Under the pieces are notes generated by a model. That model searched no databases, was not told the DNA's origin, and saw nothing but the letters and a program-made list of their open reading frames with translations. Positions 1 to 45,173 of a stretch of DNA of 45,173 nt are shown in pieces (position 1 is the first letter of the stretch; each line of letters begins with the position of its first letter). The translations under genes were made by a program, and so were the position numbers. This stretch comes from Fidelibacterota bacterium (lineage in GTDB: Bacteria; Fidelibacterota; UBA2242). Location: NCBI GenBank assembly GCA_016783665.1, contig JADHWC010000008.1, positions 1 through 45,173 on the forward strand, read 5' to 3'.

Positions 1-129
1 AGACGCTTTCCAGAGCGGTTTAGAAATGGCAAACCGAAAGTGTCAGGTCAACCAATTGAAGTATGGATCAACAAACCTGAGAAAAAGGAAAATCAAACGA
101 TAACTCTAAACGTGTCCAATTTTTCTTGA
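1..129 (+). CDS. C-terminal end of a truncated CDS (window edge), unknown product
   Basis: Frame 1 is open from base 1 to TGA at 127-129: RRFPERFRNGKPKVSGQPIEVWINKPEKKENQTITLNVSNFS. Confidence 0.3.
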   Translation, partial: RRFPERFRNGKPKVSGQPIEVWINKPEKKENQTITLNVSNFS

Positions 130-208
130 CATTTAGCGAATAATACATTACCAAGTGCTTTTTTCATTTTAAAAATCCCATATTGCTACAGGATAGTATA
201 ACCAGAAT

Positions 209-400
209 TTATTGATATTTCAACCATTTCGTATGATTTTTAATTTCCTCTGGTACTAAATGAGCATAGTACACTTCAGTAGTTTTTACAGATTTATGTC
301 CAAGTAATTTAGCAACCATGTAAATACTCATTCCATTCCTGACAAGTGTCGTAGCGAAAGTATGCCTGATTTTTGTTGCAGATAAGCCTCTTTTACGCAA
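209..400 (-). pseudogene. C-terminal fragment of a tyrosine recombinase/integrase
   Basis: [38 protein letters not shown] matches the catalytic C-terminus (HxxR...LGH...Y) of phage integrases; only 63 aa with no upstream catalytic domain. Confidence 0.75.
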
Positions 401-756
401 AGCAAGCCCTAATGAGTTCGAGTTATAATCAAAGGATCCATTGAAATAGAAGACGTAAATATTGCTAAAACGATAACTTGCAAACTATCAACAAACTTCA
501 GTTTTGATTTAATATAATGCTCCTCGAATATTATTTTTTTGATTTACTTAAAATACGTCCTTAAATGCACACACGTGATGTTAAAGTATTTAATGTATTT
601 GTGTATCAAGTTATTTTCCGACCGGGGACCCCCCCCACCTGCGGGGAGTACCCCCCCCTTGTTTATCAATCATACTCACAGTCCCACCAAACGGGGGAAA
701 TAAATATTGAAGTAGGATTTTAAATTTTATACCTTATATAGTGATTTTTCGATTTT

Positions 757-812
757 GCGGGGATAGGCTTCCGGAGTCGAAAACCGTTTCCCTTAACGGC
801 TTCCCCGTAAGA
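757..812 (+). other. possible structured leader (three-way-junction-like pairing)
   Basis: GCGGGGA...TCCCCGT outer pairing enclosing GGCT/AGTC and CCGTT/AACGG hairpins, just upstream of the ATG at 845. Confidence 0.3.
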
Positions 813-844
813 TTTTTAAAAGGGACTAATTGAAGGGAATTAGG

Positions 845-2125
845 ATGGTCAAAAAGAAAAATAACAAGAATAATTCACCTCAGTGGCTTAAAGAACATTG
901 GGAGAAATCAAAAAACCAGGAACTAATAACGGTTAGTATCTATGACTATGATTTTCAAAGATATGAAGATGAAAACATCCTTTCTGAATCAGTTAAAGCA
1001 GGAATAAATAATTATAATGGTAGTGAGGATGAAAGAAATTTCTTAGAAAAAGTTTACTATTATGATGATTTTGGTACGAAAAACGTATTCCCATATCTTA
1101 TTCAGGAAATGCAAAAATATAAAGTTGAGGATCGACATCAACGAACAAGTAGGTTTTTTAACATACTTACCGATCTCAAAACAATCGAATTACTCAATAG
1201 ATTCTTTTTGGATATTGGAAAACCAAAATTAATCCCTAACGAAATAACAACGATTATTGATCAAATCCCGGATGATTTATCTGAAATCAAACAGACATTA
1301 ATTAAGTCGTTATCTTCCAGTGAAAAACAGATTGAATGGAAAATAAGAAGTCTAAATGAAGATGATTTTAGAAAATCCATTTTAACGCAAATAGACAGTT
1401 TACCTCAAATAAGAAAAAAGTATCAACTAATTAAAGAACAATATGAAAATGCACCTGAGAGTAAAAGCCCTTTTGAAGGAATAGGTAACCCAGAGATATA
1501 TAAAAAATCAAAGAATTATCTTAAAGATCAATTGATAAAACTCAAAATGGAATATAATCGTCAAATCTTTGTATTAAATGACATGAAGGAAGAGATTGAC
1601 ATCAGAGGTTATTCTATCTATGTAGATCAATCAATTATAAATACCCCCATTGACCATATTAACAGAGTTAAAGATTTATTTGAAGATCGTAAGCCCCTAA
1701 AATCAGACCAAGCCGGCGAAGTGGCACATGTGGAAGCACGCACCGGGCCGGAAACTGGAGCAGTCAACACCTGGAACGATATTGTCATTGAAATTATAGA
1801 CAATGAAACCTTAAGCATAAAGACAGGCGAAAATAAAGCGTCAAGAGTCAATTGTTCAGAAATTGGATTTATGAATAAAACGACATCACGGCCTAACTTA
1901 CAATGGAGAATGCTGGAAAGTTTGGCAAAATACAAAGGTTTGATTCCTTACAGGGAATGGAATTTCAGAGAGAGAAAACAGATTGAAAAGCAAATATCAG
2001 AACTTAGAAAAATCCTTAAATCTCATTTCAAGATTGATTCTGATCCTATCCCTTTTAAGAAAAATGTCGGTTATAAGACAGTATTTATTTTAAGGGACAA
2101 AAGACCCGGATCAGACACACAATAA
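845..2125 (+). CDS. hypothetical protein with probable C-terminal winged-helix DNA-binding domain
   Basis: Long ORF (track starts at TTG 830; ATG at 845). C-terminus LQWRMLESLAKYKGLIPYREW...ISELRKILKSHFKI...YKTVFIL is wHTH-like. Confidence 0.6.
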   Translation: MVKKKNNKNNSPQWLKEHWEKSKNQELITVSIYDYDFQRYEDENILSESVKAGINNYNGSEDERNFLEKVYYYDDFGTKNVFPYLIQEMQKYKVEDRHQRTSRFFNILTDLKTIELLNRFFLDIGKPKLIPNEITTIIDQIPDDLSEIKQTLIKSLSSSEKQIEWKIRSLNEDDFRKSILTQIDSLPQIRKKYQLIKEQYENAPESKSPFEGIGNPEIYKKSKNYLKDQLIKLKMEYNRQIFVLNDMKEEIDIRGYSIYVDQSIINTPIDHINRVKDLFEDRKPLKSDQAGEVAHVEARTGPETGAVNTWNDIVIEIIDNETLSIKTGENKASRVNCSEIGFMNKTTSRPNLQWRMLESLAKYKGLIPYREWNFRERKQIEKQISELRKILKSHFKIDSDPIPFKKNVGYKTVFILRDKRPGSDTQ

Positions 2126-2131
2126 AATAAA

Positions 2132-2253
2132 TATTCTGAATTTTCAGCGTTTATTCTGAATTTTCAGTAACCATAATAAAAAAAAGTGAGAAAAATTTCC
2201 CGTCGGTGGCGGGATTTTTTTTATTTGTTTTTAGCGTTTATTCTGAATTTTCA
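2132..2253. repeat. three copies of TTATTCTGAATTTTCA-type repeat (two identical 20-mers GCGTTTATTCTGAATTTTCA)
   Basis: Exact 20-mers at 2147-2166 and 2234-2253, partial copy 2132-2147; core is a dyad CTGAA-N2-TTCAG in the first two copies. Confidence 0.75.
2191..2223 (+). terminator. probable rho-independent terminator
   Basis: aaaaattTCCCGtcggtggCGGGAttttttt. Confidence 0.6.
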
Positions 2254-2298
2254 CAGGAATAAGGTAGAGAGATAATTAACAAAAGAAAGGAAAATACC

Positions 2299-2493
2299 AT
2301 GAAAGAAAAAGAATTTTACACAGCGAGAGAACTTACCGAGATGTTTGACCTGAAACCGTCTCATATTAACTATTTAAAGATAGAGGGAATTATTCCGTCA
2401 ATCCGGCGGGGACAGGGATACCCGGCTTTGTTCCCATCCGAAGCAGTTGCCATTATCAAGGCACGTCTGGCAAAGTTAAACGCTTCTGAATAG
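2299..2493 (+). CDS. small helix-turn-helix (MerR/excisionase-like) protein
   Basis: FYTARELTEMFDLKPSHINYLKIEGIIPSIRRGQGYPALFPSEAV. Confidence 0.55.
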   Translation: MKEKEFYTARELTEMFDLKPSHINYLKIEGIIPSIRRGQGYPALFPSEAVAIIKARLAKLNASE

Positions 2494-2504
2494 GGCTTTA
2501 ATTT

Positions 2505-2876
2505 ATGTCATCTGTATTGAATCGTAGTAAAGCGAAATTTGTTATGATTATGCATACCATGTTAGACGATCCCAAATTCTATAGCATGAAGCCTCGAAGC
2601 CAAATTTTATGGGCATATCTGCGATCAAAATATAATCCGTTTAAAATTGAAATAAATTCAGCAACCGGTTTAATTCAAGTTAGATTTCCAAAAAAAGACC
2701 TTCATAAGATTAATGGTTTGTCACACCCGAATACACTTCAGGATGCGCTTGACGAATTAACGAAAAATGAATTCATTAAGGTTAACCAAACTCATCCTTA
2801 TGAGATTATAGTTAGTTTCGTTGGGAATTATGGAAAGTTTCCAAACTCAATAAAAAAAACTGGGAAAAGAAAATGA
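2505..2876 (+). CDS. hypothetical protein, possible wHTH/replication-related protein
   Basis: Complete ORF between two dyad-repeat clusters; residues 20-110 suggest a wHTH fold, but no definitive family recognised. Confidence 0.4.
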   Translation: MSSVLNRSKAKFVMIMHTMLDDPKFYSMKPRSQILWAYLRSKYNPFKIEINSATGLIQVRFPKKDLHKINGLSHPNTLQDALDELTKNEFIKVNQTHPYEIIVSFVGNYGKFPNSIKKTGKRK

Positions 2877-2902
2877 CCCCTGTATGGTATATATATAAGA
2901 TA

Positions 2903-3054
2903 GCTGCATTTTATGAAACTTTGGAAAATAAGCGTTCTCGTCGTGAGAGGCTTTTCAAAGTTGCAATTTATGAAACTTTAAACCCGCCTTTTTTGCTTAA
3001 AGTTGCATTTTCTGAAACTTTGACGGCTTAAAGGTGCAATTTTTGAAACTTTAG
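2903..3054. repeat. four copies of a ~22-bp repeat, consensus GNTGCAWTTTNTGAAACTTTRR (iteron- or operator-like)
   Basis: Copies at 2903-2924, 2960-2981, 3002-3023, 3033-3054; with flanking AAA the middle copies form AAAGTTGCA-N5-TGAAACTTT dyads. Confidence 0.8.
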
Positions 3055-3076
3055 AAACAACAGAAAGGATCAACAA

Positions 3077-3211
3077 ATGGACATTCACAAAACAGACGAC
3101 ATAATAATTCGCATTTCAGAAAATAATTATCAGAATCGCAAGTATCTGGATCAGAAATTAGATCAAATTATTAGTTACGTTGAAGACAGAGAAAATAACG
3201 AGGTGAAATAA
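3077..3211 (+). CDS. small hypothetical protein (44 aa)
   Basis: ATG at 3077: MDIHKTDDIIIRISENNYQNRKYLDQKLDQIISYVEDRENNEVK; stop overlaps next start (TAATG); AGAAAGGA upstream. Confidence 0.5.
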   Translation: MDIHKTDDIIIRISENNYQNRKYLDQKLDQIISYVEDRENNEVK

Positions 3212-3600
3212 TGACCAAACAGGTTAGCACATTAAAAAAAAGCAAAGAGATTTTCACACCTGAAAAGGTAATTGAAGCAATCGAAAAGGGGCATGGGATC
3301 AAATCGCAAGCTGCAAGGCTTTTAGGTTGCAACCGTCAAACGATTACTAACTATATTGACCGGCACGAGAGCGTAAAGACAGCGTTTGAAGATGCAAAGG
3401 AAAGTTTTGTTGACATGGCGGAAAGCAAACTATTTGAAAACATTGAAAAGGGCGACGTGACTTCGATTATATTCTGTCTGAAGACGCTTGGCAAGGACAG
3501 GGGATATATTGAATCGACCAGACTCCCAAATACCGGCAATCAAGATCGCAACTGGACTACCGAAATGAAGATAGAAGGGCTAAATGGCGATGTCATCTAA
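3211..3600 (+). CDS. phage-type HTH protein, terminase small subunit-like
   Basis: Fis-like HTH KSQAARLLGCNRQTITNYIDRHESVKTAFEDAKESFVDMAESKLFENIEKGD...CLKTLGKDRGY. Confidence 0.6.
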   Translation: MTKQVSTLKKSKEIFTPEKVIEAIEKGHGIKSQAARLLGCNRQTITNYIDRHESVKTAFEDAKESFVDMAESKLFENIEKGDVTSIIFCLKTLGKDRGYIESTRLPNTGNQDRNWTTEMKIEGLNGDVI

Positions 3601-3790
3601 GCCTGTTATATTGCCGATTCTATATACTGAGCAACAAATGGCAGTGTTTCGAGAGCGGTTAAACGATGCCAGTTTCCGGGAAAGAAGACCGATAACGGCT
3701 GAACTTTATAAGATTCTTTTAGAGCAATATGATGCCGGAAATTTTATCCGGTGTGTTGATGGAATTTATTTTTGTGAGCCAAATAGTTGA
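3584..3790 (+). CDS. small hypothetical protein
   Basis: 68-aa ORF overlapping the upstream ORF end. Confidence 0.35.
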   Translation: MAMSSKPVILPILYTEQQMAVFRERLNDASFRERRPITAELYKILLEQYDAGNFIRCVDGIYFCEPNS

Positions 3791-3801
3791 GAGGTGAGAA
3801 A

Positions 3802-4104
3802 ATGACCGTAAAAAGCACGGAAAATAAACGGAACGCAAAAGGTCAATTTATAATTGGCAATAACGAAGGGAACAGAAAGGGACGCCCTAAGATAGCCATA
3901 GCAGAACAATTCAGAAATAATCCCAAGGCTAAGAGTGTATTAGACAAGATAATTGAGGTTGCCAATACGCTAAACACCGACGCTGAACATAAAGACGCTG
4001 TGACTTGCGCCAAGATAGTATCTGACAAAATAATTCCTACATTGAAAGCACAAGAAATAGCAATGGAAATTAAACAAATGCCGGAGATTATAGTAATTGA
4101 ATGA
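3802..4104 (+). CDS. DUF5681-like phage-associated protein
   Basis: GQFIIGNNEGNRKGRPK motif; ATG at 3802 after GAGGTGAG (track start TTG 3787). Confidence 0.5.
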   Translation: MTVKSTENKRNAKGQFIIGNNEGNRKGRPKIAIAEQFRNNPKAKSVLDKIIEVANTLNTDAEHKDAVTCAKIVSDKIIPTLKAQEIAMEIKQMPEIIVIE

Positions 4105-4120
4105 AGGTAAATAAAAATTA

Positions 4121-4399
4121 ATGGAAGCCTTAGCCGAAATATTGACCAAACTTGAACACCTGGAGCTATCCTTACAGGCTCAAAATTCCGTCTGGTTATC
4201 AGTGTCGGACTTGGTTAAATATTTAGGCGTTTCTGAATCAACGATCCGGAGGCTGGTGGCAAAAAACGAGATACCCTTCAAACGGATCGGAACAAATGGT
4301 AAAATTGTATTTCATAAAAGGCAAATTGACCTATGGTTATTGAGTGGCGAAAAACACCCCGGCAAGCGGGCAAGAATGATATTTCAGGATTTACTTTGA
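4121..4399 (+). CDS. helix-turn-helix (excisionase-family) DNA-binding protein
   Basis: VSDLVKYLGVSESTIRRLVAKNEIPFKRIGTNGKIVFHKRQIDLWL. Confidence 0.65.
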   Translation: MEALAEILTKLEHLELSLQAQNSVWLSVSDLVKYLGVSESTIRRLVAKNEIPFKRIGTNGKIVFHKRQIDLWLLSGEKHPGKRARMIFQDLL

Positions 4400-5199
4400 T
4401 TAAGTACGATTCAATAAACTACGGTAATTTCTTTGAATTGTATCAACAGATACAACCGTGTTCTGTAGGCCTGTTTCTGGCAGATTTACCCTACAACCTT
4501 TTCGATGATAATCGGCTATCAGGACTTCCAAACGATAAACGGGTAGATCTGAATGAACTGGAAACGGCTTTAGATTACCTACTCACAGACTCCGGGCAAG
4601 CGGTTCTGTTCTGCAATCTAAATTTACTGATAAGGATAAAATCAGAGTTTGGGAAGTATATCACTTTTAAACATCATCATATATTACAGAAATCAATGGC
4701 CATGCCGGGCAATCAATTTTATCCCTTGAATGATTCTGAATTTCTGGCCGTCTGTTATCGCACCGGGGCGAAGATTTCAGACCTTTGTTTTAATCCCCAC
4801 AATGGTAGTAAGGGCAATCCTTACAGTAAAAAGAATTATAACCTTGACGGGTGCAAGATACGGCGACAATCAAAGCCACAAGTCAACGTAAACGAATCCG
4901 GTCAGAGACATATTAAAACCATTATCCCAATGACCAGTAAATGCAATTTAGACAAGTCAGAGCGTTTCGGTATAGAACACCCCTTTCAGAAGCCGGTGAA
5001 GTTGCTCAGGCAATTGATACGAGCGTACAGTAATCCGGGCGATTTCGTTTGTGACGGATTCGCCGGGAGCGGTTCAACGTTGATTGCTTCAGAGATGGAG
5101 CGGCGGCGATATGTCGGTTTTGAGATAGATCATAAATATTACCTGGAAGGTCTGGGGCGTGTGGAGCGTGAAAAGTGCATAATTACATTACCATTTTAA
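4396..5199 (+). CDS. site-specific DNA methyltransferase (N6/N4, beta-class motif order)
   Basis: DLPY catalytic motif followed by CDGFAGSGSTLIASEMERRRYVGFEID; likely TTG start at 4396 overlapping the upstream stop (ORF track 4333). Confidence 0.8.
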   Translation: MIKYDSINYGNFFELYQQIQPCSVGLFLADLPYNLFDDNRLSGLPNDKRVDLNELETALDYLLTDSGQAVLFCNLNLLIRIKSEFGKYITFKHHHILQKSMAMPGNQFYPLNDSEFLAVCYRTGAKISDLCFNPHNGSKGNPYSKKNYNLDGCKIRRQSKPQVNVNESGQRHIKTIIPMTSKCNLDKSERFGIEHPFQKPVKLLRQLIRAYSNPGDFVCDGFAGSGSTLIASEMERRRYVGFEIDHKYYLEGLGRVEREKCIITLPF

Positions 5200-5218
5200 C
5201 TATCTATTAGGTGAATCA

Positions 5219-5581
5219 ATGAAACGATTAACCCGTCTACAATCTATCCGTAAGTTTTGTATTCAGTGTATGGGCGGCAGTATCTATTTACCGACTGATT
5301 GCCCGGCGAAAAAATGCAAATTTTACCCTTATCGGCTTGGCAGGGGCGGCGGCTCAAAAGGTACTGTAATAAGAAAGTATTGTTTGGAGTGTGTCGGTTC
5401 ACCTTCAGAAGTTAAAAACTGCCCTGATTTAGATTGTTCGCTTTACCTGTTCAGATTCGGGTACGCATCTAATCAGGAAATGATACAAAACGCACCTATT
5501 GGGCGTTTATTGGGTCAGGATTCAACGATGTTTATTGAAGTTATAACTATTATACCCAAGTTCAGGAAAAAAATCACCTAA
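5219..5581 (+). CDS. Cys-cluster (zinc-ribbon-like) phage-type protein with two repeated Cys modules
   Basis: FCIQCMGGSIYLPTDCPAKKCKFYPYRLG and YCLECVGSPSEVKNCPDLDCSLYLFRFG are internal repeats. Confidence 0.6.
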   Translation: MKRLTRLQSIRKFCIQCMGGSIYLPTDCPAKKCKFYPYRLGRGGGSKGTVIRKYCLECVGSPSEVKNCPDLDCSLYLFRFGYASNQEMIQNAPIGRLLGQDSTMFIEVITIIPKFRKKIT

Positions 5582-5600
5582 ATCGGTCTTAATTCGTTCT

Positions 5601-5667
5601 TTGACATTGTGAAAAAATATCTGTTACATATTTCGCACGATAATATTTTTCTTGTAATTATGTAACA
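5601..5667 (+). promoter_or_regulatory. promoter/operator of the XRE-ImmA-PIN operon
   Basis: TTGACA-17-TTACAT; perfect 9-bp inverted repeat TGTTACATA (5622-5630)/TATGTAACA (5659-5667) overlapping the -10. Confidence 0.55.
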
Positions 5668-5698
5668 TAACAGTTAATATATCGCAGGAGGATTAATC

Positions 5699-6049
5699 AT
5701 GGCAGACATAAAAACTATTGGAAAAAATTTATCGGACTATAGAAAATCAATGGGCATAACTCAAGAAGGAATAGCAAACTATCTTGGCGTAAAAAGAGAG
5801 ATAATAAGTTATTATGAAAATGGGACCCGAGAAATACCTCTGGATAGATTAATTAAAATCACCGACCTGCTTGGTATTGAATTATCTCAACTTGTCGAAG
5901 AAGATAACCGTTCCCATGAAACCAATTTATCTCTTACTTTTAGGGCGGATGAAATTAACCCAATCGATTTTGAGATAATAGCCAATTTCAAGAAAATCAT
6001 TAAGAATTATCTCAGATTAAAAAACCTTTGTGCAAAATATGATTGTTGA
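5699..6049 (+). CDS. XRE-family HTH regulator (putative antitoxin)
   Basis: IGKNLSDYRKSMGITQEGIANYLGVKREIISYYENGTREIPLDRLIKITDLLGIEL. Confidence 0.85.
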   Translation: MADIKTIGKNLSDYRKSMGITQEGIANYLGVKREIISYYENGTREIPLDRLIKITDLLGIELSQLVEEDNRSHETNLSLTFRADEINPIDFEIIANFKKIIKNYLRLKNLCAKYDC

Positions 6050-6770
6050 ATATAAAATTAAAAAAGCAGCTTCTGAATTCCGTACAAGGCATGGAATTGG
6101 TGCTAAAGATCAAATCAATTTTAAATCACTGCTTCAGAAATTAAATATTATTACTGTTTTTAAACCAATTAGCTCCGATCTTTCTGGTATAGGTTTTAAG
6201 GTTGATACTAACTACTTTATATTAGTCAATTCAAACCAAACAGTTGGTCGTCAAAACTTCACAATAGCACATGAGTTATATCACCTATTTATTGAAGATA
6301 AAATAAACAAAATATTGTGCACAATTGAATCTGTATCCCATTCTTCACAAAAAGAGAAAAGAGCAGAACTTTTTGCATCATATCTATTAATTCCTGAAGA
6401 AGGACTTCTTGAAGCTATTCCTCGAGAAGAATTGTCTTTAAATAAAATATCTTTACAAACCATTTTGAATATTGAACATGGTTTTCAGTGTTCCCGCAAG
6501 GCCATATTAATCCGATTAAAATACATGGGATTGATTGACAATAATTATTTTGATATGTTTCAACATAATATTACTTCAGGCGCTGTGGCTTTAGGATATG
6601 ATAAGAAGCTATATGGGAGCGGAAACCATGATCTCATTATAGGAGATTATGCAGTTATTGCCCATAAATTGTACAACCATGAAGTTATTTCAGAATCAAA
6701 TTTAATCAGTTATTTACATGTAATTGGTATTGATGTCAAGGACATAGATCTAAATGTCAAAGTCCACTAA
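6030..6770 (+). CDS. ImmA/IrrE-family metallopeptidase
   Basis: Zn motif AHELYHLF (HExxH) with third-ligand region KRAELFASYLLIPEEG; overlaps upstream gene by 20 nt. Confidence 0.85.
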   Translation: MQNMIVEYKIKKAASEFRTRHGIGAKDQINFKSLLQKLNIITVFKPISSDLSGIGFKVDTNYFILVNSNQTVGRQNFTIAHELYHLFIEDKINKILCTIESVSHSSQKEKRAELFASYLLIPEEGLLEAIPREELSLNKISLQTILNIEHGFQCSRKAILIRLKYMGLIDNNYFDMFQHNITSGAVALGYDKKLYGSGNHDLIIGDYAVIAHKLYNHEVISESNLISYLHVIGIDVKDIDLNVKVH

Positions 6771-7293
6771 TGATCCCTTAATAATATTAGATTCCGACGT
6801 AATTCGACATTTTTTAAAGGGTGGACAAATTCATATCCTGCCAAAGCTATACCCTCGAAGGCTTGTAATATTAGATATTGTTAAATCAGAATTATGTCAA
6901 AGTAGACATTTAGTAGATCAAGTTTGTAATTTTATTTCATTTTTTAAAATAATAGAAGTCCAGTTTCCCACACACGACATGAAAATATTTTCAGAGTACA
7001 TAAGACTCCGAGAAGTAGAGCTTCGCGGTGATGGTGAATCGGCTTGTATGGCGTTTGCGAAATTCAATAACCACATTATTGCAAGTAGTAATCTAAAAGA
7101 TATTCAAAAATATTGTATTGATAATGGAATAACATACTTAACGACAATGGATTTATTGCTTGAGGCATACTATAAAAATCTAATTTCAAAAGACGATTGT
7201 ACTGAATTTATTCGGACGGTAAAAGAATCTGGTAGTAAATTACCCGTTGATACAATAGATCAGTATATTGAGTTATTAAATAGAACCCAATAA
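6754..7293 (+). CDS. PIN-like domain protein (putative ribonuclease)
   Basis: Acidic residues in PIN-like order: LDSDVIRHFL, VKSELC, LRGDGESACMAFA, TTMD; overlaps upstream gene by 17 nt. Confidence 0.7.
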   Translation: MSKSTNDPLIILDSDVIRHFLKGGQIHILPKLYPRRLVILDIVKSELCQSRHLVDQVCNFISFFKIIEVQFPTHDMKIFSEYIRLREVELRGDGESACMAFAKFNNHIIASSNLKDIQKYCIDNGITYLTTMDLLLEAYYKNLISKDDCTEFIRTVKESGSKLPVDTIDQYIELLNRTQ

Positions 7294-7329
7294 TATTTTT
7301 CCTTCCAATTCTACAACAATTTTATCAAA

Positions 7330-7479
7330 TACTGTACAGATTTGAATTGCCCGCTTTACCAGTACAGATTCGGATACAATTACAATCGTACAATCCCAAA
7401 AAACAGTGATATTAGCCGTATATCGACCCGCCATTCAACGAAAGCGGTTGAATCAATAGTAAACCATAGACCCGGATAA
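7330..7479 (+). pseudogene. truncated paralog (C-terminal half) of the Cys-cluster gene at 5219-5581
   Basis: Translates YCTDLNCPLYQYRFGYNYNRTIPKNSDISRISTRHSTKAVESIVNHRPG*; compare NCPDLDCSLYLFRFGYASN in the 5219 ORF. Confidence 0.65.
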
Positions 7480-7514
7480 TAAAATTGCTTGGTGGGCTTG
7501 AAAATATATATAAG

Positions 7515-7579
7515 TATACCCAATCGGGTATATTAATCGATTGTTCTTGACATTAGGAACTATATGTTGTATTATACCC
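7515..7579 (+). promoter_or_regulatory. promoter with palindromic operator upstream of excisionase/integrase genes
   Basis: Palindrome TATACCC-AATC-GGGTATA (7515-7532), TTGACA (7547-7552)-17-TATTAT (7570-7575), extra TATACCC half-site 7573-7579 on the -10. Confidence 0.7.
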
Positions 7580-7602
7580 ATAGAATATAAAGGAATTAAA
7601 AA

Positions 7603-7785
7603 ATGAATGATTTAAACACTATCAAAGAAACAGCGGAAATCCTGGGAGTGTCAATCCGGTGGATTTTCAAGTTGATTGAACAGGGTAAAATAACACCTAT
7701 TAAGATCGGTGGAAACGTTCGTTGCGGAATGAATCTAATTAGCCGTGAACAAATCGAAAACCTAATTAAAACTAAGGTGAAATAA
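7603..7785 (+). CDS. excisionase-like HTH protein
   Basis: TIKETAEILGVSIRWIFKLIEQGKITPIKIGGNVRCGMNLISREQIENLI. Confidence 0.65.
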   Translation: MNDLNTIKETAEILGVSIRWIFKLIEQGKITPIKIGGNVRCGMNLISREQIENLIKTKVK

Positions 7786-8915
7786 TGGCAACACTGTTAA
7801 AACTCAAGGGGAAATATTATTCCCGGATAAGATTTACTATTGATGGAAAACAGAAAAACAAATTAATCGGATTGGGAACAGCTCAAGCTGCAAAAGCAAA
7901 CAGACTACATAAAAAAATCAATGACCGGGAAATCTTGTTCAGACAGGGCATTATTGAACTTGACGAGATTAAGAACATCAGTTATACAAATATTGATATT
8001 TTGACAGATCACTATTTTGATAATTTGCATAGCCGTGAAATCAACAAAAAGACAATAGACATTTATAGACTTGCCTTGAATGATTTTAAAGAAGTGTATC
8101 AGGATTGCGATATTGACACCGTGAATTTAGTATATATCCGGGACTTTATCAGATCAAAACATGCGAACCCGCATACGGCAAATATTAAAATCAGAACTGT
8201 AAACGCTTTTATGAATTACCTGTATAAATCGAATCACTTGAAATCGCAACCGGAGAAATTAGCGCAGTTCAAGACCCCGGATAAATCCCCGAAGTATTTC
8301 AGCAACCGGGAACTTGTCTTAATACTTAATGCCTGTAAACTGAAAAATAAGGAACTGTATTACAGAGCGTTTTTACACCTGAACACCGGGATACGGTTAA
8401 GAGAAATTGACAAATCGGAATTAAGAGGAAACCTTATCGAAATATATGATCCCTGTAAGAATGGTAAACCCCGGACTATTCCGGTAAATGAAATCACAAA
8501 ACAATATTTCAACTGGATAAAGATTAACGGAAAACATTCTCATTATTTCATTTCCCGGATGTTTACCGAAGTATTAAAAGACCTGAATCTTTATGAATTA
8601 CCGGACGGATCGACCCGGCATTTTCATAACCTTCGGGATACATTCGCTACGGTTGCATATTACTTAACAAGAGACATTTTTCAAGTTGCTAAATGGATGG
8701 GACATTCAAATAATGGTAAACCCGCCGTTGATACAACCGCCATTTATGCAAACTTTGACAGTGAATTACTCTATCAGGACTTCGGAAGCAAAACACTTGT
8801 CATAAAAGACATTCAGAACGCATTATTGAGAAACTACTCATTGAACGCCGTTACAGTGGCAAAAGCAAAGGCTTCCAGAGTACAGAAATTCAACTTTGAA
8901 TTTGCTTATAATTAG
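7785..8915 (+). CDS. tyrosine recombinase / site-specific integrase
   Basis: TGIRLREI (Arg), HFHNLRDTFAT (HxxR), VAKWMGHSN, TTAIYANF (Tyr); ends 150 bp from the tRNA-Gly 3' end. Confidence 0.9.
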   Translation: MATLLKLKGKYYSRIRFTIDGKQKNKLIGLGTAQAAKANRLHKKINDREILFRQGIIELDEIKNISYTNIDILTDHYFDNLHSREINKKTIDIYRLALNDFKEVYQDCDIDTVNLVYIRDFIRSKHANPHTANIKIRTVNAFMNYLYKSNHLKSQPEKLAQFKTPDKSPKYFSNRELVLILNACKLKNKELYYRAFLHLNTGIRLREIDKSELRGNLIEIYDPCKNGKPRTIPVNEITKQYFNWIKINGKHSHYFISRMFTEVLKDLNLYELPDGSTRHFHNLRDTFATVAYYLTRDIFQVAKWMGHSNNGKPAVDTTAIYANFDSELLYQDFGSKTLVIKDIQNALLRNYSLNAVTVAKAKASRVQKFNFEFAYN

Positions 8916-9004
8916 ATGAAGTGTCATACGCAAGTGTCAACATAATGAAGCTAAATGACAATCACAGACGAGAGCGCAGACTAAAATTGACAACCCTCTT
9001 TTCA

Positions 9005-9027
9005 CAAAAAAACCGGATATTTCCGGT
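9005..9027 (-). terminator. rho-independent terminator downstream of tRNA-Gly
   Basis: Minus strand ACCGGA-AATA-TCCGGT followed by a T run. Confidence 0.7.
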
Positions 9028-9065
9028 CTATAAAGTGGCTTTAAGCGTCTGTTTTCCGTCGATTG

Positions 9066-9136
9066 AGCGGGTGAGGGGAATCGAACCCCCGTATCCAGCT
9101 TGGGAAGCTGGTGTTCTGCCATTGAACTACACCCGC
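9066..9136 (-). tRNA. tRNA-Gly, anticodon CCC
   Basis: Minus strand GCGGGTGTAGTTCAATGGCAGAACACCAGCTTCCCAAGCTGGATACGGGGGTTCGATTCCCCTCACCCGCT folds as a cloverleaf; loop TTCCCAA; CCA not encoded. Confidence 0.93.
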
Positions 9137-9304
9137 CTTGACAAATAACAGAAAATAATTTAATAGTATCTAACTATTTTCAAAACCATTTTAAGTGAAT
9201 TATAAGCAATTTTACGCTTCTTCGTCAGTGATTTTTTACTTAATTTTTCGTAACACCTTAATAATTGAATATTTACCACCGCTGGTGTAATATCTCGTCG
9301 ATAA

Positions 9305-9356
9305 ACACAAAATATTGTGTTTTAGACTTGACATCTTTCTTGCATTTTTCTATATT
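9305..9356 (+). promoter_or_regulatory. NrdR-box-like palindrome plus sigma70-type promoter for nrdJ
   Basis: ACACAAAATATTGTGT (9305-9320; 15/16 to ACACWATATATWGTGT as recalled), TTGACA 9328-9333, 17 bp, TATATT 9351-9356. Confidence 0.75.
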
Positions 9357-9426
9357 CGTTTTGGTTGAATTTTTGCTTACCCTGACGGTAGCCACAATCA
9401 AAAATATTTATGAGGAGATTTTTTTA

Positions 9427-11844
9427 GTGTCTGAGCCCCTTGCCATTAATTTTGAAATCCAAAAACAGGAACCCCGGGACGACATTTCTCAGATTAAAAC
9501 ACCGGTTTCTGCACCAAAAAAAGAGACCGATACCGAGAAACTTTTTTCCGATAACGCTCTTGAAGTTTTAAAACGACGCTATCTGATGCGAGATAATAAC
9601 GGTCAGCCCACCGAAACACCGGATGAGTTGCTGCACCGCATTGCCAATGCAATTGCCGAAGCTGACAGTAACTATACCAGTAAAGTAAATGTCCAGAAAA
9701 CATCTGAAAAGTTTTTCCGGATGCTCCGAAAAAAGGACTTCCTGCCCAACTCCCCTACTATTATGAATGCAGGACGTGAGCTAGGACAGTTGTCCGCATG
9801 TTTCGTTCTTCCGGTTGATGATTCCATGGAATCCATCTTTCAGACATTAAAAGACACGGCGCTTATTCACAAGAGCGGTGGTGGAACAGGATTTTCCTTT
9901 AGCCGAATACGACCAAAAAAGAGTATTGTAAAAACCACAAGCGGCGTCGCAAGCGGTCCGGTCTCTTTTATGAAAGTCTATAATGCCTCCACGGAAGCAG
10001 TCAAACAGGGTGGCACCCGCAGAGGAGCCAATATGGGCATTCTGCGCGTCGATCATCCTGATATCCTTGAGTTTATTGACTGCAAGAAGAACAACGCGGA
10101 ATTAACAAACTTTAACATATCCGTAGCTGTCACCAATGATTTTATGGAGAAGGTACGGAAGCGGGAACAGTACGAGTTGATTAACCCGGTGGATAGAACA
10201 GTTTCCGGTACACTAAATGCGGCAGACGTCTTTAAGTTGATTGCCCGGAATGCATGGGCTAATGGAGATCCTGGCATAATTTTTATTGATAAAATCAATA
10301 AAATGAACCCAACACCCAAATTAGGCGAAATCGAGGCAACCAATCCCTGCGGTGAACAACCGTTGTTACCAAACGAAGCATGTAACCTGGGGTCAATAAA
10401 CCTGTCAAATTTCATCGATTCCGGTAAAATTAACTATGACAGAATGAATGATACAATCCAAACCGCCGTTCATTTTCTCGATAATGTCATTGACGTTAAT
10501 AAATATCCCCTGAAAAAAATCGATACAATGGTCAAAAAAAGCCGTAAGATCGGCTTAGGTGTGATGGGATTTGCCGATGTGCTCATCAAACTTGATATCT
10601 CCTATAATTCCGAAGAGGCGCTACATCTGGCTGACGAACTTATGAGCACCATCTATAAAGCAGCCCGGGAAGCCAGTATAAAATTAGGCGAATCCCGGGG
10701 AACATTCACAGCCTGGAATGAAAGTATCTACTTCCCTGATGGACCCAAGCTACGGAACTCAACGTTTGCAACCATTGCTCCGACAGGCACTATTTCCATG
10801 CTTGCCGATTGTTCAAGTGGTATTGAACCAATTTTCTCGCTGGTGTTTACTAAACGGGTAATGGACGGCACCGATTTGCTATATGTCAATTCATACTTTG
10901 AAGAGGCCTGTAAAAAGGCAGGTATATACTCGGAACAGTTGATGAAAAAGGTGGCAGCGAAGGGTTCCATCCAGAATATTGATGGGATTCCTGATTCTAT
11001 TAAGAAAGTATTTGTAACTGCTCATGACATCACTCCGGAATGGCATGTCCGTATGCAAGCGGCATTCCAGAAATGGACCGACTCTGCCGTATCGAAGACC
11101 TGTAATTTTCCTCAATCTGCGACAGTCCAAGATGTTATGGACGCCTACTGGTTGGCTTATGAAGCCGATTGTAAAGGAATCACAATCTACCGGGACGGCA
11201 GCCGGGATGAGCAGGTGCTCTATATCGGTGACAATTTGCCAGATAAAACCACTCGTCATACAACAACGCCCCGACCTATTTATGGCAATGATAACAGTAT
11301 CCATCCCCGTGTCCGTCCCCAGAATACCAGGGGTGTAACCAAACGTATTCGCACGGGACTTGGAACGCTTTACGTTACGATCAACGAAGATGAAACCGGT
11401 CTGTGTGAAGTGTTTACCAATATTGGAAAAGCCGGTAGCCAGGCGCAAGTGGAATCCGAAGCTATCAGCCGGTTAATTTCACTGGCACTGCGTTCTGGTA
11501 TTGATACCAGAGACGTCATCAAACAATTAAAAGGAATTGGCGGTCCCAGCCCCATTTGGGAAAATGGAACCCAGATTTTATCAACACCGGATGCAATTGC
11601 CAAAGCACTCGAATGGTATCTGGAAGAACGGGAAGGCAAAAAGAAAGGTTCGGTTACCCAACCTCATTTCCTGTTTAATGACCCCGCCCCGGAACAGATG
11701 GCTAAAACAGTAGCCCCAACCGGAGACGGAAGATTTCAGATGGATAATAAAAAAGCCATCACCACCTGCCCGGATTGTGGCTCAATGGTCTATCATGAAA
11801 GCGGCTGTGTTACCTGCACTTCCTGCGGTTTTTCAAAATGTTAG
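9427..11844 (+). CDS. nrdJ: adenosylcobalamin-dependent (class II) ribonucleotide reductase
   Basis: NSPTIMNAGRELGQLSACFVLPVDDSMESIF, NPCGEQPLLPNEACNLGSINL, ATIAPTGTISMLADCSSGIEP, C-terminal CPDCGSMVYHESGCVTCTSCGFSKC. GTG start at 9427 with GAGGAG preferred over the upstream ORF start. Confidence 0.93.
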   Translation: MSEPLAINFEIQKQEPRDDISQIKTPVSAPKKETDTEKLFSDNALEVLKRRYLMRDNNGQPTETPDELLHRIANAIAEADSNYTSKVNVQKTSEKFFRMLRKKDFLPNSPTIMNAGRELGQLSACFVLPVDDSMESIFQTLKDTALIHKSGGGTGFSFSRIRPKKSIVKTTSGVASGPVSFMKVYNASTEAVKQGGTRRGANMGILRVDHPDILEFIDCKKNNAELTNFNISVAVTNDFMEKVRKREQYELINPVDRTVSGTLNAADVFKLIARNAWANGDPGIIFIDKINKMNPTPKLGEIEATNPCGEQPLLPNEACNLGSINLSNFIDSGKINYDRMNDTIQTAVHFLDNVIDVNKYPLKKIDTMVKKSRKIGLGVMGFADVLIKLDISYNSEEALHLADELMSTIYKAAREASIKLGESRGTFTAWNESIYFPDGPKLRNSTFATIAPTGTISMLADCSSGIEPIFSLVFTKRVMDGTDLLYVNSYFEEACKKAGIYSEQLMKKVAAKGSIQNIDGIPDSIKKVFVTAHDITPEWHVRMQAAFQKWTDSAVSKTCNFPQSATVQDVMDAYWLAYEADCKGITIYRDGSRDEQVLYIGDNLPDKTTRHTTTPRPIYGNDNSIHPRVRPQNTRGVTKRIRTGLGTLYVTINEDETGLCEVFTNIGKAGSQAQVESEAISRLISLALRSGIDTRDVIKQLKGIGGPSPIWENGTQILSTPDAIAKALEWYLEEREGKKKGSVTQPHFLFNDPAPEQMAKTVAPTGDGRFQMDNKKAITTCPDCGSMVYHESGCVTCTSCGFSKC

Positions 11845-11866
11845 AATAAGCGTATAACGATAAAAT

Positions 11867-11895
11867 AAAAGGGCTCTCGATTGAGAGCCCTTTTT
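11867..11895. terminator. bidirectional rho-independent terminator between nrdJ and frr
   Basis: aaaaGGGCTCTC-GATT-GAGAGCCCttttt. Confidence 0.9.
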
Positions 11896-11915
11896 ATATT
11901 CCGGAAATAAATTGA

Positions 11916-12473
11916 TTAAACGTCAAGAATATCCTTTTCTTTCATTTTCAACAGTTCGTCAATTTGCTTTGTGTATTTATCAGTAAGTTCCTGAGTATTT
12001 TCCAGGGCATCGTGACTTTGATCTTCCGATATTTCATGCTTTTTCTCAAGGTCCTTGATCATGTCATTTGCATCTCTGCGAACATTCCGAATAACAACTT
12101 TGCCCTCTTCACCAATTTTATGAGAAAACTTCACCAACTCATGGCGCCGTTCTTCAGTTAATGAAGGAATAGGAAGTCTTAGTAAATTTCCGTCAACTTG
12201 AGGATTCAGACCTATATCTGCAGATTTTATCGCTTTGTCGACTGCCACAACTGCATTTCGATCGAAGACCTGCACGACCAGTAAACGAGGATCGGGTGTA
12301 GCGACATTGGCAATCTGTTTTAACGGAATCAAAGAGCCATAATAATCGACCTTAATAGAGTCCAGTAAAGCCGGATTTGCTCTTCCGGTCCGAATGGCTG
12401 CCAGCTCCTGGTGGATTGTATCAACACTTTTTTTCATACGGTCTTTGGTATCTGTTAAAATATCATCTATCAT
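11916..12473 (-). CDS. frr: ribosome recycling factor
   Basis: Full-length RRF: ELAAIRTGRANPALLD...LVKFSHKIGEEGKVVIRNVRRDAND. Confidence 0.97.
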   Translation of the reverse strand: MIDDILTDTKDRMKKSVDTIHQELAAIRTGRANPALLDSIKVDYYGSLIPLKQIANVATPDPRLLVVQVFDRNAVVAVDKAIKSADIGLNPQVDGNLLRLPIPSLTEERRHELVKFSHKIGEEGKVVIRNVRRDANDMIKDLEKKHEISEDQSHDALENTQELTDKYTKQIDELLKMKEKDILDV

Positions 12474-13198
12474 ATTTTTCCTCCGGAAATAATCGTTCCA
12501 ATTTCCTCACCCATCAACAGGCGTCGCAAATTACCTGCCACTTTCATATTATATACCAGAACAGGTAGCTGATTATCCCGGCAAAGGGTAATCGCTGTCA
12601 AATCCATAACTTTCAGTTGCTTCTCAACAGCCGTTTGATAGTCCAACCGGCTATAGAATTTTGCATCGCTGTATTTTACAGGATCTTTATCAAAAACACC
12701 TTTTACTTTAGTGGCTTTTATAATCACATCGGCATGAATCTCTACAGCTCTGAGCGCTGCAGCGGTATCGGTACTGAAAAATGGTCGCCCGGTACCGGCA
12801 CTGAAGATCACAATTTGTCCGTTGCTGAGATATTCTTTTGCTTTTCGAATCACCATCGGTTCGGCGACTTCGATCATCTGGATAGCCGACATGACGGTTA
12901 CACCTAATCCTTTTGATTCGAGAGCATCCTGTACAGCCAGGGCATTTATAACCGTTGCCAGCATTCCCATATAATCGGCTTTTACCCGATCCATTCCCCG
13001 TTGACTGGCGCTTAATCCGCGAAAAATATTACCGCCGCCAATAACGATGCCAAGTTCAACGCCAAGGTCTTTGGCAGATACAATCTCTATACAGAGTTGA
13101 TCGAGAATAACAGGATCGATGCCGGTGCCCTTCTCTCCTGCGAGCGCTTCACCGGAAAACTTCAGTAAAACGCGATGGTATTTGGCTTTCGACATCAA
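12470..13198 (-). CDS. pyrH: UMP kinase
   Basis: LLKFSGEALAG, IVIGGGNIFRG, RKAKEYLSNGQIVIFSAGTGRPFFSTDTAAALRA. Confidence 0.97.
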   Translation of the reverse strand: MMSKAKYHRVLLKFSGEALAGEKGTGIDPVILDQLCIEIVSAKDLGVELGIVIGGGNIFRGLSASQRGMDRVKADYMGMLATVINALAVQDALESKGLGVTVMSAIQMIEVAEPMVIRKAKEYLSNGQIVIFSAGTGRPFFSTDTAAALRAVEIHADVIIKATKVKGVFDKDPVKYSDAKFYSRLDYQTAVEKQLKVMDLTAITLCRDNQLPVLVYNMKVAGNLRRLLMGEEIGTIISGGKI

Positions 13199-13230
13199 AA
13201 TGCTGTTTGTATAACCAGAAATAATTTAAT

Positions 13231-13827
13231 TTATTTTTCGCCTAATTGAAAACGAACAAACCGTGAAATATTGATATTTTCACCGATCCTGGCAACAGTT
13301 TCGGTCAGATATTCTTTAACGGTTTTTTGAGGATCTTTTACAAAAGCCTGTTCCAGCAAGCAATTTTCCTGGTAAAATTTGACCATTTTTCCATCTACGA
13401 TCCGTTCCAGGATTTTCTCAGGTTTATTCTGACTCAAAGCTTGTTCTTTGTAAATTTCACGTTCTTTTTCAACTATTTTCGAATCGATCTCTTCGCGACG
13501 AATCGCTGCAGGACTTGTTGCCGCAATATGCATGGCAACGTCTTTAACGAAATTTATAAAATCATCGTTCTTGGCAACAAAATCGGTTTCACAATTCACC
13601 TCAACCAATACACCGATTTTATTACCGGGATGAATATAAGACCAAATAACGCCGTCAGTAGCGGCACGGACGGCTTTTTTCTCGGCTTTAGCAATGCCCT
13701 TTTTCCGTAAAACATCCACGGCTTTATTAATATCGCCCTGGGCTTCTTTGAGAGCCGCTTTACAATCCATCATACCAATACCGGTTCTATCTCTTAGGGC
13801 TTTGACCTGTGCTGCCGTAATTTCCAT
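13231..13827 (-). CDS. tsf: elongation factor Ts (short form)
   Basis: VKALRDRTGIGMMDCKAALKEAQGDINKAVDVLRKKGIAKAEKKA. Confidence 0.97.
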   Translation of the reverse strand: MEITAAQVKALRDRTGIGMMDCKAALKEAQGDINKAVDVLRKKGIAKAEKKAVRAATDGVIWSYIHPGNKIGVLVEVNCETDFVAKNDDFINFVKDVAMHIAATSPAAIRREEIDSKIVEKEREIYKEQALSQNKPEKILERIVDGKMVKFYQENCLLEQAFVKDPQKTVKEYLTETVARIGENINISRFVRFQLGEK

Positions 13828-14585
13828 TAATTATCCTTTCTTTTCAGATATTTCGCTGGTCTCGTTGGCTCTTCAGATGTAGAGCTTGGCACATCGACTA
13901 ATCGAGAACTTTTTGCTTCCAGAATTGCATTTGCGAGTTCACTGATGATCAATTGAATTGTCTGAATTGAATCATCGTTAGCCGGAATCGGGTAATCTGC
14001 ATCGGTAGGATCTGCGTTCGTATCAAGGATTGCAACAACCGGAATATCAAGACGTTTGGCTTCTTTCACTGCGATATCATCATAGATAATATCAACGACA
14101 ACCAGAACATCCGGTATTCTTTTCATATCTTTGATACCACGATGGAGATCGGCGAGTTTTACCCGTTCTCTTTCAAGAGATAATTTTTCTTTTTTAGTAA
14201 GGTTTCTTTCATAACCGGTAGATTTGTCTTTTTCCAGTTTCTGAAGATGCCTGATACTCTTTTTGATCGTTGAAAAATTTGTAAGTGTTCCACCAAGCCA
14301 CCGCTCAACTACATAAAACATTCCACAACGGTCAGCTTCTTTTAGAACGATGTCTTTAGCCTGTTTTTTAGTGCCAACAAAGAGAACATCGCCGCCCTTA
14401 CGAACGGTTTCCCTTATAAACCGGGTTGCTTTATCGAGACATTCGGTGGTTTTTTGTAAATCAATTATATGAATGCCGTTTTTAGACATAAAAATGTATC
14501 CCTTCATTTTGGGATTCCATTTTCTTGTTAAATGACCGAAATGGGCGCCTGATTTCCAGAGTTGTTCGAATGTTACATTACTCAT
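13827..14585 (-). CDS. rpsB: 30S ribosomal protein S2
   Basis: MSNVTFEQLWKSGAHFGHLTRKWNPKMKGYIF; native ATG at 14585, ORF track extension to 14645 overlaps rpsI. Confidence 0.97.
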   Translation of the reverse strand: MSNVTFEQLWKSGAHFGHLTRKWNPKMKGYIFMSKNGIHIIDLQKTTECLDKATRFIRETVRKGGDVLFVGTKKQAKDIVLKEADRCGMFYVVERWLGGTLTNFSTIKKSIRHLQKLEKDKSTGYERNLTKKEKLSLERERVKLADLHRGIKDMKRIPDVLVVVDIIYDDIAVKEAKRLDIPVVAILDTNADPTDADYPIPANDDSIQTIQLIISELANAILEAKSSRLVDVPSSTSEEPTRPAKYLKRKDN

Positions 14586-14604
14586 GTAGTTAGTCTTTCT
14601 TCTA

Positions 14605-14997
14605 TTAACGTTTGGAGAACTGGTATGCGCGGCGAGCACCGGCAAGACCGTACTTTTTCCGTTCTACGACCCGCGCGTCACGAGTCAAGAATCCAGCGGG
14701 CTTTAATTTTTTTCTTAAATCGGGATTGAATTTTTCCAAAGCCCTGGCAATAGCTAATCTAATGGCGCCTGCCTGACCTGACAGACCGCCCCCGCAAACA
14801 TTCACACGTATGTCAAATTGATTGACGGCTTCACAGAGTTCGAGAGGCTGCCTGATAATCTGCTTCAAATTATCACGACCAAAATAGTCGTCAAAGGGAC
14901 GTTTATTAATTATAATTTTTCCTCCGCCGGCAGACATTCTTAAACGAGCAACAGCTCTTTTTCGGCGACCAAGAGAAACATATTCTAATTTTGGCAT
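14605..14997 (-). CDS. rpsI: 30S ribosomal protein S9
   Basis: [12 protein letters not shown]...[19 protein letters not shown]...[26 protein letters not shown]. Confidence 0.97.
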
Positions 14998-15004
14998 GCT
15001 TTAA

Positions 15005-15442
15005 TTATCCTTCTAAGTCTAAGGTTTCTGGTTGTTGAGCCCGATGAGGGTGTTCTGATCCGGCATACACTTTTAACTTTCTAAATAACTGTCTTCCCAG
15101 TGTGTTACGGGGTAACATTCCCTTTACAGCGCGTCTGATTATTTCTTCGGGATGTGCCGTCATTGCTTCACGGTACGTTTCAAATCGTCCACCACCCATG
15201 TAGCCGGAATGAGTAAAATATTTTTTCGTTTCAGCTTTACGACCGGATAGCCTGATCTTCTCTGCATTGATAACCACTATAAAATCACCGGTATCCATAT
15301 GTGGAGAATAATAGGGTTTATTTTTTCCTCTTAATATCGAAGCTATCCGGCTGGCAAGACGCCCCAGCGCTTTTCCGTCCGCATCAACGACGTACCATTT
15401 CTGATTAATTTCATCAAGTTTCGGATAATAAGTTTTATACAT
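15005..15442 (-). CDS. rplM: 50S ribosomal protein L13
   Basis: KWYVVDADGKALGRLASRIASILRGKNKPYYSPHMDTGDFIVVINAEKI; start probably MYKTYY (15442). Confidence 0.95.
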   Translation of the reverse strand: MYKTYYPKLDEINQKWYVVDADGKALGRLASRIASILRGKNKPYYSPHMDTGDFIVVINAEKIRLSGRKAETKKYFTHSGYMGGGRFETYREAMTAHPEEIIRRAVKGMLPRNTLGRQLFRKLKVYAGSEHPHRAQQPETLDLEG

Positions 15443-15544
15443 TCCTTCTCTCATTCCTTCGGTTAAAATAGCGGGTAAACTTACAATTAGCCAATTTTAG
15501 AATCAAGATTTTTTTAGACGGAAAAATACAAATCGAATGCTAGC

Positions 15545-16837
15545 TCAGATAGTAACATAATGAGATTTTGCAAAGACTGCTTTTACACGTCCCGTAAACT
15601 CGCTTCCAATAAAGGGCGAATTATAAGATTTGGAATATATATTCTTTCGGCTAAATACCCACCATTCATCCGGATTGAAAATAGTGAAATTGGCTTCAGC
15701 GCCCTTTTCAAATACCGGTAGTGGCAATTGCATTAGCGTAGCAGGTTTAATAGTCAGCAATTTAATCAATTCCATCAGTGTGATCGCTTCTTTATGAACA
15801 AGGTTCGTCATTGCAAGGGCAAACGCTGTCTCCAGTCCAATCATACCGTATGAAGCCAGATCCAGTGATGTCTCTTTCGTATCATATATATGTGGCGCAT
15901 GATCTGTGGCAATGGCGTCGATTGTACCGTCTTTTATTCCTGCAATGATCGCCAGGCGATCCTCCTCTGTCCGCAATGGAGGCGCTACTTTTCCATTAGC
16001 ATCGAAACTGCGCATATACTCATCAGTTAATGAAAAATGATGAGGCGTCGCCTCTGCTGTTACTGTGAGTCCTTTGGCTTTTGCCTGCCGGATCAATTCT
16101 ACCGAACCAGCTGTTGATACATGAGGAATATGAATTCTGGCATTGACAAATGCTGCTAAGCGTAAATCCCTGGCTATCATTATCTGTTCAGCGATTCCCG
16201 GATTTCCTGAGATTCCTAATTGAGTTGACACCACTCCTTCATTCATTATACCATCTGCTTTTAATTGGCTGTCTTCCGCATGATTAATTACCGGTTTTCC
16301 GGTTATCTTGGAGTATTCCAGAACAAAGCGCATAAGCTGGGCATTTTTTATTGGAGCGCCGTCATCGGAAAAAGCGACGGCACCGGCTTCCGCCAGTTCG
16401 ACCATTTCCGTAAGTTCTTCCCCCTTCCGCCCTTTCGTAACAGCAGCAATCGGATAGACATCCACTATTTCATTTCCAGCCTTCTCATAAACGAATCGCA
16501 CTGTCTCGCGTGTATCGATAGCCGGGTTGGTATTGGGCATACAACACACCTTTGTAAATCCTCCGGCTAATGCCGCCCGGCAACCGGTTTCTATTGTTTC
16601 ACTGTTTTCGTAGCCGGGCTCCCGGAAATGAACATGCAGATCCACAAAGCCGGGCGCCAAATAAAGTCCCTTTAAATCAATTTGCTCTTTGGCTTCCTTT
16701 TCAGAAATATTTTTTGAAATTTTTAGAATTTTACCCTTATCAACCTGGATATCCGTATCATATGATTTTTCCTGAAAGGGATCAATTACTCTCGCGTTTT
16801 TAAACAGTATCGATGATGTTATTGCTCGTTTTTCCAT
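15545..16837 (-). CDS. pyrC: dihydroorotase
   Basis: GFVDLHVHFREPGYE, CMPNTNPAIDT, AIATDHAPH. Confidence 0.95.
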   Translation of the reverse strand: MEKRAITSSILFKNARVIDPFQEKSYDTDIQVDKGKILKISKNISEKEAKEQIDLKGLYLAPGFVDLHVHFREPGYENSETIETGCRAALAGGFTKVCCMPNTNPAIDTRETVRFVYEKAGNEIVDVYPIAAVTKGRKGEELTEMVELAEAGAVAFSDDGAPIKNAQLMRFVLEYSKITGKPVINHAEDSQLKADGIMNEGVVSTQLGISGNPGIAEQIMIARDLRLAAFVNARIHIPHVSTAGSVELIRQAKAKGLTVTAEATPHHFSLTDEYMRSFDANGKVAPPLRTEEDRLAIIAGIKDGTIDAIATDHAPHIYDTKETSLDLASYGMIGLETAFALAMTNLVHKEAITLMELIKLLTIKPATLMQLPLPVFEKGAEANFTIFNPDEWWVFSRKNIYSKSYNSPFIGSEFTGRVKAVFAKSHYVTI

Positions 16838-16847
16838 GATCGTTCTC

Positions 16848-17768
16848 CTATCTTCCGCCTGCTAATAAATAAAGGATCGACATTCGCACTGCCACACCGT
16901 TCAACACCTGGTGCAGTATGATAGAATGCTCGCTATCGGCAACATCCGAATCTACTTCAACACCACGGTTAATAGGTCCCGGATGCATAATCGTGATCGG
17001 ACGTTTCAGCTTGCTCAGACGCTGTTGAGTAATGCCGTAAACATTTCGATATTCCCGTAGCGATGGTATTTGTCCTTTTCCCTGGCGTTCTCGCTGTATG
17101 CGAAGGATATTAACAACATCGGCAAACTCAAGGGCTTCATCGAGCTTATAGGTAACTTTTACGCCAAGAGATTCCGCGCCATAGGGAATAAAAGTCGGCG
17201 GACCGCAAAGCAGCACATTAGCGCCCATGGTTTTCAATCCGAAAATATTCGATAATGCAACGCGACTATGACGGATATCCCCGATAATGGCAACGTTCAA
17301 ACCATCAAGCGAACCGTACTTTTCTTTCATGGACATCATATCCAGCAGCGCCTGTGTAGGATGCTCGTGGGTGCCGTCACCGGCATTGATAACAACGGCG
17401 TCGACAAATTGTGCCAGAAGTTTAACCGAGCCAGGCACGGGATGACGCATAACCACCACATCCATCTTCATCGCAAAAAGATTTTGGATTGTGTCCCTTA
17501 AACTTTCGCCCTTTGTCAGGCTGCTGCTGGCAGCGGAAAAGTTCACCGTATCTGCGGAAAGCCGTTTTTCCGCCAGTTCAAAGGATATCCGCGTTCTGGT
17601 TGAATTTTCAAAGAAGAGATTCACTACAGTAACACCTTTGAGCGTCGGCACTTTCTTAATGGGTCGTTCCAGCACTTCACGAAATGAAAATGCCGTATCC
17701 AAAATGGAATCGATATCTTCTTTTGGAACTCCCTCGAGCCCAAATAGATGCTTAATGCTTAAATTCAT
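16848..17768 (-). CDS. pyrB: aspartate carbamoyltransferase catalytic subunit
   Basis: FFENSTRTRISFELAEKRL, VVMRHPVPGS, GDGTHEHPTQALLD, IMHPGPINRGVE. Confidence 0.96.
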   Translation of the reverse strand: MNLSIKHLFGLEGVPKEDIDSILDTAFSFREVLERPIKKVPTLKGVTVVNLFFENSTRTRISFELAEKRLSADTVNFSAASSSLTKGESLRDTIQNLFAMKMDVVVMRHPVPGSVKLLAQFVDAVVINAGDGTHEHPTQALLDMMSMKEKYGSLDGLNVAIIGDIRHSRVALSNIFGLKTMGANVLLCGPPTFIPYGAESLGVKVTYKLDEALEFADVVNILRIQRERQGKGQIPSLREYRNVYGITQQRLSKLKRPITIMHPGPINRGVEVDSDVADSEHSIILHQVLNGVAVRMSILYLLAGGR

Positions 17769-18313
17769 TGATCCACCTCCACAAGCAATATTTCATCCTT
17801 GCCATCGCTTTCTTTCATATGGACCCGCACCTCTTCATTATTAGACGTCGGAACGTTCTTGCCAATGTAATCTGCTTTGATCGGCAACTCCCTGTGTCCG
17901 CGATCGATCAAGACTGCTAATTGAATCGCTGAAGGTCTGCCGAAGTCCGTCAGGGCATCCATAGCCGCCCGGATCGTCCTTCCCGTATAAATCACATCGT
18001 CAACCAGAACCAGGATTTTATCGTCAACCTCAAAAGGAATATCGGTTAATTCTATAGCAGGCAGCTGCTTCTTAATCCTGAAATCATCGCGATACATAAC
18101 GGTATCCAAAATACCAACCTGGATTTTTACACCTTCAACTTCTTCGATCTTCCTGGCAATCCGTTTCGCCAGAAATTCACCCCTTGTACGAATACCGATT
18201 ATCCGCATATTTTCGGTCCCTTTACAGCGCTCCACTATTTCATGAGCCAGTCTCGTAATAGTACGCTTGAGCGCCAGTTCGTCCATTAAATGAGATTTCA
18301 TTTTAAAATTCAT
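17765..18313 (-). CDS. pyrR: bifunctional pyr operon regulator / uracil phosphoribosyltransferase
   Basis: IGIRTRGEFLAKRI...VLVDDVIYTGRTIRAAMDAL...LIDRGHRELPI. Confidence 0.95.
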   Translation of the reverse strand: MNFKMKSHLMDELALKRTITRLAHEIVERCKGTENMRIIGIRTRGEFLAKRIARKIEEVEGVKIQVGILDTVMYRDDFRIKKQLPAIELTDIPFEVDDKILVLVDDVIYTGRTIRAAMDALTDFGRPSAIQLAVLIDRGHRELPIKADYIGKNVPTSNNEEVRVHMKESDGKDEILLVEVDQ

Positions 18314-18320
18314 TGTTCTC

Positions 18321-18408
18321 TCCTAAAATAAAAATAATCCACCTGCTGTCTGGCGGATTTTTTCTTCTTCTTATGCCCTTTCCAACTCACGGGTTAGGAT
18401 TAAAAGGC
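18321..18408 (-). promoter_or_regulatory. PyrR-type attenuation leader (binding loop + terminator hairpin)
   Basis: Minus strand GCCTTTTAATCCTAACCCGTGAGTTGGAAAGGGC (18408-18375) contains the CCNGNGAG core; then AATCCGCC-N8-GGTGGATT (18359-18336) followed by ATTTTTATTTT and AGGAG before the pyrR ATG. Confidence 0.75.
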
Positions 18409-18521
18409 TCCTTTGTTAATTGTTGGGCAAATTTAGAGCAAGATTTCCAAAATGTCCAGTAATTTATTTGACTGTTTGATTAACCCTATAACGTTTATAT
18501 GAAAGTAGTCCACGAATTACA

Positions 18522-18549
18522 CCTGTCTGCGTGCTACGCACAGGCAGGC
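18522..18549. repeat. intergenic palindrome (REP-like) CCTGTCTGCGTG-CTA-CGCACAGGCAGG
   Basis: Near-perfect hairpin; related ends recur at 39947-39976. Confidence 0.6.
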
Positions 18550-18865
18550 GAATTTCACAAATATAACATTGATAGGAATGTACTTTCATTACTATTTGTG
18601 ATTCTAAATCATGGATGTTATTTAGTAAATACTTATGTATAGTTAGTACTGGTGTCTTGTCAATTTTGTAAAGTCGGATAAAGTCTCTTTAGTTTAATTT
18701 GAGCGTCATAGAAATAATCAGATTAATTCCGGAATCCACGCTTTACAAGGCTCTCTAAAATTTCGACAATGTATCTCAGCTTCTGATTGCCGAGGGAATC
18801 AATCATAAGAATAAAGCGCTAAAATGTGACCGGCGCAGGAGAACTAAATTGATTGCATTTCGAGA

Positions 18866-19018
18866 CTTGACTTAAGACTGCCATATCAAAGAACATAAAC
18901 CGATCTCCAAACTTTGCCGGCAGGCTTGAGTTAAGTCGAATCGCTATCGCCCTTAACTCAAGTCGTCTCAAACACTCACGCTTATTCAAAAAATCATCCC
19001 ATGCCGCCTTAAGTCAAG
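18866..19018. repeat. nested, nearly concentric inverted repeats
   Basis: Outer CTTGACTTAAG (18866-18876)/CTTAAGTCAAG (19008-19018); inner CTTGAGTTAAG (18925-18935)/CTTAACTCAAG (18952-18962). Confidence 0.7.
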
Positions 19019-19085
19019 GGCTGGCGAACCTACGGCTGGAAAATATCAAATACCGAAAAATGACTACTAAAACAGTAAAAGAAAG

Positions 19086-19113
19086 AGCCCGATTTTTAAG
19101 TCGGGCTTTTTTG
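19086..19113 (+). terminator. rho-independent terminator-like hairpin
   Basis: AGCCCGA-tttttaag-TCGGGCT-tttttt. Confidence 0.75.
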
Positions 19114-19228
19114 GGATTATGTTATATACTGGCTGGTGTCCAAATTGCTACGGATTTTCCACAGCAAAAAAGTCCACGATCCCGCTACGATCTTTTAGAC
19201 ACAATACTTATATCAGCCAATAGTAGAG

Positions 19229-19690
19229 CTAGCGATAGCCCCAATAATCTGGAAGTGCTGAATAAGGATAATCAATAAATCTCGAGTATGATAAATTCTT
19301 TTTTCTCATAATTTCTATGTAATATGTGCATAGTAATTTTGCATGGTCTTCATCATTATCTACTATGTAGCGGGTGCGCCATCTCTCAATAGTTTTATAA
19401 ATCTCGATTATTAATGCAGCCTTTATTGGTTCGATTTGGTTGGTTTTTCTCCGATGTTGATAAATGTTAATATCTGAATATACGGCTTTGTAATAGGCAT
19501 ATCCGGGATCTCTTTTTTTCTCAGCCAATCTAGACCATGGAACAATGAGTTCAAGTATAGAATTAATAATCTCATCCGATTGTTGAAATAGGTCTGTAAT
19601 TGACTCTATATTTTGATTAGTAGCAGAAAGCCTAATAGATGATTTTATTATTTTCCTCTTAATAAGATAATCTTGGATGTATTTTAGCAT
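19229..19690 (-). CDS. hypothetical protein
   Basis: 153-aa ORF with plausible composition; no family recognised. Confidence 0.5.
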   Translation of the reverse strand: MLKYIQDYLIKRKIIKSSIRLSATNQNIESITDLFQQSDEIINSILELIVPWSRLAEKKRDPGYAYYKAVYSDINIYQHRRKTNQIEPIKAALIIEIYKTIERWRTRYIVDNDEDHAKLLCTYYIEIMRKKNLSYSRFIDYPYSALPDYWGYR

Positions 19691-19712
19691 TAATCCTCCT
19701 ACAATAAATAGT

Positions 19713-19795
19713 ACCTAACGATGAAATAACCTGCGTGAAAACTTTCACCACGAGTTATTCCTTCTTTATCGGGCTCCCTCTATTTCGCGTTAGGT
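19713..19795. repeat. attC-like or MITE-like imperfect inverted repeat
   Basis: ACCTAACGATGAAATA...TATTTCGCGTTAGGT; outer boxes fit RYYYAAC/GTTRRRY, with central dyad GTGAAA-GT-TTTCAC region; the gene 19780-20436 ends inside it. Confidence 0.45.
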
Positions 19796-20436
19796 TGGTT
19801 GTGGGTTATATGTTTTTCATACAAGCCAATTATTTCTTCAACTAAACCAATACACGAAGATAGAAAAAGCAAAACATAATCTTTTGATAATACAATATGA
19901 TGGTCAATGATGTCTAAAGATGGATTATCTCTTATCATATTTTTTACTTTTTTATGTTTATTTTCATCTACATCTACTACTCCACTTGAATGCATTAAAA
20001 GATTCCTGATATAATTGCCGTTTTTTGTAATCATCCAATTTGGTGAACCTTCAAAAAATTGAAATTTCATCACTTTTATTAAATAATTTTTAGACCGAAC
20101 AATTCCTTTTCCTGCTAAATCATTTGGTTTTAATTCTATGGAATGGTGAGTTGCAAATGAATTGCAAATATCATATAAAAATTTTTCTATTATTGAATAA
20201 CTAGTTAAAAATAGGGAAGACCATAACATATTGGGAAACAAATTGGTTAATTCAAAATATCTTTCATTATGAATCAGTGCATCCAGTGGGCTTGTTTTTT
20301 GATTATGAAGTAAATCAAGTAAAGTAAAAGGTTTACCTGCTTTATTTTTTAATATTTCGTCTATTTGATTTACGATACGAATAATATTATTGAGATCATG
20401 TACAGTTTGTGTTTTCATTTTTTCAAATTCAATCAT
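19780..20436 (-). CDS. hypothetical protein, possible HEPN-like helical protein
   Basis: SIIEKFLYDICNSFA...YIRNLLMHSSGVV (RNxxxH-like motif). Confidence 0.5.
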   Translation of the reverse strand: MIEFEKMKTQTVHDLNNIIRIVNQIDEILKNKAGKPFTLLDLLHNQKTSPLDALIHNERYFELTNLFPNMLWSSLFLTSYSIIEKFLYDICNSFATHHSIELKPNDLAGKGIVRSKNYLIKVMKFQFFEGSPNWMITKNGNYIRNLLMHSSGVVDVDENKHKKVKNMIRDNPSLDIIDHHIVLSKDYVLLFLSSCIGLVEEIIGLYEKHITHNQPNAK

Positions 20437-20439
20437 TGT

Positions 20440-20682
20440 TTAATAAGTAGCAACATTTCTTCCGTAAATCTTGACACCTGAACAATCATCTACTACATTA
20501 CCAACACTACTTCTTTGTCCTAATGGCACTACTTTGGATAAAACCGTACCATTAAAAAGTAAAATATATTTACCTACCATATAGCAGCCGCGGGAATAAC
20601 TAGCAGAATGAAAATTGCTATCACCTAATAATTCTTTAACTTGATTTTTTGTCAACTTCTTTACTTGCTGAAAATCATTCAC
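20440..20682 (-). CDS. small protein, SmpA/BamE-like fold suspected
   Basis: KKLTKNQVKELLGDSNF...YMVGKYILLFNGTVLSKV; weak resemblance only. Confidence 0.35.
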   Translation of the reverse strand: MNDFQQVKKLTKNQVKELLGDSNFHSASYSRGCYMVGKYILLFNGTVLSKVVPLGQRSSVGNVVDDCSGVKIYGRNVATY

Positions 20683-20841
20683 TATTGTCGCCCGTAATTA
20701 ATAACTATCTTTTAAATGGGCATGACCGGTGCGTATAGCCCTGCCTCATGTTAATATATTTGAGATAAGAGTGCAACTGTTTTTTCTATGTTTGGATAGA
20801 GAAAGCAGGAAAGTTTGGGTTTTGTTGGCCAGACCAAAAGG

Positions 20842-20936
20842 ATTTTGGATTGTGTCCCTTAAACTTTCGCTATTTGTCAGGCTACTGCTGGCAGCGTAAA
20901 AGTTCACCGTATCTGCGGAAAGCCGTTTTTCCGCCA
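20842..20936 (-). pseudogene. duplicated internal fragment of pyrB
   Basis: 95 bp matching 17481-17575 with 4 mismatches; peptide MAEKRLSADTVNFYAASSSLTNSESLRDTIQN vs PyrB LAEKRLSADTVNFSAASSSLTKGESLRDTIQN. Confidence 0.93.
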
Positions 20937-20946
20937 ATATTTTACA

Positions 20947-23900
20947 TTATTTCCCATAATAAACAAATGGAGCCCAATAATACGGAGCTTGATATGTTGA
21001 TCCAAAATCTCCTCTGATAAATTTACGTTTCACCTCAGTAATGGCACTAGCATATCCTAATTGTTTATTCTGCACTAACTCATACACAGCAACCATAAAC
21101 TTTGAAGTAGATATATCTGCCACCCGCCATAGCGAAACAGAAAGTCCATTAGCGCCGGCAATCAAAAACGATTGAGTCAGTCCTACAATTCCTTCTCCAC
21201 CATAGATCTTCCCTAAACCAGTTTCACAAGCAGAGAGATTAACAAAATCAGTTTTTAGGTCTAATTCTGCAATCTCACCCATGCGCAGGTACCCATCTTC
21301 ATTTTCCTTCTCTACTTTAAACTGAGATAATACTACTGCGGAAAGTTCCGGCACAGCGGGCACAACCAAGCCATGTGTGGCAAAGTGAAGCACCTTGTAT
21401 TTAGTTAATCTCCCGCTTGAGGAAAGGGCTTTGATTTTATTTTCTGTTACTTTTTCACCTGTAATGATTTCCGAACCATTGACAACATTTTTAATCTCCA
21501 TCACTTCACTCAATGTTCCAGGCAGGTTGTCCCAATTCCCAACACCAAGAGAGCCATAGGCATTTCGAACAGATCCTCTGCTGACAAAAGATGAATATAC
21601 ATTTTTCTCTAAAAGCGCTAACTCTCTCTCACTTTTCACCATATCAGTAGCATAAGTAATCTTATCATAAACAGCGCCGCCGAATGCTAATAGTGGTTCT
21701 CGGCTAGGTTCATAATGACGCCTCCTAATCAGTTCCAAAACACCCATTGATTGAGTGTATGTTATATGATAGTTCTCTGCCAAATATTGCCCTTTTTCAT
21801 CAATTAGTGTCTCAAAAGGAACAAAACCAAGAACACCATCAGGAACAATGATAAGTTCATTCTTACCATTTATATGAGATGATATCGGTTTGACGAGACA
21901 ATCATACAGCATTCGGCTAATTTCTTTTGACTTTTTACTGTTTTCAATCGAGGGACCAGTTAATAGATCGCGGTAGTAATTGATAATATTTTCAAAATCA
22001 TCCTTTTTTGCGGTAGGACCTGCCAGTTCTTTTATCGTCTCTTTTTTTGCAAGTTTTTTCATTCCACGCTGGTTTTTTAGCATAGTATGAACTGCGGTTT
22101 CATATCTTTCCATAGCAGTTGATACAAAAGAACTACCAGAAATCTCTTCACCATGTACAGCGTCCTTTGTTATGGCTAAAAATACTTTATTGACCCAACT
22201 TACATTGGCATAAACCAGTATAGTAATATTCTCCGACATCCCTTTTTGAATCTGTTTAACAGAGGGTATGATCACTTCTGTCTCCGAACCAGCAAGTTGC
22301 TCTGCCAATAATTTTGCACGGCTTAATTCTATGGTATGAAAAGCATTGTGAAAATCGTTATTTCTAATATAAGTAGAAGTTAAATATTGATATGTATATA
22401 TCTGACTTGCAAGGTAATCCCGGCGAACATCTCCAGTGGCGGTTTTACGCAATTTTTCTTTTATTGATACAGATTCCTTAAAATTCTTGATGGCTTTGTC
22501 GTATTGACCACAGTTACCGTAAAACATGCCAATGTTGTTGAGAGAGTTGGCAATACCTGCTTTTTTTCCCAATTTCCGATTAATCGCCAGCGCCTCCTCA
22601 AAATTCTTGATGGCTTTGTCGTATTGTCCCCATGTATAGTAAACCCCGCCAATGTTGTTGAGTTCTAGGGCAACCTTATCTTCTTGTCCCAGTTTTTGAG
22701 CAATCGCCAGCGCCTCCTCAAAATTCTTAATGGCTTTATCGTATTGTCCCCAAGAATCATAAACCATGCCAATGTTGTTGAGATCTCTTGCAACATCTCC
22801 TTCTCTTCCCAATCTCCTGTCAATCGATAGCGCCTCCTCATAATTCTTGACGGCTTTATCGTATTGTCCCCATGCTTTGTAAACCCCGCCAATGTTGTTG
22901 AGATCTATAGCAACACCCCCTTCTCTTCCCAATCTCCTGTCAATCGCCAGCGCCTCTTCATAATTCTTGACGGCTTTATCGTACTGTCCCCAAGAATCGT
23001 AAACCGCGCCAATGTTGTTGAGTAAAGTGGCAATGCTACCTTCCTTTCCTTGTTTGCGGAAAATCGCCAGCGCCTCCTCATAATTCTTGATGGCTTTGTC
23101 GTATTGTCCCCATGTATAGTAAACCCCGCCAATGTTGTTTAGAAAAGTGGCAATCTTATCTTCTTGTCCCAGTTTTTGAGCAATCACAAGCGCCTCCTCA
23201 TAATTCTTGATGGCTTTATCGTATTGTCCCCATGCATCGTAAACCCCGCCAATGTTGTTGAGCACGGTGGCAATGCTACCTTCCTTTCCTTGTTTGCGGA
23301 AAATCGCAAGTGCCTCCTCATAATTCTTGACGGCTTTATCGTATTGCCCCCATGCTTTGTAAACCTCGCCAATGTTGTTTAGAAAAGTGGCAATCTTATC
23401 TTCTTGTCCCAGTTTTTGAGCAATCACAAGCGCCTCCTCATAATTCTTGATGGCTTTATCGTATTGCCCCCATGCTTTGTAAACCCCGCCAATGTTGTTG
23501 AGATCTATAGCAACATATTCTTCTCTTCCCAATTTCCTATTAATCGCCAGCGCCTCCTCATAATTCTTAATGGCTTTGTCGTATTTTTCCCATGTATAGT
23601 AAACCCCGCCAATGTTGTTGAGATCTATAGTAACATATTCTTCTCTTCCCAATTTCCTATTAATCGCCAGCGCCTCCTCATAATTCTTGACTGCTTTATC
23701 ATATTGCCCCCATGCTTTGTAAACCCCGCCAATGTTGTTGAGATCTATAGCAACATATTCTTCTCTTCCCAATTTCCTATTAATCGCCAGCGCCTCCTCA
23801 TAATTCTTAATGGCTTTATCGTATTGCCCCCATGCTTTGTAAACCATGCCAATGTTTTTGAGAAAAGTGGCAATCTTATCTTCTTGTTTCTGGTTCCGAG

Positions 23901-24201
23901 CAATCGCAAGCGCCTCCTCATAATTCTTGATGGCTTTATCGTATTGTCCAATCTGATAGTAACAATTACCGGCTTGATTTAATGCTGCACCTAAACCTGG
24001 CTGCCAAGGTTTAGGGCTCGCCTTTTCTGCTTTAGCGGATTTTTCATACATCTGTGCGGCTTCAAGGTATTTGCCCTGTTTTCGCAGGGATTGAGCCTGG
24101 TCCCAATATTTATCCGCTAGATAGGCACTTTGGGAAAAGCCTATTGAACAAATAATTACCATTAGAAGAGTAATTGATATAACTTTAATCATAAGTTTCA
24201 T
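20947..24201 (-). CDS. exported TPR-repeat protein with C-terminal CHAT (caspase-like) domain
   Basis: Signal peptide MKLMIKVISITLLMVIICSIGFSQS (start 24201), tandem TPRs, CHAT motifs VLHFATHGLVV and VNLSACETGLG...GGEGIVGLTQSFLIAGANGLSVSLW. Confidence 0.9.
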   Translation of the reverse strand: MKLMIKVISITLLMVIICSIGFSQSAYLADKYWDQAQSLRKQGKYLEAAQMYEKSAKAEKASPKPWQPGLGAALNQAGNCYYQIGQYDKAIKNYEEALAIARNQKQEDKIATFLKNIGMVYKAWGQYDKAIKNYEEALAINRKLGREEYVAIDLNNIGGVYKAWGQYDKAVKNYEEALAINRKLGREEYVTIDLNNIGGVYYTWEKYDKAIKNYEEALAINRKLGREEYVAIDLNNIGGVYKAWGQYDKAIKNYEEALVIAQKLGQEDKIATFLNNIGEVYKAWGQYDKAVKNYEEALAIFRKQGKEGSIATVLNNIGGVYDAWGQYDKAIKNYEEALVIAQKLGQEDKIATFLNNIGGVYYTWGQYDKAIKNYEEALAIFRKQGKEGSIATLLNNIGAVYDSWGQYDKAVKNYEEALAIDRRLGREGGVAIDLNNIGGVYKAWGQYDKAVKNYEEALSIDRRLGREGDVARDLNNIGMVYDSWGQYDKAIKNFEEALAIAQKLGQEDKVALELNNIGGVYYTWGQYDKAIKNFEEALAINRKLGKKAGIANSLNNIGMFYGNCGQYDKAIKNFKESVSIKEKLRKTATGDVRRDYLASQIYTYQYLTSTYIRNNDFHNAFHTIELSRAKLLAEQLAGSETEVIIPSVKQIQKGMSENITILVYANVSWVNKVFLAITKDAVHGEEISGSSFVSTAMERYETAVHTMLKNQRGMKKLAKKETIKELAGPTAKKDDFENIINYYRDLLTGPSIENSKKSKEISRMLYDCLVKPISSHINGKNELIIVPDGVLGFVPFETLIDEKGQYLAENYHITYTQSMGVLELIRRRHYEPSREPLLAFGGAVYDKITYATDMVKSERELALLEKNVYSSFVSRGSVRNAYGSLGVGNWDNLPGTLSEVMEIKNVVNGSEIITGEKVTENKIKALSSSGRLTKYKVLHFATHGLVVPAVPELSAVVLSQFKVEKENEDGYLRMGEIAELDLKTDFVNLSACETGLGKIYGGEGIVGLTQSFLIAGANGLSVSLWRVADISTSKFMVAVYELVQNKQLGYASAITEVKRKFIRGDFGSTYQAPYYWAPFVYYGK
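22461..23990 (-). repeat. ~13 tandem 120-bp (40-aa) TPR-coding units
   Basis: The aattcttRaYggctttRtcgtattg-type word recurs every 120 bp from 22481 to 23921. Confidence 0.93.
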
Positions 24202-24312
24202 TTTGCCTTTTTTAATTTGGTTTAATTTTACTTCTTTAACATATTCTTCACAAGGACATCTTCTAATTTCTTTTCTCACCCGCAATCTAACTTCAAAATC
24301 TAAGTTATTAAG

Positions 24313-24412
24313 CTTTGCGGAAGTTTGTAGAGTCAGTCGCAAACACTATAATTTATCCATCAGAGTTTACCTTTTTTCGAATTCAACGTTTCAATGTAGA
24401 ACTTCCGCAAAG
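24313..24412. mobile_element. MITE-like element A (100 bp)
   Basis: 13-bp perfect terminal inverted repeats CTTTGCGGAAGTT/AACTTCCGCAAAG; internal TCGCAAACAC and TGTAGAA shared with element B. Confidence 0.55.
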
Positions 24413-24413
24413 T

Positions 24414-25946
24414 TCATCTCCTCATAGTTGTCAAAGTAATAGTCTTCTCCGCCATCTGGATTTCAGGTTTCTTTTTTTTCATACCTCTTGTCGCCATTGT
24501 AAATTTCTCTATATCTTCTGCAAGTACATCCTCATATTTTTCACCGTCGATAATTTGAGTTTTCACAAGAACTTCAGGAAATCTTTCAGTATTAGCAAAG
24601 ATTTGCCAGCGTTCTACTCCAAATGGAGGTGCAACATAAAAAGTATCAGGAAGAGAATAAACCATGTTAACTTTACTTACATCAATATAGAGATTATTGT
24701 ACATTAAAATCCGCATACCGTCGGCTAAGTGATAGAGAACCTGGAGATAGCAGGGTTTGTTTACTCGAACCAGAAGAGTAGATTCATCTCCTTCTTTGAA
24801 AATAATATTACGATTACCTTTATTTGTCCATGCTTCAACGGAAAGCTTTCCTGAAATTACATCCTTTGAGAGGAATATTTTCCCATCTTCCATAGCCTGT
24901 TCAAAATTCCTTGGTACGAGTGCGACGCCGCTGTTTTTGATTATCGATTTATCCAGAACAACCGCCGCGGCAGCCATTTTTTTTCCTGATTTTGGATCTG
25001 TGATCACAGCCTGAATACGGCATTTTCCTCCATCCAGACGATAATTTCCCGTCAGTTGGGCGGCTTTATTGGCTCCCGGTGCATTGTCGGATAACACCGT
25101 AAATTTGCCGGTTAATTCACGGGTTATATCATCAAGAAAATAGGCAGAGAACTCCGAACAAAAATCTGTCTCCTGAAATGTAAACGGAAATACGAGAAGT
25201 GAAATCTTCCTGTCAGAAATCTGTTCTGATAACTGTTCAGATAATGAGATTGAGGCGGAAGAAATGGATCTCAAATCTCCTCTTATCAATTTTTGAATGC
25301 GGCTTTCAACTTCCGATTGACTTATGGATGATTGTTGGTAAACGCTTTCTAACTCTTTGAAAGGATCTTTACCTCGGAGTAAATTCAGGATTGCCTGCGT
25401 TTCTCCCAATTCAATAAACAGTGGAAAGGTTTTACGATAAAGTGAAAGCGCTGTTTTCAGATCGCCACTTTTTTCCAATTTATCTGCGTTTGCCAGGTAT
25501 CCGTTAATCTCCTTACTAAGTCCGTTCAGATGGTTTTGATAGTTCTTCAATGCTGGAACAATTTTAAGAATAGCCAGTGCATAGGTAATTTTCTTGTCCT
25601 CATAGAACTCGGTTTTCAAACCGATTAAGGTAAGATTTGTCTGCGATGTGATTGTACTTTTTATTTGCGAATCATAATCCAGGTTAGTTTCGGATTCCGT
25701 CGTTAGTAATTCGCTTTGAATTTTTGTTAAAAAACGAGATGACAGATCGGTTTTTGCATATTGTTCCGCACCCAGTTTCCGCTCAGCCAAATCATTGCCG
25801 GTCGCTAACCCAAACCCGACGATGTAAAGATTGTCCGGGTGTTTCTGTGAAAAACCATTGTTCTCAACCCAGTCCGGTTTTTTAGCGGCGAACAGTAAAA
25901 CTGAAATAATCAGTAGAAGCGTTAAAAAACACATTTTTGATCTCAT
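24414..25946 (-). CDS. exported LPP20-like / DUF4384-containing protein
   Basis: Signal peptide; PDWVENNGFSQKHPDNLYIVGFGLATGNDLAERKLGAEQYAKTDLSS; C-terminal EGDESTLLVRVNKPCYLQVLYHLADGMRILMYN. Confidence 0.7.
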   Translation of the reverse strand: MRSKMCFLTLLLIISVLLFAAKKPDWVENNGFSQKHPDNLYIVGFGLATGNDLAERKLGAEQYAKTDLSSRFLTKIQSELLTTESETNLDYDSQIKSTITSQTNLTLIGLKTEFYEDKKITYALAILKIVPALKNYQNHLNGLSKEINGYLANADKLEKSGDLKTALSLYRKTFPLFIELGETQAILNLLRGKDPFKELESVYQQSSISQSEVESRIQKLIRGDLRSISSASISLSEQLSEQISDRKISLLVFPFTFQETDFCSEFSAYFLDDITRELTGKFTVLSDNAPGANKAAQLTGNYRLDGGKCRIQAVITDPKSGKKMAAAAVVLDKSIIKNSGVALVPRNFEQAMEDGKIFLSKDVISGKLSVEAWTNKGNRNIIFKEGDESTLLVRVNKPCYLQVLYHLADGMRILMYNNLYIDVSKVNMVYSLPDTFYVAPPFGVERWQIFANTERFPEVLVKTQIIDGEKYEDVLAEDIEKFTMATRGMKKKKPEIQMAEKTITLTTMRR

Positions 25947-25969
25947 AATCTTCTCTCCCTGTCTAGTAA

Positions 25970-26047
25970 CTTTACGAAAGTTCGTTTAATATATCGCAAA
26001 GACCTTCGGCAAATCTCGTGAGTTCTGTAGAAATAACTTTCGTAAAG
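25970..26047. mobile_element. MITE-like element B (78 bp)
   Basis: 13-bp perfect terminal inverted repeats CTTTACGAAAGTT/AACTTTCGTAAAG; related palindrome AACTTT-ATA-AAAGTT at 26101-26115. Confidence 0.55.
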
Positions 26048-26165
26048 GTATTTTTTAATAGTGATTATCCCTTTCAAAACTTTGCTAAAATTCTAATATC
26101 AACTTTATAAAAGTTCTTGAGGTATTGGTTTTTGCATCTCGCATGTTGATATTATATTATTGATT

Positions 26166-26555
26166 TTATAAATAGAGTGCAACAATTATATTCATGCCAA
26201 GAAAAAAATAAAGTACGGGAAGATTTGTTGGCATTTTACCGCAAGGCGCCTCAAGTTTCAACCCGTGACAAAGTGTCACGACTTTGCTCCCTTCTTCAGC
26301 CAGACGTTGTTTAAGTTTTCGCCAATATGCCCCGGCAGCTTGCATCTTCAACTGTCGACAAATTGTCGACAGTTCAATTCTATCTTCACTTTTGACCCTG
26401 ATTTTCATCTTGAACCAGTAATCACGGGAATTCACGCTGTCGGTCAAGACGCCAACAACATCCACGACGGAAAAATACCACTGCTCCTCATCCGCATCCC
26501 AGCGGGTGCTTATCTTCTGATGATTGAATAATTTTATAGCTGTTTCTTTGGTCAT
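26166..26555 (-). pseudogene. truncated/frameshifted Bro-N (phage antirepressor-type) protein
   Basis: DEEQWYFSVVDVVGVLTDSVNSRDYWFKMKIRVKSEDRIELSTICRQLKM...SKVVTLCHGLKLEAPCGKM, then family similarity is lost. Confidence 0.7.
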
Positions 26556-26686
26556 AATAAAGTAACTCCGTTTTAATCCTTATCTAATCCCATCAATAAT
26601 CCGCGCTTCCGGCACAGTCTTTATCTTCGCCCCTCAATTTAAATAATTTCCTGATAAGTCGGCGACTTATGATCAGGAAATATTCT

Positions 26687-28549
26687 CTATTTCATAAACT
26701 CCTTAAATTCAAATAGAACTTGAATGACGTTCCCGCGTTTTAATTTTAAAATCTCCTTTTCGTTATCCAGTATTTGATATTCGGAATCCCGCACCTCAAT
26801 TGTACCAAGATTATAGGTCTCATAAGAAAACACCAGATAATTATCATCATCAATTATAGCACAATCATCCCACCCACAAGAAACGACGAATTCATGCCCT
26901 TCTTCATTCAGCAATGATTGACCTTGAGAATAATCTTCGGGATTGGCTGAATTCCCAAGAAGTTCAAACATTGTCGGTACAACATCAAGATGACTTGTTA
27001 ATTTTGTTATTATTTTATGCTCTTTTCCCGGAATATAAAGAATGAGAGGAACTTGTGTCTGGTATTTTGAGAATGCGCTGGTATGTCCCCAAAAACCGGT
27101 TTCATAAAATTCCTCGCCATGGTCGCCTGTTATTACAACAATTGTATTTTCGAATAAGTTTTTTTCCTGTAGTTTCCGAAGTATTTTTCCAACTTCATTA
27201 TCTTCAAAATAAATGGCGTTTTTGTAACTGTTCATTAGCGATACCGCATCTTTTTCCCCGACAGTCAGGTAGTTTGGACTTTTATTCGAGGGCTTAAATT
27301 TGTCAAAATCATCCGGATACGTATAACTGCGATGAGAGGCATTATAAAATAAATATGAGAAAAATGACAGTGTAGTATCTCTTTTATCAAGCCAATCGAT
27401 AAAACATTCGGTAACCAGGGGATCATTTACTTCGGCGTCTTTCCCGGGAAAGTTATCGGTAATAAAATCCGGGATTCTGACAAAAGCGGTCTTCCTGAAT
27501 TCGGGACTCGACAGTTTTCTGCTCGAAATGATTTTAAAATCATATCTCTGCTTAATCAGCTCATCGATAAAAACCGGACTGCGTCTTTCTCCGAGAAAAT
27601 TATGCCAGTAATATCCATGAATCGAATAAAATAACGTATAAATTCCAAATCGAGAGGCATTCCCACCGGCAAAATGATTGTTGAATATCAACGAATTCTC
27701 AGAGAATTTTTTAATATTGGGTGTGATTTCTTCCGTTAACATGTCGAAGCGCCAGGCATCAAGTATAATCCAGATTATATTTGGTTTACTAATACTATAT
27801 GATTGATTGAGTTCTTTTTTCGGATAATTCAAACCGGTGTAAGTGTTATCAAACTGAAATGTTTCCTCCCTATCAACTTTAAAATTGAATTTTTTACGCA
27901 TGAATCGTTTTATTGTCATCGGTTGGTACACTGGGAAGACCTTGCCATACCTGGTTACTTCACACCGGTTGTACAAATCTGCGACGGCATAAGTGAGTTT
28001 ATCTGATATAGTAAACAGCAAACCAATAATGAGAACCAGCGGAATCGTTTTTGGTAGTATTGATCTATCTTTCAGTTTATTATGCAAATTGCGGATTAAA
28101 CTAAACTCTAAAAACAGAGTTACAATAACAATTAAAATCGCAGCCATATAGGTGCCGGCGCCCAGTCTGAGAGCATCCTCTGAACCTTCGCTTGCCAAAG
28201 CATTTAAGATCATACTGTTAATATGAAAATTAAAATGCCTGTAAATGATTAAATCAATAAAATTAAAAATTTGCAGAGTTGAGATTGTAAGCGTACAGAG
28301 TAAATACAATACAAATTTATTCGAGATGAACAGCAATATTATCAAGAGAGGAATCGCAATCAGCAGGTGGATCTGAATTGTATTGGAAATGAGAGCGATG
28401 TGAATAAAAAACATGCTTAAAAACTTCTGGAAACCGCTTGAAAATAGGATGTAGAAATAATTAATAACTATTGCAATCAGAAGATTAATGAATAAAAAAC
28501 GGAAGAGTGTTCTGAAAATCGTTTTTTGGGGTTTTAATAATAACGGCAT
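26687..28549 (-). CDS. membrane-anchored sulfatase/phosphoethanolamine-transferase-like protein (alkaline phosphatase superfamily)
   Basis: Five N-terminal TM segments then PNIIWIILDAWRFDMLTEEITPNIKKF, NASHRSYTYP, IVVITGDHGEEFYETGFWGHTSAFSKYQTQVPL. Confidence 0.85.
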   Translation of the reverse strand: MPLLLKPQKTIFRTLFRFLFINLLIAIVINYFYILFSSGFQKFLSMFFIHIALISNTIQIHLLIAIPLLIILLFISNKFVLYLLCTLTISTLQIFNFIDLIIYRHFNFHINSMILNALASEGSEDALRLGAGTYMAAILIVIVTLFLEFSLIRNLHNKLKDRSILPKTIPLVLIIGLLFTISDKLTYAVADLYNRCEVTRYGKVFPVYQPMTIKRFMRKKFNFKVDREETFQFDNTYTGLNYPKKELNQSYSISKPNIIWIILDAWRFDMLTEEITPNIKKFSENSLIFNNHFAGGNASRFGIYTLFYSIHGYYWHNFLGERRSPVFIDELIKQRYDFKIISSRKLSSPEFRKTAFVRIPDFITDNFPGKDAEVNDPLVTECFIDWLDKRDTTLSFFSYLFYNASHRSYTYPDDFDKFKPSNKSPNYLTVGEKDAVSLMNSYKNAIYFEDNEVGKILRKLQEKNLFENTIVVITGDHGEEFYETGFWGHTSAFSKYQTQVPLILYIPGKEHKIITKLTSHLDVVPTMFELLGNSANPEDYSQGQSLLNEEGHEFVVSCGWDDCAIIDDDNYLVFSYETYNLGTIEVRDSEYQILDNEKEILKLKRGNVIQVLFEFKEFMK

Positions 28550-28571
28550 AATTCCTTTATTTTACCACGCT

Positions 28572-28646
28572 CATTCCCAAGCCCCAGCTTGGGAATGCAA
28601 TGCTAACGAAAGATGCAATTTTCATTACAAAGCTGGGGCTTTGTAA
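28572..28646. repeat. two adjacent intergenic palindromes with complementary loop sequences
   Basis: CATTCCCAAG-CCCCAG-CTTGGGAATG (28572-28597) and TTACAAAGC-TGGG-GCTTTGTAA (28625-28646). Confidence 0.75.
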
Positions 28647-28772
28647 CGAGTAAGACGTGATGATTATTTGGAACCTGTCCTGTGTGAAATAGCATCTGTT
28701 CCTTCGGGTCCTCAGACCTGACGGGATTCTCTATTGTCCTTTATGCTTGTGGGATACCCTCAGAAAAAATAA

Positions 28773-29645
28773 TCAACCGCGACTGACCATACAGTAATCA
28801 AGGCAGCCGGAATCCAGCCCGGTAAGCGCCTTCATGGCGGCAAGAGCGTCCATTATATTGGAATCGGAAACATTCAGAATATAATTACGAATCCCTTTGG
28901 TCCAGAGAGTAGCCAGGGTGTAGGCGTTCAGCATTTTCCGCCTGGGCAGACCGAAAGACACATTGGACAATCCCACGATGAAAGCGGCATCGGCGTCGCT
29001 GATGCTATCCAGAAACGCCAGACTTTCGATAAATATCTCCTGCGTCATGGCCACCGGGCGGATCATCAGGTCGATGAAAAAACGGTCGAAAGGCAGACCG
29101 GAAGGCTTGATAAAGTCGCGGATTGAGGCATACGCCTGTTCGTATTCCGCCCGGTTAGCTGGCGGAAAGCCATTTACATCCATCCGGACAATGGCTCGGG
29201 CGTCAGGGATAGTATTCATATAATCAAATACAAAATCCGCAATATCGGTATTGACAGAAATGGAATTCAGGACAAAGGGATCCGATGGATGTGTAGCAAT
29301 AAATGTCTTAATCAGATGTTCATCCGAAGAATCTACCGAAACGGGCAGATCGCATTCCTTTCGAATTAACTCATAGAGATATTGCAGTTTATTCAGCGAT
29401 TCCGACCGGAATATATCAACGTTCAGATCGATCGCCGACGCTCCTGCCGATACCTGTTTGCGTACGATCGTTTTTAACGCTTCCGCATCTCCGGCTTCCA
29501 TGAGTTTGAAAACCGGCGGTATGGATGAATTCAGCCGTTCGGCAATCAGGTAAGGCTTAATTTCGATTTTCTTTACTCCAGTACTGGTCGGTTCCGCCAC
29601 GCGCTCCCCAATCTGAGTCAATTGATAATTTACTGGATATACCAC
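28773..29645 (-). CDS. pterin-binding (MeTr-type) methyltransferase domain protein
   Basis: PYLIAERLNSS...KQVSAGASAIDLNVDIF...PVSVDSSDEHLI...VLNSISVN...AFIVGLSNVSFGLPRRKMLN; true start may be GTG at 29600. Confidence 0.8.
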   Translation of the reverse strand: MVYPVNYQLTQIGERVAEPTSTGVKKIEIKPYLIAERLNSSIPPVFKLMEAGDAEALKTIVRKQVSAGASAIDLNVDIFRSESLNKLQYLYELIRKECDLPVSVDSSDEHLIKTFIATHPSDPFVLNSISVNTDIADFVFDYMNTIPDARAIVRMDVNGFPPANRAEYEQAYASIRDFIKPSGLPFDRFFIDLMIRPVAMTQEIFIESLAFLDSISDADAAFIVGLSNVSFGLPRRKMLNAYTLATLWTKGIRNYILNVSDSNIMDALAAMKALTGLDSGCLDYCMVSRG

Positions 29646-29979
29646 CCCTGGGACGAAAAAGGATTTCGATACGCAACCGTTCGGGCTTGAAAACTTCCAT
29701 CAGGTGATCGTAAATCTGGTTAGTCACCCGCTCGTAGGAGATCATCACGTTGCGGTATTGCGTCAGATATTCTTTAAAGGATTTTAGTTCGATGACACGT
29801 TCTTTGGGATAAAACCAAATATTAATGTGTCCATAATCCGGTTGATTCATCCTGCCGATAAAGGTGAACTCCGGCGCGTCGATCTTGATCTCATAGGCTT
29901 CTTTAGTCGGGTTTTTGATTCCCTTTAGCATCTTCGGATCGACGTCGGTGTATTTTCGTATAGCGATCAAACTAATCAT
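29557..29979 (-). CDS. QueF-like T-fold protein lacking the canonical catalytic Cys
   Basis: APEFTFIGRMNQPDYGHINIWFYPKERVIELKSFKEYLTQYRNVMISYERVTNQIYDHL...RPRGGIS aligns by eye to QueF but TSLCPxTGQPDF is TFIGRMNQPDYG. Confidence 0.8.
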   Translation of the reverse strand: MISLIAIRKYTDVDPKMLKGIKNPTKEAYEIKIDAPEFTFIGRMNQPDYGHINIWFYPKERVIELKSFKEYLTQYRNVMISYERVTNQIYDHLMEVFKPERLRIEILFRPRGGISSKLSIDSDWGARGGTDQYWSKENRN

Positions 29980-30202
29980 TTGTTAAAATTCCCTTCCTGT
30001 TAAACGTATCATTTTAACCAATCACGTGTGTAAAAGCAACAGGCAAATATATTGAGAAAAAAGGAATATGACTATTATTTATACAACATTTACTGATACG
30101 TTGAAGGTTAGAGTGATATTGTCAAAACTTCTGAAACCCTACAACACGGGATCATCAAAATTACATAAATAGATTATTTTCGCATTTGAAAATATTTTTT
30201 GA

Positions 30203-31768
30203 TTACCAAAACATGATATAAAGTACAGATAAAATTGCAAATATTCCGATAGATCCAACATTAAACAGAGTATCGGTGTGAAATAATCCCTTTTCAATCT
30301 TAATTGCTTTAGCGGCATCACCCTTGGATTCTATCAGTGTAATGATCACAACAGTCAAACTAAGTAACAAAAACACAACACCCATTCGATTTAAAAATGG
30401 TAAAGCCGGGACAAGAGCTTTTATTCCCAATGATAAAGGAATCGTTAAAACAGCCGCCCATATCGCCGAATTCGCCGTGGCTTTTTTCCAGAAAAGTCCG
30501 AAAATAAATATTGCAAAAATTCCCGGACTAATAAAGCCGGTGAATTCCTGTATGAATTGAAAGGCTTGTTCCAGACTGCTCAATGTGGGTGCGATCAATA
30601 CCGCAATAATTAAGGCTACGGCGCTGGCGACACGACCGGTAAGCACTAACTGGGTTTCCGAAGCATCTTTCTTAATAATCTGTTTATAAATATCCATCGA
30701 GAAAATTGTCGCTGTACTATTTACCATTGAGCTTAATGATGATACAATCGCCGCAATGAGTGCTGCGAAAGCAAGTCCCTTAAAACCAACCGGTACAAAT
30801 TGACTCAGCAACCATGGATAGGCTTCATCCGGCTTCACAATATCCGCTTTCAGAGTAAACGCCACAATGCCGGGAATTACTACTATTAAGGGGGTCAGGA
30901 GCTTCAAATAACCGCCAAAAAGCAATCCACGCTGAGCCTCTTTAATACTTTTAGCGGCGAGCGCTCTTTGGGTAATATATTGATTACAGCCCCAATAGAA
31001 AAAATGAGCCATCCACATACCGCCCAGTAATACTCCGAGCCCGGGCAATTCAGGATAATTTGGATTAGACTTATCCAGGATCATGTCAAACTTTTCCGGA
31101 ACCTGACGAACCAGATCTACAAATCCAGTTAGCACACCATTCCCTCCACTGACAGCATTCAAAGCAAAAAAGGTTGTGATAAGTCCTCCACCGATTAAGA
31201 CGATGACTTGCACTACATCCGTCCAGGCAACCGCCTTTAAACCACCGTAAATTGTGTACATCGCTGAAAAGACTGCCAGTCCAAGAATACCGTAAAACAG
31301 GGGAATACCCATTATAGTCCGCAGAGCAAGAGCTCCCAAATATAAAACTGAAGTGAGATTCACAAAGACATAAAGCAGCAACCAAAAAACCGCCAAACCC
31401 GTTCTGACCCGTTTATCATAACGGATTTCGAGCAATTGGGGCATCGTATAAATTCCTTCTTTTAGAAAAATCGGCAAAAAGAATTTGGCGACCACGATTA
31501 ATGTAATGGCAGCTGTCCATTCATACGTGGCGATACCCAGACCAATCACAAAACCGGAACCGGACATCCCGATATATTGTTCCGCGGAAATATTTGCGGC
31601 AATCAGGGATGCACCGATTGCCCACCAGGGCAGGGATTTGCTGGCAAGAAAGTAATCACTTGAATTCTTTTGATGTCCTTTTTTTTCTCTGGATACCCAT
31701 AATCCCAGGCCAACAATAAAAACGATATATCCGATAAATACTGCATAGTCCAAGAGTGAAAAATTCAT
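30203..31768 (-). CDS. sodium:solute (SGLT-type) symporter
   Basis: DYFLASKSLPWWAIGASLIAANISAEQYIGMSGSGF, MYTIYGGLKAVAWTDVVQ, WGCNQYITQRALAAKS. Confidence 0.93.
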   Translation of the reverse strand: MNFSLLDYAVFIGYIVFIVGLGLWVSREKKGHQKNSSDYFLASKSLPWWAIGASLIAANISAEQYIGMSGSGFVIGLGIATYEWTAAITLIVVAKFFLPIFLKEGIYTMPQLLEIRYDKRVRTGLAVFWLLLYVFVNLTSVLYLGALALRTIMGIPLFYGILGLAVFSAMYTIYGGLKAVAWTDVVQVIVLIGGGLITTFFALNAVSGGNGVLTGFVDLVRQVPEKFDMILDKSNPNYPELPGLGVLLGGMWMAHFFYWGCNQYITQRALAAKSIKEAQRGLLFGGYLKLLTPLIVVIPGIVAFTLKADIVKPDEAYPWLLSQFVPVGFKGLAFAALIAAIVSSLSSMVNSTATIFSMDIYKQIIKKDASETQLVLTGRVASAVALIIAVLIAPTLSSLEQAFQFIQEFTGFISPGIFAIFIFGLFWKKATANSAIWAAVLTIPLSLGIKALVPALPFLNRMGVVFLLLSLTVVIITLIESKGDAAKAIKIEKGLFHTDTLFNVGSIGIFAILSVLYIMFW

Positions 31769-31820
31769 AGATCATTAATCCTTTCGCATGGTTAATGCTA
31801 TTATCTTCAGTTTATACTAC

Positions 31821-32048
31821 TTAAAAATCTCTGATTTCATCTCTCGTAGCAAGATGAATTCGGATCGCCTGCCCGCCACCGGGCGCTAAATGTAGTTTGA
31901 GTGCTGTATTCTGTTTAACGAGTTTTTTTGTTATAGTCATCACCAATGGGTTATTTTCCCAATCAGCATCATCGGCATCTGCATAGATTTCGGCGATGTA
32001 GGTCTGATCAGGTTGCAGAAAATCCAGTTTGGCTTTGAGAATGCGCGG
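31821..32048 (-). pseudogene. C-terminal fragment of a GH97-like glycoside hydrolase gene
   Basis: Uncalled frame translates PRILKAKLDFLQPDQTYIAEIYADADDADWENNPLVMTITKKLVKQNTALKLHLAPGGGQAIRIHLATRDEIRDF*. Confidence 0.7.
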
Positions 32049-32130
32049 TGTATGTCGTCAAAAGCTTTGGGACTCCAAGTGATCAAATATAAGAGAGGGT
32101 TATCTGATAAGCAACTGGTGTTAGGATAAT

Positions 32131-33111
32131 TCATGCTAAGACACCCAGATTTTGCTGTTTTCTCAATTTCATAGTATTCCGCTTTATTATTTCTCTCCTT
32201 GTTAAGATATCGCGACTTCTCCCATAATATACATCTGCCGGTGTTAAATTATCCAATGATTCATGATACCGTTGATTGTTATAATATTCGACGAATCGTT
32301 CAATTTCTTCCTCAAGATCCCAGGGATAATAGTAGTTCTGTAGTTTAACCACATTTTTCATAGACCGGTGATATCGTTCAATTTTCCCCTGAGTCATAGG
32401 ATGAAATGGAGCACCCCGGGTATGGTCAATCTGGTGACTTTCAAGATAATCCTTCAATTCTTTTGATATGTAGGATGGCCCATTGTCAGATAGCAGGCGT
32501 GGTTTATGTTTTACCTTAACCTGGTGGACACCGGTTTTTTCGATGGCTCTGTCCAGAGTTATCTTAACATCATTGGCAGTCATGGTAGAAGCCAGGTACC
32601 AAGCTAGAATAAATCGGAAATAATCATCCAGCACTGTTGACAGATAGTACCAGCCCCAGCCAGTAATCATGAAGTAGGTAAAGTCAGTTTGCCACAATTC
32701 ATTAATACGCTTAGTCGGTGATTTGAATTTATCACTAGCCGATAAGACAATATAGGCCGGGCTGGTGATAAGATCATAGCCCTTCAGGATACGATATACA
32801 CTGGATTCCGAAATGTAATAACCTTGAGTATCTGTGATATGCCAAGCCAATTCCCGTGGTGATTTATCCGTCTCCTCCAGAGCGATATCAACAGTCTGTT
32901 CCCTGACATGATCCGGTATTTTATTCCAGAACTTTTTCGGACTGGATGAATTGTTTGCCAAACCGTCATACCCATTGTCCTGATAACATTGATACCACCG
33001 GTAAAATATACTGCGGTTAACATCCAGTTCCTCCAGTGTTCGTCTGACCGGTAGTTCCGATTCCTCGACTGTCCGAATAATTTCCATCTTTTCTGCCTGG
33101 CTGTATCTCAT
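32131..33111 (-). CDS. IS3-family transposase OrfB (rve/DDE integrase core)
   Basis: NELWQTDFTYFMITGWGWYYLSTVLDDYFR, LLSDNGPSYISKELKDYL, PMTQGKIERYHRSMKN. Confidence 0.93.
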   Translation of the reverse strand: MRYSQAEKMEIIRTVEESELPVRRTLEELDVNRSIFYRWYQCYQDNGYDGLANNSSSPKKFWNKIPDHVREQTVDIALEETDKSPRELAWHITDTQGYYISESSVYRILKGYDLITSPAYIVLSASDKFKSPTKRINELWQTDFTYFMITGWGWYYLSTVLDDYFRFILAWYLASTMTANDVKITLDRAIEKTGVHQVKVKHKPRLLSDNGPSYISKELKDYLESHQIDHTRGAPFHPMTQGKIERYHRSMKNVVKLQNYYYPWDLEEEIERFVEYYNNQRYHESLDNLTPADVYYGRSRDILTRREIIKRNTMKLRKQQNLGVLA

Positions 33112-33139
33112 AAATCGACCGATTCGGATTCCATACCAT

Positions 33140-33472
33140 TCAAACTTTTTTTAATACCCGGTTCTTTAATGCTAACTCAGCAACTAATTGCTTCAATTGA
33201 GAATTTTCACCTCTCAAACCTGAAACTTCCTGACTGTTAGCTTCACGGACCGTATCGCCTTGAAGACGTTTTTTACCTGCTTCCAGAAAATCTTTACTCC
33301 AGCGATAATACAGATTGGGATTGATACCTTCTCTGCGACATATGCCAGCGATACTTTCTTCACCGCGTATACCTTCTAAAACAATCCGTATCTTTTCTTC
33401 AGCACCATACTTTTTGCGGGTGTTCCGTTTGATGTCTTTGACTATAGATTCAGGGGATGGTTTTGTACTCAT
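33140..33472 (-). CDS. IS3-family transposase OrfA (HTH)
   Basis: YGAEEKIRIVLEGIRGEESIAGICRREGINPNLYYRWSKDFLEAGKKRL. Confidence 0.93.
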   Translation of the reverse strand: MSTKPSPESIVKDIKRNTRKKYGAEEKIRIVLEGIRGEESIAGICRREGINPNLYYRWSKDFLEAGKKRLQGDTVREANSQEVSGLRGENSQLKQLVAELALKNRVLKKV

Positions 33473-33826
33473 TTTTACTCCTTTTCCGTTATGTTTAAAT
33501 TAGCAAAACCATCTCTTAACTTTTAACCCTTTTCTGTCCAAATCCTTCTGAAGTCAAACACTATAACTATGAAAGGAATGGAGTATTTCGCCTGGAATAA
33601 TAGTTAATAGAATTTTGAAGAATGAAAATACTTGAAAGTATCTTGTTCTTTCACTAATAATTTCAATTCTACTTTAGTTCGATTTCCCGATAGACAGGCT
33701 ATTTCTATAGCATAATAACTTTTGAGTCACTTATTCCGTATCTACTTGATAATTAGAGCAAGACAGATTACCACCTATTATTTTTCTTCTTTGTACGGTA
33801 GTTTTTAATTGATATTTGAAAAACGG

Positions 33827-34783
33827 TTAGCCTTCGCCGCTCATCCGATTGATAATTATTTCAGCGACATCCGGAATAGATTGTTCCTCCGAAACAGATA
33901 TCCAGGTCGCCACCAGCTGATTCCGGAACCAGGTCAGCTGGCGCTTGGCATAACGACGGGTATTGCGCTTGATATTTTCCACCATCTCATCGAAACTGCA
34001 TTTCTCATCGAGATAAACAATCACTTCCTGATACCCTAAAGTTTGTAATGCGTCCATATCTCCACGCAAGCCCGATCGCAGAAACCGTTTCACTTCATCT
34101 TCCAACCCATCAGCGATCATTTGATCCACCCGCTTATTAATCCGTTCATATAATTTTTCGCGCTCCAATGTCAGTACAAATATCCGGTACGGAAACGGTG
34201 GACTGGTTTCCTGTGTTTTGTAATGCTCGCTGGGTGGTTTTCCGGTGACCTCATAGATTTCCAGCGCACGGGTAATGCGCTTAATATCGTTTATATGAGT
34301 CTTGATTGCTAAATCCGGGTCGATATCCACCAAACGGTTGTAAAGCGCCGTGGAGCCTTTCTCTTTCAGTTCCGACTTGATTTTTTGGCGAACAGTTGCA
34401 TCGGTGACACTCTCCAGAAAGATTCCCTGTATTACCGCTTTGACATACATCCCGCTGCCACCCACGAAAACCGGCAGTTTCCCGCGGGACAGAATATCTT
34501 TCACTGTTTTCAATGCTAATTCACGGTAGCCGCCGGCGCTGATCTGCTCGGTCAGCTCAAGAATATCGATCAAATGATGCGGAATTTCCTGTTGTTGCCG
34601 AAGTGTCGGTTTGGCAGTGCCTACATCCAGCCCCTTATACACCTGTCGCGAATCGATAGAAAGTATCTCGCCATCCAGCCGCCTGGCAAGTTCAATTGCC
34701 GTCGCCGTCTTTCCGACGGCTGTAGGACCGACGATAAAGGGAATTTTTTGAATTGATTTATCAGATAGCGTCCCGGTACTCAC
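33827..34783 (-). CDS. miaA: tRNA dimethylallyltransferase
   Basis: IVGPTAVGKTATAIELARRLDGEILSIDSRQVYKGLDVGTAKP. Confidence 0.97.
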   Translation of the reverse strand: MSTGTLSDKSIQKIPFIVGPTAVGKTATAIELARRLDGEILSIDSRQVYKGLDVGTAKPTLRQQQEIPHHLIDILELTEQISAGGYRELALKTVKDILSRGKLPVFVGGSGMYVKAVIQGIFLESVTDATVRQKIKSELKEKGSTALYNRLVDIDPDLAIKTHINDIKRITRALEIYEVTGKPPSEHYKTQETSPPFPYRIFVLTLEREKLYERINKRVDQMIADGLEDEVKRFLRSGLRGDMDALQTLGYQEVIVYLDEKCSFDEMVENIKRNTRRYAKRQLTWFRNQLVATWISVSEEQSIPDVAEIIINRMSGEG

Positions 34784-34792
34784 AATAAACAG

Positions 34793-36634
34793 CTACGCTC
34801 TCTCAAACCGTTTATCCAGTTCCTTCAGACTCAAATTAATAATTATCGGACGTCCATGGGGACAAAAATAGGGATTTTGAGTGGCAAAAAGATTATCAAC
34901 CAGGTTTCTCATTTCTTCTTCAGCCAATTTATCGCCGGATTTGATTGCCGCCTTGCATGAATAGGATGCGGCGACCTTTGACTGAATACTGGTGTCTTTA
35001 GTGCCGAATTCCTGATAATGATCGATGATTTCTTTGATAATTGTGGACTCATTTCCCCAGGTCATACCTGCCGGGACAGCTTCAACCGCCACCGTGTACT
35101 TGCCAAATTCTCTTACCCTGAAACCAATTTTCTCAAGAAACGGCAACACTTCCAGTAGCATTGAAAAATCGGTTACTGATAATTCCACGATTTGAGGAAA
35201 CAACAGCTGCTGAGCTTTCCAGGATTCCTCCGACATGGCTTTCATCGCGTTATCGTAGAGAATCCGTTCGTGGGCAACATGCTGATCGATTATCGCCAGA
35301 CCTGATTTGATCTGAGTAATAATATATTTATTATGAACCTGGTACAGGGGAACGTCCGGTCGATATTCGACTTCCGGCTCCGGCACACCATTCTCGATAA
35401 ACCGTTTTGCCCGCTGCGTCCACTGCCCTTCCGGTCTATGACGGGTAAAATGCAGAGGCATCTCGGTCTGAGATTGGACTTGTTCAATCCTATGATTGAC
35501 ATTATCTTCATTAAAATCTTCAGGAATATCTGTCTGTTCGGAGTGTTCTGTCACAGGCTCTTTTTGACTGGTTTCATCTCGATGAGAAATCGGGGTTGAT
35601 GAGTAATAGTGTTCCGGCGTGAAACGGCTGAGATCGGGAATCACATTCATAATTTCCTTAAGCCCGGCTTTGACACTTTCTTCCAGAAAACGGTAGACCT
35701 CGTTTTGCTCTCGGAATTTCACTTCCATTTTCGTCGGATGTACATTCACATCAACCGTCACCGGATCCAGTTGAAGATGAAGGCAATAAAACGGATATTC
35801 GCCCCTCGACACCAGTTTTGAATATGCCGAACTGATCGCGTGATTCATCAGGCGATCGGTAACAAAACGCTTATTGACATAAAAATATTGGTCACCTCGC
35901 CGAGCCCGGACAAGATTCAGATTCCCGATGTATCCCGATACAGACATTCCCTGTATTGTATTTTCGATCCGGATCAAATTGTCCGCATAGTCACTCGAAT
36001 GAAGGTTGCAAATCCGGTCTTTCTGTTCCTCTGACCGCAATCGGTACACCTCATGATCATTATGAATAAGATTGAAATGAACCTGCGAATGTATCATGGA
36101 AAATTTGCGAACGACGTCAACTATATGGCGGAATTCAACTTCCCGGCTTTTTAAAAACTTGCGCCTTGCCGGAATATTATAAAACAGGTTTCTGATTGAA
36201 ATATTTGTTCCCGGTTTAGGCGCTACTGGTTTGATATCCCGGAAACTGCCGCCTTCGATTCGCAATTCATAACCGACATCGGCGTCTTTTTCAGTAGTAA
36301 TCGCATCCACAATGGAAACAGCGGCAATACTCGCAAGGGCTTCCCCCCTGAATCCCAGGGTCCGGATAGCCATCAGGTCTTCAATGGTATGGATTTTACT
36401 TGTCGCATAGCGCTCAAAAGCCAGTAACAAGTCATCCTTTCCCATACCTTCACCATTATCAGCTACCCGGCAGAGCGTTTTACCTCCATTCCTGATGACG
36501 ACAGTAATCTCTGCAGCGCCGGCATCCAGGCTGTTCTCGACCAGTTCTTTGATGATCGAAGCAGGTCGCTGGACGACTTCACCTGCGGCGATTTTATTGG
36601 TCAACTGATCGGAGAGTATTTTAATTTTTGACAT
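34793..36634 (-). CDS. mutL: DNA mismatch repair protein MutL
   Basis: LSDQLTNKIAAGEVVQRPASIIKELVENSLDAGA...TLGFRGEALASIAAVS; native start MSKIKIL at 36634. Confidence 0.97.
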   Translation of the reverse strand: MSKIKILSDQLTNKIAAGEVVQRPASIIKELVENSLDAGAAEITVVIRNGGKTLCRVADNGEGMGKDDLLLAFERYATSKIHTIEDLMAIRTLGFRGEALASIAAVSIVDAITTEKDADVGYELRIEGGSFRDIKPVAPKPGTNISIRNLFYNIPARRKFLKSREVEFRHIVDVVRKFSMIHSQVHFNLIHNDHEVYRLRSEEQKDRICNLHSSDYADNLIRIENTIQGMSVSGYIGNLNLVRARRGDQYFYVNKRFVTDRLMNHAISSAYSKLVSRGEYPFYCLHLQLDPVTVDVNVHPTKMEVKFREQNEVYRFLEESVKAGLKEIMNVIPDLSRFTPEHYYSSTPISHRDETSQKEPVTEHSEQTDIPEDFNEDNVNHRIEQVQSQTEMPLHFTRHRPEGQWTQRAKRFIENGVPEPEVEYRPDVPLYQVHNKYIITQIKSGLAIIDQHVAHERILYDNAMKAMSEESWKAQQLLFPQIVELSVTDFSMLLEVLPFLEKIGFRVREFGKYTVAVEAVPAGMTWGNESTIIKEIIDHYQEFGTKDTSIQSKVAASYSCKAAIKSGDKLAEEEMRNLVDNLFATQNPYFCPHGRPIIINLSLKELDKRFERA

Positions 36635-36654
36635 AAAATGTATTCCGGCGCCTG

Positions 36655-38337
36655 TCAATTCATATCGGTTATTTTCTTATCAACCCGGTTCATTATCCGT
36701 CTGACCATTTTCTGACCTGCCTGTCTTAGCTTAGCCACGCTTTTTTTCATTGCGCCGTTAAATTCCTGATCGTCGATACCGGACAGGTTAATGAGAACAT
36801 TTAGCCCGGCGCCTTTGATTGCCGTATCAGCCGATAATGCCGCCACGCCGACATCACTGATTGAATTGATATTGCCGTATTTTGAAACGACTTCGGTCAG
36901 CTCCAACACCTTTACACAGGTTTCCATTACCTGTAAGGGAACATTCACCGCATTCCTGGTAGCCTCCTGTATCGCAGCCTGTCGTCTGGCTTTATCCCCA
37001 ATGGTCTTTTTCGGTAAGCGGAAACACGCCATTACCTTATTAAACGCCGCCGTATCCAGATCGACAAATCTCAGCAGTTCGTCCTTTAATTCCTGAGATC
37101 TTACCGCAACATCATTCATTTTCTTAAAATGTCGTTCATAGCCTTTTTTTCCGTGGGTCAGGTTTGCGACCATAGCCGTCAGACTGGCAGCCATTGCCCC
37201 CGACAGAGCCGCCACGCTGCCGCCGCCCGGCGCGGGAGAATCAGTGGATAATTCATCGGCAAACCCGCGGGCTGTCATTTCCACCAGCGAATCTTCAAAT
37301 TCTTTGAACTGGTACTCAATGATTTTCCTGGCAGGTTCAAAAGGCGATACGTCGTTCAAACCGAGCGACTGGATCGCAGTACGGATCAATCCCTCTTCCG
37401 GAACACCTTCGGAATGTCCCTGGGCGTTAAGAAAATATTTTCCCGCCATGATCATGGCTTCTTTCGGAATCAATCCGACGATTTCAGAACCGGTTACACG
37501 CAGACCTTTTTTATTGGCGAGCCGCCGGATTTCCTCAAACACAACATGAGGCGGAGTGACTTCATAATTTGTCAGGTTAATGGACACCTGCGCCATTTTG
37601 TATTCATCGATATACCAGCCAACCGCTTTTGTATATTGCAATAAACCCGGGACACGCAGCGCCACGCCATTTTCATCACGGACAATATTACCTTTTTTAT
37701 CCCGTTTTAAACAACCTTTTTCACGGATAATGAGAGCAATGTCGGTGGCTAATTTTCGATCGCCTGTATTCAGATTGACATTATAGGCAATCAGGAATTC
37801 TCTGACACCCATTACCGTTGCGCCGGATTTGGCGTTAAATTCAGCCCTGCCGTAATCGGGTTTCCAATCCGGGTCCTTCAGCTTTTCCTGCAATCCTTCG
37901 TATTCACCGGCGCGAATATCAGCAAGATTTTCCCGGTTCGGTTTTTGGGCTGATTTTTCATATAAATAGACCGGAATATTCAATTCATCGGCTACTTTCT
38001 TTGCCAATTCATGCGAGAGTTGAACACATTCTTCTTCAGTGATGCCCGATATTGGAACAAGCGGGCAGACGTCGGTCGCGCCCAGCCGGGCATGTGCCCC
38101 GCTATGTTTCCGCATATCAATTACTTCGGCTGCTTTTGCAATTCCGGCAAATGCTCCTTCCAGAACACCTTGCTTTGTTCCGATAAATGTAACTACCGTA
38201 CGATTAGTATCGGCACCTGGATCCACATCCAACAGTTTTACGCCGTCAACGGCTTCTATTGCATCGGTAATTGCTTTGATGACGTTCAGGTCGCGACCCT
38301 CGCTAAAATTCGGGATGCATTCAATTATTTCGGGCAT
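36655..38337 (-). CDS. ftcD: glutamate formimidoyltransferase / formimidoyl-THF cyclodeaminase (fusion)
   Basis: IIECIPNFSEGRD...DVDPGADTNRTVVTF... and C-terminal LSTDSPAPGGGSVAALSGAMAASLTAMVANLT. Confidence 0.92.
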   Translation of the reverse strand: MPEIIECIPNFSEGRDLNVIKAITDAIEAVDGVKLLDVDPGADTNRTVVTFIGTKQGVLEGAFAGIAKAAEVIDMRKHSGAHARLGATDVCPLVPISGITEEECVQLSHELAKKVADELNIPVYLYEKSAQKPNRENLADIRAGEYEGLQEKLKDPDWKPDYGRAEFNAKSGATVMGVREFLIAYNVNLNTGDRKLATDIALIIREKGCLKRDKKGNIVRDENGVALRVPGLLQYTKAVGWYIDEYKMAQVSINLTNYEVTPPHVVFEEIRRLANKKGLRVTGSEIVGLIPKEAMIMAGKYFLNAQGHSEGVPEEGLIRTAIQSLGLNDVSPFEPARKIIEYQFKEFEDSLVEMTARGFADELSTDSPAPGGGSVAALSGAMAASLTAMVANLTHGKKGYERHFKKMNDVAVRSQELKDELLRFVDLDTAAFNKVMACFRLPKKTIGDKARRQAAIQEATRNAVNVPLQVMETCVKVLELTEVVSKYGNINSISDVGVAALSADTAIKGAGLNVLINLSGIDDQEFNGAMKKSVAKLRQAGQKMVRRIMNRVDKKITDMN

Positions 38338-38349
38338 AGTTACTCCTCG

Positions 38350-38535
38350 TTATCTGATACCGTTCAAATACAACATTATTCCAACGATTACGATTAATAT
38401 AAAAATCAGCCACCACAATGGTTTCGTCATTTTCTTAGGATTCTTATGTAAACGTTGAAAGTGAACCCGTTTACTATCACGATCAGAGCGTTTATCCGTG
38501 ATCGAAAATCCTCTTTTTTGATATCTGACCATCAC
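38350..38535 (-). CDS. small single-TM membrane protein
   Basis: WWLIFILIVIVGIMLYLNG; overlaps the upstream gene stop. Confidence 0.55.
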   Translation of the reverse strand: MMVRYQKRGFSITDKRSDRDSKRVHFQRLHKNPKKMTKPLWWLIFILIVIVGIMLYLNGIR

Positions 38536-39176
38536 GCTCCTCCTGCAAACAGTCTTGAAAAGAAATTGACAAAGGGATAGATAAAAGCACCAAGGATTGA
38601 AATTCTTGTCGCCATTCCAAACAGGATCAATCCCATTAAAACAAACGGACCATACCGTTCGAGATACTGATAGACATATTCATATCGATAGGGTAATAAA
38701 CCATATAAAATCTTCGAACCATCCAGAGGAGGCACCGGTAAAAGATTAAAAATTGCCAGCGCCAGGTTGATCTGTAAACTAAATTTTACCATGATATAAA
38801 CCGGCTTCAGGATATTAGCCGGGAGAAAATTGAAGTTCCCGGCATGAAACGACCTCAGCAGCAACCCACTAAGAAATGCTAATAGCATATTCGCCGCTGG
38901 GCCCGCGACTGAGACGAGCAGCATGTCTCTTTTAGGTTTGCTAAAATAGCGCGGATTTACCGGCACCGGTTTCGCCCAGCCAAAGCGTACCAGGAATATC
39001 ATGATAGTCCCAAAGGGATCTAAGTGAACAAGCGGATTCATGGTTAACCGCCCCGCTAATTTGGCGGTTGGATCGCCCAGGCGATAAGCCATCCAGCCAT
39101 GCATGAATTCGTGGAAGGTCAGCGCCAGAAGAATCGGGGGCGCCAGTAATATAATAACCTGTAAGTTCATTGCCAC
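38532..39176 (-). CDS. M50-family site-2-protease-like membrane metallopeptidase
   Basis: FHEFMHGWMAYRLGDPTAKLAGRLTMNPLVHLDPFGT ... NLLPVPPLDGSKIL. Confidence 0.92.
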   Translation of the reverse strand: MAMNLQVIILLAPPILLALTFHEFMHGWMAYRLGDPTAKLAGRLTMNPLVHLDPFGTIMIFLVRFGWAKPVPVNPRYFSKPKRDMLLVSVAGPAANMLLAFLSGLLLRSFHAGNFNFLPANILKPVYIMVKFSLQINLALAIFNLLPVPPLDGSKILYGLLPYRYEYVYQYLERYGPFVLMGLILFGMATRISILGAFIYPFVNFFSRLFAGGA

Positions 39177-39355
39177 CTCGGTTGAAAATTAAAATTCTGT
39201 GAAATTGACGAAACTTGATAAAAAATATAAGATTAAAATAGCATAACATATTTATTGAAAATAATTTATAAAGAGACTGTTACAATAGAAACAGAAAAGA
39301 ACGAAGTTTTCAACATTTTTAATTGACATTTTAAACGTTTTAAATAAAACTACGG

Positions 39356-39899
39356 TCAACAGGTCTCACCTATTGTTATTCTCGTTCAACTCTTTTCCCA
39401 CAGGGAGCCCTTTAGGACAAGTTTTGGAGTGCTGTATACAAGAAAGGTGATCGATAAAAATAAATGGTGTCCGATTAATCCCGGAGGGATTGAACATGAA
39501 TAACATTAGACGAAGTCTGGTGAAAGAAAGAGTCCCCCTCCCACCAAGCAAAACACCGGAGGTGTTTAACTCGACAAGCATGAAATCATTTTTAAGGGAA
39601 ATCGGACGTAAGTAATTCAACCCTTCAGGGTTGGGGACTTTGTTTTTGGTTCTTCGATCAACAGGTTATACCTATTGTTATTCATATTAAACCCTTGCAG
39701 GGTTTAGAGCAATGAATAAAAACCGGACAATCCCGTCCCGAAGGATCCCGATGGGGAAAGAATTGGAATTATCCCTTTTAAGGTTTATAAAAAATTATAC
39801 ATATTCGAAAATCCCGGAGGGATTGAATGTGAATAACATCCGGCAGCTGCCGGATGAATAAAGAGTGTCCCCAAAGACAAAACACCGGAGGCGTTTAAC
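39356..39899. repeat. imperfect tandem duplication (~0.3 kb) carrying three ordered short repeat units C-A-B / C-A-B
   Basis: C 39356-39381 & 39658-39683; A (AATCCCGGAGGGATTGAAYRTGAATAACAT) 39477-39506 & 39810-39839; B (CAAAACACCGGAGGYGTTTAAC) 39549-39570 & 39878-39899. Confidence 0.8.
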
Positions 39900-39946
39900 G
39901 TGATACAAAGCGCAACACCGCAGCCGGAAAAAAGGTAATCCCGAGG

Positions 39947-39976
39947 CCTGTCTCCGGCGGCTGCCGGACAGGCAGG
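39947..39976. repeat. intergenic palindrome CCTGTCTCCGGC-GGCT-GCCGGACAGGCAGG
   Basis: Perfect inner stem; same 5' CCTGTCT / 3' CAGGCAGG ends as 18522-18549. Confidence 0.65.
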
Positions 39977-40392
39977 CAAACCCGGGAAAATTCTTTGAAT
40001 GAACAACCCCGCCGCAAGCAACGGGGTATCTTAGATGAGCTTGAATGATTGAAACAACCCAAGGGTCGGGAAATTAAACCCATCTGGATGGGATTAAATG
40101 TAGAAATAGGGAAAAGGGATACCGGGAGCTACAATCAAGAGAATTTATTTCTTTAGGATTTGAAAATAGAACAATTAGTGATTATACTTTGGAGCAATGA
40201 TTAAAGATATGGAAAATGGGTTCATAATTTTGTATATAGAGAAAACAGTTCTTTTCTACATGCAGAAAACTCGTAAAAAGTTTTGTCTATGGAGAAACAT
40301 TGAAATTGTGAATTACGTCATATAATCATAGTTAGCCGGTTCTTAATATTAAACAAGGTGCAATGATATACAGTTAGATTTTATACGATTTG

Positions 40393-40470
40393 CACAGAAT
40401 ATCCTTGAAAATCGATAAGATTGTTGTAATATTCGGATGTTATGTGGAAAACTATAGAATAACTTGTTAG
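40393..40470 (+). promoter_or_regulatory. copy 1 of promoter + attI-like element
   Basis: TTGAAA (40405-40410)-16-TAATAT (40427-40432), ends ...AACTTGTTAG; 76/78 identical to 43186-43263; weaker similarity back to 40368. Confidence 0.65.
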
Positions 40471-40479
40471 CATTTTACA

Positions 40480-41904
40480 GTGCCACCAATGGAAAAGATG
40501 ACAATTCGTTACTGGAGAACAAGACCAGACCCATTTTTTGAGATAAATGACGAAATTCAGAAGAGATTACAAGTAAATCCCTTCCTGAGTGGCAAGAGAT
40601 TATTTAATGAATTTCAAAAATTATACCCTGGCAAGTTTGATGATAAATTACTGCGAACATTTCAACGCAGGGTAGAATCTTGGCGTAAGGCGAAAAATAC
40701 GATTGAAGCTACTAATGCCTGGATGCTTTCTCTACTACAAGGAAATAATGAATTAAGTGAGTTAAAAAAACAATGCAGCCATGTGTTAGCTGAGAAAGAT
40801 ATCTTTTCGCTAAATTACTGCATCCTTTTTAAGCCCTTAAAATTTAGAAATAGAGCAATGGCCGTACTTGGGCATTTACGCGGCATACCTAATTGTTACA
40901 TTTCTCACTTTCTTCACATTAGCACAGCAATTATTAGATCCTACATTCGTAAGTTTCAGTCAGGCGGCGTTGAGAGGTTGTTGGACATATCGAGGAAAGA
41001 TATAAAAAAATATGAGAACCCGAAATACAAAAATGAGGTTTTTAAAATATTGCATGAACCTCCTTCCTTGCATGGAATAAATAGAATTACATGGAAAATG
41101 GATGACATCCATCGCATAATGTCAGAAAGAGATCTTCCCATAGCCCTTGTTAACATCAGAAAAATAATAAGAAATGCTGGTTACCAAGTACGTAAAGCAA
41201 AGAAAGTACTTACAAGTACCGATCCTTTGTACAGAGAAAAATTAAAAGAGATCACAAGAATACTACAGTCATTAAAGCCAAAAGAGAAATTCTTTTCTAT
41301 TGACGAGTTTGGCCCATTTGCAGTGAAAATGCAGGGCGGAAGGGCTTTAGTTGCAAAGGGAGAAGAACGTACATATCCTCAATGGCAAAAAAGCAAAGGT
41401 ACCATTATCATAACTGCGGCCTTGGAGCTTTCTACAAATCAAATAACGCATTTTTATTCCAAAAACAAAAATACCGCGGAGATGATTAAATTATTAGATT
41501 TGCTCCTAAAGAAATACAAAAATGAAGAGTGCATTTATTTCTCTTGGGATGCGGCATCTTGGCACGCATCGAAAGCACTTTATGAAAAAGTTGAAAAGAT
41601 CAATAGTCAAGAACATAGGAGGGAATTCAATACCCCTCTTGTAAAATTAGCCCCTCTTCCGTCCTGTGCTCAATTTCTTAACGTGATCGAGTCGGTATTT
41701 AGTGGTATGGCAAGAGCAATCATACATAATAGTAATTACTCCTCGGTCGGCGAATGCAAAACTGCAATTGATCGCTATTTTGAGGAAAGAAATCAGAATT
41801 ACAAAGACAATCCCAAAAAAGCAGGGAATAAAATATGGGGCAAGGAACTTGTTGAACCTGTTTTCGAGGCAAGCAACAATTGCAAAGATCCAAAATGGCG
41901 ATAA
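40480..41904 (+). CDS. IS630-like DDE transposase (cassette 1)
   Basis: KFFSIDEFGPFAVK, CIYFSWDAASWHASKALYEKV, LAPLPSCAQFLNVIESVFSGMARA; N-terminus LLRTFQRRVESWR is IstA-like; GTG 40480 or ATG 40489. Confidence 0.7.
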   Translation: MPPMEKMTIRYWRTRPDPFFEINDEIQKRLQVNPFLSGKRLFNEFQKLYPGKFDDKLLRTFQRRVESWRKAKNTIEATNAWMLSLLQGNNELSELKKQCSHVLAEKDIFSLNYCILFKPLKFRNRAMAVLGHLRGIPNCYISHFLHISTAIIRSYIRKFQSGGVERLLDISRKDIKKYENPKYKNEVFKILHEPPSLHGINRITWKMDDIHRIMSERDLPIALVNIRKIIRNAGYQVRKAKKVLTSTDPLYREKLKEITRILQSLKPKEKFFSIDEFGPFAVKMQGGRALVAKGEERTYPQWQKSKGTIIITAALELSTNQITHFYSKNKNTAEMIKLLDLLLKKYKNEECIYFSWDAASWHASKALYEKVEKINSQEHRREFNTPLVKLAPLPSCAQFLNVIESVFSGMARAIIHNSNYSSVGECKTAIDRYFEERNQNYKDNPKKAGNKIWGKELVEPVFEASNNCKDPKWR

Positions 41905-41909
41905 AAACA

Positions 41910-41967
41910 TGCTAACAAAAAAATGCAGCCGACGCAGAAAAGCGCGCGGCTGATTTAGGTGTTAGGC
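41910..41967 (+). repeat. attC recombination site
   Basis: TGCTAAC-aaaaAAATGCAGCCG...CGGCTGATTTaggt-GTTAGGC: arms pair with one extra G in the left arm (extrahelical base). Confidence 0.85.
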
Positions 41968-41992
41968 TTATAGTGAAAATGTGAGGATTATT

Positions 41993-42646
41993 ATGAGAAA
42001 AATATTTCAAATTTCACTTATATTTATTATGGTAATTTTTATTTCAATAGACTCATTTGGACAAAATAAATATAGACTTGTTCGATATAAATATCTTGAT
42101 ACAAGTAAATGGAATAATTTTCTAGGGTCAAAAAGAACTCAATTTGATATAGAAGTCAAAGAAAATATTGAAGATGAAGAGATCAAAGAGATATTAGAAA
42201 AAGCTGTTATTGAGTTATCTGAACTTAGGGACGTTGATGCAATATCCGTTAGACTTTATATAGAAAATACTAATTTACCATACGCAATCGCTGATTGGGC
42301 TCCATACGGAGCCTGGAATAAAGCTGAAACGGGAATTCCAAAATCAGTTTTTAAAACATCAATTACTTTTTATCCAGAGCATAAAGCTAAAGAATCAAGT
42401 AAAGGTAAAAAATATGGACTATCTTTAGAACAGAGAAAAATAATATATCATGAAATATGTCAATCCCAGAAAAACACAAGACAAATTGCAGAGAAGAAAT
42501 ATCCTTCAGATATTATGAAACAATATGACTATATGGAAGATTTAGACAAGAAATATGAAAGTGAAATTTGTAGGAAATATTTTATTACAGATGATCAAAA
42601 GTGTAGAATAGTAGATGAAGGTGTTGAAAATAATTGGTCAGAATAA
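41993..42646 (+). CDS. exported hypothetical protein (cassette 2)
   Basis: Signal peptide MRKIFQISLIFIMVIFISIDSFGQN; immediately follows an attC. Confidence 0.6.
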   Translation: MRKIFQISLIFIMVIFISIDSFGQNKYRLVRYKYLDTSKWNNFLGSKRTQFDIEVKENIEDEEIKEILEKAVIELSELRDVDAISVRLYIENTNLPYAIADWAPYGAWNKAETGIPKSVFKTSITFYPEHKAKESSKGKKYGLSLEQRKIIYHEICQSQKNTRQIAEKKYPSDIMKQYDYMEDLDKKYESEICRKYFITDDQKCRIVDEGVENNWSE

Positions 42647-42671
42647 AAACTATTAAAAGCATAACAAATAA

Positions 42672-42703
42672 GGATTGATACAACGAGACGTTGTCATCAA
42701 TCC
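42672..42703 (+). other. strong hairpin upstream of the HU-family gene
   Basis: GGATTGATACAAC-GAGAC-GTTGTCATCAATCC (one bulged base); no T tract. Confidence 0.6.
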
Positions 42704-42735
42704 AGGGTTCAAGAAATTATAAAAGGAGACTATTA

Positions 42736-43038
42736 ATGCGTACCAGAACCTATACAAAGAAAGATGTCGTAGAAATTACGGCAAAACGCTTAGGCCAAAC
42801 GTTTTCGACGACTTTTAAGATCGTCGATGAGGCTTTTATCACATTGCGTGAAATGCTTTGTGAAGATAAAAAGAATTTACGTATCGAGATCCGTGGTTTT
42901 GGTGTCTTCGAAGTTAAACCCACCAGGGCGAAACCAAAAGCCCGCAACCCGCGGACAAACGAGATTGTTTACGTTCCTCCCCGGAAAAAGACCCATTTCA
43001 AACCGGGAATAATTATTAAAGCTGCTTTGAAAAAATAA
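42736..43038 (+). CDS. HU/IHF-family DNA-binding protein
   Basis: TYTKKDVVEITAKRLG...IEIRGFGVFEVKPTRAKPKARNPRTNEIVYVPPRKKTHFKPG; start MRTRTY at 42736 after AAAGGAG. Confidence 0.93.
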   Translation: MRTRTYTKKDVVEITAKRLGQTFSTTFKIVDEAFITLREMLCEDKKNLRIEIRGFGVFEVKPTRAKPKARNPRTNEIVYVPPRKKTHFKPGIIIKAALKK

Positions 43039-43185
43039 ACCGGATAGAGTTGTGATGCTTATTTCGTTTTATTATTTGTGTGCAATTTTGAAATTTGACC
43101 AGGTACATCAAGCATATGAAGTTTACCAGTTTCTTTATATTATCCTGCTTGTAATGTTATACAGTTAGTATAAGATAGAATTAGG

Positions 43186-43263
43186 CACAGAATACCCTTG
43201 AAAATCGATAAGATTGTTGTAATATTTGGATGTTATGTGGAAAACTATAGAATAACTTGTTAG
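43186..43263 (+). promoter_or_regulatory. copy 2 of promoter + attI-like element
   Basis: Same 78-bp element as 40393-40470, ending AACTTGTTAGGC directly before the next cassette ORF. Confidence 0.65.
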
Positions 43264-43294
43264 GCAGACGCTTCGCCCAGAATTGGAGAGTAGG

Positions 43295-43927
43295 ATGGAT
43301 CAGGACATGATTGAAGTACTGCAACGAAGGTTTCGTCAAATGTACCTGGCAACCCACGGTATGACGGAAGGCGATATGTCGAAAGTCATTATTCAGAAAA
43401 TAACTGGAGAACATGTTAGTGGGTGCCAGACCGAATTTTCGACCGGGCAGTCAATGGATGCTCTTCACAATTGCATATCTCTCTTAATAGCAAATATCGC
43501 TTCCTTGAAGGACCACCTCAAGGCATGGTGCAGCAAAAACGGTATGGAATTCAGAGGCGAAGAATTAGTTAATAGCAATACTGATGTGTCTATAGTTCAT
43601 GATCTATGGAATATCGATAAGCATCTGTCGCTCAATAAACCTCCGCGGTCTGGATTCACTCCACATATTGCAAATCTGAAGCAGAATATGGTGCTAACAA
43701 CGGGGAGCAATAAGGGTGATTCGATCGGAATGACAATTGATCCTATTACAGGGAAAATGAAAATCAGTACTATTGGTGGAGGGTCAGCATCTGTTGTGAT
43801 CACAGCTGACGTCATCGACGAGAACGAGAAAAGTCATGGTGATTTGCTTCAAATCTGCAAGGGCGCGATTGATGCCTGGGAGAAGATGTTTTGGGAATGC
43901 GGGATAACTATGAAGGAAGATGCCTAA
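43295..43927 (+). CDS. hypothetical cassette protein (cassette 3)
   Basis: ATG 43295 after GGAGAG; stop lies inside the attC; contains DLWNIDKHL motif. Confidence 0.55.
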   Translation: MDQDMIEVLQRRFRQMYLATHGMTEGDMSKVIIQKITGEHVSGCQTEFSTGQSMDALHNCISLLIANIASLKDHLKAWCSKNGMEFRGEELVNSNTDVSIVHDLWNIDKHLSLNKPPRSGFTPHIANLKQNMVLTTGSNKGDSIGMTIDPITGKMKISTIGGGSASVVITADVIDENEKSHGDLLQICKGAIDAWEKMFWECGITMKEDA

Positions 43928-43983
43928 CGAATTCAAGCCGATTCGCGCCGCAATGGCGCTCACGGCTTAAGCGACGTTATAAG
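43922..43983 (+). repeat. attC recombination site
   Basis: GCCTAAC gaATTCAAGCCG...CGGCTTAAGCgac GTTATAAG; left-arm extrahelical C (TTCAAGCCG vs TT-AAGCCG). Confidence 0.85.
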
Positions 43984-44010
43984 CCAAAGCCACCTCAACA
44001 AGAGGATCAT

Positions 44011-44400
44011 ATGCAAGAACCTTGGAAGAAAGATACAAATGACAGATACGTTGAAGTCGTAAAGACTGTCATGGGACTGTCTACAGCCGCCCTTTTTTTG
44101 CCTATTCTCCTCGCTCGTGAATTTCTCGGCGTTGAAAGCAATGTGGCACTGGGTGGCGTTTTTACCGCCTCAATTTACTGGGCACTTTTCTTACTCGCTA
44201 TGTCCATTCTTTCTGGTGTGTTCTATCAGTACTTGTCAGCAAAATGGTTGAGAATTGCATGGGGAAAGAAGGCGGGAATATTTTTCTCAAAGGACACAAA
44301 GGAAGGAACAGTAGAATATTGCATGGTGGTCAGTCTGTGGGCGTGTATCATCTTCTTTTTTATAGGTCTTATTTTACAATTGGTTTTCTTTGTTTTTTAA
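44011..44400 (+). CDS. multi-TM membrane protein (cassette 4)
   Basis: ATG 44011: MQEPWKKDTNDRYVEVVKTVMGLSTAALFLPILLA... with 3-4 hydrophobic segments. Confidence 0.6.
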   Translation: MQEPWKKDTNDRYVEVVKTVMGLSTAALFLPILLAREFLGVESNVALGGVFTASIYWALFLLAMSILSGVFYQYLSAKWLRIAWGKKAGIFFSKDTKEGTVEYCMVVSLWACIIFFFIGLILQLVFFVF

Positions 44401-44410
44401 TGAAAGAGGC

Positions 44411-44498
44411 TTTTAACAAATCACTTCAGCGGACTGGAAAGAGCGCGGCGGCCTTACGGGTAAGGATTTTGACCAGCCGCTGAGCTCAAGCGTTGGAC
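44411..44498 (+). repeat. attC recombination site
   Basis: TTTTAAC aaatcaCTTCAGCGGACTGG...CCAGCCGCTGAGctcaagc GTTGGAC; paired arms with extra bases in the left arm. Confidence 0.85.
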
Positions 44499-44510
44499 GA
44501 GGAGAGATTT

Positions 44511-44966
44511 ATGGCAAAACGACGAGATAGTCAGAAATCAGGTCTGGCCGGTGAGTTCTTTGTTGCGGCAGAACTCCTCAAACGGGACTTTCAGGTTGCG
44601 CTCACAATGGGCAACGCCAAGTCGGTCGATATCATCGTCCAGCGGGAGGACACTTCTCTTCCAGTCACCGTCCAGGTAAAGACACTCCGGAGTTCCAACT
44701 GCTATCTCATCGGCGTTCGCGATGTCGTCCCTTCCCAAATCTATGTGTTCGTTCTCCTTCGCAAGGTCGCGCAACCTGTTGAGTACTTCATTGTGTTCGG
44801 GCAGGAAATGCTTGATCGTCGTTTTGAGATCTGGGGGCAGAATGGAGGAGATGGAGATTTTGCTGGAATCACCATGGGGCGAATACGCCCTTTTCAAGAT
44901 CGATGGGATGTATTTGACAATATGTTAAACAAGGCATCGTCCAACAAAGCCATCGACGGCGACTGA
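44511..44966 (+). CDS. PD-(D/E)XK nuclease-like protein (cassette 5)
   Basis: SGLAGEFFVAAELLKRDFQVALTMGNAKSVDIIVQ...PVTVQVKTLRSS: E...D...QxK arrangement; ATG 44511 after GGAGAG. Confidence 0.65.
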   Translation: MAKRRDSQKSGLAGEFFVAAELLKRDFQVALTMGNAKSVDIIVQREDTSLPVTVQVKTLRSSNCYLIGVRDVVPSQIYVFVLLRKVAQPVEYFIVFGQEMLDRRFEIWGQNGGDGDFAGITMGRIRPFQDRWDVFDNMLNKASSNKAIDGD

Positions 44967-45017
44967 GTAAACCGTGCTCTGCGCGGCTTCCTCAGCGCGT
45001 CATGGCAGATGTTATGT
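44964..45017 (+). repeat. possible attC-like site (degenerate)
   Basis: GTAAACcgtgctctgcgcgg...cgcgtcatggcagatGTTATGTC at the expected cassette boundary; boxes poorly conserved. Confidence 0.4.
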
Positions 45018-45039
45018 CAATAAAAACATAGGATACACC

Positions 45040-45173
45040 ATGGACTACGAACAATACGAAAAAGAGTGTAAACGAATAAGAAAAGAAAATAAAAAACTGA
45101 TTTCCAATTTTGAAAAGTGGCTCTCCGACAAAAATCTGTCTTCAAAAACAAATAAAAAACACGCATCAAATGT
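45040..45173 (+). CDS. N-terminal part of a cassette ORF (runs off the window)
   Basis: ATG 45040: MDYEQYEKECKRIRKENKKLISNFEKWLSDKNLSSKTNKKHASN, open to the window end; ATAGGA upstream. Confidence 0.55.
   Translation, partial: MDYEQYEKECKRIRKENKKLISNFEKWLSDKNLSSKTNKKHASN

Follow-up and report, generated by a model that had tools for sequence, protein, structure and literature searches.

The attI1 site of class 1 integrons spans 65 bp and comprises the DR1, DR2, L and R boxes (PMC12901181). The same class also has attI sites in tandem, in attI-type cassettes and in attI1-gene-attI1 arrays, the latter being excised almost completely by IntI1 (PMC12901181). Outside class 1 integrons attI is poorly known, and IntegronFinder searches for attI in class 1 only (PMC9024848). 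The attI of archaeal integrons lies immediately downstream of intI and is semi-conserved across phyla (PMC9668308). In Vibrio cholerae the cassette promoter Pc is located close upstream of attI (PMC3948777). Arrays of attC sites that have no integrase in cis are termed CALIN and are defined without attI (PMC9024848). At the locus described here, an attI site with its probable Pc, assignable to a recognizable integron lineage, is duplicated and retained in the absence of its integrase. Sites of this kind have hardly been described outside class 1.

The window (the whole stretch of 45,173 nucleotides that was analysed) carries two copies of a 78-bp element on the forward strand, at positions 40393–40470 and 43186–43263. 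The preliminary description had given their coordinates and their identity at 76 of 78 bases, and realignment confirmed both. The 60 bp flanking the copies on each side, compared without gaps, are identical at chance level (14/60 and 17/60). Gapped alignment extends a weaker likeness leftward to 40332 and 43123, the ~140 bp being 84% identical as a whole and their last 78 bp 97% identical. The element is the 3' part of a longer attI/Pc module that occupies 40332–40469 (138 bp) in copy 1 and 43123–43262 in copy 2. The 138-bp segment of copy 1 has matches of 89–94% identity in genomes G006 and G015, where they head other cassettes. We consider it very probable that the element makes up the 3' portion of an attI site, most likely with its Pc, that the intI of the lineage was lost and that the modules survive as array heads, two of them in tandem in the window and one on another contig of the same genome (C51).

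The 3' ends of both copies coincide with an integron crossover, AACTTG/TTAGC in copy 1 and AACTTG/TTAGGC in copy 2 (the slash marks the point of exchange). Copy 1 features an L box GAATAAC (40457–40463) and an R box GTTAGCA (40466–40472), with the crossover between 40466 and 40467. The corresponding boxes of copy 2 are GAATAAC (43250–43256) and GTTAGGC (43259–43265), with the crossover between 43259 and 43260. Both R boxes follow the GTTRRRY core with crossover after the G, that of copy 1 being one base off at the last Y. A GTTATG motif at 40439–40444 of copy 1 is a candidate DR-like integrase-binding repeat, as judged from the position of the direct repeats in attI1, and GTTAY or GATAT recurs at the DR-like position in copies from other phyla. 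Family copies aligned across genera match through ...GAATAACTTG/TTA and then diverge into unrelated genes. Homology among them stops at AACTTG/TT, each copy being followed by a different gene of its own, and a 17-bp core AAACTATAGAATAACTT of the L/R-box region is common to several phyla. This organization (DR GTTATG, L box GAATAAC, R box GTTRRRY) identifies the 78-bp element, on sequence grounds, as an attI site with a probable Pc inside. It resembles attI1 in the R box and its crossover after G, in the L box just upstream, in the DR-like GTTATG further upstream, in the lack of a hairpin and in the divergent intI found alongside in relatives. It differs from attI1 in its sequence, in the spacing of AAC and GTT (two bases, against three in attI1), in the lack of an adjacent intI and in its duplication.

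Shuffle-based fold z-scores are −0.01 and +1.5 for the module (138–146 nt) and +0.2 and +1.4 for the 78-mers, values that reveal no hairpin. An attC identity of the 78-bp element or of the 138–146 nt segment was rejected, the R''L''-L'R' hairpin that defines attC being absent on folding. Two of the attC sites in the window have fold z-scores of −3.7 and −3.5 while two others reach merely −1.2 and −1.5, so that folding alone is not decisive for distinguishing attI from attC.

The Pc promoter is predicted inside attI. The TTGAAA-16-TAATAT pattern noticed in each copy by the preliminary description is indeed present, with a candidate −35 TTGAAA at 40405–40410 and a candidate −10 TAATAT at 40427–40432 (16-bp spacer) in copy 1, and the same hexamers at 43198–43203 and 43220–43225 in copy 2. 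In most copies from Marinimicrobia and Scalindua/Brocadia a TTGNNA is found ~42–44 bp before the AAACTATAG core, and TTGNNA-16/17-TANNNT is located at a similar distance. When the hexamer match was tested on each single sequence against shuffled upstream DNA it was no better than in the shuffles, and Pc is for this reason treated as a prediction. Transcription would start within attI and read into the first cassette, and two expression heads in the window are plausible.

Copies of the attI core AAACTATAGAATAACTTGTT are found in Marinimicrobia (Neomarinimicrobiota), the presumed phylum of the window, and in Scalindua/Brocadiaceae, Desulfobacterota and Nitrospinae. When 84,980 genomes were scanned for exact matches to the 21-mer AAACTATAGAATAACTTRTKR, 36 stretches were retrieved, compared to ~1–7 expected by chance at 50–40% GC. 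They belong to these four groups, with single hits elsewhere, the Desulfobacterota matches being deposited as Deltaproteobacteria, Syntrophales, Desulfobacteraceae, Desulfocapsaceae and Desulfobulbaceae. A few of the 36 (e.g., L083, L098 and L112) may be chance matches, and the argument rests on those that have independent support. The element has no match in plasmids, phages or IMG/VR, and the core sequence, searched for in the literature, was found in no paper.

At five loci the core is located upstream of a divergent integron integrase gene, 99–300 bp from its start codon: in a Brocadiaceae (L130/L177), in Scalindua arabica (L146/L176), twice in Scalindua rubra (L163, and L166, which is truncated at a contig end) and in a Desulfocapsaceae (L096/L145). 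The location of attI beside an integron integrase is thus observed at five loci of relatives and not in the window, where intI is missing in cis. The core-linked integrases feature an amino terminus extension and are 435–503 residues long. The tree covered three of the five, which group together in a single clade (SH-aLRT 100) apart from the IntI encoded on contig C86 of the window's own genome, and the two Scalindua rubra integrases, outside the tree, match L130 at ~80%. The other intI loci examined have no core in cis at up to 3 mismatches, save decayed cases such as G009 (L057/L086), where the carboxyl-terminal half of a different IntI is found by the core. At L084, L085, L101, L105, L107 and L116 divergent truncated intI fragments of the cognate clade are found upstream of the core. 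Judging from these remnants, the attI site outlives its integrase gene. On the other hand, for many heads outside Marinimicrobia the 8 kb examined contain no intI and no attC confirmed by the model.

The 20-bp attI core, linked to one IntI clade and present in at least four phyla, provides a handle for finding array heads directly, for telling CALINs that keep their insertion site from mere leftovers and for asking if an integrase can act in trans on an attI that is not its own. Conservation of attI across phyla is shared with archaeal integrons, whose layout resembles the intI-attI arrangement of contig C86 and of genome G010 (see below). The attI type of the window differs from theirs in that it is located upstream of a divergent intI, which is missing here.

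The homology between the two heads ends at a G/TT and also starts at one (40331/40332 and near 43122/43123), a left edge such as insertion of the 138-bp module into other attI-like sites would leave. Over 71 bp the left flank of copy 2 is related to those of two sites in G006:C87 that lack the module, an alignment in which the exact left border cannot be fixed. Copy 1 (40393–40470) looks mosaic, its left part resembling the heads of G006:C9 and G015 and its right part (TTGTTG…GGATGTTATGTGG) resembling copy 2, which suggests exchange between heads.

Homology that starts and ends at G/TT could also be produced by an ORF-less promoter cassette with its own attC that was inserted twice, gene-less promoter cassettes being known in Vibrio (PMC11014356). 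However, neither the 138–146 nt segment nor the 78-mer folds stably, relatives carry the same DNA as the intergenic region between intI and array, and the type C copies have just 96 bp in common with a different left border, all of which renders such a cassette improbable. The preliminary description had left the choice between a promoter-carrying cassette boundary and a duplicated attI/Pc in an integrase-less, CALIN-like array. The former is disfavoured because the segment does not fold, while the latter is better supported by the core found next to divergent intI in relatives, by the G/TT ends and by the attC sites lying downstream in matching orientation. A MITE- or REP-like dispersed repeat of small size that carries a promoter and is found near cassettes by chance was considered in view of the six matches in G006 and of their differing flanks. 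It is very unlikely, given that the own genome has two copies (three with the diverged one on C51), each ending exactly at the integron core before cassettes, and that the element adjoins divergent intI in relatives.

The duplicated attI/Pc heads are each followed by cassettes, all on the forward strand. Copy 1 is followed by an IS630-type transposase gene, an attC, a gene coding a protein of unknown function, an attC-like hairpin, an HU/IHF-family gene and copy 2, which is in turn followed by three cassettes with attC sites and, where the contig ends, by the beginning of a fourth. The cassettes are located on the right-hand side of the G/TT crossover in each copy, and their transcription would begin at the head. 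Upstream of copy 1, positions 40105–40298 are a relic that resembles the region on the 3' side of intI genes (the end of an accessory ORF with GAGAAAC repeats), 66% identical to L064 9163–8970, which is located just downstream of intI in G015:C17. The first cassette gene after copy 1 (40480–41904) codes for a 474-residue IS630-family transposase (DDE_3; NCBIfam NF033545, 131 bits; Pfam DDE_3), a transposase gene placed as a cassette between attI and attC. Its attC at 41910–41967 is detected by the covariance model (39.9 bits, E 3.3e-7, a site in the training set; DNA fold z −3.7). The second cassette gene (41981–42646) codes for a 221-residue protein that has no Pfam or NCBIfam match. It is followed by the attC-like hairpin (42655–42722; fold z −6.95), a candidate only, with a poor R' (GTTCAAG) and missed by the attC model; this hairpin also precedes a head in G006:C87. 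The HU/IHF-family gene (42736–43038; PF00216, 60.8 bits) lies directly before copy 2. A decayed HU homolog precedes the same attI in G006:C147 (L049 526–835), where it is broken by short palindromic insertions, and the flank in G006:C87 has no HU gene. The own genome carries a second HU gene on contig C14. The statement that the heads are separated by an HU gene holds as to its presence, but it is not their sole content since the two cassette-like ORFs at 40480–41904 and 41981–42646 are found there too.

The first cassette gene after copy 2 (43295–43927) has no Pfam or NCBIfam match, and its attC (43922–43982) scores weakly with the model (16.3 bits, E 0.7) and shows R''/R' and L''/L' pairing in the fold. 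It was also correctly noted beforehand that each copy stands directly before an ORF with a downstream attC (40480–41904 with 41910–41967; 43295–43927 with 43922–43982). The second gene (44011–44400) is an ORF between two attC sites, the one at its end (44411–44498) having a model score of 43.6 bits (E 3.4e-8, in the training set). The third gene (44511–44966) codes for a protein with weak similarity to PDDEXK_5 and is followed by an attC (44945–45020) recognized by eye and by its fold (z −3.5). The next cassette gene (45040–45173) is cut by the contig end. The attC search was based on a covariance model that replaced a home-made pattern finder, too unspecific for use. This model was trained partly on sites of the window and its relatives, whose scores are therefore not independent, while hits in other phyla are independent; it misses some long attC sites visible by eye (e.g., L151 5480–5550). 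On head-bearing contigs its hits at E ≤ 0.01 are found downstream of the head in the same orientation, apart from opposite-strand mirror hits of the same sites. A search of Rfam with 38000–45173 gave no match.

The absence of an integron integrase from the window was upheld: its sole tyrosine-recombinase piece is a carboxyl-terminal fragment of 63 residues (209–400) near the contig start. With at least two attC sites and no integrase in cis within the window the array qualifies as a CALIN (41910 and 44411 identified by the model, 43922 and 44945 weaker), and it runs off the contig end. It shares with CALINs the attC array without intI in cis, and departs from their definition in that an attI is identified and kept. 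The window is best described as a CALIN that has preserved its attI, the heads having lost their integrase.

The two heads are direct repeats 2793 bp apart. Tandem heads in direct repeat are also found in G006:C87 (1686 bp apart), in a Nitrospinae contig (2825 bp apart) and in a Desulfobacteraceae contig (1733 bp apart). Beside the second Nitrospinae head, the divergent intI is preserved for its first 80 residues. The duplicated array head is unusual, as the preliminary description had remarked, although not unique. That a single attI was copied in silico had to be weighed because this is a metagenome assembly, the window ends inside an array and repeats break assemblies. Against such an artefact, the copies have two differences in 78 bases and their flanks differ on both sides, and each left flank recurs independently in other assemblies, that of copy 1 in G006:C9 (92% over 318 bp) and in G015:C32 and that of copy 2, with a decayed HU gene, in G006:C147. 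The presence of tandem heads 1.7–2.8 kb apart in three other genomes adds to making an assembly artefact very unlikely. Their occurrence in four unrelated genomes suggests that attI duplication inside arrays is recurrent and not a curiosity of class 1 integrons. In G006:C87 (L053 1500–4240) four consecutive attI-like ends are found, one pair being of the window type and the other having GACATCG/TTAGC at its end; each is followed by one or two genes and the first follows an intI relic.

The duplicated attI of the window resembles the known attI-type cassettes (Partridge et al.) in that a second attI is located downstream of a cassette in the same array and in direct orientation. The known ones belong to class 1 and 2 mobile integrons and mostly keep few attI bases, whereas the second copy in the window is an attI/Pc module of 138–140 bp that has an HU gene before it and belongs to uncultured chromosomal integrons. 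The position of the HU gene before attI copy 2 fits a candidate attI-type gene cassette, whose 3' site is attI and not attC. We infer that tandem heads form when attI sits downstream of a cassette, replacing or following its attC, like in the class 1 attI-type cassettes. By analogy, an integrase could excise the 2.8 kb between the two direct attI copies as a circle.

A check set beforehand was whether the element occurs many times genome-wide away from cassettes, and no such pattern was found. The own draft genome (2.38 Mb, 92% complete) has exactly two copies of the 78-mer and a third, diverged copy at C51:42728 with 2 mismatches in the 20-bp core, and all three head cassettes. The C51 head is followed by a short array of two or three genes and by an attC hairpin (fold z −12.6; L151 5480–5550). 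It lies between a truncated tonB-like gene and outer-membrane-type genes, both sides being resolved, and no integrase is found beside it on either side. The start of a second tonB-like gene (L151 4500–4700) is repeated and cut off just before the head, as if the C51 array had replaced the remainder of this gene.

In the chromosomal integron lineage to which the heads are assigned, the integrase gene would normally be divergent and just upstream of attI, and it appears to be absent from this genome. While the lack of intI holds for the window, one complete intI is present elsewhere in the genome, on contig C86 (TIGR02249, 484 bits; L011 11714–12876, C86:19713–20875). Its product belongs in the tree to another clade than the attI-linked integrases. 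In G010, which carries a near twin of the C86 locus (L063 3720–1, G010:C237), the array has the orientation of intI and begins ~180 bp past the intI stop codon, at AATAAACGTAG/TT, and the own C86 contig ends exactly at this position. The C86 IntI therefore has a different attI of its own. In these two Marinimicrobia intI reads towards its array, and many contigs of the phylum end no more than a few hundred bases away from the 3' end of intI. Shortly before the complete C86 gene, the other strand carries a decayed amino-terminal piece of a second intI (L011 11284–11608, C86:19283–19607). The search of the Marinimicrobia family for an intact IntI of the cognate clade retrieved none, the nearest having ~47% identity. 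As, in addition, the C86 IntI has its own attI, any working attI-IntI pair at these heads is putative.

Recombination at the heads would be carried out at present by the C86 IntI in trans, or would have been carried out earlier by the lost cognate IntI. A split integron, in which the chromosomal C86 IntI serves in trans several dispersed, integrase-free attI/Pc heads derived from another, lost IntI clade, is a tentative proposal that we regard as possible but rather doubtful. If true, one cell would run several cassette platforms, two of them in tandem.

The last cassettes of the window (44473–45173, 701 bp) are 98.0% identical to part of an intI-less array in G006:C9 that is headed by the same attI. 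G006 belongs to a different genus and its mutL is only 71.6% identical, which shows that the cassettes moved recently. They may have been transferred by a C86-type IntI acting in trans, by a cognate IntI since lost or unassembled, or as a block without an integrase. The gene cut by the contig end is found in G006:C9 as the same gene in the same order.
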